Shown here one piece after another: positions 1 to 43,482 of a stretch of 43,482 bases of DNA. The notes beneath the pieces are model-generated. The model did no database searches. It saw only the letters and a list, made by a program, of their open reading frames with translations, and was not told the DNA's origin. The stretch is from Gemmatimonadota bacterium. Lineage in GTDB: Bacteria > Gemmatimonadota > Gemmatimonadetes > Palauibacterales > Palauibacteraceae. The stretch covers positions 1 to 43,482 of the forward strand of contig JAJDWE010000013.1 of NCBI GenBank assembly GCA_022825725.1, written 5' to 3'. The position numbers and the translations under genes are program-made. How positions within the stretch are numbered: the stretch's first letter is position 1; each line of letters starts with the position of its first letter.

Positions 1-98
1 CGAAGGCTCAGCCCGCGCCCGCCGCGCCCGTCGCCGTAGACTCCGGGCCGGTTGACCGTCCGCACGAACGCGGCGGAGAGGGTTCGCGGTCGCTTCAT
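1..98 (-). CDS. Tyrosine-type integrase, N-terminal fragment (runs off the window)
   Basis: Only the first 32 codons are present, starting at ATG 98-96 and running off the left edge. The peptide has the shape of the arm-type DNA-binding domain at the start of phage and genomic-island tyrosine recombinases: a short basic start, a segment like FVRTVNRPGVYGDGRG, then the GLSL strand where family members read GLYLLV. A GGAG ribosome-binding site lies 6-7 nt upstream (AAGGACGGAGACACC). The catalytic domain is outside the window, so the call rests on the N-terminal pattern alone. The neighbouring LRR gene ends abnormally at about 256-280, which fits this gene lying at the edge of an integrated element that extends to the left. 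Confidence 0.62.
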   Translation of the reverse strand, partial: MKRPRTLSAAFVRTVNRPGVYGDGRGGRGLSL

Positions 99-111
99 GG
101 TGTCTCCGTCC

Positions 112-142
112 TTGTAGTGTATCACTTATTGCAGCACTACAA
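112..142 (-). promoter_or_regulatory. Inverted repeat over the integrase promoter region
   Basis: TTGTAGTG (112-119) and CACTACAA (135-142) form a perfect 8-bp inverted repeat with a 15-nt spacer, just upstream of the integrase start at 98. On the - strand one arm supplies a -35-like TTGTAG, and a -10-like TACACT lies 15 nt further on. An operator for autoregulation of the integrase, or for an element-encoded regulator, is inferred. The stem could instead act in RNA. Confidence 0.4.
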
Positions 143-205
143 CGGGAAGAATACACCGGATGACGACGGACCGCAAGGGACGGTAGAGCGCCGTGGATGC
201 CACAG

Positions 206-228
206 AACACGTTGTCCAATAACGTGTT
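206..228. repeat. Short perfect inverted repeat, candidate recombination core or operator
   Basis: AACACGTT (206-213) and AACGTGTT (221-228) flank a 7-nt centre, GTCCAAT. Two inverted arms around a 6-8-nt centre is the layout of tyrosine-recombinase core sites. It lies between the integrase start and the interrupted LRR gene. No second copy (attR/attL partner) is visible in the window, so the att role is inference. Confidence 0.3.
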
Positions 229-255
229 ATGGCCTACTTAGTAGACCTTGGTGGA

Positions 256-1200
256 TTACACTGGAAGATGTGTGCCGAGTTCGGGCGGGATCCGGCCGCG
301 CAGGCTGTTGCGGATCAGGTTCAACTCCGTGAGTCGCCTGAGTCGACTCAGCTCGGCGGGTATCGGACCGACAAGGTTGTTGGCCTCGAGGTCCAGTTCC
401 GTGACGCGTCCTTCATCGTCCACGCCGACGCCATGCCAGTCCGCGAGCGGGAGGTCCGTCAGCCAGTTATCGTCGTGGATCCAGCCCGCTCCGTCCGAGA
501 CCTCGTAGAGCGTGGCGAGGACGCGTCGGTCGGCATCCACGCCGGACAGCACCTCCACGCCCACATCAGCCGAAGCCGCGCCGGACGTTGCGCGGATTGT
601 CGCCATCCCGATGCCGACGGCGATGACGAGCCCCGTAGCGTCCACGGTCGCGATTGATTCGTCGGTCGAACGCCAGACCAGCCCGAAGTCGGTTACCGGA
701 TGACCGTTGGCATCCGAAGCCTCCACCCGCAGGCGGAGTGAGTCATCGAGCGCCAGACCGACGGAGGACGGCGACACCTCCAGGGCGGCCACGACCTGGT
801 CCACCGTTACCTCAGCGGTGCCCGAAGCCCCTTCCGCCGCGGCCGCGATGGAGGCGGTGCCGTTGCGGACCGCTGTCGCGAGGCCCGTGGCGTCCACGGT
901 TGCCACGGATGGATCGCCACTCTCCCACGTCACCCTGGCGCTGCGCACGACTTCACCATTCCGGTCTCGCACCTCGGCGACGAGTCGCGCCGTATCGCCC
1001 AGCGCTTCGAACCGGAGGACGGACGGGCTGATCGAAATCGAGGTGGGCGGGCCGGGCTCCGCGGGTGGGGATGGGGGGGCGACGGCGTCGTCACCGCACG
1101 ACAGGGCGCCGGTCACCGAAACGACGACGGCCAGCCCCCAGCCATGGCGACTCCGTTTCCGGGTGGCTGCCCCCCCGACGGTGCCCGGGCGATGAATCAT
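256..1200 (-). CDS. BIg2-repeat/leucine-rich-repeat lipoprotein, apparently 3'-truncated
   Basis: The 314-residue product starts at ATG 1200-1198, which has GAGGG about 7 nt upstream; a longer reading to 1359 lacks this. A signal peptide leads to Cys35 (GALSC, a weak lipobox), then a Pro-rich linker. Two BIg2-type immunoglobulin-like domains follow (about 53-133 and 135-216), each with a version of the SVATVDATGLATAV motif. Next come a segment like LATLYEVSDGAGW...NWLTDLPLADWHGV and two LRR units (about 262-308; LDLEANNLVGPIPAELSRL). The second LRR breaks after IPPELG and is followed by only THLPV and a stop, where such proteins continue with further repeats. Insertion of the adjacent integrase-bearing element is the likely cause. 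It is a surface-exposed protein with no known ligand. Confidence 0.68.
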   Translation of the reverse strand: MIHRPGTVGGAATRKRSRHGWGLAVVVSVTGALSCGDDAVAPPSPPAEPGPPTSISISPSVLRFEALGDTARLVAEVRDRNGEVVRSARVTWESGDPSVATVDATGLATAVRNGTASIAAAAEGASGTAEVTVDQVVAALEVSPSSVGLALDDSLRLRVEASDANGHPVTDFGLVWRSTDESIATVDATGLVIAVGIGMATIRATSGAASADVGVEVLSGVDADRRVLATLYEVSDGAGWIHDDNWLTDLPLADWHGVGVDDEGRVTELDLEANNLVGPIPAELSRLRRLTELNLIRNSLRGRIPPELGTHLPV

Positions 1201-1301
1201 ACAAGCCCTCGCTGAACGGTCCGCTCTGAACCAGCCTACGGCGGAGTCGTCCGCCCTCGCAAACAGACGGCGTTCGTGGGGTGAGGTCCCCATGGAACCG
1301 C

Positions 1302-2786
1302 TCAGGGGGGCATGGATCTGCCCACCCTGAGCGCGAGATCGACGGCCGACTTTCTCCATCCCGTCAGGGTCGATCTGCGGTAGGCGTCGGCGGTACGCTT
1401 CACGCCCTCGCTCATCGTCGGATAGGGATGAACCAGCGACGCGAGAGTCCCCAGCTTCACTCCCGCCTTCATGGCGAGCGAGATCTCCGCGATCATCGTC
1501 CCGGCGCCCGGCGCGAGGACATGTCCGCCCAGGATCCGGCCCCCCTTCCCGACGACGATCTTGACGCGGCCCATGGCGGCGCGCTCAGCGATCGCCCGGT
1601 CCAGGTTCCCGATGTCGTAGACGTGCGCGGACACCGCGGATCCGTGGCGATCCACGGCCTCGGCTTCGGTGAGCCCGACGTGGGCGAGTTCGGGCTCCGT
1701 GTACGTGCACCACGGGATCACGCCGTAGTCGATGTTCGCGCGCACGGGAAAGAGCGCGTTCTGCACGACGGTGCGCGCTTCGTGGTCGGCGACGTGGGTG
1801 AACAGGAAGCCGCCGATGACGTCGCCGGCGGCGAAGATGTGTTTCCTGGAGGTGCGCAGCTTCGAATCGACGGTGACCCAGCCCTTCGCGGTCTCCACCC
1901 CTGCCGCGTCGAGTCCCATGTCCTCCGTATTCGGCGCGCGCCCTGCGGCGACCAGCACCTCATCGACCTCGAACGTCTCGGGCGCGACCGCCGGATGGTC
2001 GCGGCCTGCGTCCCCGGCGGCGGCGATCGTCAGGCGCCGCCGGTCTCCCGCTCGGTCGACCCGTGTCACGACGTGGCCGGTCCGGACCCCGATGCCTTCC
2101 TCGCGCAGCCTGTTCGTCAGGAGTTCTCCCAGCTCCGGCTCCTCGCGCACCATGAGCCGGTCGAGCAGCTCGACGACCGTGACGTCCGAGCCGAGGCGGC
2201 GGAAGGCCTGGGCGAGTTCGACGCCGATCGGCCCACCGCCGACCACGGCGAGCGAGGCGGGGATCGTGTCGCGGTCGAAGGCTTCGGCGTGCGTGAAGTA
2301 ACCCGCCTCCTCGAGCCCCGGGATCGGCGGCACGGCCGCCCTGGAGCCGGTGGCGATGACGAAACGGCGCGCACGGATGCGGCGGCCGTCCACCTCCACT
2401 TCGTGGGGCGAAACGAAGCGAGCCGCCCCCTCGACCACATCGACGCCCATGGCGCGAAAACGCTCCGGATCATCGTGCGGCTCGATCTCGGCCCGAGCAG
2501 CCCGGACGCTGGCGAGAACGTCCGCTCCCTCGACCGTCGGGCGGACGGGCCGCAGCCCGTACGCGGCGGCGGCACGAAAATGATGCGCCACCCGGGCCGA
2601 GCTGATCAGGGCCTTCGAGGGCACGCACCCGGTCCAGAGGCAGTCGCCGCCCAGGCGGTCGCGCTCGATCAAGGCCACGCTCGCGCCCAGCCCCGCGCTC
2701 CCGGCGGCGGTCACGAGACCCGCCGTACCTCCGCCAATGGCGACGATGTCGAACATCCCGTCTCGGTCCACGTTGCTACTCCCCAT
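1302..2786 (-). CDS. Class I pyridine nucleotide-disulfide oxidoreductase (MerA/dihydrolipoamide dehydrogenase-like)
   Basis: The 494-residue flavoprotein has an N-terminal FAD Rossmann motif (IGGGTAGLVTAAG), the redox-active disulfide Cys49-Cys54 in GGDCLWTGCVPSK, a second NAD(P)H dinucleotide fold (VVGGGPIGVELAQ), the FAD phosphate motif IFAAGDV, and the C-terminal dimerisation domain with a His453/Glu460 pair in HPYPTMSE. HPYPT, rather than HAHPT, resembles mercuric-reductase-like and general FAD oxidoreductases more than the E3 subunit of 2-oxoacid dehydrogenases, and no E1/E2 genes or merR/merT lie nearby. There is no N-terminal heavy-metal domain. The substrate is unknown. ATG at 2756 (residue 11) is a possible alternative start. 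Confidence 0.85.
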   Translation of the reverse strand: MGSSNVDRDGMFDIVAIGGGTAGLVTAAGSAGLGASVALIERDRLGGDCLWTGCVPSKALISSARVAHHFRAAAAYGLRPVRPTVEGADVLASVRAARAEIEPHDDPERFRAMGVDVVEGAARFVSPHEVEVDGRRIRARRFVIATGSRAAVPPIPGLEEAGYFTHAEAFDRDTIPASLAVVGGGPIGVELAQAFRRLGSDVTVVELLDRLMVREEPELGELLTNRLREEGIGVRTGHVVTRVDRAGDRRRLTIAAAGDAGRDHPAVAPETFEVDEVLVAAGRAPNTEDMGLDAAGVETAKGWVTVDSKLRTSRKHIFAAGDVIGGFLFTHVADHEARTVVQNALFPVRANIDYGVIPWCTYTEPELAHVGLTEAEAVDRHGSAVSAHVYDIGNLDRAIAERAAMGRVKIVVGKGGRILGGHVLAPGAGTMIAEISLAMKAGVKLGTLASLVHPYPTMSEGVKRTADAYRRSTLTGWRKSAVDLALRVGRSMPP

Positions 2787-2802
2787 GAACGGTCGATTTT
2801 CC

Positions 2803-2832
2803 TTGCCGGGCGTCCCGATTCCGGCTTAGCTT
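2803..2832 (+). promoter_or_regulatory. Promoter of the sphingolipid operon, predicted leaderless
   Basis: A TTGCCG -35 (2803-2808), an 18-nt spacer and a TAGCTT -10 (2827-2832) place the transcription start at about 2839, exactly on the GTG that opens the serine palmitoyltransferase frame. No Shine-Dalgarno sequence is present. Confidence 0.45.
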
Positions 2833-2838
2833 CGCTTC

Positions 2839-4086
2839 GTGCAGAATCCTACGCCCCAAGCTGCGGTGTCCCGGTCGGGCTCAATGAAAAGCCGCGTCCA
2901 GCCGCCTCCGATCCTCGACAAGTGTCGTGAACTAGCGACCGTGAACGACCTTCGCGAGGCCGGTCTCTATCCGTACTTCATGCCCATCGAGGCCTCGCAC
3001 GACACCTGGGTCGTCATCGACGGCGCTCGCAAGATCATGGTGGGCTCCAACAATTACATGGGGCTCACGCACGATCCGCGCGTCCTCGAGGCGGCCCGCG
3101 ACGCCCTCAACAAGTTCGGAAGCGGCAATACGGGCAGCCGCTTCCTCAACGGCAACCTCAACCTGCATGAGCAGCTCGAGGACGAGCTCGCCGACTTCAC
3201 CGGCATGGAGGCGGCGCTCGTATTCTCGACCGGCTACCAGACGAATCTGGGCACGCTGGGCGCGTTGATCGGTCGCGCGGACACGGTCTACATCGACAAG
3301 CTCGACCACGCGAGCCTCCAGGACGGCGTACGTCTTGGCCTCGGCCGCACGCGACGCTTCAACCACAACGACTTCGCCACGCTGCGCCGCATGCTCGAGG
3401 CCGAGACGCCCTCGCGCGGCAAGCTCATCGCGGTGGACGGCGTGTACAGCATGGAAGGCGACATCGCCGATCTGCCCACGCTGGTCGAACTGAGGCGGGA
3501 GTACGGCGCGGCCATCCTGGTGGATGACGCGCACGCCGTGGGCGTACTGGGAGAGACCGGTGCCGGCACGGCCGAGCACTGGGGACTCACCGACGAGGTG
3601 GACCTGATCCTCGGCACCTTCTCCAAGTCCTTCGCCTCGATCGGTGGCTTCGTGGCGGGCCGCGCGGACGTCATCGACTACCTCCAGCACAACGCCCGCG
3701 CCCTCATGTTCAGCGCGAGCATGCCTCCCGCCTCCGCCGCCACCGTGCTGAAGGCGCTGGAGATCATCCGCGACGAGCCGGAACGCCGGGAGCAGCTCTG
3801 GAAGAACACGTACAGGATGATGGAAGGCTTCAAGTCGATCGGGTTCGACATCGGGCCGACCGAGACCCCGATCGTCCCCATTCTCATCGGGCCGATGGAG
3901 AAGACCTTCGTGTTCTGGCGCGCCCTGTTCGAGGCGGGCGTCTTCTCGAACCCGGTCGTTCCCCCCGCCGTTCCCGAGGGGAGTTGCCGCCTGCGCACGA
4001 GCTACATGGCCACGCACTCGGACGACGATCTCGATTTCGTGCTCGAACAGGTGGAGCGCGTGGGGAAGAAGCTCGGCGTCGTCTGA
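2839..4086 (+). CDS. spt: Serine palmitoyltransferase-type alpha-oxoamine synthase
   Basis: This PLP enzyme of the alpha-oxoamine synthase family condenses serine with an acyl thioester to give 3-ketosphinganine, the first step of sphingolipid synthesis. The N-terminal segment GLYPYFMPIEASHDTW and the GSNNYMGLTHDP motif are of the SPT type rather than the BioF or Kbl type. With GTG 2839 as start, His157, Asp229, His232 and Lys263 (TFSKSFASIGG) sit at a constant offset of two from the known active-site residues of Sphingomonas SPT (H159, D231, H234, K265). The following ceramide-synthase and CerR-like genes strongly support SPT over 8-amino-7-oxononanoate synthase. An ATG at 2884 (residue 16) is an alternative start, but neither start has a ribosome-binding site. 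The enzyme is probably cytosolic and peripherally membrane-bound, and uses acyl-ACP or acyl-CoA; no dedicated ACP gene lies nearby. Confidence 0.88.
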   Translation: MQNPTPQAAVSRSGSMKSRVQPPPILDKCRELATVNDLREAGLYPYFMPIEASHDTWVVIDGARKIMVGSNNYMGLTHDPRVLEAARDALNKFGSGNTGSRFLNGNLNLHEQLEDELADFTGMEAALVFSTGYQTNLGTLGALIGRADTVYIDKLDHASLQDGVRLGLGRTRRFNHNDFATLRRMLEAETPSRGKLIAVDGVYSMEGDIADLPTLVELRREYGAAILVDDAHAVGVLGETGAGTAEHWGLTDEVDLILGTFSKSFASIGGFVAGRADVIDYLQHNARALMFSASMPPASAATVLKALEIIRDEPERREQLWKNTYRMMEGFKSIGFDIGPTETPIVPILIGPMEKTFVFWRALFEAGVFSNPVVPPAVPEGSCRLRTSYMATHSDDDLDFVLEQVERVGKKLGVV

Positions 4087-4102
4087 ACCGCCGCCTCCCA
4101 CC

Positions 4103-5233
4103 ATGACGAATCTCGCTTCCTCCCTGCGCGTCGTCCCCGTCGAGAGCCGCGCCGATCTCAAGCGCTTCATCGACCTGCCGTGGTCGATCTATCGGGGCGA
4201 CCCCGACTGGGTCCCCCCGCTGAAGAGAGACGTGCGGGCGGCCTTCGACCCGGAGAAACACCCGTTCCACCTGCACTCGGAAGTCCAGCCCTACCTCGCG
4301 TTGCGCGACGGCCGGGCCGTGGGCCGGATCTGCGCGATCCGGAACCGGAATCATGAGCGGCTCCACGACGAATCGGTGGGGTTCTTCGGCTGGTTCGAGT
4401 GCGTCGACGACCCCGAGGTGGCCGGGGCGCTGCTCGACGCGGTGCGGGCCTGGCTCCGCGAACGTGGCCTGACCGCGATGCGGGGTCCCACGAGCTTCTC
4501 GACCAACGAGACCTGTGGCCTCCTCATCGACGGAGATCCCGGACCGCCTGTCGTCCTCATGGCCTACAATCCGCCGTACTATCCCAGGCTGATGGAGGCT
4601 GCCGGGCTGCGGAAGGTCAAGGATCTCTTCGCCTGGCTCCTCACGAAGGGCGATTGGCCGCCGCACCTCTTCCGCGCCGAGAAGGTCGCGACACGCCGGT
4701 ACGGCATCCGGATCAGGACGCTGAACATGTCGCGATTCGACAAGGAACTCGGCCGCATCCAGCGCCTGTACAACGCGGCCTGGGAGAAGAACTGGGGTTT
4801 CGTCCCCATGACCGAGGCCGAGATGGATCACATGGCGGCCGAGCTCAAGCCCATACTCGATCCCGAACTCGCGCTCTTCGCCGAGACGCCGGAGGGCGAG
4901 ACCGCCGGCTTCGCTCTCGCGCTGCCGGACTTCAACCAGGTGTTGCGCCGGATGAACGGAAGACTCTTCCCCTTCGGGATTCTCAAGGCGCTCATCTACA
5001 GACGGAAAATCACGTGCATGCGCGTCATCATCCTGGGCCTGGCCGAGGAATGGCGCGGCAAGGCGGTGGACGTCCTGCTGTACCTCTGGCTGTTCAGGAA
5101 GGGGATCGCCGCCGGGATGACGTCCGCCGAGCAGTCGTGGATCCTCGAGGACAACCGGAAGATGAACCAGGCCATCGAGCGTCTCGGCGGCAGGATCTAC
5201 CGGACCTACCGGCTGTACGAAGCGGCGCTTTAG
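4103..5233 (+). CDS. bcerS: GNAT-fold acyltransferase, candidate bacterial ceramide synthase
   Basis: This 376-residue protein begins 16 nt after the SPT gene and overlaps the next gene by 1 nt (TAGTG). The N-terminal half has the motif FIDLPWSIYRGDPDWVPPL, a strand AVGRICAIRN and GPTSFSTNETCGLLIDG. The C-terminal half contains a second GNAT-like unit (ETAGFALALPDFN, RVIILGLAEEWRGKAVDVL). This is the family of GNAT-superfamily proteins from which the Caulobacter bacterial ceramide synthase was recognised; it N-acylates 3-ketosphinganine or sphinganine with a fatty acyl-CoA. Family assignment is from recalled motifs. The ceramide role is supported mainly by its position between spt and cerR. 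Another N-acyl transfer to a related amine cannot be excluded. Confidence 0.75.
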   Translation: MTNLASSLRVVPVESRADLKRFIDLPWSIYRGDPDWVPPLKRDVRAAFDPEKHPFHLHSEVQPYLALRDGRAVGRICAIRNRNHERLHDESVGFFGWFECVDDPEVAGALLDAVRAWLRERGLTAMRGPTSFSTNETCGLLIDGDPGPPVVLMAYNPPYYPRLMEAAGLRKVKDLFAWLLTKGDWPPHLFRAEKVATRRYGIRIRTLNMSRFDKELGRIQRLYNAAWEKNWGFVPMTEAEMDHMAAELKPILDPELALFAETPEGETAGFALALPDFNQVLRRMNGRLFPFGILKALIYRRKITCMRVIILGLAEEWRGKAVDVLLYLWLFRKGIAAGMTSAEQSWILEDNRKMNQAIERLGGRIYRTYRLYEAAL

Positions 5234-6186
5234 TGGCATCGGTCTTTCTGACAGGGGGAAGCGGGTTCCTCGGCGGCCATCTCGCCGAGGCCCTCGTCGC
5301 GGCCGGACACCAGGTCACGGCGAGCGTGCGGCGAACGAGCGACACGCATCATCTCGACCCCCTGGAGTTGAAGAAGGTCGAACTCGATCTCGGGGCGGAG
5401 GACAGGCCGGAGGCGGCCGCGGCACTCGCGGGCTGCGCCGCCGTCGTCCATTGCGGCGCGCTCACGCGGGCGCGCAACGAGTCGGAGTTCATGGCCGTGA
5501 ATGCGGTCGGCACGCGGAGGCTCGCGGAGGCGGCGGCGGGCGCGGGAGTCCGGCGGTTCGTCTTCATCAGCAGCCTCGCCGCCCGGGGTCCGGATGGCGC
5601 GGACGGCCCGGTGAGCCCGTACGGCCGGTCGAAAGCCGAGGCGGAGACCGCGCTCGCCGGCATCCGCGGGTCGATGGAGGTGACCGTGCTCAGGCCGGGA
5701 GGCGTCTACGGCCCGCGCGACTCCGACCTGCTGCCGCTCTTCCGGCTGGCGGCGCGAGGGTGGACCGCGATTCCGCGGAGCCGTGCGCCCCTGCAGCCGG
5801 TGTACGTTGCCGATGTCGTCTCGGCCGTCCTCGCCGCCCTCGAGGCGGCGCCGGCGCCCCGCCCGCTTCCCATCGCGGCGGCGGAGCGCCATACCTGGCG
5901 CGCGGTGTCGAGCGCGCTGATGGCCGCCGTCGACCGCCCGGGCCGCGTCCTGCGGCTGCCATCCGCCCTCTTTCTCGCCGTTGGGGCGCTGTCGGAACTC
6001 GCGGGCCGTCTGATGCGCAAGGCTCCCGCGTTCGACCGGAGACGCGCGCGCGATCTGTCCGCACACGCCTGGACCTGTGACATCGAGTCGAGCCGGAGAC
6101 ATCTCGACCCCTGGCGTCCGCGGGTCGGCATCGAGGAGGGGCTCGCGCGCACCGCCGAGTGGTATCGGCGCAAGGGCTGGCTGTGA
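5233..6186 (+). CDS. cerR: NAD(P)-dependent epimerase/reductase, candidate ceramide reductase (CerR-like)
   Basis: The gene starts at GTG 5233, sharing one base with the upstream TAG stop, and encodes 317 residues. It is an extended short-chain dehydrogenase: the glycine-rich loop TGGSGFLGGHL (residues 7-17), HCGALTRARNESEFMAVN with the NAG-like strand, the catalytic Ser in FISSLAARG, and the YxxxK pair in SPYGRSKAEAE. In Caulobacter the equivalent enzyme reduces the 3-keto group of the oxidised ceramide intermediate after N-acylation, the bacterial order of sphingolipid synthesis. The operon order spt-acyltransferase-reductase matches that pathway. A sugar-nucleotide epimerase or 3-beta-HSD-like role is the alternative on sequence alone. 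The last codon overlaps the GTG of the next gene. Confidence 0.75.
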   Translation: MASVFLTGGSGFLGGHLAEALVAAGHQVTASVRRTSDTHHLDPLELKKVELDLGAEDRPEAAAALAGCAAVVHCGALTRARNESEFMAVNAVGTRRLAEAAAGAGVRRFVFISSLAARGPDGADGPVSPYGRSKAEAETALAGIRGSMEVTVLRPGGVYGPRDSDLLPLFRLAARGWTAIPRSRAPLQPVYVADVVSAVLAALEAAPAPRPLPIAAAERHTWRAVSSALMAAVDRPGRVLRLPSALFLAVGALSELAGRLMRKAPAFDRRRARDLSAHAWTCDIESSRRHLDPWRPRVGIEEGLARTAEWYRRKGWL

Positions 6187-7070
6187 GCGGCGGCGGGAAC
6201 CGACAGCTCCTGCCCGTCGATCGCGTGACCATCGGCTACTTCGGTTGCACGGGCCTCGTCGCCCTGGCGTTCGGAGGCCTGTCCGGCGCGGGAATCGCAG
6301 CGGCCCACGCGATCGCGGTCTTCGGGATCACGCGACTTGCGTCCTGGCACCCCCGCGCCGGCCTCGCCGCGATCGCACGGGGGGCGTACGCCGTGCTCCT
6401 CACGCCCCTCCTGTATGCGGAACTGTCGGTCCTCAACCGCTTTTTCACGCAACGGTATTTCGACGCCACGGTGCAGGCGTGGGATGCCGCCCTGTTCGGC
6501 GGACAGCCCAGCATCGACCTCAGCGCGTGGCTCCCCTGGCTCTCCTTCTCCGAGGTGTTGCATCTGGGCTACTTCGGCTACTACGCCATCATCCCCGTTG
6601 CCATCCTGGGGGTGTTCGCGACCCGTGGGATCGAGGCCTTCCAGCGCACCGCCCTCGCCGTGGCGTCCGCCTTCTTCGCCTCCTACCTCATCTTCATGTT
6701 CTTCCCCGTCGCCGGCCCCCGATACGAGTTCGTCCAGATCGGCGGCTCGATCGGCGAGGGTACGCTGTTCGGGATCGTGCACGGGATCCTGGAGGCCGGA
6801 TCGTCGAAGGGCACGGCTTTCCCCAGTTCCCACATCGCCGCCTCCCTGGCCGGGGTCGTGGCCGCCGGACGCGAGGATCGGCGCTGGTTCTGGCTCCTCC
6901 TCATCCCGGAACTCGCGTTGACTGCGGGGACGGTGTACGGTCGCTTTCACTATGCGACCGACGCCCTCGCGGGCATCCTGCTCGGGCTGCTGGTCTGCGC
7001 CGTACTCCGCAGGACCGGCGCCGGGGCCGAGGGCATCCGAGTAGTCGGAGGCGGGCAACCCGCGGCCTGA
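6183..7070 (+). CDS. PAP2-superfamily membrane enzyme, inositol-phosphorylceramide-synthase-like
   Basis: GTG 6183 overlaps the upstream stop (GTGA), giving 295 residues with about six membrane segments. The lipid-phosphatase motifs are the Aur1/IPC-synthase variants rather than the classical ones: a C1-like MFFPVAGPRYEF, C2 GTAFPSSHIAASL with the catalytic His, and C3 YGRFHYATDALAG with the second His and Asp. This PAP2 subgroup includes inositol-phosphotransferases acting on ceramide, including the one known in Bacteroides. Its place as last lipid gene of the operon suggests it adds or removes a phospho-headgroup on ceramide. Dephosphorylation of a lipid phosphate or of undecaprenyl-pyrophosphate is the alternative. 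No myo-inositol phosphate synthase gene lies nearby. Confidence 0.72.
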   Translation: MSGGGNRQLLPVDRVTIGYFGCTGLVALAFGGLSGAGIAAAHAIAVFGITRLASWHPRAGLAAIARGAYAVLLTPLLYAELSVLNRFFTQRYFDATVQAWDAALFGGQPSIDLSAWLPWLSFSEVLHLGYFGYYAIIPVAILGVFATRGIEAFQRTALAVASAFFASYLIFMFFPVAGPRYEFVQIGGSIGEGTLFGIVHGILEAGSSKGTAFPSSHIAASLAGVVAAGREDRRWFWLLLIPELALTAGTVYGRFHYATDALAGILLGLLVCAVLRRTGAGAEGIRVVGGGQPAA

Positions 7071-7086
7071 ACCGCGCATCAAAGCG

Positions 7087-7677
7087 GTGGATCCGGAAGG
7101 TGACCTTCAGAGGGACGACGTGGACGAACGCGAACTGATCGCCTGCGCCAAAGCGGGAGAGCGATCCGCGATGGGGGAGCTGTACGAACTCCACGCGCGA
7201 CGCGTCTACACCGTGATTCGCCGCCTCGTGGGCGACGATCACCTCGCTGAGGACCTCTCCCAGGAAGCGTGGATCCGCGCGTTCGAGAAGCTCCACCTCT
7301 TCCGGGGAGATGCGGCCTTCGGCACGTGGCTCTACCGGTTGGCGACGAACGTGGCGCTCAACCGGCTGCGCCGGTCGTCGAAGCGGCGCCCGGTGGAATC
7401 CGCCGCCGAGCTTCCCCGCGTGGCGCGGGCACACGACGACGTGATCGTGACGCGGCGGGTCCTGACCCAGGCGCTGGACCAGTTGCCGCCGGGGTACCGG
7501 AGGGTCCTCGTGCTGCACGACGTGGAGGGCTGGACGCACAACGACATCGCCGAGGCTCTGGGTTGTTCGCCCGGCACGTCGAAATCGCAGTTGCACAAGG
7601 CGCGGGCGCGCATGCGGAAGCTCATCGCTCCGGGAGATTCCGGGAACGGCGGTGCGCGGGGCGAAGCGCGCCTCTGA
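7087..7677 (+). CDS. ECF-type RNA polymerase sigma factor
   Basis: The 196-residue sigma factor starts at GTG 7087, 16 nt after the PAP2 gene. Region 2 runs from YELHARRVYTVIRRLVG to TWLYRLATNVALNRLR (about residues 30-95), including the DLSQEAWIRAFEKL core-binding helix. Region 4 is LPPGYRRVLVLHDVEGWTHNDIAEALG and SPGTSKSQLHKARARMRKL (about 132-180). There is no region 1 or 3, as expected for group 4 sigma factors. The next gene is its likely anti-sigma factor. Its close spacing to the lipid genes suggests it is co-transcribed with them and may respond to envelope state; target promoters were not identified. Confidence 0.9.
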   Translation: MDPEGDLQRDDVDERELIACAKAGERSAMGELYELHARRVYTVIRRLVGDDHLAEDLSQEAWIRAFEKLHLFRGDAAFGTWLYRLATNVALNRLRRSSKRRPVESAAELPRVARAHDDVIVTRRVLTQALDQLPPGYRRVLVLHDVEGWTHNDIAEALGCSPGTSKSQLHKARARMRKLIAPGDSGNGGARGEARL

Positions 7678-7691
7678 GAGGGATAGAAGAG

Positions 7692-8387
7692 ATGCCGAAC
7701 CACATGGATGCCGAGCGAATTTCGGCACTGCTCGACGAGCCGTGGGCCGACCGGGACTGTCGGGCCCACCTCGAGACGTGCAGGGACTGCCAGGCGGAGT
7801 TCGAGAGATTGAGCCGGCTGCGCATGGCGCTGTCCGCGCTGCCGGATGAGAAGGCGCCGGCCGGGCAGTGGGCCGCCATCGAAGCCGCCCTCGATGCCGG
7901 CGGGACCCGCCGCGGCGCCCGGTGGCTCGGACGCGGCTTTGGCGGCCGTCTCTTCGTCCCGGGACCGCTGCAGGCCGCGGCCGCCCTCGTGCTTTTTGCC
8001 GGCGGCGTGATCGCCGGCCTGCAGTTCACGGGCGGGAGCGTCGCGAATCCGCCGGGTGCGGCGGTGGATCTTCCCGCCGTCGTTTCAACCGCCGACGACC
8101 GCGCTCTCGTGGACGGGCTCAGCCGGATGGAATCGTTGCGCTCGCCGCTCAGGCAGGTGGGAGCGGGTGGGGCGGACGCTGCTGCTGAAGGCGGGTTGAG
8201 TGCGGGAGATCCGTTGGAGACGGCCCAGCGGCTGGCGAGGCTGGAGGGGTTGATCCGGGCGCTGCGCGACCGCCTCGCGACGAATCCCGACGATCCCCTC
8301 GCCAGCGCCTACCTGCTGGAACTCGTGGAAACCCGCGATCGGCTCGCGGAGGATCTGGGCCGCGCGAGCGGGACGCGAACCTGGTGA
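7692..8387 (+). CDS. Zinc-finger anti-sigma factor, membrane-anchored
   Basis: ATG 7692 begins a 231-residue protein 14 nt after the sigma gene, with a purine-rich GAGAGGGATAGAAGAG upstream. The N-terminal cytosolic domain has the HXXXCXXC zinc motif typical of ZAS-type anti-sigma factors (AHLETCRDC, about residues 25-35). One membrane helix follows (about 95-118, AAAALVLFAGGVIAGLQF). The periplasmic part ends in a helical segment (about 175-225, RLARLEGLIRALRDRL). It should bind and hold the adjacent ECF sigma factor at the membrane. The gene ends by overlapping the PDZ gene (GTGA). Confidence 0.85.
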   Translation: MPNHMDAERISALLDEPWADRDCRAHLETCRDCQAEFERLSRLRMALSALPDEKAPAGQWAAIEAALDAGGTRRGARWLGRGFGGRLFVPGPLQAAAALVLFAGGVIAGLQFTGGSVANPPGAAVDLPAVVSTADDRALVDGLSRMESLRSPLRQVGAGGADAAAEGGLSAGDPLETAQRLARLEGLIRALRDRLATNPDDPLASAYLLELVETRDRLAEDLGRASGTRTW

Positions 8388-9520
8388 GCGCGCCCGTGTC
8401 ACGGTCTCCGGGCCCGCTCGCCGCAGTTCTCGCCGCGGTTCTCGCTGCGGGCGTCCTTGCGCTCACGCCCCCACCCGCTGCGGCGCAGGAGACCCCGGCG
8501 GTCGACGCTCCGGGCTGGATCGGGGTTCGGGTCGACGAGCGCCATAACTGCGGCTGGGAGACTTCGGACGACTGGAAGAACTGCACGCTCGTCATTCAGG
8601 TGCGTGAAATGCAGGAAGACGGGCCGGCGGCGCGTGCGGGACTCCTCGTCGGCGATCGACTCGCCGCGATGAACGGTACGAGGATCACCCTCGTCAATCT
8701 GCCCGACCTGCTCGCATCGATCCGCCCGAGCGTCCCGGTACGGCTGCAGGTCACGCGAGACGGGACGGACCGCACGCTGGAGGTCATCCCCGACGCGCGG
8801 CCCCCGGATGCGGATGACATCCCGATGGTGGGCCGTCGGACGATCGTCGCGACGGCCGGGAACCCGCGGCGTGGCACGTTCGTCCTGTGGTTGACGGACT
8901 CCGACGGGCGTGACTCCACCGACCGCGACCGCGCCGGCTTCGCCCTCGCGTTCCGCGATACGGACGAGACCGGCGTGGCGGTGGAGCCCTCGGCGGTGCG
9001 GGTCGTGGACGGCCAACTCAACGTGCTGCCCGTGCGCGACCGTCCGGCGGCGGAGTTGCCGGCGGTTCGCGTTGAAATACTCCGCGACCTGCAGCGCGAG
9101 ACGGAATCGGCGTATCGGGACTTCACGCTGGCGCTCCAGAACGTCGGGGCCGTGCGGGCACGCCTCTCGGCGATGGAGTTCCGGCGTCGCGTGGCGCGTG
9201 CCGCTCGGGTGGCACTCCCGGAGCCCGATCTCGCCGTGCGCCTCCATCGCACGTTCGCGGGAGCCGAGTTCGAGCCCGTACGCGACTTTTCCGACCGTGC
9301 CGGCCTCGACGGCCTCCTCGTTCTCAGGGTCGCGCGGGGAACGGTCACCGCCCGGCTCGGGCTCCGGGCGGGAGATCTTCTTCTGAGAGCGGCGGACCGT
9401 CCGACCCGGGAACTCGAGGACCTCGTCACCGCGCTCGAATCGGAGGCCGACCCGGGTCCCACCGTCGTGTGGGTCCGGGGAAGTCAGGAGATGAGCGGGA
9501 TCTGGCCCAGCCGCCGATGA
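8384..9520 (+). CDS. Exported PDZ-domain protein
   Basis: The 378-residue product starts at GTG 8384, overlapping the anti-sigma stop. A signal peptide runs to about residue 35 (AAAQE). Two PDZ-like modules are visible: residues about 43-120 (GWIGVRV...EDGPAARAGLLVGDRL) and about 305-375 (GLLVLRVARGTVTARLGLRAGDLLLR). Between them is a domain of about 150 residues with no recognised fold. There is no Ser or metal protease motif, so it is a binding or sensing protein rather than a DegS-type protease. Position next to the sigma/anti-sigma pair suggests it presents an envelope signal, by inference. Confidence 0.78.
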   Translation: MSAPVSRSPGPLAAVLAAVLAAGVLALTPPPAAAQETPAVDAPGWIGVRVDERHNCGWETSDDWKNCTLVIQVREMQEDGPAARAGLLVGDRLAAMNGTRITLVNLPDLLASIRPSVPVRLQVTRDGTDRTLEVIPDARPPDADDIPMVGRRTIVATAGNPRRGTFVLWLTDSDGRDSTDRDRAGFALAFRDTDETGVAVEPSAVRVVDGQLNVLPVRDRPAAELPAVRVEILRDLQRETESAYRDFTLALQNVGAVRARLSAMEFRRRVARAARVALPEPDLAVRLHRTFAGAEFEPVRDFSDRAGLDGLLVLRVARGTVTARLGLRAGDLLLRAADRPTRELEDLVTALESEADPGPTVVWVRGSQEMSGIWPSRR

Positions 9521-9528
9521 TGGAGTTC

Positions 9529-9558
9529 TGGTCACCGGCGCACGGGCCCCCCTAGTTT
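9529..9558 (+). promoter_or_regulatory. Candidate promoter, predicted leaderless
   Basis: A TGGTCA -35-like hexamer (9529-9534), an 18-nt spacer and TAGTTT (9553-9558) lie 6 nt before ATG 9565. The layout is the same as upstream of the SPT gene. Confidence 0.35.
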
Positions 9559-9564
9559 CTTCAC

Positions 9565-10032
9565 ATGGCTCGCCCACGCCCTGGAAGGCCGACCTGGAGC
9601 ATGCGGAGAGGACCGGTACGCTGCCGGCTCGACGCGCTGGCCGTCATCGCGGCCTTCCTCCTTGGAATCGGGCCGGGCGCGCCCCTTCAACCCTGTCCGA
9701 AGCACCAGGCGGTGCACGGCGATGAGTCGAGCCCCCACACCGCCACACTCCATGGCACGCATGCGGAGACCGCCCGCGCAGACAGCCACGCGGGGCACGC
9801 TCACGCCGATGGTGCCGGCGCCACCACGAACTCGCACCCGCATTCGGGCGGACCGTGCGACTGTCTCGCGACATGCCTGACCTGCTGCGGGCCGGCCATC
9901 GCGGGATCCGCCCTGCAGGCCACCCACCCGACTTTCGCAAGCCAGGCCCCGCGTGGGGTGCGGCCCCTCGTCCGCCCGACACCCGACCCGGCCGCCTACC
10001 TCCGACCGTTCGGACAACCGCCCCCCGCCTGA
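9565..10032 (+). CDS. His/Cys-rich exported protein, probable metal binding
   Basis: The product is 155 residues from ATG 9565, or 143 from ATG 9601, which has GGAG at a short distance. A hydrophobic segment (LDALAVIAAFLLGIGPGAPL) acts as signal or anchor. The mature part carries CPKH, a spaced His-rich stretch with HAETARADSHAGHAHAD, and a Cys cluster CDCLATCLTCCG near residue 115. Such His- and Cys-rich small exported proteins often occur with copper-handling genes, and the next gene encodes a Met/His-rich outer-membrane protein. Metal binding is inferred; I do not recognise a named family. Confidence 0.6.
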   Translation: MARPRPGRPTWSMRRGPVRCRLDALAVIAAFLLGIGPGAPLQPCPKHQAVHGDESSPHTATLHGTHAETARADSHAGHAHADGAGATTNSHPHSGGPCDCLATCLTCCGPAIAGSALQATHPTFASQAPRGVRPLVRPTPDPAAYLRPFGQPPPA

Positions 10033-10187
10033 CTCCTCGACAAGAATCCGTACGAAACGCCCGGTAACCCAACCCCGGCGGTCAGAAGGGGTCGGTGCGT
10101 CGGGCCCGTTGCCGGATCGACCCGGCCGCTCGCGAGGCGGCGTGCGTCGAACGGCGACGCATACCCTGTCGAACGAGGAGTCGAACC

Positions 10188-11210
10188 TTGAAGAAATGCA
10201 CGATACCCGGCGCTTTCGCGCTGCTGGCCCTTGCCGCGCCCGTCGCCGCGCAGTGGAACGCCTCGCGCGCGGACAGCCACGCCCCCATCGGCGTCATGGC
10301 GGACCACCGCCACGAGGCGGGCGAGGTGATGCTCTCCTACCGCTACATGACGATGAACATGGAAGGGAGCCGCATCGGCACGGATCCCGTCGCCGACGCG
10401 GACATCGTTTCGCCGGGAGGGGGCTTCATGATCACGCCGACGCGCATGCCCATGACGATGCACATGTTCGGGGCCATGTTCGCGCCATCCGATCGCATCA
10501 CGTTCATGGCGATGCTCCCCTTCACGTCCAGTTCGATGGACCACATCACGCGCCACGGCGGATCGTTCACGACCGAATCGAGCGGCATGGGCGACGTCAA
10601 GGTGGGCGCCATGGTCGGCCTCGCCGATTGGGCGAACCAGTCGCTCCACCTGAACGCGATGGTCGGCCTCCCGACCGGATCGATCGAACAGATGGACGTC
10701 CTCCCCATCAGCGAGGGGCGGGAGGTCCAGCTCCCCTATCCCATGCAGATCGGCTCCGGCACGTTCGATCTGCGCCCCGGCCTCACGTGGCTGGGCCAGG
10801 CCGGCGACTGGTCCTGGGGAGCGCAGGGAAACGCCGTGATGCGCATGGGGAAGAATGACCGCGACTGGTCACTCGGCAACCAGGTCCAGGGCACTGCGTG
10901 GTGGGCCCGGGTGCTGGGCCGCAACCTTGCGGCCGGCGTGCGCCTGGTCGCCACGCGGACGGGCAACATCGACGGCATGGACGCGGCGCCGAGCGTGAAT
11001 CCGGGCATGGTCCCCACGGCGCGAACGGATCTTCGTGCCGGCACCGTGGTGGAGGGAGGACTGAGTCTCAACCTCTATATCCCTCAAGCCAGGGCTTTTC
11101 GGATTGCCGGCGAAGTGCTTCTGCCCCTCGTTCGCGACCTCGAGGGCCCCCAGCTCGAGACAGACCTGACCTTCGTGCTGGGTCTGCAGATCGTGCCCGT
11201 AAGCCACTAG
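10188..11210 (+). CDS. Met/His-rich outer-membrane transporter-like barrel
   Basis: The start is TTG 10188, chosen for the GAGGAG ribosome-binding site 7-8 nt upstream and for a clean signal peptide (MKKCTIPGAFALLALAAPVAAQ); the longer upstream reading has neither. The 340-residue product has the motif IGVMADHRHEAGEVMLSYRY followed by Met-dense stretches (MTMNMEGSRIG, MTMHMFGAMFAPS, MAMLPF), then amphipathic beta strands to the C-terminus. Proteins of this kind are usually annotated as transporter or MetA-pathway-like porins and commonly sit beside copper-resistance genes. Together with the His/Cys-rich neighbour this suggests copper or other soft-metal handling; the substrate is not shown. 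Confidence 0.65.
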   Translation: MKKCTIPGAFALLALAAPVAAQWNASRADSHAPIGVMADHRHEAGEVMLSYRYMTMNMEGSRIGTDPVADADIVSPGGGFMITPTRMPMTMHMFGAMFAPSDRITFMAMLPFTSSSMDHITRHGGSFTTESSGMGDVKVGAMVGLADWANQSLHLNAMVGLPTGSIEQMDVLPISEGREVQLPYPMQIGSGTFDLRPGLTWLGQAGDWSWGAQGNAVMRMGKNDRDWSLGNQVQGTAWWARVLGRNLAAGVRLVATRTGNIDGMDAAPSVNPGMVPTARTDLRAGTVVEGGLSLNLYIPQARAFRIAGEVLLPLVRDLEGPQLETDLTFVLGLQIVPVSH

Positions 11211-11213
11211 CCG

Positions 11214-11265
11214 GCAGCGCGTTATCGTACGGGGGCCGCCGCGCCCGGCTCCCGTACGGCGCTGC
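11214..11265 (+). terminator. Nested hairpin after the outer-membrane protein gene
   Basis: CGTACGGG (11226-11233) pairs with CCCGTACG (11251-11258), and outside it GCAGCGC (11214-11220) pairs with GCGCTGC (11259-11265), separated only by GTTAT on the left. It begins 3 nt after the stop codon. There is no T tract, so intrinsic termination is uncertain. Confidence 0.4.
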
Positions 11266-11278
11266 GGTGAGATTCCAC

Positions 11279-11308
11279 TTGAGGTTTAGGGTGAGGATGG
11301 CGTGTATA
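11279..11308 (+). promoter_or_regulatory. Candidate icd promoter
   Basis: TTGAGG (11279-11284), an 18-nt spacer and TGTATA (11303-11308) form a sigma-70-like promoter. The -10 lies inside the 20-bp palindrome. The leader before icd would be about 120 nt. Confidence 0.4.
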
Positions 11309-11316
11309 CACGCCAT
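11297..11316. promoter_or_regulatory. Perfect 20-bp palindromic operator
   Basis: ATGGCGTGTATACACGCCAT is a perfect 20-bp palindrome with a GTGTATACAC core and overlaps the predicted icd -10. The TGTATACA core resembles operators of GntR-family repressors (inference). Confidence 0.6.
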
Positions 11317-11337
11317 GCGACTGTATACAATTCGCAT
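11315..11337. promoter_or_regulatory. Second, imperfect operator half-copy
   Basis: ATGCGA (11315-11320) and TCGCAT (11332-11337) flank CTGTATACAA, repeating the TGTATACA core of the first palindrome 19 bp away centre to centre. The spacing places two dimers on roughly the same DNA face. Confidence 0.5.
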
Positions 11338-11434
11338 GGTTTGTCATCGGTGAAGGCCGGGCGTACTCTCCCCTCCCGCCGCGCCGATCCCCGGTGAGCG
11401 TAAGGAAGATCCCGAAACCGTTCGAGAAACCCCC

Positions 11435-12688
11435 ATGCCCGACGCGTCTCCCTCATACGACACTCTGCGCACACCCTCCGGCGGAGACACCATCCGCAAA
11501 GCGGACGACCGCCTCGACGTGCCCGACCGCCCCATCATTCCCTTCATCGAAGGCGACGGGATCGGTCCCGACATCTGGCGTGCCGCGAGCGCGGTCTTCG
11601 AAGCGGCCGTCGAGAAGGCCTACGGCGGCGCGCGGCGGATCGCGTGGTTCGAGGTGCTCGCCGGCCAGAAGGCGTTCGATCGCACCGGGGACTGGCTGCC
11701 CGACGATACGCTCAGGGCCATCCGGCACCACCGGGTCGCGATCAAGGGACCCCTCACGACGCCCGTCGGTGGGGGGATCCGGTCGCTCAACGTCGCGCTG
11801 CGCCAGCAACTCGACCTGTTCGCGTGCGTCCGCCCCGTGCGCTGGTTCGAGGGCGTTCCGTCGCCGGTTCGCCAGCCGGATCTCGTCGACATGACGATCT
11901 TCCGCGAGAACACCGAGGACATCTACGCCGGCATCGAGTGGGAAGCCGGCAGCGAGGAGGCCCGCCGTCTGCGCGCCTTCCTGAGCGACGAGATGGGCGT
12001 CTCGACGATCCGTTTCCCGGAGACCAGTTCCTTCGGGGTGAAGCCGATCTCGCGGGAAGGGACGCAGCGGCTTGTCCGCGCCGCGATTCGCTACGCCCGC
12101 GACCGGGGATACGGCAGCGTCACGCTGGTGCACAAGGGGAACATCATGAAGTTCACCGAGGGCGGTTTCCGCGACTGGGGCTACGAACTCGCGAAGGAGG
12201 AGTTCGGGGCTCAGGAGTTCGGAGGCGGCCCCTGGTGCAGGATCTCTGACGGGATCGTCGTCAAGGATGTGATCGCCGACGCGTTCCTTCAGCAGATCCT
12301 CACGCGGCCCGCGGAGTACGACGTGATCGCGACGATGAACCTGAACGGGGACTACATTTCTGACGCGCTTGCCGCACAGGTAGGCGGGATCGGCATCGCC
12401 CCCGGCGCGAATATCAACTACGAGACGGGCCACGCGATTTTCGAGGCGACGCACGGCACCGCGCCGAAGTACGCGGGACAGGACAAGGTGAACCCCGGAT
12501 CCGTCATCCTTTCCGGGGAGATGATGCTGCGGCATATCGGATGGAACGAAGCCGCCGACCTTATTGTATCCTCCTTGAGCGCAACGATAAGTGAGAGGCG
12601 CGTGACGTACGACTTCGAGCGCCTGATGGAAGGAGCGACGCTCCTCGGTTGCAGCGAGTTCGGCCAGGCGATGATCGACAACATGTGA
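11435..12688 (+). CDS. icd: NADP-dependent isocitrate dehydrogenase
   Basis: The 417-residue enzyme oxidatively decarboxylates isocitrate to 2-oxoglutarate in the TCA cycle. It is of the E. coli type: isocitrate ligands Ser117, Asn119, Arg123, Arg133 and Arg157, and Tyr164, lie at a constant +4 offset from E. coli S113, N115, R119, R129, R153 and Y160. The NADP-selecting Lys-Tyr pair is in [15 protein letters not shown]. The phosphorylatable Ser ([12 protein letters not shown]) is conserved, but no AceK gene is in view. The start ATG has no clear ribosome-binding site. Its stop overlaps, by one base, an ATG in frame with the next gene. Confidence 0.95.
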
Positions 12689-12699
12689 TGGAGAACGAG

Positions 12700-15453
12700 A
12701 TGAGAACGACACGCAGGTTTGCGGCGGTGGCGGGGTTCGTGTCCGTGCTGGCCGTACCGGGTGCGGCCGAGGCCCAGCTTCCAGCGGGCGTCACCGAGGT
12801 CGCAAGCGTCGAGGGGATCACGGAGTATCAGCTCGAGAACGGGTTGCGCTTTCTGCTCTTCCCCGACCAGAGCAACCAGCGCATCACGGTGAACATCACC
12901 TACCTCGTCGGCTCGAGACATGAAGGGTACGGCGAGACGGGCATGGCCCATCTCCTCGAACACCTCGTGTTCAAGGGGACCCCGAACCACCCGGACATCC
13001 CGAAGGAGCTGGACGAGCACGGCGCCTTCCCGAACGGTACGACGTGGTTCGACCGCACGAATTACTTCGAGACGTTCCCGGCCACCGACGAGAACCTCGA
13101 GTGGGCGCTCGACCTCGAGGCCGACCGCATGGTGAACTCGTTCATCGCCCAGGAGGACCTCGAGTCCGAGATGACGGTCGTCCGGAACGAGTGGGAAGCG
13201 GGGGAGAACAGCCCGCAGGGCGTGCTGCAGAAGCGGGTGCTGTCCGCCGCCTACGACTGGCACAACTACGGGAACTCCACGATCGGTGCGCGCGCGGACA
13301 TCGAAAACGTGCCCATCGATCGGCTGCAGGCCTTCTACCGGAAGTACTACCAGCCGGACAATGCGATCCTCGTCGTCGCCGGGCGCTTCGACCCGGACCG
13401 GGCGCTCGAACTCGTGGCCGAGAAGTTCGGTGCCCTCCCGCGGCCGGATCGCACGGGGGCGAACCAGCTATTCCAGACGTACACCGCCGAGCCCGCCCAG
13501 GACGGCGAGCGTACCGTCACCCTGCGGCGCGTCGGCGACGTCCAGTTCGCGATGGCGGCCTACCACATGCCGCCCGGCTCGCACGAGCATTTCGCCGCCG
13601 TCGACGTGATGACGCACATCCTCACCGCGCGTCCCGCGGGGCGTCTCTACCAGGCGCTCGTCGAGCCGGGTCTGGCCGCCAACGCGTTCGCCGGCAACTT
13701 CCAGTTGCGCGAGCCGGGCATCCTGTTCGCCGGCACGGAGGTGCGCGAAGGCGACTCGCTCGACGAAGCCGCCGACGTCATGCTCGCCACGATTCAGGCG
13801 CTCGTCGACGAGCCTCCCACCGCAGAGGAGGTCGACCGGGCGAAGACGGACTTTCTCTCGGGCATCGAACTCTCGTTCAACAACCCCCAGGGGATCGCCC
13901 TTCAGCTCAGCGAATGGGCGTCGATGGGCGACTGGCGCCTCTTCTTCCTGCACCGGGATCGCCTGGAGCGGGTGACGCCCGAGGCGGTCCATCAGGTCGC
14001 ACAGGCCTATCTCAAGCCTTCGAATCGGACGATCGGCTACTTCTACCCAACGGACGAAACGCCTGCCCGCGCTGAAATCCCCGGGCCGCCGGACGTCGGA
14101 GCGCTGGTCGCCTCGTACACGGGGCGCGAGGCGGTGGCCGAAGGGGAGGCGTTCGAGCCCACGATCGAGAACATCGAGGCCCGGACGGAGCGGTTCGAAC
14201 TGCCCAACGGCCTCAAGGTCGCCTTTCTTGCCAAGGAGAACCGCGGCGACGCCGTGAACGTGCGCTTCACGCTACGGCATGGCACGGAGGGTGCCCTCAT
14301 GGGGCAGGCGACCGCAGCTTCACTCGCCGGCGCCATGCTGATGCGGGGGACGGAGAACCGATCCCGCCAGGATATCTCCGATGAACTCGATCGCCTGAAG
14401 GCCCAGGGAGGCGTAGGCGGAAGCGCCACCACTGCGAGCGGATCGTTCACGACCGTGAGGGAGAATCTCCCGGCTGTCCTCCGGCTCGGTGCCGAGATCC
14501 TCCAGCAGCCGGCCTTCGCCCCGGACGAGTTCGAACTGCTGCGCGAGGAGCGACTGGCCGGAATCGAGTCGCAGATGTCGGAGCCGCAGGCCCTCGTGGT
14601 CCAGGCCTTCCAGCGCCATTTCAGCGAGTATCCGGCAGATCATCCCCGCTACTCGCCGACCTTCGAGGAACAGATCGAGCGCCTCGAGGCCGCGACGGTG
14701 GACGAGGCGCGCGCGTTCTGGGAGGGCTTCTACGGGGCGCAGGGCGGCACCATGTCCGTCGTCGGCGACTTCGACGCCACGGAGATCCGCGCCCTGGTCG
14801 AGGAACTATTCGGGGACTGGACGGCGAGCGAGCCCTACGCCCGCGTGCCGGTGCAGTACCGCGAGATCGAGCCGCTGACCCTCGACATCGAGACGCCGGA
14901 CAAGGCGAACGCCATGATGTTCGCCGGCCTCACGATTCAGATGCGCGACGATCACCCCGACTACCCCGCCCTGCTCCTCGGCAACCACATCCTGGGCGGC
15001 GGCATGAACTCACGGATGTTCAGCAGGATTCGGGGAGAGGAAGGCCTGTCGTACGGAGTGGGCTCCAACTACGGTGCGCCCCCGATCGATGACAACGCGC
15101 AGTTCATCGCCTTTGCGATCTTCGCGCCGGAGAACGCGGACAAGGTCGTCGCGTCGTTCACGGACATCCTCGACGTCATGCTGGCGGACGGGTTCACGGA
15201 AGAGGAATTCGCGGGCGCGAAGCGCGGATATCTCGACCAGGCGCAGAACGCCCGCTCGAACGACGCCGTCATCGCGAACATGCTGTCGAACAGCCTGTTC
15301 CTGGACCGCCCGCTCGCATTCACGGCGGAGCAGGAGGCGGCGATCGAAGCGCTGACCGCTGCCGACGTCGTGGCCGCGATGCGGCGGCACATCGATCCGA
15401 CGAGGCTGACGATCGTCCGGGGCGGCGACTTCGCGAACAAGCTCGTCCCGTAA
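12700..15453 (+). CDS. Exported M16-family zinc metallopeptidase, two-lobed
   Basis: ATG 12700 was chosen for GGAG six nt upstream and a clean signal peptide ending GAAEAQ; an in-frame ATG at 12688 overlaps the icd stop. The 917-residue product holds two fused M16 halves. The N-terminal half has the inverted zinc motif His84-Leu-Leu-Glu87-His88 (HLLEHLVFKGT) and the third ligand Glu164 (VRNEWEAGEN), 76 residues downstream as is usual in the family. The C-terminal half (from about residue 500) lacks HXXEH and keeps the ARG-loop-like GLSYGVGSNY region. This is the PqqL/pitrilysin-like single-chain arrangement, probably periplasmic, degrading peptides. It converges on the S9 peptidase gene. Confidence 0.9.
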   Translation: MRTTRRFAAVAGFVSVLAVPGAAEAQLPAGVTEVASVEGITEYQLENGLRFLLFPDQSNQRITVNITYLVGSRHEGYGETGMAHLLEHLVFKGTPNHPDIPKELDEHGAFPNGTTWFDRTNYFETFPATDENLEWALDLEADRMVNSFIAQEDLESEMTVVRNEWEAGENSPQGVLQKRVLSAAYDWHNYGNSTIGARADIENVPIDRLQAFYRKYYQPDNAILVVAGRFDPDRALELVAEKFGALPRPDRTGANQLFQTYTAEPAQDGERTVTLRRVGDVQFAMAAYHMPPGSHEHFAAVDVMTHILTARPAGRLYQALVEPGLAANAFAGNFQLREPGILFAGTEVREGDSLDEAADVMLATIQALVDEPPTAEEVDRAKTDFLSGIELSFNNPQGIALQLSEWASMGDWRLFFLHRDRLERVTPEAVHQVAQAYLKPSNRTIGYFYPTDETPARAEIPGPPDVGALVASYTGREAVAEGEAFEPTIENIEARTERFELPNGLKVAFLAKENRGDAVNVRFTLRHGTEGALMGQATAASLAGAMLMRGTENRSRQDISDELDRLKAQGGVGGSATTASGSFTTVRENLPAVLRLGAEILQQPAFAPDEFELLREERLAGIESQMSEPQALVVQAFQRHFSEYPADHPRYSPTFEEQIERLEAATVDEARAFWEGFYGAQGGTMSVVGDFDATEIRALVEELFGDWTASEPYARVPVQYREIEPLTLDIETPDKANAMMFAGLTIQMRDDHPDYPALLLGNHILGGGMNSRMFSRIRGEEGLSYGVGSNYGAPPIDDNAQFIAFAIFAPENADKVVASFTDILDVMLADGFTEEEFAGAKRGYLDQAQNARSNDAVIANMLSNSLFLDRPLAFTAEQEAAIEALTAADVVAAMRRHIDPTRLTIVRGGDFANKLVP

Positions 15454-15463
15454 ACCCGCCGAC

Positions 15464-15506
15464 GGGAGCGGCGGGCGGCCGGATCAGCGGCCGCCCGTCT
15501 GCTCCC
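15464..15506. terminator. Bidirectional hairpin between convergent peptidase genes
   Basis: GGGCGGCC (15473-15480) pairs with GGCCGCCC (15489-15496) around an 8-nt loop, extended by GGGAGC (15464-15469) with GCTCCC (15501-15506). It lies between the convergent M16 and S9 genes and includes the last codons of the latter. No T tract. Confidence 0.5.
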
Positions 15507-18051
15507 GCTCCACGTTCAACTGCGTGATGTCCGGGCTCCACCGCGTATCGCCCAGCAGGTGCTTCACGAAGTACTCCGCGCGCAGCCAGAACCAGTAGTC
15601 GCTCATGTCCCCGTAGCCGTGCCGCTGGCCGGGGAAGACGAAGTAGTCGAACCGCTTGTTGGCCCGGATCAGCGCCTCCGCCATGCGGTGCGTGCCCGCG
15701 TGGTGGACGTTGTTGTCGATGTCGCCCGTCGTGAGCAGGAGGCGTCCCTTCAGGTTCGCGGCGAGGTCCGAGTTGCGCTCGATCTCGTACTCGAAGGTCA
15801 CGTTCCCGCTGTCGTCGACGACTTCACGCACGCCGTGGTGTTTCTCGGACCAGTTCTGGTTGTACACGTCGTTGTTGTGGTTCCCGGACGAGGAGACCGC
15901 GACCTTGAAGAAGTCCGGGTAGACGAGCATCGCCGCCGTCGACATGAAGCCGCCGCCGGAGTGCCCGTAGATCCCCACGCGGTCGATGTCGATGAAGTCG
16001 TGCCGATCGGCGAGTTGCTCGATCGCGGTCTTCTTGTCCGCCAGCCCGTAGTCGCGGAGGTTCCCGTAGCCGTAGTTGTGGTACCACTTCGAGCGGGCCG
16101 GGTGGCCGCCGCGGTTCCCCACCGTGATCACGATCATCCCGAACTGGGCCAGCGCCGTCTCGTAGCGCGCCGTCGAGAACGACTTCGCGACGGCCTCCGT
16201 CTGCGGCCCGGGATAGACGTAGGCGACGAGCGGATACGTCTTCTCCGGATCGAAGTCGAACGGCTTGTAGATCACGCCGTAAAGGTCGGTCACGCCATCG
16301 TCCGCCTTCACGGTGTAGGGCTCGGGGAAGCCGTAGCCCGCCTCTTCCAGCTTCGAGAAATCCGCCGTCTCGAGGTCCATGATCCGGCGGCCGTTGGCCG
16401 CATGGAGCGCCGCCGCCGGCGTGGTGTTGACGCGCGAGTAGTTGCTGACGAAGAAGCGGTTCGACTCCCCCATCTCGACGCGGTGATCGAAGTCGCCGGG
16501 GTTCAGAATCGTCAGCCCGGAGCCGTCCAGATTCACGCGGTACACGTGCTGGTAGTAGGGATCCTCGCCCTCCTCGCGCGCGTTGGCCTGGAAGTAGACG
16601 ACGCCGGCCGACTCGTCGATCCCCACCACCTGGCGCACCGACCACGGACCCTCGGTGAGGCGGTTGCGAAGCGTGCCGTCCGGCCCGAACCGGTACAGGT
16701 GCGCCCAGCCGTCGCGTTCCGACCACCACAGCATGTCGCCGGACTCGAGGAGTTCGAGCCGCTGGAACTCCACGTAGGTGTTGAGCCGCTCCTCGAACAG
16801 CACGCGCGCCTCGCCCGTCGCTGCGTCCGCCACCATCACGTCCACGCGGTGCTGGTCGCGGCTCTGCCTCACGAAGTGAAGTTCGTCGGAGCCGGGCGAG
16901 AGCCACAGCGAGCGGAACGGCTCCTCGCTGTCCGGATAGCGGAACTGGCGCGCGGAGGTCGTGAAGAGGCGGTGGTCCTTCCACTCCTCCGGCATCGCGA
17001 CCTCGACCATGTTCCGGTCCTGGAGGTCGTAGATGAGAAGCTCGGGCTGGCTCACGGTCTCCTCGCCCGGCATGTCGTACTTGTAGGACTCGAGTTCGGG
17101 CCGCTTGTTGCCGACCATGTGAATGACCCAGAGGTTCCCCACCTCCCGCCGGTCGCGGCGGATGAGGGAGAAGCGGCGCGAGTCATGGGCCCACGAGATC
17201 GACACCCGCTTCCGCTCGTCCGCGTTCTCCTCCCGCTCGATGTCCGTGTCCCCGCGCTCGAATACGGCGTAGCTGTAGTGCTCTTCGCCGTCCGTCGTGA
17301 GCTGCGTCTCCTCGACCTCGATCCCGTCCTCCGCGTCGTCCGCCTCGTCCCCGCTCTTCCCGCGGCGCGCCTCGAGGAACTGCTGGTAGTCGTCCCCGCT
17401 CATCATGTGGAGGTTGTGGTCGCGGGCGAAGACGACCGTCTGGCCGTCGGGGGACACGCTGGCCCATGACGGGTGATTGTCGGGCGCCTCCCAGTCCTCG
17501 AGTTCCCGCAGCACCCGCGTGTTCACGTCGTACTCGAAGTGGAAGACCTTCTTGCGCGCGCGCCGGCGCTGCTGCTCGCCCTCTTCCTCCTCCTCGTCCA
17601 GCTCCTCCATCTCCGATTCCGTCTCGTCTTCCTCCTCATCCTGCGAGGACTCGACCTCGAACTGGAGCGTGTTCGCGTCGATGAACCTGATCGCGCGGAT
17701 CGGGAGGTGCTGGCCGTCCCAGGGGTCGCGCGTGATGCGGGTGAGTTCGGCCGCGATGCGGTCGTTGTCGAAGATCTGCCGCTTCGTCCCGGCCACCGGA
17801 TCCACGATGTGGTAGAAGGAGCCGTCGGAGGTCTCCCACTCGTACCAGAAGGACTCCGAACCCTCGATCCACTGCGGATCGACAGAGGTGGAGTAGACGA
17901 GATCCTGGATCTTGTACGGCGCGAAGCGCGCCGCGAGGCGGTAGTTCGCCGGGTCTTCGGCGGCCTCCTGCGCGGCGAGCGGCGCCGCGAGCAGGATCAC
18001 GGCGGCGAACGGAAGAAAGCGGCGGAGATGGGCACGGTATGCGGAGTTCAT
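15484..18051 (-). CDS. S9-family prolyl peptidase (DPP-IV-like), exported, with acidic insert
   Basis: ATG 18051 gives 855 residues with a signal peptide ending LAAPLAAQ; an earlier ATG adds an unlikely Arg/Thr-rich stretch. An N-terminal eight-bladed-propeller-type domain (about 40-600) is followed by an alpha/beta hydrolase domain. The triad is Ser698 (GIYGHSGGGF), an Asp in GDIDNNVH (about 779) and His811 (QRHGYGD). YVYPGPQ, before the oxyanion region, is typical of DPP-IV-like enzymes. Residues 135-168 form an unusual insert, a run of Glu/Asp followed by RRRARKK, with a second acidic patch near 235-250. It probably cleaves dipeptides from imported or environmental proteins in the periplasm. 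Confidence 0.9.
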   Translation of the reverse strand: MNSAYRAHLRRFLPFAAVILLAAPLAAQEAAEDPANYRLAARFAPYKIQDLVYSTSVDPQWIEGSESFWYEWETSDGSFYHIVDPVAGTKRQIFDNDRIAAELTRITRDPWDGQHLPIRAIRFIDANTLQFEVESSQDEEEDETESEMEELDEEEEEGEQQRRRARKKVFHFEYDVNTRVLRELEDWEAPDNHPSWASVSPDGQTVVFARDHNLHMMSGDDYQQFLEARRGKSGDEADDAEDGIEVEETQLTTDGEEHYSYAVFERGDTDIEREENADERKRVSISWAHDSRRFSLIRRDRREVGNLWVIHMVGNKRPELESYKYDMPGEETVSQPELLIYDLQDRNMVEVAMPEEWKDHRLFTTSARQFRYPDSEEPFRSLWLSPGSDELHFVRQSRDQHRVDVMVADAATGEARVLFEERLNTYVEFQRLELLESGDMLWWSERDGWAHLYRFGPDGTLRNRLTEGPWSVRQVVGIDESAGVVYFQANAREEGEDPYYQHVYRVNLDGSGLTILNPGDFDHRVEMGESNRFFVSNYSRVNTTPAAALHAANGRRIMDLETADFSKLEEAGYGFPEPYTVKADDGVTDLYGVIYKPFDFDPEKTYPLVAYVYPGPQTEAVAKSFSTARYETALAQFGMIVITVGNRGGHPARSKWYHNYGYGNLRDYGLADKKTAIEQLADRHDFIDIDRVGIYGHSGGGFMSTAAMLVYPDFFKVAVSSSGNHNNDVYNQNWSEKHHGVREVVDDSGNVTFEYEIERNSDLAANLKGRLLLTTGDIDNNVHHAGTHRMAEALIRANKRFDYFVFPGQRHGYGDMSDYWFWLRAEYFVKHLLGDTRWSPDITQLNVEREQTGGR

Positions 18052-18179
18052 GGCAAGACTCGCGGTTGTCGTTTGGAGAGCGGGCGACGAGAGCACGTCG
18101 GAGAACGTGGAGGAGGTGCCGTGGCCTGTCCAGATGGCGGCGCCGCGAGGGGCTTTTGCCACGGGCTGCCGGGGCGCAC

Positions 18180-18222
18180 CCTGCCGGTGGGGACCGGTCG
18201 GGACGACCGGTCCCCCGGCAGG
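18180..18222 (-). terminator. Long stable hairpin between the membrane-protein gene and the S9 gene
   Basis: CCTGCCG (18180-18186) plus GGGGACCGGTC (18189-18199) pair with GACCGGTCCCC (18205-18215) plus CGGCAGG (18216-18222): 18 bp with one 2-nt bulge and a 5-nt loop. It lies 22 nt beyond the stop of the gene ending at 18244. No T tract, so it could also be a processing or protein-binding site. Confidence 0.5.
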
Positions 18223-18243
18223 CAGAGGCTAGCAGGCCGTGAG

Positions 18244-18651
18244 CTAGTCGCCGCGTCCGAGCATCGTGCCGACGACGGCGCCGGCCGCGCCCCACAGAAC
18301 GCCGGTGACGACGACATCGACGACCACCGAGGCGAGCGTCGAGGTGTTCATCGCCCCAAGCGTCACGAACCCGAAGGCGACGGCGATGAGCGCACCGAGC
18401 TTCGCGCCCGCCTGAGCGCCGCTCGCGACGTCCGTCGCGCCCTTCCAGCCCAGGGCGGTGGCGAGCACGCCCCCCGAGGCGAGTTGGCCTACGGCGATCC
18501 AGAGGAAGTCGGGAGACTCCTTGATGACGCCGGTGGCGGACCCCGCGTTGGCTGCGAAGAATCCGCCGAGCACAAGCTCATACAGTACGTAGCCCCCCAC
18601 GAAAAGAACGACGGCACCGGCGACTGATGCGACGAGGCACTTCGTGTTCAT
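18244..18651 (-). CDS. Small integral membrane protein of unknown function
   Basis: ATG 18651 is preceded by a strong GGAGGT ribosome-binding site 6 nt away. The 135-residue product has four hydrophobic segments: VASVAGAVVLFVGGYVLYEL, an FLWIAVGQLASGGVLATAL segment, LGALIAVAFGFVTLG and a C-terminal VVVDVVVTGVLWGAAGAVVG. No catalytic motif is visible and I do not recognise the family with certainty (DUF1761-like proteins look similar). A long hairpin follows the gene. Confidence 0.7.
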   Translation of the reverse strand: MNTKCLVASVAGAVVLFVGGYVLYELVLGGFFAANAGSATGVIKESPDFLWIAVGQLASGGVLATALGWKGATDVASGAQAGAKLGALIAVAFGFVTLGAMNTSTLASVVVDVVVTGVLWGAAGAVVGTMLGRGD

Positions 18652-18963
18652 GGCGTTACCTCCGCCTGAGGGTGGGTGGCCCCCCCTGACACGTCCCGTC
18701 CCCGATCCGGCGCAGGCCTGAGACCCGGGTGCCGTGACGCAGAATACCCCGGCTATTCGAACGCCGATGCATTCGTCCCTGCGGCGTTGCTCGCCTGGCA
18801 GGCACCGACGCCTCGGCACTCTCGGTAGCTCGCCGATTCCGCGTCACGACACCAGCCTGCCGGATTCAGCATAGGAATCGCTAAAGGCCGCCGGCAAGAG
18901 CAATTGGCCCGCAGAGCGCGCCGCATCGGCGCTCGAACGCAGCAGGACTCTTGCCACGAGCTG
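18652..18963. other. Intergenic region with a possible promoter
   Basis: This 312-bp stretch has no convincing gene. Reading the - strand, TTGCCG (18902-18897) and TATGCT (18878-18873), 18 nt apart, could form a promoter for the membrane-protein gene, leaving a leader of over 200 nt. Nothing else is recognisable. Confidence 0.35.
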
Positions 18964-20046
18964 CTAGTACAGTCGCGGTACGATCCGCCAGGGGACCCGC
19001 TCACGATAGCGTTCCCACAGCTCTCCGTACTTCGCCGCGCAACGCCGGTCGTCGTCGCGTTCCCGCGGGCCGAGCAGCAACACGTAGTAGAGCGGATACA
19101 GCCAGGGCGCCGGCTCCGACGGCCGGCCCAGCGCGAGCGCGAGACCGATCGCCATGAGGATCTCTCCAAGATAGTTGACGTGCCGGGAGACGCCCCAGAA
19201 ACCGCCGCAGAGGAGGTGCCGCCGGCCGTCGGAGATCGACGTCTGCCGAAACCGCCCCAGGAAGGGCCGGTCCGGGTCCCGCTTGAAGGCGTACTTCTGC
19301 ACGTTCGCGCCCCGCGCGAGAATCCAGCCCGCGAAGAACGTCAGGGGCGCAAGGACAAGGAGCCACGCGGGGGCCCCGGGGTTCGGCAGCGCCGCCACGG
19401 CCCACAGTCCCACGCAGTAGAACCAGGGGTACCACGCCAGACATCCCCAGATGAGCTTGAAACCGACCCGCTCCGCGAAGAGGTCGTACGTGTAGAGGTG
19501 GACCCGTTCGAACACCAGGTAGTCGACTACGAACCAGGTCAGGAGGGCCGCATGCAGGATGACGCCGGGTGAGGGGTCGTCCGGGTACGCCAGCACGTGG
19601 TGGGCGACGAAGGAGAGCAGGTTGAGCTGGAGCAGGATGGCCCCGACGAGATAGAGGACCATCTTGGCATCCGCGCGCCCGCGGAAGAGGCGCGGGTTCT
19701 CGGCCCGACCCAGGAAGCACTGCACGATGAGCGGGCGGCCGGTCGACGGAGCCCACCGCATCGCCACGACCGAGAGCGATATACCCAGCGCACAGGCGCC
19801 CGCCGCGCCCCACCAGCGGTGCTGCCAGAGCCACTCCCACGGCATGGCGCCGCTGGATCCCGCCACGACCCAGATCGCGAGTCCGACCGCGAAGGTCGGG
19901 AGCCCGTTGATTCGATAGCGGAGACGTTCACCGCGCCCATCGGTCGCGTAGCCCTCGATGGTGCGGGCCGGGAGCACGACGTGAAGTCCGAGGATCCCGG
20001 CCGAGATGATCCAGGGTGCGAAGAAACCGAGGAGCGGGTTCGTCAC
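18964..20046 (-). CDS. ERG4/ERG24-family sterol reductase homologue (polytopic membrane protein)
   Basis: The 360-residue protein starts at GTG 20046, 19 nt after the preceding gene, and has about nine membrane segments. The C-terminal half carries the signature of sterol C14/C24/C7 reductases: LLCGGFWGVSRHVNYLGEIL (family consensus GWWGxxRHPNYLGD, here with Val for Pro and Glu for Asp), then RERDDDRRCAAKYGELWERY and VPWRIVPRLY. The earlier segment ERVGFKLIWGCLAWYPWFY corresponds to the family's GFMLAFGDLxWVPF. These enzymes use NADPH to reduce a sterol double bond. Isoprenylcysteine methyltransferase-like proteins share only part of this. No other sterol gene is in view, so the true substrate is open. 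Confidence 0.75.
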   Translation of the reverse strand: MTNPLLGFFAPWIISAGILGLHVVLPARTIEGYATDGRGERLRYRINGLPTFAVGLAIWVVAGSSGAMPWEWLWQHRWWGAAGACALGISLSVVAMRWAPSTGRPLIVQCFLGRAENPRLFRGRADAKMVLYLVGAILLQLNLLSFVAHHVLAYPDDPSPGVILHAALLTWFVVDYLVFERVHLYTYDLFAERVGFKLIWGCLAWYPWFYCVGLWAVAALPNPGAPAWLLVLAPLTFFAGWILARGANVQKYAFKRDPDRPFLGRFRQTSISDGRRHLLCGGFWGVSRHVNYLGEILMAIGLALALGRPSEPAPWLYPLYYVLLLGPRERDDDRRCAAKYGELWERYRERVPWRIVPRLY

Positions 20047-20064
20047 GCCATCAGGGAGCGGCGG

Positions 20065-21339
20065 CTAGAACCGGTCCAGCCGGGGGTTGACCACGTTTGA
20101 GTAGATCGACCCGAAGGTGTAGGAGAAGCCCACCGACACGCCGTACTCGAAACCGCTCTGCAGGATGCGCTGCCGCAGGAGCACCTCCTCGGTGGTCGCG
20201 TCGCCGGCGGGCACGTTGAGCTGGTCGCGGATGCGCGAGTAGTTCGCGTTCAGCCGCAGCGACAGGCCGCGGAAGATTCGGAAATCGGCGCCCGCAAAGG
20301 CGGTGAAGCGGTTCTTGGACGGATCGTGGAGGTACTGGGAGAAGGTGAGGAACCCGTACGATTCGCCCCACGGCTGGCGGACGCTGAGACGGACTCTGAA
20401 CCGGTGGTGGGGGAGCGTTTCCTCGTCCTTCAGGAAGACGGTCTGCTCAATGTAGTCGTGGTATCGGAGGCCGATCGTGTAGAGAAAATTGAACTGCCTG
20501 CGGGTCGACTCGGAGTAGGGGAAGATATTGTACTCCAGCGCCGGCCCCACCTGGAGCTGCAGGTTTTCGTTGGCGAAGCTGGAGTGTCCCACTTCGTACG
20601 AGGCGCCCGCGGACCAGTGATCCGACAGGCTCCACACGCTGAGCCCCTCCGCATCGTAGCTCTCGCGGATGCTCGTCACGGATGTCGTGTCCGACGTTTC
20701 GAAGAGTCTCCTGTTGTAGCTCCCGCCGATGGAGAACTCGAGCTTCAGGGCGTCGGTCACCCGATCGGCCGAGAACCCGCCCCCGAGTTCGTACTCCTCG
20801 GTGCGCTCATCCACGTCGAACTCGACGTTCGAGCGCAGCCGGAAGGTCCAGAAGTTCCAGGGGTCGTCCTCGGGTCTGGCCGCAGCCTCGCCGCCCTCCG
20901 CACCGTCGTAGAGGACGTCGATGTTGGCGGCCTGCTCCGTGCGGGCGATGTAGCGCAGCAGTCCCAGTTCGAGTACGCGTGCGACCTCGGTCAGCCGCTG
21001 CTCGACCGCGAGGTTGACGCGGGTCACGACCTCGAGCCGATCCGTGATCTCTGCGAACTCCTCCCGCCCGATGAAATCGAGCGTGAAGCGCTGGCCGCCG
21101 CTGCCCGTGCCCTCCGAGGTCATGAGGACGTGGACCTGCGCGTCCTCGCGGTCGCGCGTGTAGTTCACGTACGGGATCTCGCGCCGGTAGAAGTCGAAGT
21201 CGCACATGCCGCGGCCGCCGTCGCAGTCGAAGAAGACGCGGAGGGCGCCGTTGCCGTTCGCGATGGGCGTCACCTCCTGCGCGGGCAGCGGAAGGGCGAT
21301 CAGGCAGGCCGCGGCGGCGAGACAGGCCGAGAGCTTCAC
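20065..21339 (-). CDS. Outer-membrane beta-barrel protein of unknown function
   Basis: GTG 21339 gives a 424-residue protein with a signal peptide (KLSACLAAAACLIALPLPAQE); an AAGGAT motif lies 9-14 nt upstream, and longer readings lack a signal. Residues about 30-150 form a mixed domain containing FFDCDGGRGMCDFDFY with two Cys, and VLMTSEGTGSGGQRFTLDFIG. From about 165 onward, alternating amphipathic strands with aromatic girdles continue to a terminal Phe (NPRLDRF), the usual outer-membrane insertion signal. It is followed after 18 nt by the sterol-reductase homologue, probably in one operon. The function is unknown. Confidence 0.65.
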   Translation of the reverse strand: MKLSACLAAAACLIALPLPAQEVTPIANGNGALRVFFDCDGGRGMCDFDFYRREIPYVNYTRDREDAQVHVLMTSEGTGSGGQRFTLDFIGREEFAEITDRLEVVTRVNLAVEQRLTEVARVLELGLLRYIARTEQAANIDVLYDGAEGGEAAARPEDDPWNFWTFRLRSNVEFDVDERTEEYELGGGFSADRVTDALKLEFSIGGSYNRRLFETSDTTSVTSIRESYDAEGLSVWSLSDHWSAGASYEVGHSSFANENLQLQVGPALEYNIFPYSESTRRQFNFLYTIGLRYHDYIEQTVFLKDEETLPHHRFRVRLSVRQPWGESYGFLTFSQYLHDPSKNRFTAFAGADFRIFRGLSLRLNANYSRIRDQLNVPAGDATTEEVLLRQRILQSGFEYGVSVGFSYTFGSIYSNVVNPRLDRF

Positions 21340-21508
21340 GCGAGGATATCCTTTAGCGTGAGACTGATCGAGAAGGGGCTGACATCCAGGGGATCGCTCC
21401 GGGTTGAGGGCGTGTGGCAACGGTCGGCGGGAAACTGATGCTCCAAGGCCCCGCGGCCAACGGTGCGTGCCGAGACCACCCGGTTCTCCGCCTCCGAACA
21501 TCCACTCA

Positions 21509-22648
21509 ATGAGCGCGCTCCGTCTTTCTCTCCGCTCACCGCAACTGCGGCGCGTGGCCGCGGAGGGGATCCTCGATCCGTGCGCGGCGGCGACGGCGCG
21601 GGATGTGATCCGAGGCTGGCATGGGTACGACGCGACGCCGATGGTAACACTGCCGGGGCTCGCCGCGTTGCTGGGAGTGGAATCGGTCCGGGTAAAGGAT
21701 GAATCGCCGCGCTTCGGACTCGGCTCGTTCAAGGCGCTCGGCGGGGCGTTCGCGGTCCTGCGCGCGCTGCAGGACGAGATCGAGCGCCGGAACGGCACCC
21801 GTCCGACGGCGGCGGAGCTGCGGGCCGGGCATCCGCTGGCGGCCGGGATCACCGTCACGACCGCCTCGGCGGGGAACCACGGCCGGTCCGTCGCGTGGGG
21901 AAGCGCCGAGTTCGGCTGTCGCTGCGTGATCTTTCTTCCGGAAGACGCGATCCCGGCTCGCGCCCGCGCGATCGAGGAACACGGAGCGAGGGTCGTCCGC
22001 GTACCCGGCGAGTACGACGGCGTCGTGGGGCACACGGACCGCGAGGCCGCGCGGAACGGCTGGATCGTCGTATCCGACACGGCGTACGAAGGGTACGAGG
22101 AGACGCCGCGCCGCATCATGGCGGGCTACACGCTCCTCGCCGCGGAGATGCTGGATGACCTCGCGGAGGCGGGCGCGGCGCCGCTGACGCACCTCTTTGT
22201 GCAGGCGGGCGTCGGCGGCCTCGCGACCGGCGTGTGCGGCCATTTCGCGCAGGTGTGCGGCGATGGCCGGCCGCGCTTCATCGCCGTCGAGCCGTGGCGG
22301 GCGGACTGCTTCGGCCGGAGCCTGCGACTCGGCCGGGCGAGCATGGTGGAACCGCCGTTCCACACCGCGATGGGCGGTCTCGCCGCCGGCGTCGCGTCGA
22401 CGATCGCCTGGGAATACCTGGCGCCGCTGCTCGACGCGGCGGTCGCGCTCCCCGAGCCCGCATGGGCCGCCGGCGCCGAGGCGCTGGAGTCCGGTCGGCT
22501 GGGCGCCCGCATCATCGCGGGCCCGTCCGGCGCCGCCGGCGCAGGAGCACTCCTCGCCCTCGCCCGCCTCCCCGCGCTGCGCCGGCTCCTCGGCCTCGAC
22601 GCGTCCTCGCGCGTCGGCGCGCTCGTCACGGAGCAGCGTTTCGACTGA
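21509..22648 (+). CDS. dpaL: Diaminopropionate ammonia-lyase-like PLP enzyme
   Basis: ATG 21509 gives 379 residues; an upstream extension is Pro/Arg-rich and unlikely. It is a fold-type II PLP enzyme. Lys75 in DESPRFGLGSFKALGGA is the Schiff-base lysine in the motif specific to diaminopropionate ammonia-lyases. TTASAGNHGRSVAWG binds the PLP phosphate, and VQAGVGGLA is the glycine loop. The enzyme converts 2,3-diaminopropionate to pyruvate and ammonia. The C-terminus shows GPSGAAGAGALLAL. No ribosome-binding site is clear. It lies divergent from the barrel gene and upstream of an M20 peptidase, suggesting amino-acid or peptide scavenging. Confidence 0.85.
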   Translation: MSALRLSLRSPQLRRVAAEGILDPCAAATARDVIRGWHGYDATPMVTLPGLAALLGVESVRVKDESPRFGLGSFKALGGAFAVLRALQDEIERRNGTRPTAAELRAGHPLAAGITVTTASAGNHGRSVAWGSAEFGCRCVIFLPEDAIPARARAIEEHGARVVRVPGEYDGVVGHTDREAARNGWIVVSDTAYEGYEETPRRIMAGYTLLAAEMLDDLAEAGAAPLTHLFVQAGVGGLATGVCGHFAQVCGDGRPRFIAVEPWRADCFGRSLRLGRASMVEPPFHTAMGGLAAGVASTIAWEYLAPLLDAAVALPEPAWAAGAEALESGRLGARIIAGPSGAAGAGALLALARLPALRRLLGLDASSRVGALVTEQRFD

Positions 22649-22658
22649 CCGCGGCCGC

Positions 22659-22686
22659 TTGCCGCAGGCCCCCTCGCCCGTATAGT
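22659..22686 (+). promoter_or_regulatory. Candidate promoter of the M20 peptidase gene
   Basis: TTGCCG (22659-22664), a 16-nt spacer and TATAGT (22681-22686) lie 76 bp upstream of ATG 22763. Confidence 0.35.
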
Positions 22687-22762
22687 CGATCACGCCGACC
22701 ATCGAGTCGCACGCGCGAACCGCCACCGCACGCCGAGTCCCCTCGATCCGCCCGGGAGCCAC

Positions 22763-24136
22763 ATGTCCGATTTCGCCGCCCATATCGACCGCGAACTGCC
22801 TCGCTTTCACGACGAACTGAAGGCCTTTCTCCGCATTCCCAGCGTCAGCACCGATCCCGGGCATGCGGGCGACGTGCGCGCCTGCGCGGACTGGGTCGCG
22901 GAGCATCTCCTCGCGGCGGGGATGCAGGAGGCCGAGGTCATCGAAACCGGAGGGCATCCGATCGTCGTCGGCGAACGGATCCACTCCGACGAGGCCCCGA
23001 CCGTGCTCGTATACGGGCACTACGACGTGCAGCCCTCGGAGCCCGACGAGTTGTGGACGAGCCCGCCGTTCGACCCGGAGGTCCGCGACGGCCGCCTGTA
23101 CGCCCGCGGATCGATCGACGACAAGGGGCAGGTCCACATGCACATCAAGGCGCTCGAGACGCGCCTGGCGACCGGGGCGGGCGTGCCGGTCAACCTCAAG
23201 CTCGTGATCGAGGGCGAGGAAGAGGTGGGAAGCCGCCACCTCGCGGCGTTCCTCCATGAGCACGCGGAGCGGCTTGCCTGCGACGCGATCCTCGTCAGCG
23301 ACACCGGGATGTTCTCCCCGGAGTTGCCGTGCATCACGACCGGACTGCGGGGCATCGTCTACACCGAGATCAACGTCCACGGCCCCCGGTCGGACCTTCA
23401 CTCCGGCACCTACGGCGGCGCGGTCGTGAACCCCGCCAACGCGCTGGCCGCCATCCTCGCCGGGCTCCGCGACGAAGATGGCCGGGCCACGGTGCCGGGA
23501 TACTACGACGCGGTGCGACCCATCAGCCCCCGCGAACGTGCCGACCTCGAACGCCTCCCCCTGGATGAGGAGACGCTCCGGATGGGCGTCGGGGCGCCGG
23601 CGCTCGGCGGGGAGGCCGGGTTCTCGGCGCTGGAGCGGCTGTGGTACCGCCCCACGCTCGACGTGAACGGGCTGCTCAGCGGCTTCACCGGCGAAGGCTC
23701 GAAGACCGTTCTCCCGTCGCATGCGATGGCGAAGGTGTCGATGCGGCTGGTTCCGGATCAGGACCCCGCGCAGGTGATCGAGGCCTTCGAGGCCCGCGTC
23801 CGGGAACTCGCGCCGGAGGGCGTGACCGTCGAGATCAAGCGCTCGCACGGCGGCGCGCCCTGGGTGGCCGACACCGAACATCCCGTCTTCGACGCCGCGT
23901 CCGCCGCGCTGGAGTCGGGGTTCGGCGCCCCGCCCGCGTACATCCGCGAGGGCGGCTCGATCCCCATCGTGCAGGAGTTCGAGGAGACGTTCGGCGCCCC
24001 GGCGCTCCTCATCGGCTTCGGGCTGCCGGGAAGCAACATGCACGCGCCGGACGAGTGGATCGACCTCGAGGTCTACCGAAAGGGGATCGCGGCCCTTGCC
24101 GACCTCTACGGCCGCCTCGCCGACCCACTCGCCTGA
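22763..24136 (+). CDS. M20-family dipeptidase
   Basis: The 457-residue metallopeptidase is preceded by GGGAG. It has the di-metal motifs VLVYGHYDVQPSEP (His and Asp), ARGSIDDKGQVHMH (bridging Asp), IEGEEEVGS (catalytic Glu pair), SDTGMF and, near the C-terminus, GSNMHAPDEW (His ligand). The lid domain with LHSGTYGG lies in the middle (about 205-320). This pattern is that of M20 dipeptidases of the CNDP/DapE-related group, cytosolic and acting on dipeptides. It follows the diaminopropionate lyase gene and converges on the osmC gene. Confidence 0.92.
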   Translation: MSDFAAHIDRELPRFHDELKAFLRIPSVSTDPGHAGDVRACADWVAEHLLAAGMQEAEVIETGGHPIVVGERIHSDEAPTVLVYGHYDVQPSEPDELWTSPPFDPEVRDGRLYARGSIDDKGQVHMHIKALETRLATGAGVPVNLKLVIEGEEEVGSRHLAAFLHEHAERLACDAILVSDTGMFSPELPCITTGLRGIVYTEINVHGPRSDLHSGTYGGAVVNPANALAAILAGLRDEDGRATVPGYYDAVRPISPRERADLERLPLDEETLRMGVGAPALGGEAGFSALERLWYRPTLDVNGLLSGFTGEGSKTVLPSHAMAKVSMRLVPDQDPAQVIEAFEARVRELAPEGVTVEIKRSHGGAPWVADTEHPVFDAASAALESGFGAPPAYIREGGSIPIVQEFEETFGAPALLIGFGLPGSNMHAPDEWIDLEVYRKGIAALADLYGRLADPLA

Positions 24137-24144
24137 GCCGCCGC

Positions 24145-24194
24145 GAGTTCAGTCGACCGGGACGATGTCGAGTTCAGTCGACCGGGACGATGTC
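24145..24194. repeat. Perfect 25-bp tandem duplication spanning the osmC stop codon
   Basis: Two identical 25-bp units (24145-24169 and 24170-24194) contain the last coding bases and the stop of osmC (DIVPVD, then TGA), so the gene's tail is repeated just after its own stop. Replication slippage is the likely origin. Confidence 0.85.
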
Positions 24195-24641
24195 GAGTTC
24201 CGTCGTGATGTCGATGCAGCCGGAAAGCGTCCGGTAGACCGGACACTTCGGCGGATGGGCCTCGAACGCGCGCCGGATCGCATCGGCGTGCGCCTCATCC
24301 GCCTGCAGACGGTATCGGGCCCGGATCCGCCGGATCACGAGCACGCCGTCGTCCGTCTCGACCTCGCCCTCCACGTTCGCCACCAACCGTCCTTCATCCG
24401 CCTTGACGCCGCGCGCTTCCAGCGCGCCCCCGAAGGTTCCGGCCAGTCAGCCGCCGGTCGCGGCGATGACATAGTCGAGTGTGGTGGCGATGTCGCGGTT
24501 GTCGCGAACTCCGTAATACTCGGCGACCGCGGAGTGGACGCCGAAATCGACCGGCGCATCCGTGGCCGGGATCTCCGCCGTGCGGTATGGACCCTTCTGT
24601 CGCACGATCTTCACGTGCGAGCGGTAGACGACTTCACTCAT
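24174..24641 (-). CDS. OsmC-family thiol peroxidase-like protein, predicted selenoprotein (in-frame UGA, codon 65)
   Basis: ATG 24641 overlaps the nudix stop (ATGA). The frame runs 64 codons, meets TGA at 24449-24447, and continues in the same frame for 90 more codons to the TGA at 24174. The joined 155-residue product is a full OsmC protein: TTLDYVIAATGG, then U65, LAGTFGGALEARG, VANVEGEVE, IRRIRARYRL, and the second conserved Cys in PKCPVYRTLSG. U65 sits where OsmC-family proteins carry their first conserved, peroxide-reactive Cys. A hairpin suited to a bacterial SECIS begins 20 nt after the UGA. OsmC-like selenoproteins have been described before from marine metagenomes. A simple nonsense mutation is the alternative, but it would have to hit exactly this codon and leave the rest intact. 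Confidence 0.8.
24411..24427 (-). promoter_or_regulatory. Candidate bacterial SECIS hairpin for osmC
   Basis: In the mRNA, GCGCGC pairs with GCGCGC around the loop UGGAA. The loop starts 26 nt after the UGA and has a G in its second position, in keeping with the usual bacterial SECIS rules (short stem, G among the first two loop bases, loop roughly 16-37 nt from UGA). Not tested with a SECIS program. Confidence 0.5.
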
Positions 24642-25234
24642 TGGCCGGTTCTCTCCGTGATGATGTCGAGGAAGTTCATGACGACGCGGTGCGTGAGCCC
24701 CCAAATGGCGTCGCCCTCGTACAAGATGGAGGGCCACACATGTTCGTGGCCACCATCGGGATAGCGGACTTCCGAGCGCAGTGCCGGGTCGCGCAGCGCG
24801 CGGAGCGGAGCCCACACATGATACTGCACTTCGGCGTTCGTCGAGACCCGTGCGCCCTCCCCGTGCCACGCGACGAAGGGGGAGATGAGGATCGGCGGGA
24901 TCCGGCGCGTCACCGGGTGCAGGTCGTCGAGCCGTCCGAGGAACCCGTTGCGCGGAAGATCGAGCCCCACCTCCTCGCGCAACTCGCGCCGCGCCGTCTC
25001 CAGGAGATCCGCGTCCGCCGCGTCCCGGTGTCCGCCGGGAAGCGCCATATGGCCGGACCACGGGTCGCCGGGGAGCTCCGCTCGACGGACGAAGAGCACT
25101 TCCAGGTCGCAACCGCGCGGACGGATCACGAGGGTCACGGCCGCGTGCCGCTCCGCCGCCCCGGGATCGACCTCGGTGTGACCCGCCGTGACCAGCCGAT
25201 GAGCGACCCGTGCCGCGCTCCAACCCTTGCTCAC
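24638..25234 (-). CDS. Nudix hydrolase, CoA-pyrophosphatase-like
   Basis: GTG 25234 overlaps the rsgA stop (GTGA) and gives 198 residues. The strand VTLVIRPRGCDLEVLFVRRA leads to GHMALPGGHRD and the Nudix box ending ETARRELREEVGLDL (REXXEE present). The PGGHRD...DLLETA spacing before the box resembles the NudL/CoA-diphosphatase group. The C-terminal part (HPVTRRIPPILISPFVAWH) also fits that group. It probably hydrolyses a nucleoside-diphosphate-linked substrate such as CoA. It is translationally coupled on both sides, to rsgA and to the selenoprotein osmC. Confidence 0.85.
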   Translation of the reverse strand: MSKGWSAARVAHRLVTAGHTEVDPGAAERHAAVTLVIRPRGCDLEVLFVRRAELPGDPWSGHMALPGGHRDAADADLLETARRELREEVGLDLPRNGFLGRLDDLHPVTRRIPPILISPFVAWHGEGARVSTNAEVQYHVWAPLRALRDPALRSEVRYPDGGHEHVWPSILYEGDAIWGLTHRVVMNFLDIITERTGQ

Positions 25235-26184
25235 CGACCCTTCTCCGCCTCGTCGAGGAGGCGCAGGTAGCTCTCCAGCCGCCTCCGCCCGATCGTCCCA
25301 TCCTCCACGGCCGCTCGAACCGCGCAGTCCGGCTCCACCCGATGCCGGCAATCCGCGAACCGACAGGAGTCGCTCATCGCGGCGATCTCGACGAAGCCCC
25401 CCGAAAGCTCCGCCGGATCCAGCTCCCACAGCGCCAGGTACTGCAAGCCGGGCGTGTCCGCCACGTAGCCGCCCCCCGGATATCGATAGAGCGCCGACGC
25501 CACGGTCGTATGCCGCCCCCGCCCCCGCCGCTCGCTGATCTCGCCCACACGCAGATCGAGTTCCGGCACGAGCGCGTTCAACAGGCTCGACTTTCCCACG
25601 CCCGACTGCCCGCTGAGCACCGTGATCCGTCCCGCGAGGCGTTCCGAAAGCGCCCCTAGCCCCGCCCTCGACTCGACGCTCGTGCGCAGCGTCTCCACGC
25701 CGAGCGCGGCGTACTGTTCGAGGCCGTCCCCGGGTGCCGGTTTCCCGACCGCCGCGCCGGAACTCGCAGCGTTCGGCACAGGCTCCGCGAGGTCCGTCTT
25801 GTTCACGACGAGGAAGGCGTCGATGCCGCTCAGCGCCGCGAGCGCGAGCAGTCGGTCCACCATGAGGAAGTCGGGATCGGGCGCCGTCACCGAGACGACG
25901 ACGGCGACCTGGTCCACGTTCGCCACGATCACCTGCTCGCGCCGCTTGGAGACGCCGTGCCGGGAAAGCGCGCCGCTTCGCGTGCGAAGCCGAACGATCC
26001 GCATCTCGTCGCCGACGCGTTCCATCTCGACGAGGTCGCCGACCGAAACGATGCGCGAGTCCGTCCGCTTCAGGCGCCCCCGCAGCGAGGCCCGGACCAC
26101 CGTCCTGGAATCGTCGACGTGATAGACCCCACCCGCGATCCGCAGCACGCGGCCAACGGTAGCGGAGGGGCCGCCGGAGCTCAC
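25231..26184 (-). CDS. rsgA: Ribosome small-subunit-dependent GTPase A
   Basis: The 317-residue circularly permuted GTPase acts in late 30S maturation. An N-terminal OB fold (about 10-80, SVGDLVEMERVG) is followed by the permuted G domain: G4 VVNKTDL, then G1 LSGQSGVGKSSLLNAL, a G2-like GRGRHTT and G3 ADTPG. The C-terminal zinc domain is CRFADCRHRVEPDC. A low-complexity insert (VPNAASSGAAVGKPAPGDG) lies after G4. It starts 34 nt after sufU on the same strand, so it may be read from the suf promoter. Confidence 0.95.
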   Translation of the reverse strand: MSSGGPSATVGRVLRIAGGVYHVDDSRTVVRASLRGRLKRTDSRIVSVGDLVEMERVGDEMRIVRLRTRSGALSRHGVSKRREQVIVANVDQVAVVVSVTAPDPDFLMVDRLLALAALSGIDAFLVVNKTDLAEPVPNAASSGAAVGKPAPGDGLEQYAALGVETLRTSVESRAGLGALSERLAGRITVLSGQSGVGKSSLLNALVPELDLRVGEISERRGRGRHTTVASALYRYPGGGYVADTPGLQYLALWELDPAELSGGFVEIAAMSDSCRFADCRHRVEPDCAVRAAVEDGTIGRRRLESYLRLLDEAEKGR

Positions 26185-26218
26185 GCCGAGCTGCGGCTTC
26201 CGTCCGGAGTCGCGGAGT

Positions 26219-26716
26219 TCACCCGGAGCCGCCGTCGGCGTCCGTCCCGTCGCCCAGCTCCTCGAGACAGTTCCACGCCAGCAGCGCGCACTTGATGCGG
26301 ACCGGAAACTTCGAGACCCCCGCCAGCGTGCGCAGATCGCCGAGGTCGTCGTCCGACAGCAGCGCTCCCTCTCCGTGCAGGAGGTGCGTGAACTTCCGGG
26401 AGAGTTCCAGCGCCTGCTCGAGCGATTTGCCCCGCACGCGTCCCGTGAGCATCGACGCCGACGCCAGGCTGATCGAGCACCCGCGGCCCAGGAAGCGCGC
26501 CTCGGCGATGCTCCCCCCTTCCACGCGCAACATGAGTTCGATCACGTCGCCGCAAAGGGGGTTGTTCATCGTGATCGCGTGCGTGGCTCCGTCCAGGTGC
26601 CCCTTGTTCCGGGGTTTCCGGTAGTGATCGAGGATGACTTCCTGGTACAGCTGATTGAGCGACGAAGGGATTTCCCGGTCGATCGTCCCGGGCGGCTCCG
26701 AACGGGGTTCGATCAT
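26219..26716 (-). CDS. sufU: SufU-type iron-sulfur assembly protein
   Basis: The 165-residue protein has the N-terminal motif LYQEVILDHYRKPRNKGHL and the three conserved Cys in NNPLCGD, GRGCSIS and RIKCALLAW, with the Asp of CGD as the fourth ligand. In SufU-type systems the protein binds zinc and takes sulfur from the SufS persulfide. The insertion between the second and third Cys that separates SufU from IscU is present (SLEQALELSRKFTHLLHGEG region). It starts 4 nt after the sufS stop. The C-terminus is Gly/Asp-rich. Confidence 0.93.
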   Translation of the reverse strand: MIEPRSEPPGTIDREIPSSLNQLYQEVILDHYRKPRNKGHLDGATHAITMNNPLCGDVIELMLRVEGGSIAEARFLGRGCSISLASASMLTGRVRGKSLEQALELSRKFTHLLHGEGALLSDDDLGDLRTLAGVSKFPVRIKCALLAWNCLEELGDGTDADGGSG

Positions 26717-26720
26717 GGAT

Positions 26721-28052
26721 TCAGGCGATGCCGCCGAAGACTTCGGCTGCCAGGGCGAGCCCTTCGCACAGCACGTCGATCTCCCGCGGCGAATTGTAGA
26801 AGTAGAAGCTCGCCCGGGCCGTACTGCTGATCCCGTAGTGGTCCATCAGCGGCTGGTTGCAATGGTGCCCCGCCCGGATCGCGATTCCCCGCTGGTCGAG
26901 GATCGTGGAGAGGTCGTGCGGATGTATGTCACCGTAGGTGAAGGAGAAGACCGCGGTCCGCCCTTCGCGCGGGCCGTACAGGTGAAGCCCTTCGATCTCG
27001 TCGAGCCGCTCGAAAACGGCGCGCTTCAGGGCGTCTTCGTGCGACGCGATCGCCTCCGATCCGAGGTCCGCGAGGAAGCGGGCGGCTTCGCCGAAGCCCA
27101 CGACGCCCGAGATGTTGGGCGTTCCGGCCTCGAACTTGTGGGGAACCTTCGCCCAGGAAGATCTCTCGAGCTTCACGTCGGAGATCATCTCGCCCCCGCC
27201 CTGATACGGGGGCATCTCCTCCAACAGTTCCCGCCTGGCCCACAACGCTCCGACGCCGGTCGGGCCACACATCTTGTGGCTGCTGAACGCGTAGAAGTCG
27301 CACCCGAGCTTCGCCACATCGGTGAGCATGTGGGGCGCGGCCTGCGCTCCGTCGATGAGCGTCAGCGCGCCGGCGGCGTGAGCGCGGTCCACGATCTCGC
27401 GGACCGGATTGACGGTCCCGAGGCTGTTGGAGACGTGCGTACAGGCGACCAGCCGGGGTCGCTTTCCGAGGAGCCGGTCGTAGTCGTCCAGATCGAGCGT
27501 GCCCTCGGACGTGACGTCGACGAAACCGAGTTTGCACCCCGTGCGGCCCGCGAGCAGCTGCCACGGCACGAGGTTCGAATGGTGCTCCATCTTCGTGAGC
27601 ACGATCTCATCGCCCGCGCCGATGAACGCATCCCCCCAGCTCGACGCGACGAGGTTCACCGCCTCCGTCGTGCCGCGCGTGAAGACGATCTCCGCCGGAT
27701 CTCTCGTCCCCGCATGCGCCGCCACCGAACGGCGGGCGCCCTCGTAGGCCTCCGTCGCTTCGGCGCTGAGCTGATGCACGCCGCGGTGCACATTGGCGTG
27801 CTCCTCGCGCAGATATCGCTCGACCCGGTTCAGCACACGGAGCGGCTGCTGCGAGCTCGCCGCGTTGTCGAGGTAGGCCAGGGGGTGGCCGTGGACTTCC
27901 CTCGAGAGAATGGGGAACTGGGCCCGGATCGCCGCGAGATCCCAGCCACCGCCCGCCGAAACGTCACCCGCATCGCCGCGCCCGGCCGCCTCAGGGGGAC
28001 GCTCGGACGCCAAGGTGCCCGTTGCCTGCTTCGTATCCGTCATCTCCGCCAT
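26721..28052 (-). CDS. sufS: Cysteine desulfurase SufS
   Basis: The 443-residue PLP enzyme takes sulfur from cysteine for Fe-S assembly. The start is ATG 28052, or 28043 nine bases later; the longer reading overlaps the Rieske gene and is not protein-like. A variable tail of about 45 residues precedes AAIRAQFPILSREVHGHPLA. HHSNLVPWQ, DGAQAAPH and the PLP Lys in SSHKMCGPTGVG are all present, as is the catalytic Cys in RAGHHCNQPLM. These are of the group II SufS type. It lies between the Rieske gene and sufU, its sulfur-transfer partner. Confidence 0.95.
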   Translation of the reverse strand: MAEMTDTKQATGTLASERPPEAAGRGDAGDVSAGGGWDLAAIRAQFPILSREVHGHPLAYLDNAASSQQPLRVLNRVERYLREEHANVHRGVHQLSAEATEAYEGARRSVAAHAGTRDPAEIVFTRGTTEAVNLVASSWGDAFIGAGDEIVLTKMEHHSNLVPWQLLAGRTGCKLGFVDVTSEGTLDLDDYDRLLGKRPRLVACTHVSNSLGTVNPVREIVDRAHAAGALTLIDGAQAAPHMLTDVAKLGCDFYAFSSHKMCGPTGVGALWARRELLEEMPPYQGGGEMISDVKLERSSWAKVPHKFEAGTPNISGVVGFGEAARFLADLGSEAIASHEDALKRAVFERLDEIEGLHLYGPREGRTAVFSFTYGDIHPHDLSTILDQRGIAIRAGHHCNQPLMDHYGISSTARASFYFYNSPREIDVLCEGLALAAEVFGGIA

Positions 28053-28080
28053 CGGGCCCCGGTCCTCGGCTGGGTCGGGC

Positions 28081-28392
28081 TCAGCCGAGGTCGACCTGAA
28101 TGTCGTCCCCGTCGATCCGCACGTCGAAGCGCCGGACCGGCATGACCGCCGGGAGCGCCCTCGGCGCGCCGGTCGCCAGATCGAAGCGCGCCCCGTGGAG
28201 AAGACAGGTGATCTCGCCTGCCTCGACCTCGCCGTCCGAGAGCGGGAACTCCTCGTGGGAGCAGCAGTCCTCGAGCGCGTAGACCTCACCCCCGCTGCGG
28301 ATCAGAGCGATCGCCAGGTCCTCGGCCATCACCCCGCACGTACCGTTCTCCGGCACATCGTCGACCCTGGCCACCGTGACGAATCGGCTCAT
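28081..28392 (-). CDS. Rieske-type [2Fe-2S] ferredoxin in the suf operon
   Basis: The 103-residue protein has the two Rieske cluster motifs, CSH in DCCSHEEFPLSDG and CLLH in TCLLHGARFDL, and a fold of about the size of bacterial non-haem oxygenase ferredoxin components. No oxygenase gene is nearby. The start overlaps the sufD stop (ATGA), and such small Rieske proteins recur inside suf operons of several phyla. It may feed electrons to cluster assembly or be an early client (inference). Confidence 0.9.
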   Translation of the reverse strand: MSRFVTVARVDDVPENGTCGVMAEDLAIALIRSGGEVYALEDCCSHEEFPLSDGEVEAGEITCLLHGARFDLATGAPRALPAVMPVRRFDVRIDGDDIQVDLG

Positions 28393-29720
28393 AGCCCGAT
28401 CTTCTCCTCGATCGCTTCGCGTACGCGCGCGCGCACCCCCTCCATCGGAAGGCGCCCGAGCACCTCATCGAAGAAGCCGAACACGAGCAGGCGCTCCGCC
28501 TGGCGCCTCGTGAGACCGCGGCTCATCAGATAGAAGAGTTGCCCGTCCTCGACCTGTCCGATCGTCGCCCCGTGCGAGCAGCGCACATCGTCGGCCTCGA
28601 TCTCCAGGTTGGGAAGCGCGGAGGCATGAGAGCTCTCGCTGAGAAGCAGGTTGCGGTTCGTCTGATAGGCGTCCGTGAGCTGGGCTCCCTTGTCGACCCG
28701 GATCAACCCGCGGAAGACGCTCGACCCGGCATCCGTCAGCGCCCCCTTGAACAGCAGATCGCTGTGCGCGTGCGGCGCCGCGTGATGCTGCAGCGTGTGG
28801 TGGTCGAAGTGCTGGTTGGAGTCGCCGAACCAGAGTGCGAGCATCTCGCTGTCGCTCCCGGGCCCGTCGAGACGGCTTGTGACGTCCGCCCGCGAAAGGT
28901 CGCCGCCGAGCGCGACGTTGAAGGTCACGACGCTAGAGTCGCGGCCCGCGGTGACGTGCTGCGTCGAGAATCGCTTCACGCCCCGGCCGAAGCGCTGGAG
29001 CGCGACGTACTCGATACCCGCGCCCCCCTCCCCGGTGATCGTCGCCCCGTGAAGCGAGACCGTCTCGGCCTCGAGGTCGTCGGAGAGGAACTCGTCGATG
29101 ACCGCGGCCCGGGCACCGGACTCCGCGTACACGAACGAATGTGCGGAGGAGAGCGTGCCCGCCCGCTCGACGATGTGGAACGCGTGGATCGGCGCCGGCA
29201 TCTCCACGCCGCGCGGAACGTAGAGGAAATAGCCTCCGCCCAGGAGAGCGAGGTGCAGCGACCAGAGCTTCTCCTCCGCGGGGCCCGGCTGCGCCTCGAG
29301 CAGCGCCCGCTTCAGCACCTCCGGATGCCGATCCGCCGCGTCCCGGATCGACGACAGGACCACGCCGCTCCGCGCCACTTCGGGTTCGAGTTCGAGGTGC
29401 GCGACCCGGCCCTCCCGCAGCACGACGACGCCCGCGCGCTCCCCGGAGCGTCCGAGCACCTCGCGCACGTCCGCCGACAGCGCTTCCGCCGTCGCGGGTG
29501 CCGGGACCACCGGAGTGAGCGCCTCGAAGCCGACCTTCGCGAGGTCCGTGTACCGCCATTCCTCCGACTTCTTCGTCGGCCAGGGAAGGGCGTTGAACCG
29601 TTCCCATGCGGCGGCCCGCGCCCCCGCGATCGTTTCCGGCTCCGTCACCTCGCCGGAAAGCGCATCGAAATCCGCCGCGGCCAGCGTCGACTCCGCCGGC
29701 CCGGCTGTCATCGTGCTCAT
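28389..29720 (-). CDS. sufD: Fe-S assembly scaffold subunit SufD
   Basis: The 443-residue protein is the SufB partner in the SufBC2D scaffold. An N-terminal helical region with [19 protein letters not shown] is followed by a right-handed beta-helix (about 150-400: [33 protein letters not shown]) and the C-terminal [20 protein letters not shown]. The start overlaps the sufB stop (ATGA), indicating coupled translation and equal dosage. [10 protein letters not shown] contains the conserved His region used for cluster formation with the SufB Cys. Confidence 0.95.
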
Positions 29721-31132
29721 CCGACCGATCCCTCCATCTCCAGCTCGATCAGCCGGTTCAGCTCGATCGCGTACTCGAGCGGCAACTCCTTCGCCACCGG
29801 CTCGATGAAGCCGCGGACGATCATCGCCATCGCCTCCGCCTCGTCGAGCCCGCGACTCATCAGATAGAAGAGCTGCTCGTCGCCGACCTTCGAGACCGTG
29901 GCCTCGTGCCCGATGGACGCCGTGTTCTCATCGATCTCGATGTAGGGGTAGGTGTCCGTCCGCGACGTCTCGTCGAGCAGCAGGGCGTCGCACTCGACGT
30001 TGGACTTCGCGCCCTCGGCGCCGTCGTACACCTTGCACAGTCCGCGGTACGAGGAGCGCCCGAGCCCCTTCGAGATCGACTTGGACGTGATCTGGGATGT
30101 CGTGTTCGGGGCGGCGTGGATCACCTTGCCGCCTGTGTCCTGGTGCTGACCGTCCCCGGCGTACGCGATGGAGAGGATCTCGCCGTGCGCCCGCTCTCCG
30201 ACCAGATAGCACGACGGATATTTCATCGTGAGTTTCGAGCCCAGGTTCCCGTCGAGCCACTCCATCTTCGCCTCCTCGTGCACGAGCGCCCGCTGCGTGA
30301 CGAGGTTGTACATGTTGTTCGACCAGTTCTGGATCGTGGTGTACCGGAAGCGCGCGCCCTTCTTGACCACGATCTCGATGACGCCGGAGTGGAACGAGTC
30401 CGTCGAGTAGACCGGCGCCGTACAGCCCTCGATGTAGTGGGCTTCGGCCCCCTCTTCGCAGATGATCAGGGTGCGCTCGAACTGGCCCATGCGCTCCGCG
30501 TTGACCCGGAAGTAGGCCTGGAGCGGGATCTCCACCTTCACCCCCTTCGGGATGTAGACGAACGATCCGCCCGACCATACGGCCGAGTTGAGCGCCGCGA
30601 ACTTGTTGTCGTGCGTGGGCACGACGGTCGAGAAGTACTGTCGGAACAGCTCGGGGTGCTTCGCGAGCCCGTCCTCGATCGACTCGAAGATCACGCCCTG
30701 CTCCTCCCACTGCTCCTTCAGGGAGTGGTAGACCATCTCGGACTCGTACTGGGCCCCGACCCCGGCGAGCGCCTTACGCTCCGCCTCGGGGATCCCGAGC
30801 TTCTCGAACGTGTCCTTGATCTCCTGCGGGACGTCGTCCCAGGACCGCTCCATCTGGTCCTGCGGCTTCAGGTAGAAATAGATCTCGTCGAGCGTGTCCT
30901 CGAGCTTCGAGAGGTCGCCGCCCCACTTCGGCATCGGCTTGGAGTAGTAGACCTCGAGCGCCTTGAGTCGGAACTCGAGCATCCACTGCGGCTCTTCCTT
31001 GTGGTGCGAGATCTGTCGGACGATGTCCTCCGACAGGCCGGGGACGGCCTTGAAGACGGGCTTGTCCTCCGTGACAAATCCGTACTTGTACTCGTCGAGT
31101 CCGAGTTCGGTGATCGTCTCGTTCCGGGGCAT
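29717..31132 (-). CDS. sufB: Fe-S assembly scaffold subunit SufB
   Basis: The 471-residue protein has SufB hallmarks: EYKYGFVT near the N-terminus, [64 protein letters not shown], the functional Cys in [12 protein letters not shown] and [20 protein letters not shown] strong ribosome-binding site (AAGGAAGGAATCGAC) precedes ATG 31132, and the gene follows sufC after 30 nt. It binds the nascent cluster with SufD and is driven by the SufC ATPase. Confidence 0.97.
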
Positions 31133-31162
31133 GTCGATTCCTTCCTTTACGGCTTTAAGGCG

Positions 31163-31936
31163 TCAGACCGCCGCCACCGCCCGGTGGAGCCAGTCGTAAC
31201 CCTCCGCCTCCAGCTTGTCGGCGAGCGAGGCGCCGCCGCTCTCCGCGATGCGGCCAGCCATCATGACGTGTACTCGATCCGGACGGATATAGTTCAGGAT
31301 CCTCTTGTAGTGCGTGATGAGCAGAACCCCGAGCGCCTCGTCGGCTTCGGAGAGGCGGTTCACGCCGCTGGCCACGATCTTGAGCGCGTCGATATCGAGT
31401 CCGCTGTCGGTCTCGTCCAGGACCCCGAGCGCCGGCCGAAGCACGGCCATCTGCAGGATCTCGTTCCGCTTCTTCTCGCCGCCGGAGAAGCCATCGTTGA
31501 CGTACCGGGCCGCGAAGCCCGGATCCATCTTCAGCATCTCCATCTTCTCCGTGAGGGTGCGCTGGAACCCGAACACATCCATCTCCTCGCCCTCGGCCAG
31601 CCGCGAGTTCACGGCCGTCCGCAGAAAATTGGCGATCGAGACGCCCGGGATCTCCGCGGGATACTGGAAGGCGAGAAAGATCCCCGCGCGGCTCCGCTCA
31701 TCCGGCTCCAGCTCGAGGACGTCCTCTCCCTCGAACAGGATCTCGCCGGCCGTCACCTCGTAGGCGGGGTGGCCGGCGATGACCTTGGCGAGCGTGCTCT
31801 TGCCGGAGCCGTTGGGACCCATCAGGGCATGCACCTCGCCGCGCTGGACGTCCAGATCGACGCCGCGCAGGATCTCCCCGTCCTCGCCGTCGACCTTCGC
31901 CCGGAGTCCGCGTACCGACAGAAGCGGTTCTGACAT
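31163..31936 (-). CDS. sufC: Fe-S assembly ATPase SufC
   Basis: ATG 31936, with GAGG about 6 nt upstream, gives 257 residues; earlier ATGs add an unlikely Arg-rich stretch. ABC-ATPase motifs are Walker [14 protein letters not shown]-loop [10 protein letters not shown], signature [14 protein letters not shown], and Walker [18 protein letters not shown]; the H-loop reads [10 protein letters not shown]. SufC is soluble and powers the SufBC2D scaffold. It is the first gene of the - strand run to 24174, so the promoter just upstream probably serves the whole set. Confidence 0.97.
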
Positions 31937-32014
31937 TCGTGTCCTCATGCGTTGCAAAAGGCCGGTCACCCAGGGGCGCCGGCCTGGAAACACAACAATC
32001 AATTCGAAATGAAC

Positions 32015-32029
32015 CGATAACGATTATCG
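32015..32029. promoter_or_regulatory. Fur-like box upstream of sufC
   Basis: CGATAACGATTATCG matches the 7-1-7 Fur consensus TGATAATnATTATCA at 11 of 14 informative positions. It lies between the predicted suf -10 and the sufC start. Iron control of Fe-S assembly is common; direct binding is inferred. Confidence 0.5.
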
Positions 32030-32058
32030 ACGGTACAAGGTACGCGGCGCACGGCCCC

Positions 32059-32088
32059 TTATCAACCCTCGTTGAGACCCGTTCTCAA
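32059..32088 (-). promoter_or_regulatory. Candidate suf operon promoter
   Basis: On the - strand TTGAGA (32088-32083), an 18-nt spacer and TGATAA (32064-32059) form a sigma-70-like promoter, leaving a leader of about 115 nt before sufC. Confidence 0.45.
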
Positions 32089-32089
32089 C
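32071..32089. promoter_or_regulatory. Inverted repeat over the suf -35, candidate operator
   Basis: GTTGAGA (32071-32077) and TCTCAAC (32083-32089) form a perfect 7-bp inverted repeat with a 5-nt centre. It covers the predicted -35, as expected for a repressor site. An Rrf2/IscR/SufR-like Fe-S sensor is a natural candidate, but none is encoded in the window. Confidence 0.5.
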
Positions 32090-32135
32090 TGTTACATGCC
32101 ATGTCTCCGCCTCGTTTTCATGTGGTCGGCGGCTC

Positions 32136-32164
32136 CTGCACGGGCCGCGGCGCGACCGTAGGTT
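32136..32164 (+). promoter_or_regulatory. Candidate promoter, predicted leaderless
   Basis: CTGCAC (32136-32141) and TAGGTT (32159-32164) are 17 nt apart, and the -10 lies 7 nt before ATG 32172. The -35 is weak; the -10 placement matches that seen before positions 2839 and 9565. Confidence 0.3.
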
Positions 32165-32171
32165 GGCGGCC

Positions 32172-33206
32172 ATGAAAGCGGCCTACTTCGAACGACACGG
32201 AGGGCCCGACGTCATCCGCGTCGGCGACCTGCCCGAGCCGACGGCGGGACCCGGCGAGGCGGTGATCGGCGTGCGTGCGGCGGGCCTCAACCACCTCGAC
32301 CTCTGGACGCGGCGCGGCCTGCCCGGGCTCACGCTGAAGATGCCGCACATCGGAGGCTCGGACGTGGCGGGCGAGATCACGGCGACGGGGGATGGAGTGG
32401 AGGGCTGGGCCCCCGGAGACAGGGTCGCGGTAAACCCGGGCCTCTGGTGCGTCGACGATGGCTGCGAGTGGTGCGCCCGCGACGAGCACCCCCTCTGTAC
32501 CACCTACCGCATCCTCGGTGAGCATGTGCCCGGCGGTTTCGCGGAGCAGGTCGCGGTTCCGGTGCGCAATCTGGTCCGGCTCCCCGACGGTTTCCCGTTC
32601 GCGACCGCGGCCGTGGCGCCGCTCGTGTACCAGACGGCATGGCGCGGACTCCTCTCGCGGGGGCGCCTGGCGCCGGGAGAGACGGTCCTCATCACCGGGG
32701 CGTCCGGCGGCGTCTCCACCGCCGCGATCCAGATCGCGAAGCACCACGGGGCGCGCGTGTTCGCGGTCACGAGCGGGCCCGCGAACGTGCGGCGCGTGGA
32801 GGCGCTGGGGGCGGACCTCGTCATCGATCGTCTCGAGGAGGATTTCTCGCGGCGCGTCTGGGCGGAGACGGAGAAACGCGGCGTCGATCTCGTCCTCGAC
32901 AGCGTGGGCGCGGCGACGTGGGAGGGTTGCGTTCGCACGCTGGCGCGTGCGGGCAGGATGGTCGTGTACGGCGCTACGACCGGGCCGCAGGGGACACTCA
33001 ACATCGCGCGTCTGTTCTGGAGCCAGACATCGATCATGGGGACCACGATGGCGACGCGTGCCGAGTTCGAGGCCGTGATGGGGCTCGTGCTGGACGGCAC
33101 TCTTACCCCGATCGTCGACGACGTGTGGCCGCTGGACCGGGCGCGCGAGGCCCACGAGCGGCTGGAGGCGGGCGGAGTTTTCGGGAAGCTCGTCCTCGAG
33201 CCGTGA
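32172..33206 (+). CDS. Zinc-binding MDR-family dehydrogenase
   Basis: The 344-residue medium-chain dehydrogenase/reductase has a GroES-like N-terminal domain (AAGLNHLDLWTRRGLPG, GGSDVAGEI, GDRVAVNPG). The structural-zinc loop keeps four Cys (WCVDDGCEWCARDEHPLC). The NAD(P) fold has TGASGGVSTAAIQIAKHHGA. Catalytic-zinc Cys and His are not at the classical ADH positions (LNHLD in place of the usual CxxD), which suggests a quinone-oxidoreductase-like or enoyl-reductase-like role. The substrate is unknown. ATG 32172 was taken over the in-frame TTG at 32163. It is 10 nt upstream of glpD and probably co-transcribed. Confidence 0.85.
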   Translation: MKAAYFERHGGPDVIRVGDLPEPTAGPGEAVIGVRAAGLNHLDLWTRRGLPGLTLKMPHIGGSDVAGEITATGDGVEGWAPGDRVAVNPGLWCVDDGCEWCARDEHPLCTTYRILGEHVPGGFAEQVAVPVRNLVRLPDGFPFATAAVAPLVYQTAWRGLLSRGRLAPGETVLITGASGGVSTAAIQIAKHHGARVFAVTSGPANVRRVEALGADLVIDRLEEDFSRRVWAETEKRGVDLVLDSVGAATWEGCVRTLARAGRMVVYGATTGPQGTLNIARLFWSQTSIMGTTMATRAEFEAVMGLVLDGTLTPIVDDVWPLDRAREAHERLEAGGVFGKLVLEP

Positions 33207-33216
33207 CCCCGGCCCC

Positions 33217-34935
33217 GTGACGGCTCCGGGGCGCGCCGAGCGGTTCCGGAACCTCGCGGAGACCGCCTTCGACATCCTCGTCATCGGCGGCGGCATTTCC
33301 GGCGCTGCCGTTGCGCGTGACGCGGCCCGCCGCGGCTTTCGCACCGCTCTCGTCGAAGCCGCGGATTTCGCGTCGGGCACGAGCAGTCGTTCTTCCCGCC
33401 TCGTCCACGGCGGCCTGCGCTACCTGGAGCACTTCGAGCTCGACCTCGTGTTCGAGGCGAGCCAGGAACGGCGGACCCTGCTCCGCATCGCGACCCACCT
33501 CGTCCGGCCGCTGGAGTTCCACTTTCCGATTTTCCGGGACGGCCGCATTGGCCGGAGGAAGCTGGACGCGGGGATGTGGCTCTACGACGCGCTCTCGCTG
33601 TTCCGCAACATCGAACGCCATCAGATGCTCGACACCGAGGCCATGCTCGCCCGTGAACCGGGGCTGCGCGCCGAGGGGCTTCTCGGCGGCGCGCGCTACT
33701 TCGACGCCCAGGTCGACGATGCGCGGCTCGTCGTTACGACCATCGTGGCGGCCGTCGAGGCCGGTGCGACCGTGGTCAACCGGGCCGAAGTCCTCCGCAT
33801 CGACGCCTCGGACTGGCCGGGCCACCGGGCGCGGGTGAGAGACGCGGAGAGCGGACGGGAAGTGGAGGTCGACGCTCTCGCGATCGTGAACGCGACCGGC
33901 GCGTGGGCCGAACAGATGCTCGATCGCGTCACCGCGGACGCGCGGGGGTCCGGCTCGGGGGAGGGCGCGGCGGCCGCCGTGCGCATCCGTCCGTCGCGCG
34001 GGACGCACATCCACGTCGCGCGCGAACGAGTGGGGCACTCCGGCGCCCTGATCTTCGAGGCGCCCCGGGACGGCCGCGTGATGTTCATTCTTCCCTGGCG
34101 CGAGGACCTCACCCTCATCGGCACCACGGACGAGTTCTTCGACGGCCGTCCGCACGAGGTCGCGGCCACCCCCGGGGACATCGCGTACCTGGTCGAGGCT
34201 ACCCGTCACCTGCTCCCCGCATCGAAGCTGGGCCCGGAAGATGTGATCAGCGCCTGGGCCGGCCTGCGGCCGCTCGTCGCGCCGGCCGCGGACGGGGACG
34301 ACGAGGGCGCCGTGTCGAGGGAGTTCGAGGTCCATCAGCATCCCCCGGGCATCTTCACCTTGAGCGGGGGAAAGCTGACCTCTCACCGGCACATGGCCGA
34401 AGCGACGCTGGATCGCGTGCAGGCGTTCCTTGCGCCGGCCGGCGTGAAGGCGATTCGGAAGGTGGACACGGACAAGGTTCCGCTCCCCGGCGCGCGGTTC
34501 CGGGATCTGGACGCGCTCCGCAGCCGGATCCGGGCGCGTGCCGACACGCAGGGACTCGAGCGCGTTTCCGCCGACCGGCTCACGCGCGCGTACGGGACGA
34601 GAGCGAACCGGGTTCTCGACCTCGTCGAGCGAAATCCGCGGCTCGGCGAGAGGGTGGTCGCGGGGAGGCCGCACCTTCTGGCCGAAGCGGTGTATTCAGT
34701 GCGGAGCGAGATGGCCCTGCACGTCGAGGACATTCTCTTTCGGCGGATGCGGGTCGGCCTCGAGACGCGCTCCGGGACGCCGGAGGCGGCGCGGCGCGTC
34801 GCCGAAGTCGTGGCCCCGGAGCTGGACTGGACAACCGAACGACGGACGGAGGAAGTGAAACGGGCGCTGGACTTCAGGGCGGTGGACGACGGCGCGATCC
34901 GCGAGCTGGCGGCCCGCGCGAAGGAGGGCCGCTGA
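33217..34935 (+). CDS. glpD: FAD-dependent glycerol-3-phosphate dehydrogenase
   Basis: The 572-residue enzyme starts at GTG 33217. The FAD fold is DILVIGGGISGAAVARDAARRG, followed by the family motif GTSSRSSRLVHGGLRYLEHF. FILPWREDLTLIGTTDEFF and TLSGGKLTSHRHMAE are further GlpD/GlpA hallmarks. The C-terminal helical domain (about 420-560) corresponds to the GlpD cap. It oxidises sn-glycerol-3-phosphate to dihydroxyacetone phosphate at the membrane and passes electrons to quinone. No glpF or glpK is in view. Confidence 0.93.
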   Translation: MTAPGRAERFRNLAETAFDILVIGGGISGAAVARDAARRGFRTALVEAADFASGTSSRSSRLVHGGLRYLEHFELDLVFEASQERRTLLRIATHLVRPLEFHFPIFRDGRIGRRKLDAGMWLYDALSLFRNIERHQMLDTEAMLAREPGLRAEGLLGGARYFDAQVDDARLVVTTIVAAVEAGATVVNRAEVLRIDASDWPGHRARVRDAESGREVEVDALAIVNATGAWAEQMLDRVTADARGSGSGEGAAAAVRIRPSRGTHIHVARERVGHSGALIFEAPRDGRVMFILPWREDLTLIGTTDEFFDGRPHEVAATPGDIAYLVEATRHLLPASKLGPEDVISAWAGLRPLVAPAADGDDEGAVSREFEVHQHPPGIFTLSGGKLTSHRHMAEATLDRVQAFLAPAGVKAIRKVDTDKVPLPGARFRDLDALRSRIRARADTQGLERVSADRLTRAYGTRANRVLDLVERNPRLGERVVAGRPHLLAEAVYSVRSEMALHVEDILFRRMRVGLETRSGTPEAARRVAEVVAPELDWTTERRTEEVKRALDFRAVDDGAIRELAARAKEGR

Positions 34936-35705
34936 ACGGGCGGCCATGCCGGTGGGGCCACGTTCTCTTCGGCCTTGCGTGGCTCGCGGCGGCGTGCGCC
35001 CCGGCCGACGACGCGTCCGATTCGTCCGGCGTCCCGCCCGATTCCACGCCGTCCGCCGACGCCGCGGCGGTCGCCCCGCTCCCGGGCGAGGGTCCGACCC
35101 GCGAATATCGGATTCTCCTCGTCAACCCGCTCGACGTCGACGCGTACGTCTTCGCCGCCGCGGGGGCGGGAAGCGTCGTGCTCGATACCGTGCCGCGTCG
35201 GGACTCGGTCCGGGTGAACATTCGGGTGCGCGCCCATCTCGTCCGCCTCGAGGCACGCGACTCGGGAGGGATGCTCCTGGCGGAGACCGACCTCGCGCTG
35301 GCCGGGGACACTCTCAACCGCTGGGCCATCGAGGTCGACGCCCCCACCGCACGTGTCACCATCGGGCCCCAGAGTTCGTTAAATGGCAGGAAGGTCTTAT
35401 ACTATGGGAGCGATCTGTGTCCGGATCCGGCGTTGGGTGCGGCGTTAGGTGCAGGGACGATGGAGGAGGGGGGACGCCATGAAGAAGCTGAGGATCGCGC
35501 TGGCGCTCGTCGCGAGTATCGCGATGATCGTCGTCGGGCAGCGTCAGGTCGGCCAGAAGGATGTGCGGACGCAGGAGGCCGACATCCAGGGAGTCGATTC
35601 CGAGAACGAGGCCTTGTTCATCTAGCTCGACGGCCGGCGGCCTCGCCGGTCCCACCGTCCGAAGCACCGGCGGGCACTCTCGCGTCCGACGGTGACGGAG
35701 CATGA
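34932..35705 (+). CDS. Lipoprotein with probable CTG start; C-terminal third doubtful
   Basis: The frame has no ATG, GTG or TTG near its signal peptide. CTG 34932 overlaps the glpD stop (CTGA) and has AGGAGG four nt upstream, giving NGRPCRWGHVLFGLAWLAAAC, a good lipobox with Cys21 or 22. A Pro/Asp/Ser linker and a conserved-looking domain follow to about position 35375 (TREYRILLVNPLDVDAYVF, NRWAIEVDAPTARVTIGP). Beyond that the frame is Arg/Gly-rich and overlaps a better small gene in another frame (35479-35625), so the true end may be near 35375 with a lost stop or frameshift. The open frame formally ends at 35705, overlapping an ATG. Function unknown. Confidence 0.55.
   Translation: MNGRPCRWGHVLFGLAWLAAACAPADDASDSSGVPPDSTPSADAAAVAPLPGEGPTREYRILLVNPLDVDAYVFAAAGAGSVVLDTVPRRDSVRVNIRVRAHLVRLEARDSGGMLLAETDLALAGDTLNRWAIEVDAPTARVTIGPQSSLNGRKVLYYGSDLCPDPALGAALGAGTMEEGGRHEEAEDRAGARREYRDDRRRAASGRPEGCADAGGRHPGSRFRERGLVHLARRPAASPVPPSEAPAGTLASDGDGA
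35398..35403 (+). promoter_or_regulatory. TATACT -10 element before the small gene
   Basis: An unusually AT-rich patch, TTAAAT to TATACT, interrupts GC-rich sequence at the end of the conserved lipoprotein domain and about 75 bp before the small gene's ATG. A -35 is not clear (TTCGTT, 18 nt upstream). Confidence 0.4.
35429..35452. repeat. 12-bp tandem repeat in the small gene's leader
   Basis: GGCGTTGGGTGC (35429-35440) is followed directly by GGCGTTAGGTGC (35441-35452), one mismatch apart. Confidence 0.7.
35479..35625 (+). CDS. Small secreted or membrane-anchored peptide, 48 residues
   Basis: ATG 35479 has a very strong GGAGGAGG ribosome-binding site about 10 nt upstream and ends at TAG 35623-35625. 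The N-terminus is a clear signal/anchor, MKKLRIALALVASIAMIVVG, followed by a hydrophilic acidic tail (QEADIQGVDSENEALFI). It lies in a different frame from the long lipoprotein reading over the same DNA and looks far more protein-like. Homologues and function are unknown to me. Confidence 0.6.
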   Translation: MKKLRIALALVASIAMIVVGQRQVGQKDVRTQEADIQGVDSENEALFI

Positions 35706-35722
35706 CAGGTGCGAGGCACCGG

Positions 35723-36979
35723 ATGAATCCAGCCAGGAGTCATGTCGCCCGAGGGGTCGGCTTGCGCCGTCGTTTGCTCCGAATCGCCTTGGTGCCGTAT
35801 GCGGTGGGGCTCGCCGCCTGCACCGGGGAGGGCTTTGGGCCGCCGGCCCCGTTCTCGGATTGCTCGCTTCCGCTCGTGAACTTCACGGACGCCGGCGCCG
35901 CGCGCTCGAACATTCCGGCGCTCACCAATCCCGAGGTCGCCACGCGGCTCATCGCGCCCCACGTCGGTTACGTCAATCGTGGCGACCTCGTGATCGGGCT
36001 CGAATTCAACGGCCAGCCTCTCGCGATACCCCTCAAGCTCCTCTGGTATCACGAGGTTCTGAATCTGCAGGCCGACGTCGACCCGACCGTCCCGAATGCG
36101 ACGGGAGAACGGCTCACGATCACCTATTCGCCGCTCACGGGATCCGTCCGCGTCTTCGATCCCGCGGCGACCGACACGCCCGACTTTGCGGTGTCCAACT
36201 ACGTCCTCGACAACAATCTCGTGATGGACGATGGTTCCGGGACGCTCTACCCCCAGTTGACGCGATCCGCCACCTGCGGCCCGCAGGACGGCGTCAACCT
36301 GAAGCGCGTGCCGTACGAACTGATGGTGTACGGGGCCTGGCTCCAGGTCTTTCAGGACACCTGGATCGCAACGCGCGTGACGGGGCACGACTTCCTCTAC
36401 ACCCTCTACCCGTACGGGAACTACCGGGACCCGGACAACGCATCGCTCTTCTATCCGACGTCCGCCCCGATCGACTTGCGCCGAAGGCCCAAGGAGCGCG
36501 TGGTCGGAGTCCCGTCGGGGACCGGCGGCTACGCGTTCGCCATCTCGGATCTGCGAGAGGTGGCCGCACAGGACCAGGAGGGGCAGAATTTCACCGTCTG
36601 GGCCGCGAGTGCCCGCGTCGGGGGCGAGCCCGTGGTCGCGTTCTGGAACTCCGTCGCGCAGAGTGCGCGGATCTACCACGCCCGTGCCAACGGACGGTTT
36701 CTCACGTTCGAGGTCGTCGAGGGTCGCCGGCAGGACGTGGAAACGGGGAGCGTGTGGAACTTCGGCGGCGAGGCCGTGGCGGGCCCGCTCGACGGAGAGA
36801 GACTCGAGCCTCACCCCGAGGCGTACCACGCCTTCTGGTTCGCCTGGGCCGCGTTCCAGCCGGACACAGAGCTGTGGGAGCCCCCGGTTCCCCTCACCGG
36901 CTCCGCAGACTTCGTGCCGACGGATGGCGCGACGCTGCTGCCGGACGATCCGGATCTGTCGAGACGGCGTCCGCGCTGA
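35723..36979 (+). CDS. DUF3179-domain lipoprotein
   Basis: ATG 35723, with GAGG 6-8 nt upstream, gives 418 residues; ATG 35702 is in frame but its GGAG is only one base away. The lipobox is VGLAAC. The DUF3179 pattern is clear: NPEVATRLIAPHVGYVN, then PLAIPLKLLWYHEVLN, then ITYSPLTGSVRVFD. The last segment has Ser and Thr where many family members have the two Cys of CPLCG. VWAASARVGG and AFWNSVAQSARIYHA occur in the C-terminal half. It is anchored in the envelope; the biochemical role of the family is not established. It follows the small peptide gene by about 100 bp. Confidence 0.8.
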   Translation: MNPARSHVARGVGLRRRLLRIALVPYAVGLAACTGEGFGPPAPFSDCSLPLVNFTDAGAARSNIPALTNPEVATRLIAPHVGYVNRGDLVIGLEFNGQPLAIPLKLLWYHEVLNLQADVDPTVPNATGERLTITYSPLTGSVRVFDPAATDTPDFAVSNYVLDNNLVMDDGSGTLYPQLTRSATCGPQDGVNLKRVPYELMVYGAWLQVFQDTWIATRVTGHDFLYTLYPYGNYRDPDNASLFYPTSAPIDLRRRPKERVVGVPSGTGGYAFAISDLREVAAQDQEGQNFTVWAASARVGGEPVVAFWNSVAQSARIYHARANGRFLTFEVVEGRRQDVETGSVWNFGGEAVAGPLDGERLEPHPEAYHAFWFAWAAFQPDTELWEPPVPLTGSADFVPTDGATLLPDDPDLSRRRPR

Positions 36980-37001
36980 TCCGCGCCGCCGCCCGTCGGC
37001 G

Positions 37002-38201
37002 TCAGCGCGTCCCGGGCACTGCGGGCATCGGGTACTTCTCGAGCCAGGCGAAGCCGAAATCGTCGCTTCGGACCAGGTAGGCGCTCTCCGCTCCGAAGGT
37101 GACGAGCCGTCGCTCCTCGGGCAGTTCCACCTGGGCGACTCGCTGCCCGTCCGCGTCGAACACATCGTACAGGTGCGCTTCCCCCGCCGGCACATGGCGC
37201 CGTACCCACGCCCGACCTTCCGCATCGACCGCGACCGCGCCGGCGGGAATGACCGGCTTCTCGTCGGGCCACTCGAAGTCGGAGGGATCCGCATTGCTGG
37301 AGCCTGAAGGTGCTCGGCTCATGGACATCCGCATCCCGCTCCCATCGTCCGTGGCCTCGACACGCAGCCCGCCCCCGAGCTGGTCCAGCCACTCGTTCTG
37401 GTCCGCCCGCCGCACCCGCACCGGCTCGTACGGGATCCCGGGCCCCCGCGTCACCCCGCCCGCGCGATCCAGCCACTCCAGGCGGTAGCCGTCCGCGCGC
37501 GCGACCGCCACCCGGCCGTCCCAGGCCACGTTCCACGCATCCTGGTTGGAGAACGGCACGGGCCGGATGTTCACGCTCCGGTTGTTGGCGTCCCCCGACT
37601 CAACGCGCGTCTGTTCCGCGAGCCGGACCCGTCCGACTTCGGAGGTCTCGCCGGTCGCCGGATCGAAGCGCGCCACGGCGGCGGAGTCCGATATGCCCGC
37701 CATCCCGTCGAGTCGTTGCTGGAAGTAGATCCCCCCTTCGCGGTCGGTCCCCACCGGAATCATCATCGTCATCCCGGCATTCGGGCCTCCGCGGGCGATC
37801 GGCCACGTCTCGCCGAAGCCGAGGTCCGCTTCGATGCGGGTGAGCCGCGCGTTGCCGAGGTCGACGAGGAGCGTCGCGCCGTCCGGAAGAGGAAAGAGAC
37901 CGTCCGGCGTCCGATATTCCTCCGGCCCCTGTCCCGTGTTTGTCAGCGTGTCCGCGCCGCCCCCGGGCATCCACGCGATGACCGCCGCCCCGAAACCGTC
38001 GGCGATGAGTACGCGGCCGTCCTCGAGTTCGCGCACGCCACGCATGGAACCAAGGCCGTCCTCGAAGGCCGCGGTCGCCATCCCGAACGAAACCCGCGGC
38101 GCCTCCTGCGCCTCCGCTGTGCGAACCGCCGCTGGCGACAGCATCACTGCGGCCACCAGCCCGACGCGGATCACTCCGGAGTTCCGTGCCGTGTTCACCA
38201 T
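37002..38201 (-). CDS. Exported beta-propeller (NHL/6-bladed type) protein
   Basis: ATG 38201 gives 399 residues with a signal peptide ending AVRTAEAQ. Repeated blades show LEDGRVLIADGFGAAVIAW, FPLPDGATLLVDLGNARL and AVDAEGRAWVRRHV, typical of NHL- or TolB-like propellers that are common in this phylum. A GGCGGAAA motif precedes the start. No catalytic site is visible, so a binding role is likely. It converges with the DUF3179 gene, leaving 22 bp between them. Confidence 0.72.
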   Translation of the reverse strand: MVNTARNSGVIRVGLVAAVMLSPAAVRTAEAQEAPRVSFGMATAAFEDGLGSMRGVRELEDGRVLIADGFGAAVIAWMPGGGADTLTNTGQGPEEYRTPDGLFPLPDGATLLVDLGNARLTRIEADLGFGETWPIARGGPNAGMTMMIPVGTDREGGIYFQQRLDGMAGISDSAAVARFDPATGETSEVGRVRLAEQTRVESGDANNRSVNIRPVPFSNQDAWNVAWDGRVAVARADGYRLEWLDRAGGVTRGPGIPYEPVRVRRADQNEWLDQLGGGLRVEATDDGSGMRMSMSRAPSGSSNADPSDFEWPDEKPVIPAGAVAVDAEGRAWVRRHVPAGEAHLYDVFDADGQRVAQVELPEERRLVTFGAESAYLVRSDDFGFAWLEKYPMPAVPGTR

Positions 38202-38220
38202 CGAATTTCCGCCACTTCTC

Positions 38221-38457
38221 TTACCAGTTCTCTTCGGGCTCGTCCCAGGTCTGGGCCCAGAATTCGTCCTCCTCGGCCCTCGCCAGCTCGAGATCCACCG
38301 GTTCGACATCCTCCGCGTCCACGCGGCCCACCGTCTCGATGCGCTGCACGATCTCGTCCGTCACGCCGGGGCGGGTCCGGCGACGCAACTGGCTCCGGCG
38401 TCTCCAGCCGGCCACCGCCACCAGCACCGCAAGCGCCACGAAAATGTAACCGGTCAC
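38221..38457 (-). CDS. Small single-pass membrane protein
   Basis: GTG 38457 gives a 78-residue product that begins with one membrane helix (TGYIFVALAVLVAVAGW), then a strongly basic stretch RRRSQLRRRTR, and ends in an acidic, Trp-containing tail (EEDEFWAQTWDEPEENW). The charge pattern puts the tail in the cytosol. The longer reading upstream of the GTG is Arg/Pro-rich and overlaps no known motif. It sits between the DUF5916 and propeller genes on the same strand. Function unknown. Confidence 0.6.
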   Translation of the reverse strand: MTGYIFVALAVLVAVAGWRRRSQLRRRTRPGVTDEIVQRIETVGRVDAEDVEPVDLELARAEEDEFWAQTWDEPEENW

Positions 38458-38523
38458 CGCTTCCCGCTGTTCTCGACGGCCGGCGGACCGTGGCGGGGGC
38501 CGCGCTGCCCCCGCCACGCCGAA

Positions 38524-41235
38524 CTAGAGCCCCAGCCAGTGCTCGAACTTGATGAGGAAGATATTGGTGGAGGGAATCCGCGCGAGGTCCGTCAGATCGT
38601 CGCCGAGGCGGAACGAACCGTCGTTGCGGAACGACTGCTGGTCGCGGCTCCAGACGAGGAACACGGTCGATCCGGGCCGATACTGCCAGCGCAGGACCAG
38701 GTTGGAGCGGAACGACTTGACGTTGAAGTCGGGATCCGCGAAACCGAAGTCCGGCTTCCCGTCCCGGTCGGCGTCGACCTGGTAGAGTCCGAAACCGTTC
38801 GCCTCCAGCCGCCGGATCTCGTTCTCCCCGTACGTCCGGAAGCGGTCGGAGAAATCGGAAGCCCGCGGATCATCGACCTCCATGAAACGGTCGTAGCTCC
38901 CCGCGCTCACGAAGGGCTGGGCGTAGAACTGAAGGGAAAGATCCGGGCTGAACGTGTAGTTCAGGCGCGTCGTGATCGAGACCGTCTGCTGGCTCAGACG
39001 CGCGAACACGTAGTGCGTCCCGTCGGAGGCGTCGGGCCGCGAGACGAACTGCCACGCCTGATCGTTCCACTGCACGCTCGGGCCGAGGTTGAGCTGGAGA
39101 CGGCTCGACGCCTGGAGCATCACGTTCGGCGACAGGCCCAGGCGGCGGGTCGCGGTGCGGTACTCTCCTCCGGCGTTGAACACGACTCCGAGCCTCACGG
39201 GCTTCCGCTGGTCCGTGAACACGCCGCCCCAGCTGCTCCACTGGCTCGGCTGGTAGAGCGCGGGCCCGCCGCGCAGCGCCGTGGTGGCGAGCCCCGCCCA
39301 CTCCTGATTGAAGCCGGCGAAGCCGCGCCAGAAGTTCTTGAGCTGGAAATTCCCGTTCACGTTGCCCCCCGTGAACTGCCGTTCCCCGTTGAACGTCCAG
39401 CCGGACCACGTCGCCGCGTTCACACCCCAGTTCCGGAACGGCCCCTGCGGCCGGAACTGCTCGTAGTTCACCCAGGCCGCCCCGACCCGGTAATCCGCGT
39501 TCTGCTGGAATCCGAGGTCATTCGACTCGAAGCCGGGCGACCGGTTCTCGCCGAACAGTCCGTAGCGCCAGTTCCCGCCTCCCACCTTCGAGAAACTGAT
39601 CGTCGACGTGCTGCCCGAGAGGCGCGTGCGGGAGGGGTCCAGTCCGTGCCGGGAGTCCGGGCTCTGGAAGTAGTGGACGGAGGAACGCTGGATGCGTGCG
39701 ATCGCCTCCGGGGTTCCGCTCACCGTACTCCCGATCACGTGACCGTCGATCTGATAGTTCCCGTTCCCGAACCGATGGCGGAAGTCGAACCCTCCCGTGT
39801 ACGCCTCGTCCGCCAGGAAGGCGAGCGTCCCTCCGGCGCCCAGACCTCGGTTCGTGGCGGTGGCGATGACGCCGACGGCGCTCTCGCCGTCGCGGAAGTC
39901 CTTGATGACCCGCGCCACGGCGTAATTGGTCATCGGCTCCACGAGTTGCGCGCCGGATGTGCCCCCCGGCGAAATGAAGCGTGCGTTCTCGTTCGAGGTG
40001 AGGGCATCGAGGAACCCGATCGACCAGCCGTCCGCCGTCTTCCCGGAAAGTTTCGCCGCTCCGAGAATGCTCGTCGCCTCCGGCACGTCGCGGTATTCCG
40101 CCGGGCCCGTGACGGACCCCTGAGGCGTCCGCCCGACCCGGCGGCTGTAGAAGAGCGACTCGTTGTTGTCATCGCCTCCGCCGAAGGAAAAACCGAAGAT
40201 GTCCGATCCCTCCTGGAAGAACGGCCGCTTCTCGGGGAAGAACGTCTCGAACGCCGTGAGGTTCACGACGGACGGATCCGCTTCGACCTGTCCGAAGTCG
40301 GGGTTCACGGTGACGTCGAGCGTGAGATTCTCCGTGATCCCGTACTTCAGATCGCCTCCCACCGTCTGGCGCAGGTCCGTGGCCGCGTAGAAAGGGTTGT
40401 CGGCTGTGCCCGGGGCCCGCGTCGCCGACGAGAGGACGTAGGGCCGTACCTCCAGATTGCGGCGCGGCCGGAGGCCCTGAAGGTCGCGCAGCGTGCCGAA
40501 GGCGGACACGACCCGCGAGCGGTCCTCCGGGAGGGGCGACCACACGCTCAACTCCTCGAGGCGGGCGATCTCGCGCAGGAAGTTGATGCCCCACGTGCTT
40601 CCGGAACCGTCGTCCGACGAGCCGGCGAACCGGAGTTGCGAGAGCGGGATCCGCAGTTCGGCCGTCCAGCCCGTCTCGTCCGAGCGCGTCGCGCTCTCCC
40701 ACACCGCGTCCCAATCACCGTCCTCCTGCGTGTCGGAGAACATCAGCGCGTCGCTCTGGACGCCCGCCACGCTGACGGAGAAGCGGAACGCCGTGCGGTG
40801 ATCGAAGTAGCTGTCGAACGCGACGGAAAAGGCGTCCGTCGTCACCTGCTCATCGCGGCGCGCGAGTCGGCGGATGATCCCGTCGGGGTCACGGTCGTAC
40901 ATCCGCGCGCCGATGTAGACGGCGTCGTCCGTATAGAGGACCCGGACCTCGGTGCGCTCGCTCGCCGGTTCGCCCGGATCGGGCTGAAACTGGACGAAGT
41001 CGGCGGCAACCGGCGCGCCGTTCCACGCGGGTTCATCCAGCCGTCCGTCGATCTGCGGTGGTTCCGTCGTGCGGACGGCCCGGAGCGCCGGTGCCGCGGC
41101 GGCCCGCGCGCTCGACTCGCCGCCGATCGCGGAGTCCTGCGCCCCAAGCGGCGCGGCCAGGCCCATCAGCAACACGAACGCCGCCCACCGGCGCAACGGG
41201 GCGGCGGAATCTATCAAGAACGAGGAAAACCCCAA
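38524..41235 (-). CDS. DUF5916/CBM9-like exported outer-membrane protein
   Basis: The likely start is TTG 41235, with an AAGGAAGG ribosome-binding site just upstream, giving 903 residues; no ATG or GTG suits the signal peptide, which ends APLGAQ. Residues about 50-230 are a CBM9-like domain (PPQIDGRLDEPAWNGAP, YTDDAVYIGARMYDRDP). The remainder is the DUF5916 barrel, with DVTVNPDFGQVEADPS and FFPEKRPFFQEGSDIF as family marks and a C-terminus ending in an aromatic-rich strand (FLIKFEHWLGL). These proteins are thought to sit in the outer membrane; the ligand is unknown. Confidence 0.85.
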   Translation of the reverse strand: MGFSSFLIDSAAPLRRWAAFVLLMGLAAPLGAQDSAIGGESSARAAAAPALRAVRTTEPPQIDGRLDEPAWNGAPVAADFVQFQPDPGEPASERTEVRVLYTDDAVYIGARMYDRDPDGIIRRLARRDEQVTTDAFSVAFDSYFDHRTAFRFSVSVAGVQSDALMFSDTQEDGDWDAVWESATRSDETGWTAELRIPLSQLRFAGSSDDGSGSTWGINFLREIARLEELSVWSPLPEDRSRVVSAFGTLRDLQGLRPRRNLEVRPYVLSSATRAPGTADNPFYAATDLRQTVGGDLKYGITENLTLDVTVNPDFGQVEADPSVVNLTAFETFFPEKRPFFQEGSDIFGFSFGGGDDNNESLFYSRRVGRTPQGSVTGPAEYRDVPEATSILGAAKLSGKTADGWSIGFLDALTSNENARFISPGGTSGAQLVEPMTNYAVARVIKDFRDGESAVGVIATATNRGLGAGGTLAFLADEAYTGGFDFRHRFGNGNYQIDGHVIGSTVSGTPEAIARIQRSSVHYFQSPDSRHGLDPSRTRLSGSTSTISFSKVGGGNWRYGLFGENRSPGFESNDLGFQQNADYRVGAAWVNYEQFRPQGPFRNWGVNAATWSGWTFNGERQFTGGNVNGNFQLKNFWRGFAGFNQEWAGLATTALRGGPALYQPSQWSSWGGVFTDQRKPVRLGVVFNAGGEYRTATRRLGLSPNVMLQASSRLQLNLGPSVQWNDQAWQFVSRPDASDGTHYVFARLSQQTVSITTRLNYTFSPDLSLQFYAQPFVSAGSYDRFMEVDDPRASDFSDRFRTYGENEIRRLEANGFGLYQVDADRDGKPDFGFADPDFNVKSFRSNLVLRWQYRPGSTVFLVWSRDQQSFRNDGSFRLGDDLTDLARIPSTNIFLIKFEHWLGL

Positions 41236-41423
41236 GGTGACCTTCCTTAAGCAGCCCGAACTCCAAACCTTGCGAAATAGGACGCGTCGAGCCGTCGAAA
41301 GGTTGCGGTCCGTATCTGGCCCGCAACCCGGCAGCCGCGTCAAAGGCGAGAACGAGCCCGGCGGGGAAAAAGTTGCAGCGGGTCAGCCGCCCGGGTCAGC
41401 CGCCCGGGGTCAGCCGCCCGGGG
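41236..41423. other. Intergenic region with AT-rich leader and tandem repeats
   Basis: This 188-bp region holds the leader of the DUF5916 gene and, at its end, the four-copy stop-codon repeat of the TPR gene. No other gene is seen. Confidence 0.5.
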
Positions 41424-41433
41424 TCAGCCGCCC
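41381..41433. repeat. Four-copy 13-14-bp tandem repeat containing the TPR gene's stop codon
   Basis: GGTCAGCCGCCC occurs at 41381, 41394, 41408 and 41422 with 13-14-bp spacing. Each copy contains TCA, the complement of TGA; the stop of the TPR gene is in the fourth. The unit therefore carries the gene's terminal Gly-Gly-stop, repeated beyond the gene. Confidence 0.85.
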
Positions 41434-42386
41434 GCGTCGGCCTCCAGGCGGGCGATCTCCGCCTCGGAGGCAATGTAGCCGAACCCCGCCCAGCCGGAAC
41501 CTTCGAGAATGCGGCGGTACATCTCCGCCGCCTGCGCCTCGCGGCCGTTGTAGAGATGCCAGGTCGCGACCCCGTAGGCGATCGCCACGCCCGCCGGGTC
41601 ACCGCTCTCGGGATCCCACAGTTCGTCCGCGTCGAGCTCCCCCCTGTACATGAGGAGGAGCCGGTGGTAGCTGGTGTTCTCGATGACGTCGAGATCGGCC
41701 GTCACCGGTTCGAGGACGGCCGCCGCCTCGGCATCGCGGCCCAGACGGCGGAGCGCCATGTACCACCAGTGCGAGATGGCCACGAGCTGGTCGGGATTCG
41801 CCGTCACCGCCATGTAGGCCTCGTACGACGGCAGCGCTCCCTCGAAGTCCCCCTTCAGGTAGCGGGCCAGCGCCAGGTGGTAGTGGATGTTCGACTGCAG
41901 CGTGCTCGTCGGAATGCCGCGCGCGTTCGGCTGGCCGTCCGGTTCGACCTCGTCCTCCTCGCCTCGTACCAGCTCCGCCGCGTGAGACAGGTCCTCGATG
42001 GCGCGATCGAACTCCCGCACGCTGATCCAGCGATGTCCCCGATGACGGTACATCCTCGCGTCGTTCGGGTGCTTCTCGATCCCCTCGGAGAAGATTCCGA
42101 TCGCCTCGCGGAACGTCCCCGTGTACCCGACGCGCCGGCCGAGCCAGATGATCGCATCCGCGTCATCCGGGTCGGCGTCGTAGTCCGCCCGCGCGACTTC
42201 GATGTCGCGCTGCTGTTCCGCCGAAGCGGGAGATGGATGGAGCGGTTCGCCCAGCAGAGAGATCGCCTCCGCCCCCGCCGGGAGCCCGTCCCCGTCGGAG
42301 GTTCCAGCCTCGTCCGCCGGCTCGTCGCAGGCGGCAAAGCCGAGTGCGAGCGCGAGAGCGCAGAGTTCCGTTCGATAGCGTTTCAT
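41424..42386 (-). CDS. TPR-repeat lipoprotein
   Basis: The 320-residue product starts at ATG 42386 with GAGG 7-8 nt upstream. The signal peptide ends in the lipobox GFAAC (Cys20). Tetratricopeptide units are visible from about residue 75: DADAIIWLGRRVGYTGTF, DARMYRHRGHRWISVREF, SNIHYHLALARYLKGDFEGA and HWWYMALRRLGRDAEAAA. It is probably a periplasm-facing binding protein. The stop codon lies inside a tandem repeat array. Confidence 0.8.
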   Translation of the reverse strand: MKRYRTELCALALALGFAACDEPADEAGTSDGDGLPAGAEAISLLGEPLHPSPASAEQQRDIEVARADYDADPDDADAIIWLGRRVGYTGTFREAIGIFSEGIEKHPNDARMYRHRGHRWISVREFDRAIEDLSHAAELVRGEEDEVEPDGQPNARGIPTSTLQSNIHYHLALARYLKGDFEGALPSYEAYMAVTANPDQLVAISHWWYMALRRLGRDAEAAAVLEPVTADLDVIENTSYHRLLLMYRGELDADELWDPESGDPAGVAIAYGVATWHLYNGREAQAAEMYRRILEGSGWAGFGYIASEAEIARLEADAGG

Positions 42387-42509
42387 CGTTATTCCTCGGG
42401 CGAGAGGTTTCTCCGGTTCGCAAAACCCGACCCGGATGACGAGCGTACGGCGGACTGCCAGGATTCAACATCAAGCTGGAATCGTGGGCGTGCCGCAAGG
42501 GAGGTGGAC

Positions 42510-42797
42510 ATGACCGAGGAACACAGGGTGCCGGGTGAGAACCTCGTCCGGAAGATCAAGGAGATCATCCGGGAGGGGAACGTCCGCCGCATCTCGATCC
42601 GAAACGAGGACGGAAAGGAGCTCATCGAGGTTCCGCTCTCCATCGGGGTCGTGGGGACGTTGCTGCTGCCCGCCTGGGCCGCGATCGGCGCCATCGCCGC
42701 GCTCGTCACGAACTGCTCGATCGTCGTGGAACGCGAAGAACACGAGGAAGAAACGGACCGTTACCCGGTGTCCACCGACAGCGAGGACGGCGGGTAG
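42510..42797 (+). CDS. DUF4342-domain small protein
   Basis: ATG 42510 has a strong GGGAGGTGG site just upstream and gives 95 residues. The N-terminus is a short helix (GENLVRKIKEIIREGN), followed by RRISIRNEDGKELIEVPLSIGVVG and a membrane-like helix (LLPAWAAIGAIAALVTNCSIVV), the DUF4342 pattern. The C-terminal tail is acidic. The protein is thought to be membrane-associated; its role is unknown. It is divergent from the TPR gene. Confidence 0.82.
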   Translation: MTEEHRVPGENLVRKIKEIIREGNVRRISIRNEDGKELIEVPLSIGVVGTLLLPAWAAIGAIAALVTNCSIVVEREEHEEETDRYPVSTDSEDGG

Positions 42798-42894
42798 GGC
42801 GGAGCAACGGTCTCGGCAACGCCGAACCGGACGACTATCTTGAAAGAAGCGGCGTCATCATCAAGACGCCTGATCCGAAACTGACGGAGGTTTC

Positions 42895-43359
42895 ATGAAG
42901 AAGCGTTTGCGAACGTTGTGCGTGCCGCTGGTCGTCGCGACCCTTGTCGTCGGCTGTGGCGGCGGAGACACGATGGACCCGGAGCCGCCTCCCGCCGCGG
43001 GGCCGCCGGACGTCTCGGGCACCTATAGTCTCGTATCCCTGACCGGTGTGATCACCCAGGGGGCGACGATCGGACCGCCGATTGCCGTAGGAACGGCGAT
43101 GATTTCGCAGAACCCCGGGTCGGGTGACTCTGCGAGCGGCACGATGTCCATGCTCCTCACGGTCACGAACCCGCTGAACGGCGAGGTCACGGAGGTCGCG
43201 GACCAGGGGACGTTCACGCTGCGGACGGACGGGAGCTGGGAGTTTGCGGGGCAGTTGCAGCAGAACATCGGCACGTACACGCTGGCGGGGAACGTGCTCA
43301 CCGTCAACGTGACGGAGCCCCCAGCGGCGGTCGCGACGACGGTTTGGCAGCGGCAGTAG
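42895..43359 (+). CDS. Small lipoprotein, possibly lipocalin-like
   Basis: ATG 42895 has GGAGG at the right distance; a TATCTT element at 42837-42842 may be its -10. The 154-residue product has a lipobox (VVGCGGG, Cys21), a Pro-rich linker, and then VSGTYSLVSLTG followed by short beta strands ending in FAGQLQQNIGTYTLAGNVL and TVWQRQ. The pattern of GTYSL at the start and a final Gln-Arg strand resembles lipocalin-like domains of exported proteins in this phylum. Ligand unknown. Confidence 0.72.
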   Translation: MKKRLRTLCVPLVVATLVVGCGGGDTMDPEPPPAAGPPDVSGTYSLVSLTGVITQGATIGPPIAVGTAMISQNPGSGDSASGTMSMLLTVTNPLNGEVTEVADQGTFTLRTDGSWEFAGQLQQNIGTYTLAGNVLTVNVTEPPAAVATTVWQRQ

Positions 43360-43482
43360 CGGCCGGCGTCCGCCGTTGTCTCGCGGCGTGGGCGGCGCTC
43401 GCCCTGTTCGTGGCGAGCGACCGCCTGGCCGCCCAGGCCCAGGATGCGGTACGGGGCCGCGTGCTGGATGCGGAGACGGGTG
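43344..43482 (+). CDS. Start of an exported protein with a carboxypeptidase-regulatory-like domain (partial)
   Basis: A frame from TTG 43344, overlapping the end of the previous gene, runs off the right edge. It encodes a signal peptide (RRCLAAWAALALFVASDRLA, cleavage near AAQAQ) and then DAVRGRVLDAETG, the typical first strand of a CarboxypepD_reg-like domain that often opens TonB-linked outer-membrane proteins. The TTG start is uncertain; only 46 codons are visible. Confidence 0.55.
   Translation, partial: MAAAVAAGVRRCLAAWAALALFVASDRLAAQAQDAVRGRVLDAETG

What the first reader, a model, noticed from the sequence alone, without database searches (positions are those of the whole stretch)
24174..24641. 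OsmC-family gene with in-frame UGA at the first conserved cysteine: probable selenoprotein
Seen directly: the frame ATG 24641 to TGA 24174 contains one TGA, at codon 65, between AATGG and LAGTFGG; both sides are conserved OsmC sequence in the same frame, and the second Cys (PKCPVYR) remains. Known: OsmC proteins use a reactive Cys at this place, and OsmC-like selenoproteins are known from marine microbes. Inference: Sec is inserted. The gene is coupled to nudix and rsgA behind a suf operon, a setting I do not know to be described. Standard annotation would split it into two fragments.
Basis: partly seen in the sequence, partly recalled or inferred. Interest (0 to 1): 0.85.

Follow-up and report, generated by a model that had tools for sequence, protein, structure and literature searches.

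The report
New selenocysteine branch of OsmC proteins
A small antioxidant-type bacterial gene that looks broken by a stop codon almost certainly uses that stop to insert the rare amino acid selenocysteine, and it belongs to a widespread branch of the OsmC family that the existing OsmC selenoprotein model does not recognise.

Summary
Window 24641-24174 (-) encodes an OsmC protein with one in-frame UGA at codon 65. All 40 relatives returned from genome contigs have TGA at that codon, although the search patterns did not span it. The genome has selA, selB, selD (itself with an in-frame TGA) and tRNA-Sec. In Actinomycetota, 7 of 8 near full-length stop-free relatives have TGC/TGT there, and all 5 of their genomes lack a selB over cut-off. 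A hairpin 20-36 nt after the UGA fits the published bacterial SECIS model and forms in 79 of 91 distinct sequences, with three pair types at one position. The model has the OsmC/Ohr fold, and U65 and C133 align with the two reactive cysteines of E. coli OsmC. OsmC selenoproteins are already published (UxxT; NCBIfam NF041052), but this protein scores 13.5 against that model's cut-off of 95 and reads ULAGT: a separate branch. The suf-rsgA-nudix neighbourhood was found in 8 of 40 relatives, all close kin. Selenium incorporation and peroxidase activity are inferred, not shown.

The parts
24174..24641 (-). OsmC-family selenoprotein gene, 155 aa with Sec at residue 65
24447..24449 (-). in-frame UGA, codon 65, predicted Sec; aligns with the first reactive Cys of E. 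coli OsmC (C59 by recalled numbering)
24411..24427 (-). SECIS-like hairpin GCGCGC-UGGAA-GCGCGC, nt 20-36 after the UGA; 25 nt from UGA to a 5-nt loop with G at its second position
   Evidence: published model quoted
24243..24245 (-). codon 133 (Cys), second conserved Cys, likely resolving residue
   Evidence: invariant in the 21 rows of A1; aligned with the second Cys of E. coli OsmC
24638..25300 (-). NUDIX gene, ATGA overlap with the osmC start (5' end approximate)
25231..26184 (-). rsgA
26219..31930 (-). suf cluster: SufU-like, SufS-like, Rieske, SufD, SufB, SufC-like ATPase (upstream on the same strand; outer limit approximate)

Best explanation
The gene encodes a selenocysteine-containing protein of the OsmC/Ohr thiol-peroxidase fold. 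When the ribosome reaches UGA codon 65, SelB binds the hairpin 20-36 nt downstream, delivers Sec-tRNA(Sec) and Sec is inserted. Sec65 lies in the central helix at the place of the peroxidatic Cys of OsmC; it would be oxidised by an organic or other hydroperoxide, resolved by Cys133, and reduced again by a cellular dithiol. Shown by sequence: the conserved UGA, the Sec/Cys alternation, the machinery, the hairpin, the predicted fold. Inferred: actual Sec insertion, peroxidase activity, substrate and reductant. The confidence given is for Sec insertion at codon 65 of an OsmC-fold protein; for the peroxidase step I would say about 0.75.
For: Site: 40 of 40 relatives TGA. Gemmatimonadota sample: 90 of 298 genomes have the family (E<=1e-6); 143 of 145 matches hold one TGA, and the two without are fragments ending by profile position 64 (sum checked). 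Chloroflexota sample: 35 of 38 matches hold one TGA. Cys forms: 7 of 8 near full-length stop-free Actinomycetota relatives have TGC/TGT. Machinery: selB 368 bits, cut-off 242; tRNA-Sec 79.4 bits, gathering score 47, and ARAGORN anticodon TCA; selA 502 bits, cut-off 268; selD 372 bits, cut-off 125, with its own TGA. Controls over the cut-off among 14 well-known genomes: selB 2, selA 1, selD 2, tRNA-Sec 5. Co-occurrence: TGA-form genomes with selB are 87 of 90 Gemmatimonadota (E<=1e-60) and, over the cut-off, 28 of 32 Chloroflexota and 32 of 37 Actinomycetota; Cys-form genomes 0 of 5; the 7 non-Gemmatimonadota genomes first found, 7 of 7. Hairpin: six pairs form in 79 of 91 distinct sequences from 143 of 144 loci. 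Codon +8 Ala is GCG in 41 of 41 (37% of Ala codons elsewhere in the gene), +9 Leu CTG 47 of 48 (40%), +12 Arg CGC 45 of 49 (38%). Pair 23-33 is C-G or U-A; pair 24-32 is G-C, A-U (12 distinct rows) or C-G (3 rows). Fold: pLDDT 92.3; best-ranked matches are OsmC/Ohr-like, Z 15.2 to 2onf and 13.2 to E. coli OsmC 1nye.
Against: No expression or selenium data. Some TGA-form genomes show no selB: 3 of 90 Gemmatimonadota, 4 of 32 Chloroflexota, 5 of 37 Actinomycetota; incomplete MAGs may explain this, but it was not shown. The six-pair hairpin in this register is broken in 12 of 91 distinct sequences, 8 of them among 29 distinct Actinomycetota rows and 3 among 6 rows of another group. Tested singly, most sequences' hairpin is only a little better than synonymous recodings (p about 0.1; below 0.01 only for the GTG/GCA forms). 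Rfam gives no SECIS match. 5 of 14 control genomes also score over the tRNA-Sec gathering score. The co-occurrence counts are not corrected for kinship.
Confidence: 0.95

Rival explanations
1. A pseudogene, or a sequencing or assembly error, with a nonsense TGA in an ordinary Cys OsmC gene.
For: A single in-frame stop in a MAG can be an error (general knowledge). Decayed copies do exist in the family: G607 has TGG at the site and no open N-terminal part in frame, G1198 has a second copy with several stops.
Against: TGA at the same codon in 40 of 40 relatives; third-position bias downstream; no other stop in the frame before its end.
Confidence: 0.01
2. UGA is reassigned (e.g. to Trp) or read through by a near-cognate tRNA rather than by Sec-tRNA.
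For: One relative, G607, has TGG (Trp) at the site.
Against: G607's copy looks decayed. TGA ends this gene and the NUDIX gene. tRNA-Sec, selA, selB and selD are present, and 7 of 8 near full-length stop-free Actinomycetota relatives have Cys, none Trp.
Confidence: 0.02
3. A selenoprotein (so compatible with the main explanation's Sec part), but not a peroxidase: for example a redox relay or sulfur-transfer protein serving the adjacent suf Fe-S assembly genes.
For: Coupled behind suf-rsgA-nudix in the closest relatives; OsmC superfamily functions are diverse (established knowledge).
Against: The suf neighbourhood was found in none of the 32 other loci, and the two-cysteine layout of OsmC is kept.
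Confidence: 0.2

Closest known systems
Published OsmC-like selenoprotein (Sargasso Sea 2005, GOS 2008; COG1765/YhfA, UxxT); NCBIfam NF041052 OsmC_like_Se
   Same: OsmC superfamily, Sec at the first reactive Cys, UGA-encoded with a downstream hairpin.
   Different: This protein scores 13.5 bits against NF041052 (cut-off 95). Two members found with that model over its cut-off read FULLTQ and FUMFSQ at the site, here ULAGT. In the tree they lie with other OsmC rows, away from the 95-row family. That NF041052 is the published family is inferred from its name and the UxxT motif. AACY01145085, MBR72571.1 and MCS5647933.1 could not be read here, so identity with one of them is not strictly excluded.
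OsmC / Ohr thiol peroxidases (E. coli OsmC 1nye, Ohr 6ebg, T. acidophilum 2onf)
   Same: Fold (Z 12.8 to 15.2 for these three entries); two reactive cysteine positions aligned with E. coli OsmC.
   Different: Sec in place of the peroxidatic Cys; 7-20% identity in the structural alignments to the OsmC/Ohr-like chains listed.
Cys homologues in Actinomycetota genomes G912, G976, G987, G1041, G1227
   Same: Same subfamily, 98-153 bits to the profile, Cys at codon 65 in 7 of 8 rows.
   Different: UGC/UGU; no selB over the cut-off in the genome (G1227 has a partial match of 219 bits below it); hairpin pairs not kept (2-5 of 6).

Membership tests
bacterial selenoproteins | in-frame UGA conserved among homologues | tested here: met
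   40 of 40; matches with a TGA inside: 143 of 145, 35 of 38 and 41 of 55 in three phylum samples, the rest being Cys or site-less forms, fragments, decayed copies or an unrelated OsmC
bacterial selenoproteins | Sec/Cys pair at the site | tested here: met
   TGC/TGT in 7 of 8 near full-length stop-free homologues
bacterial selenoproteins | selA, selB, selD and tRNA-Sec in the genome | tested here: met
bacterial selenoproteins | bSECIS: 3-9 nt loop, 4-16 bp upper stem, G in the first two loop positions, 16-37 nt after the UGA | tested here: met
   6 bp, 5-nt loop UGGAA, 25 nt, against the model quoted in PMC13188914; six pairs in 79 of 91 distinct sequences
bacterial selenoproteins | selenium found in the protein | not testable with these tools
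   needs labelling or mass spectrometry
OsmC superfamily (PF02566) | Pfam OsmC match over the gathering score | tested here: met
   46.3 bits, cut-off 27.5
OsmC superfamily (PF02566) | OsmC/Ohr fold with two reactive Cys positions | tested here: met
   the hhalign alignment to E. coli OsmC has low probability (13%), E 0.0021
OsmC superfamily (PF02566) | hydroperoxide reductase activity | not testable with these tools
   needs an assay
NF041052 OsmC_like_Se | score over the curated cut-off of 95 bits | tested here: not met
   13.5 bits; the second paralogue 18.7
published OsmC-like selenoprotein | UxxT motif | tested here: not met
   ULAGT here, i.e. UxxG; ULLT in the NF041052 match L118

The most novel reading that the evidence does not exclude
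A lineage of OsmC peroxidases in which Sec, with one strongly conserved SECIS hairpin, is the long-standing normal state, kept and passed between at least six phyla (by MAG labels). Cys forms appear where SelB is missing, so this would be a bacterial selenoprotein family maintained as Sec over deep time rather than a sporadic late Cys-to-Sec conversion.
Probability: 0.35. Interest if true: 0.7.

Novelty: new variant of a known kind. Interest (0 to 1): 0.55.

Why it matters
No NCBIfam model reached its cut-off on this protein or on the six other OsmC proteins, five of them of this family outside Gemmatimonadota or its clade 2 paralogue, that I scanned, so standard annotation probably splits or truncates the gene (inference). 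By record titles the family occurs in Gemmatimonadota, Chloroflexota, Actinomycetota, and single Calditrichia, Poribacteria and Desulfosarcina MAGs, mostly uncultured bacteria. [quoted passage not shown] the caveat is that the search profile was built from Sec forms and three phyla were sampled. The hairpin, conserved inside a coding stretch, is a natural test set for what SelB recognises in these phyla.

Tried and rejected
Sec-to-Cys reversion: the trees nest the Cys clade among Sec rows, and I noted it as likely (note), but the AU test does not reject a single Sec clade (p 0.903, likelihood slightly higher with Sec held together). The direction of change is left open.

Operon function: the suf-rsgA-nudix context was not found outside the 8 closest relatives (tblastn E<=1e-10; several of the 32 other loci are short or cut contigs, so their flanks were only partly tested). 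Clustering of ORFs in the flanks of those 32 loci gave no neighbour shared by all; its clusters include spurious ORFs and were not pursued.

Single-sequence hairpin test: weak for most sequences, because GC-rich codons favour the stem anyway; codon fixation across sequences and covariation were used instead. Rfam on 24000-24700: only a chance mir-128 hit. Plasmid search with the protein: no match. phmmer against PDB sequences: no match at E 0.001. VIA-align rows under the OsmC/Ohr matches (FliF ring domains and others, Z about 7) were taken as common-arrangement matches.

Literature: searches 'selenoprotein, OsmC, UGA' (5 papers), 'OsmC, selenocysteine' (10), 'OsmC, selenoprotein' (7), 'OsmC-like selenoprotein' (0), 'Gemmatimonadota, selenoprotein' (6), 'Haft, selenoprotein, NCBIfam' (3), 'Palauibacter' (7). 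Seen as passages only: PMC1088965, PMC13188914, PMC2398784, PMC9312934, PMC12013277 and (one reference-list passage) PMC10469786. PMC5029168 and PMC11651109 held none of the terms looked for; PMC12013277 does not hold 'OsmC' or 'PF02566'. The other papers were seen in listings only. The Haft papers PMC12013261 and PMC9879109 are not held, so absence from print is not established.

Rows dropped: one search used 88 of 91 loci (L102 missed by the motif, L055 and L056 too short); one search used 143 of 144 (L102). One search used 25 distinct 39-base stretches from the window and 40 loci. G1216:C491 is a YhfA-type OsmC and was not counted as a relative; G1135 and G1234 (frame-shifted or fragment; both have selB) and, G607 and G423 were left out of the selB table. 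The tree used 87 Sec rows chosen from the loci held, and one search left 5 long outgroup rows out.

Full report
Observation. The reading frame from ATG 24641 to TGA 24174 on the minus strand has exactly one internal stop, TGA at 24449-24447, codon 65. Pfam's OsmC model matches residues 55-148, across the stop. The start codon overlaps the NUDIX stop in ATGA.

The stop is conserved. A scan of genome contigs with six peptide patterns, none spanning codon 65, returned 40 loci. All 40 have TGA at that codon, and no other stop appears in the matched stretches read. A profile of 21 sequences (alignment A1) was searched in three phylum samples; the phylum names follow from the record titles of the loci used as centres. 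Gemmatimonadota: 90 of 298 genomes, 145 matches at E<=1e-6, 143 with one TGA and two fragments that stop by profile position 64 (sum checked). Chloroflexota: 34 of 350 genomes, 38 matches at E<=1e-10, 35 with one TGA; the others are two pieces in G423 and one in G607. Actinomycetota: 44 of 346 genomes, 55 matches at E<=1e-5, 40 with one TGA alone, one with TGA and TAA, 8 near full-length rows without a stop, and 6 fragments, broken pieces or an unrelated OsmC. The codon itself was read in 143 of 144 fetched TGA loci; L102 was missed by the motif. In the remaining matches only the presence of one TGA inside is known.

Sec/Cys exchange. Seven of the 8 near full-length stop-free Actinomycetota rows have TGC or TGT at the site; the eighth (L196) has no Cys there. 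None of their 5 genomes has a selB over the cut-off; G1227 has a partial match of 219 bits, under the cut-off of 242. TGA-form genomes mostly do: 32 of 37 in Actinomycetota and 28 of 32 in Chloroflexota. In the Gemmatimonadota sample, 87 of 90 genomes with the family have selB at E<=1e-60, against 133 of 208 without it (Fisher p 7e-11, not corrected for kinship). The seven genomes outside Gemmatimonadota found first all have selB. G607, whose codon is TGG, lacks a normal N-terminus in frame and has Gly for the conserved Arg of the stem, so it looks decayed; that genome still has selB.

Machinery in the own genome (3.49 Mb, 97.7% complete): selB, tRNA-Sec with anticodon TCA, selA, and selD, which itself reads GAGUACK (that this is the catalytic place is recalled). 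Of 14 control genomes, 2 are over the cut-off for selB, 1 for selA, 2 for selD, and 5 for tRNA-Sec, so the tRNA score alone is the least specific; ARAGORN agrees with it here.

The hairpin. Bases 20-36 after the UGA read GCGCGC-UGGAA-GCGCGC. The published bacterial SECIS model asks for a 3-9 nt loop, a 4-16 bp upper stem, a G in the first two loop positions and 16-37 nt spacing (PMC13188914, passages); the values here are 5, 6, G at position 2, and 25. Over 49 distinct sequences from 88 of 91 loci (Gemmatimonadota, Chloroflexota and the first 40), several codons are nearly fixed beyond the amino acid: +7 Gly GGC 46 of 47 (52% elsewhere in the gene), +8 Ala GCG 41 of 41 (37%), +9 Leu CTG 47 of 48 (40%), +11 Ala GCG 40 or GCA 8 of 48, +12 Arg CGC 45 of 49 (38%); +6 and +13 are partly biased, +10 (loop) is not, and most codons farther out follow the background. 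All 8 sequences with GTG at +8 have GCA at +11, a C-G to U-A exchange at pair 23-33. In the second clade, the 13 loci with GTG at +11 have GCA at +8, a G-C to A-U exchange at pair 24-32 (12 distinct rows), and three rows of a third group have C-G there. The GTG/GCA solution also occurs in one clade 2 row, L143. Overall six pairs form in 79 of 91 distinct sequences. In the seven Cys forms 2-5 of the 6 pairs remain. Against this, 8 of 29 distinct Actinomycetota TGA rows and 3 of 6 rows of another group lack the six pairs in this register, and single sequences are mostly not significant against synonymous recoding.

The protein. AlphaFold2 with A1 gives pLDDT 92.3, pTM 0.85. Foldseek's best matches are OsmC/Ohr-like; VIA-align gives Z 15.2 (2.1 A, 139 residues) to 2onf and 13.2 (2.8 A, 139) to E. 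coli OsmC 1nye. In the hhalign alignment to E. coli OsmC, U65 falls on the first and C133 on the second reactive Cys (low probability, but consistent with the Pfam match and the fold). Their roles as peroxidatic and resolving residues are established knowledge for OsmC/Ohr; for this protein they are inference.

Paralogues and the wider group. The own genome holds three OsmC matches: this one, a second Sec form on contig C83 (L065, motif UMLGT) and a Cys form on C48. In the tree, 95 rows (87 Sec, 8 Actinomycetota stop-free) stand apart from the nine other OsmC rows tested, which include the two NF041052 Sec proteins, so OsmC probably acquired Sec at least twice; the joining branches are long, so this is an inference. 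Poribacteria, Anaerolineaceae and Desulfosarcina MAG copies form one well-supported set (98/89), which suggests horizontal transfer or MAG contamination. The stop-free rows form one clade; whether Cys or Sec came first is not resolved (AU p 0.903 for a single Sec clade).

Neighbourhood. NUDIX, RsgA, SufU-like, SufS-like, Rieske, SufD, SufB and SufC-like genes lie upstream on the same strand. The order SufB to NUDIX is found in the 8 closest relatives (L017-L024), and none of these genes was detected in the other 32 loci, so the suf link is a local arrangement.

Comparison with what is known. OsmC-like selenoproteins were reported from the Sargasso Sea (3 sequences, PMC1088965, passages) and GOS (UxxT, PMC2398784, passages), and are listed as COG1765/YhfA, UxxT (PMC9312934, passages) and PF02566, UxxT (PMC13188914, passages). 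NCBIfam has NF041052, 'OsmC-related (seleno)protein'. In 247 genomes of the phylum of G303 it found 3 matches over its cut-off in 2 genomes, all with TGA; the two that I read have FULLTQ and FUMFSQ. The present protein scores far below that model and has ULAGT. It is therefore a new branch of a known kind, with the reserve that the original metagenomic sequences could not be read here.

Noticed in passing
window 24144-24200 (-): A 25-base stretch at the end of the gene, including the stop codon, is tandemly duplicated; the near relatives L018 and L020 have it once.
   Followed up: partly
L065 (own genome C83, about 13040-13474): A second OsmC gene with an in-frame TGA (UMLGT motif) and its own GCGCAC-UGGAA-GUGCGC hairpin.
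   Followed up: yes
L060 (own genome C2, about 15298-16224): selD of this genome has an in-frame TGA (GAGUACK), so SelD is itself a predicted selenoprotein.
   Followed up: partly
L047, L048, L053: Sec-OsmC copies from MAGs labelled Poribacteria, Anaerolineaceae and Desulfosarcina group together in the tree (98/89): transfer or contamination.
   Followed up: no
L163-L165, L168, L169, L174, L175, L178: Actinomycetota Sec forms in which the six-pair hairpin is not kept in register; by eye several could form a stem shifted by one base.
   Followed up: no
L197 (G1198), L198 (G1135), L116 (G607): Copies of the family that look decayed: extra stops, frame shifts, or TGG at the site.
   Followed up: partly
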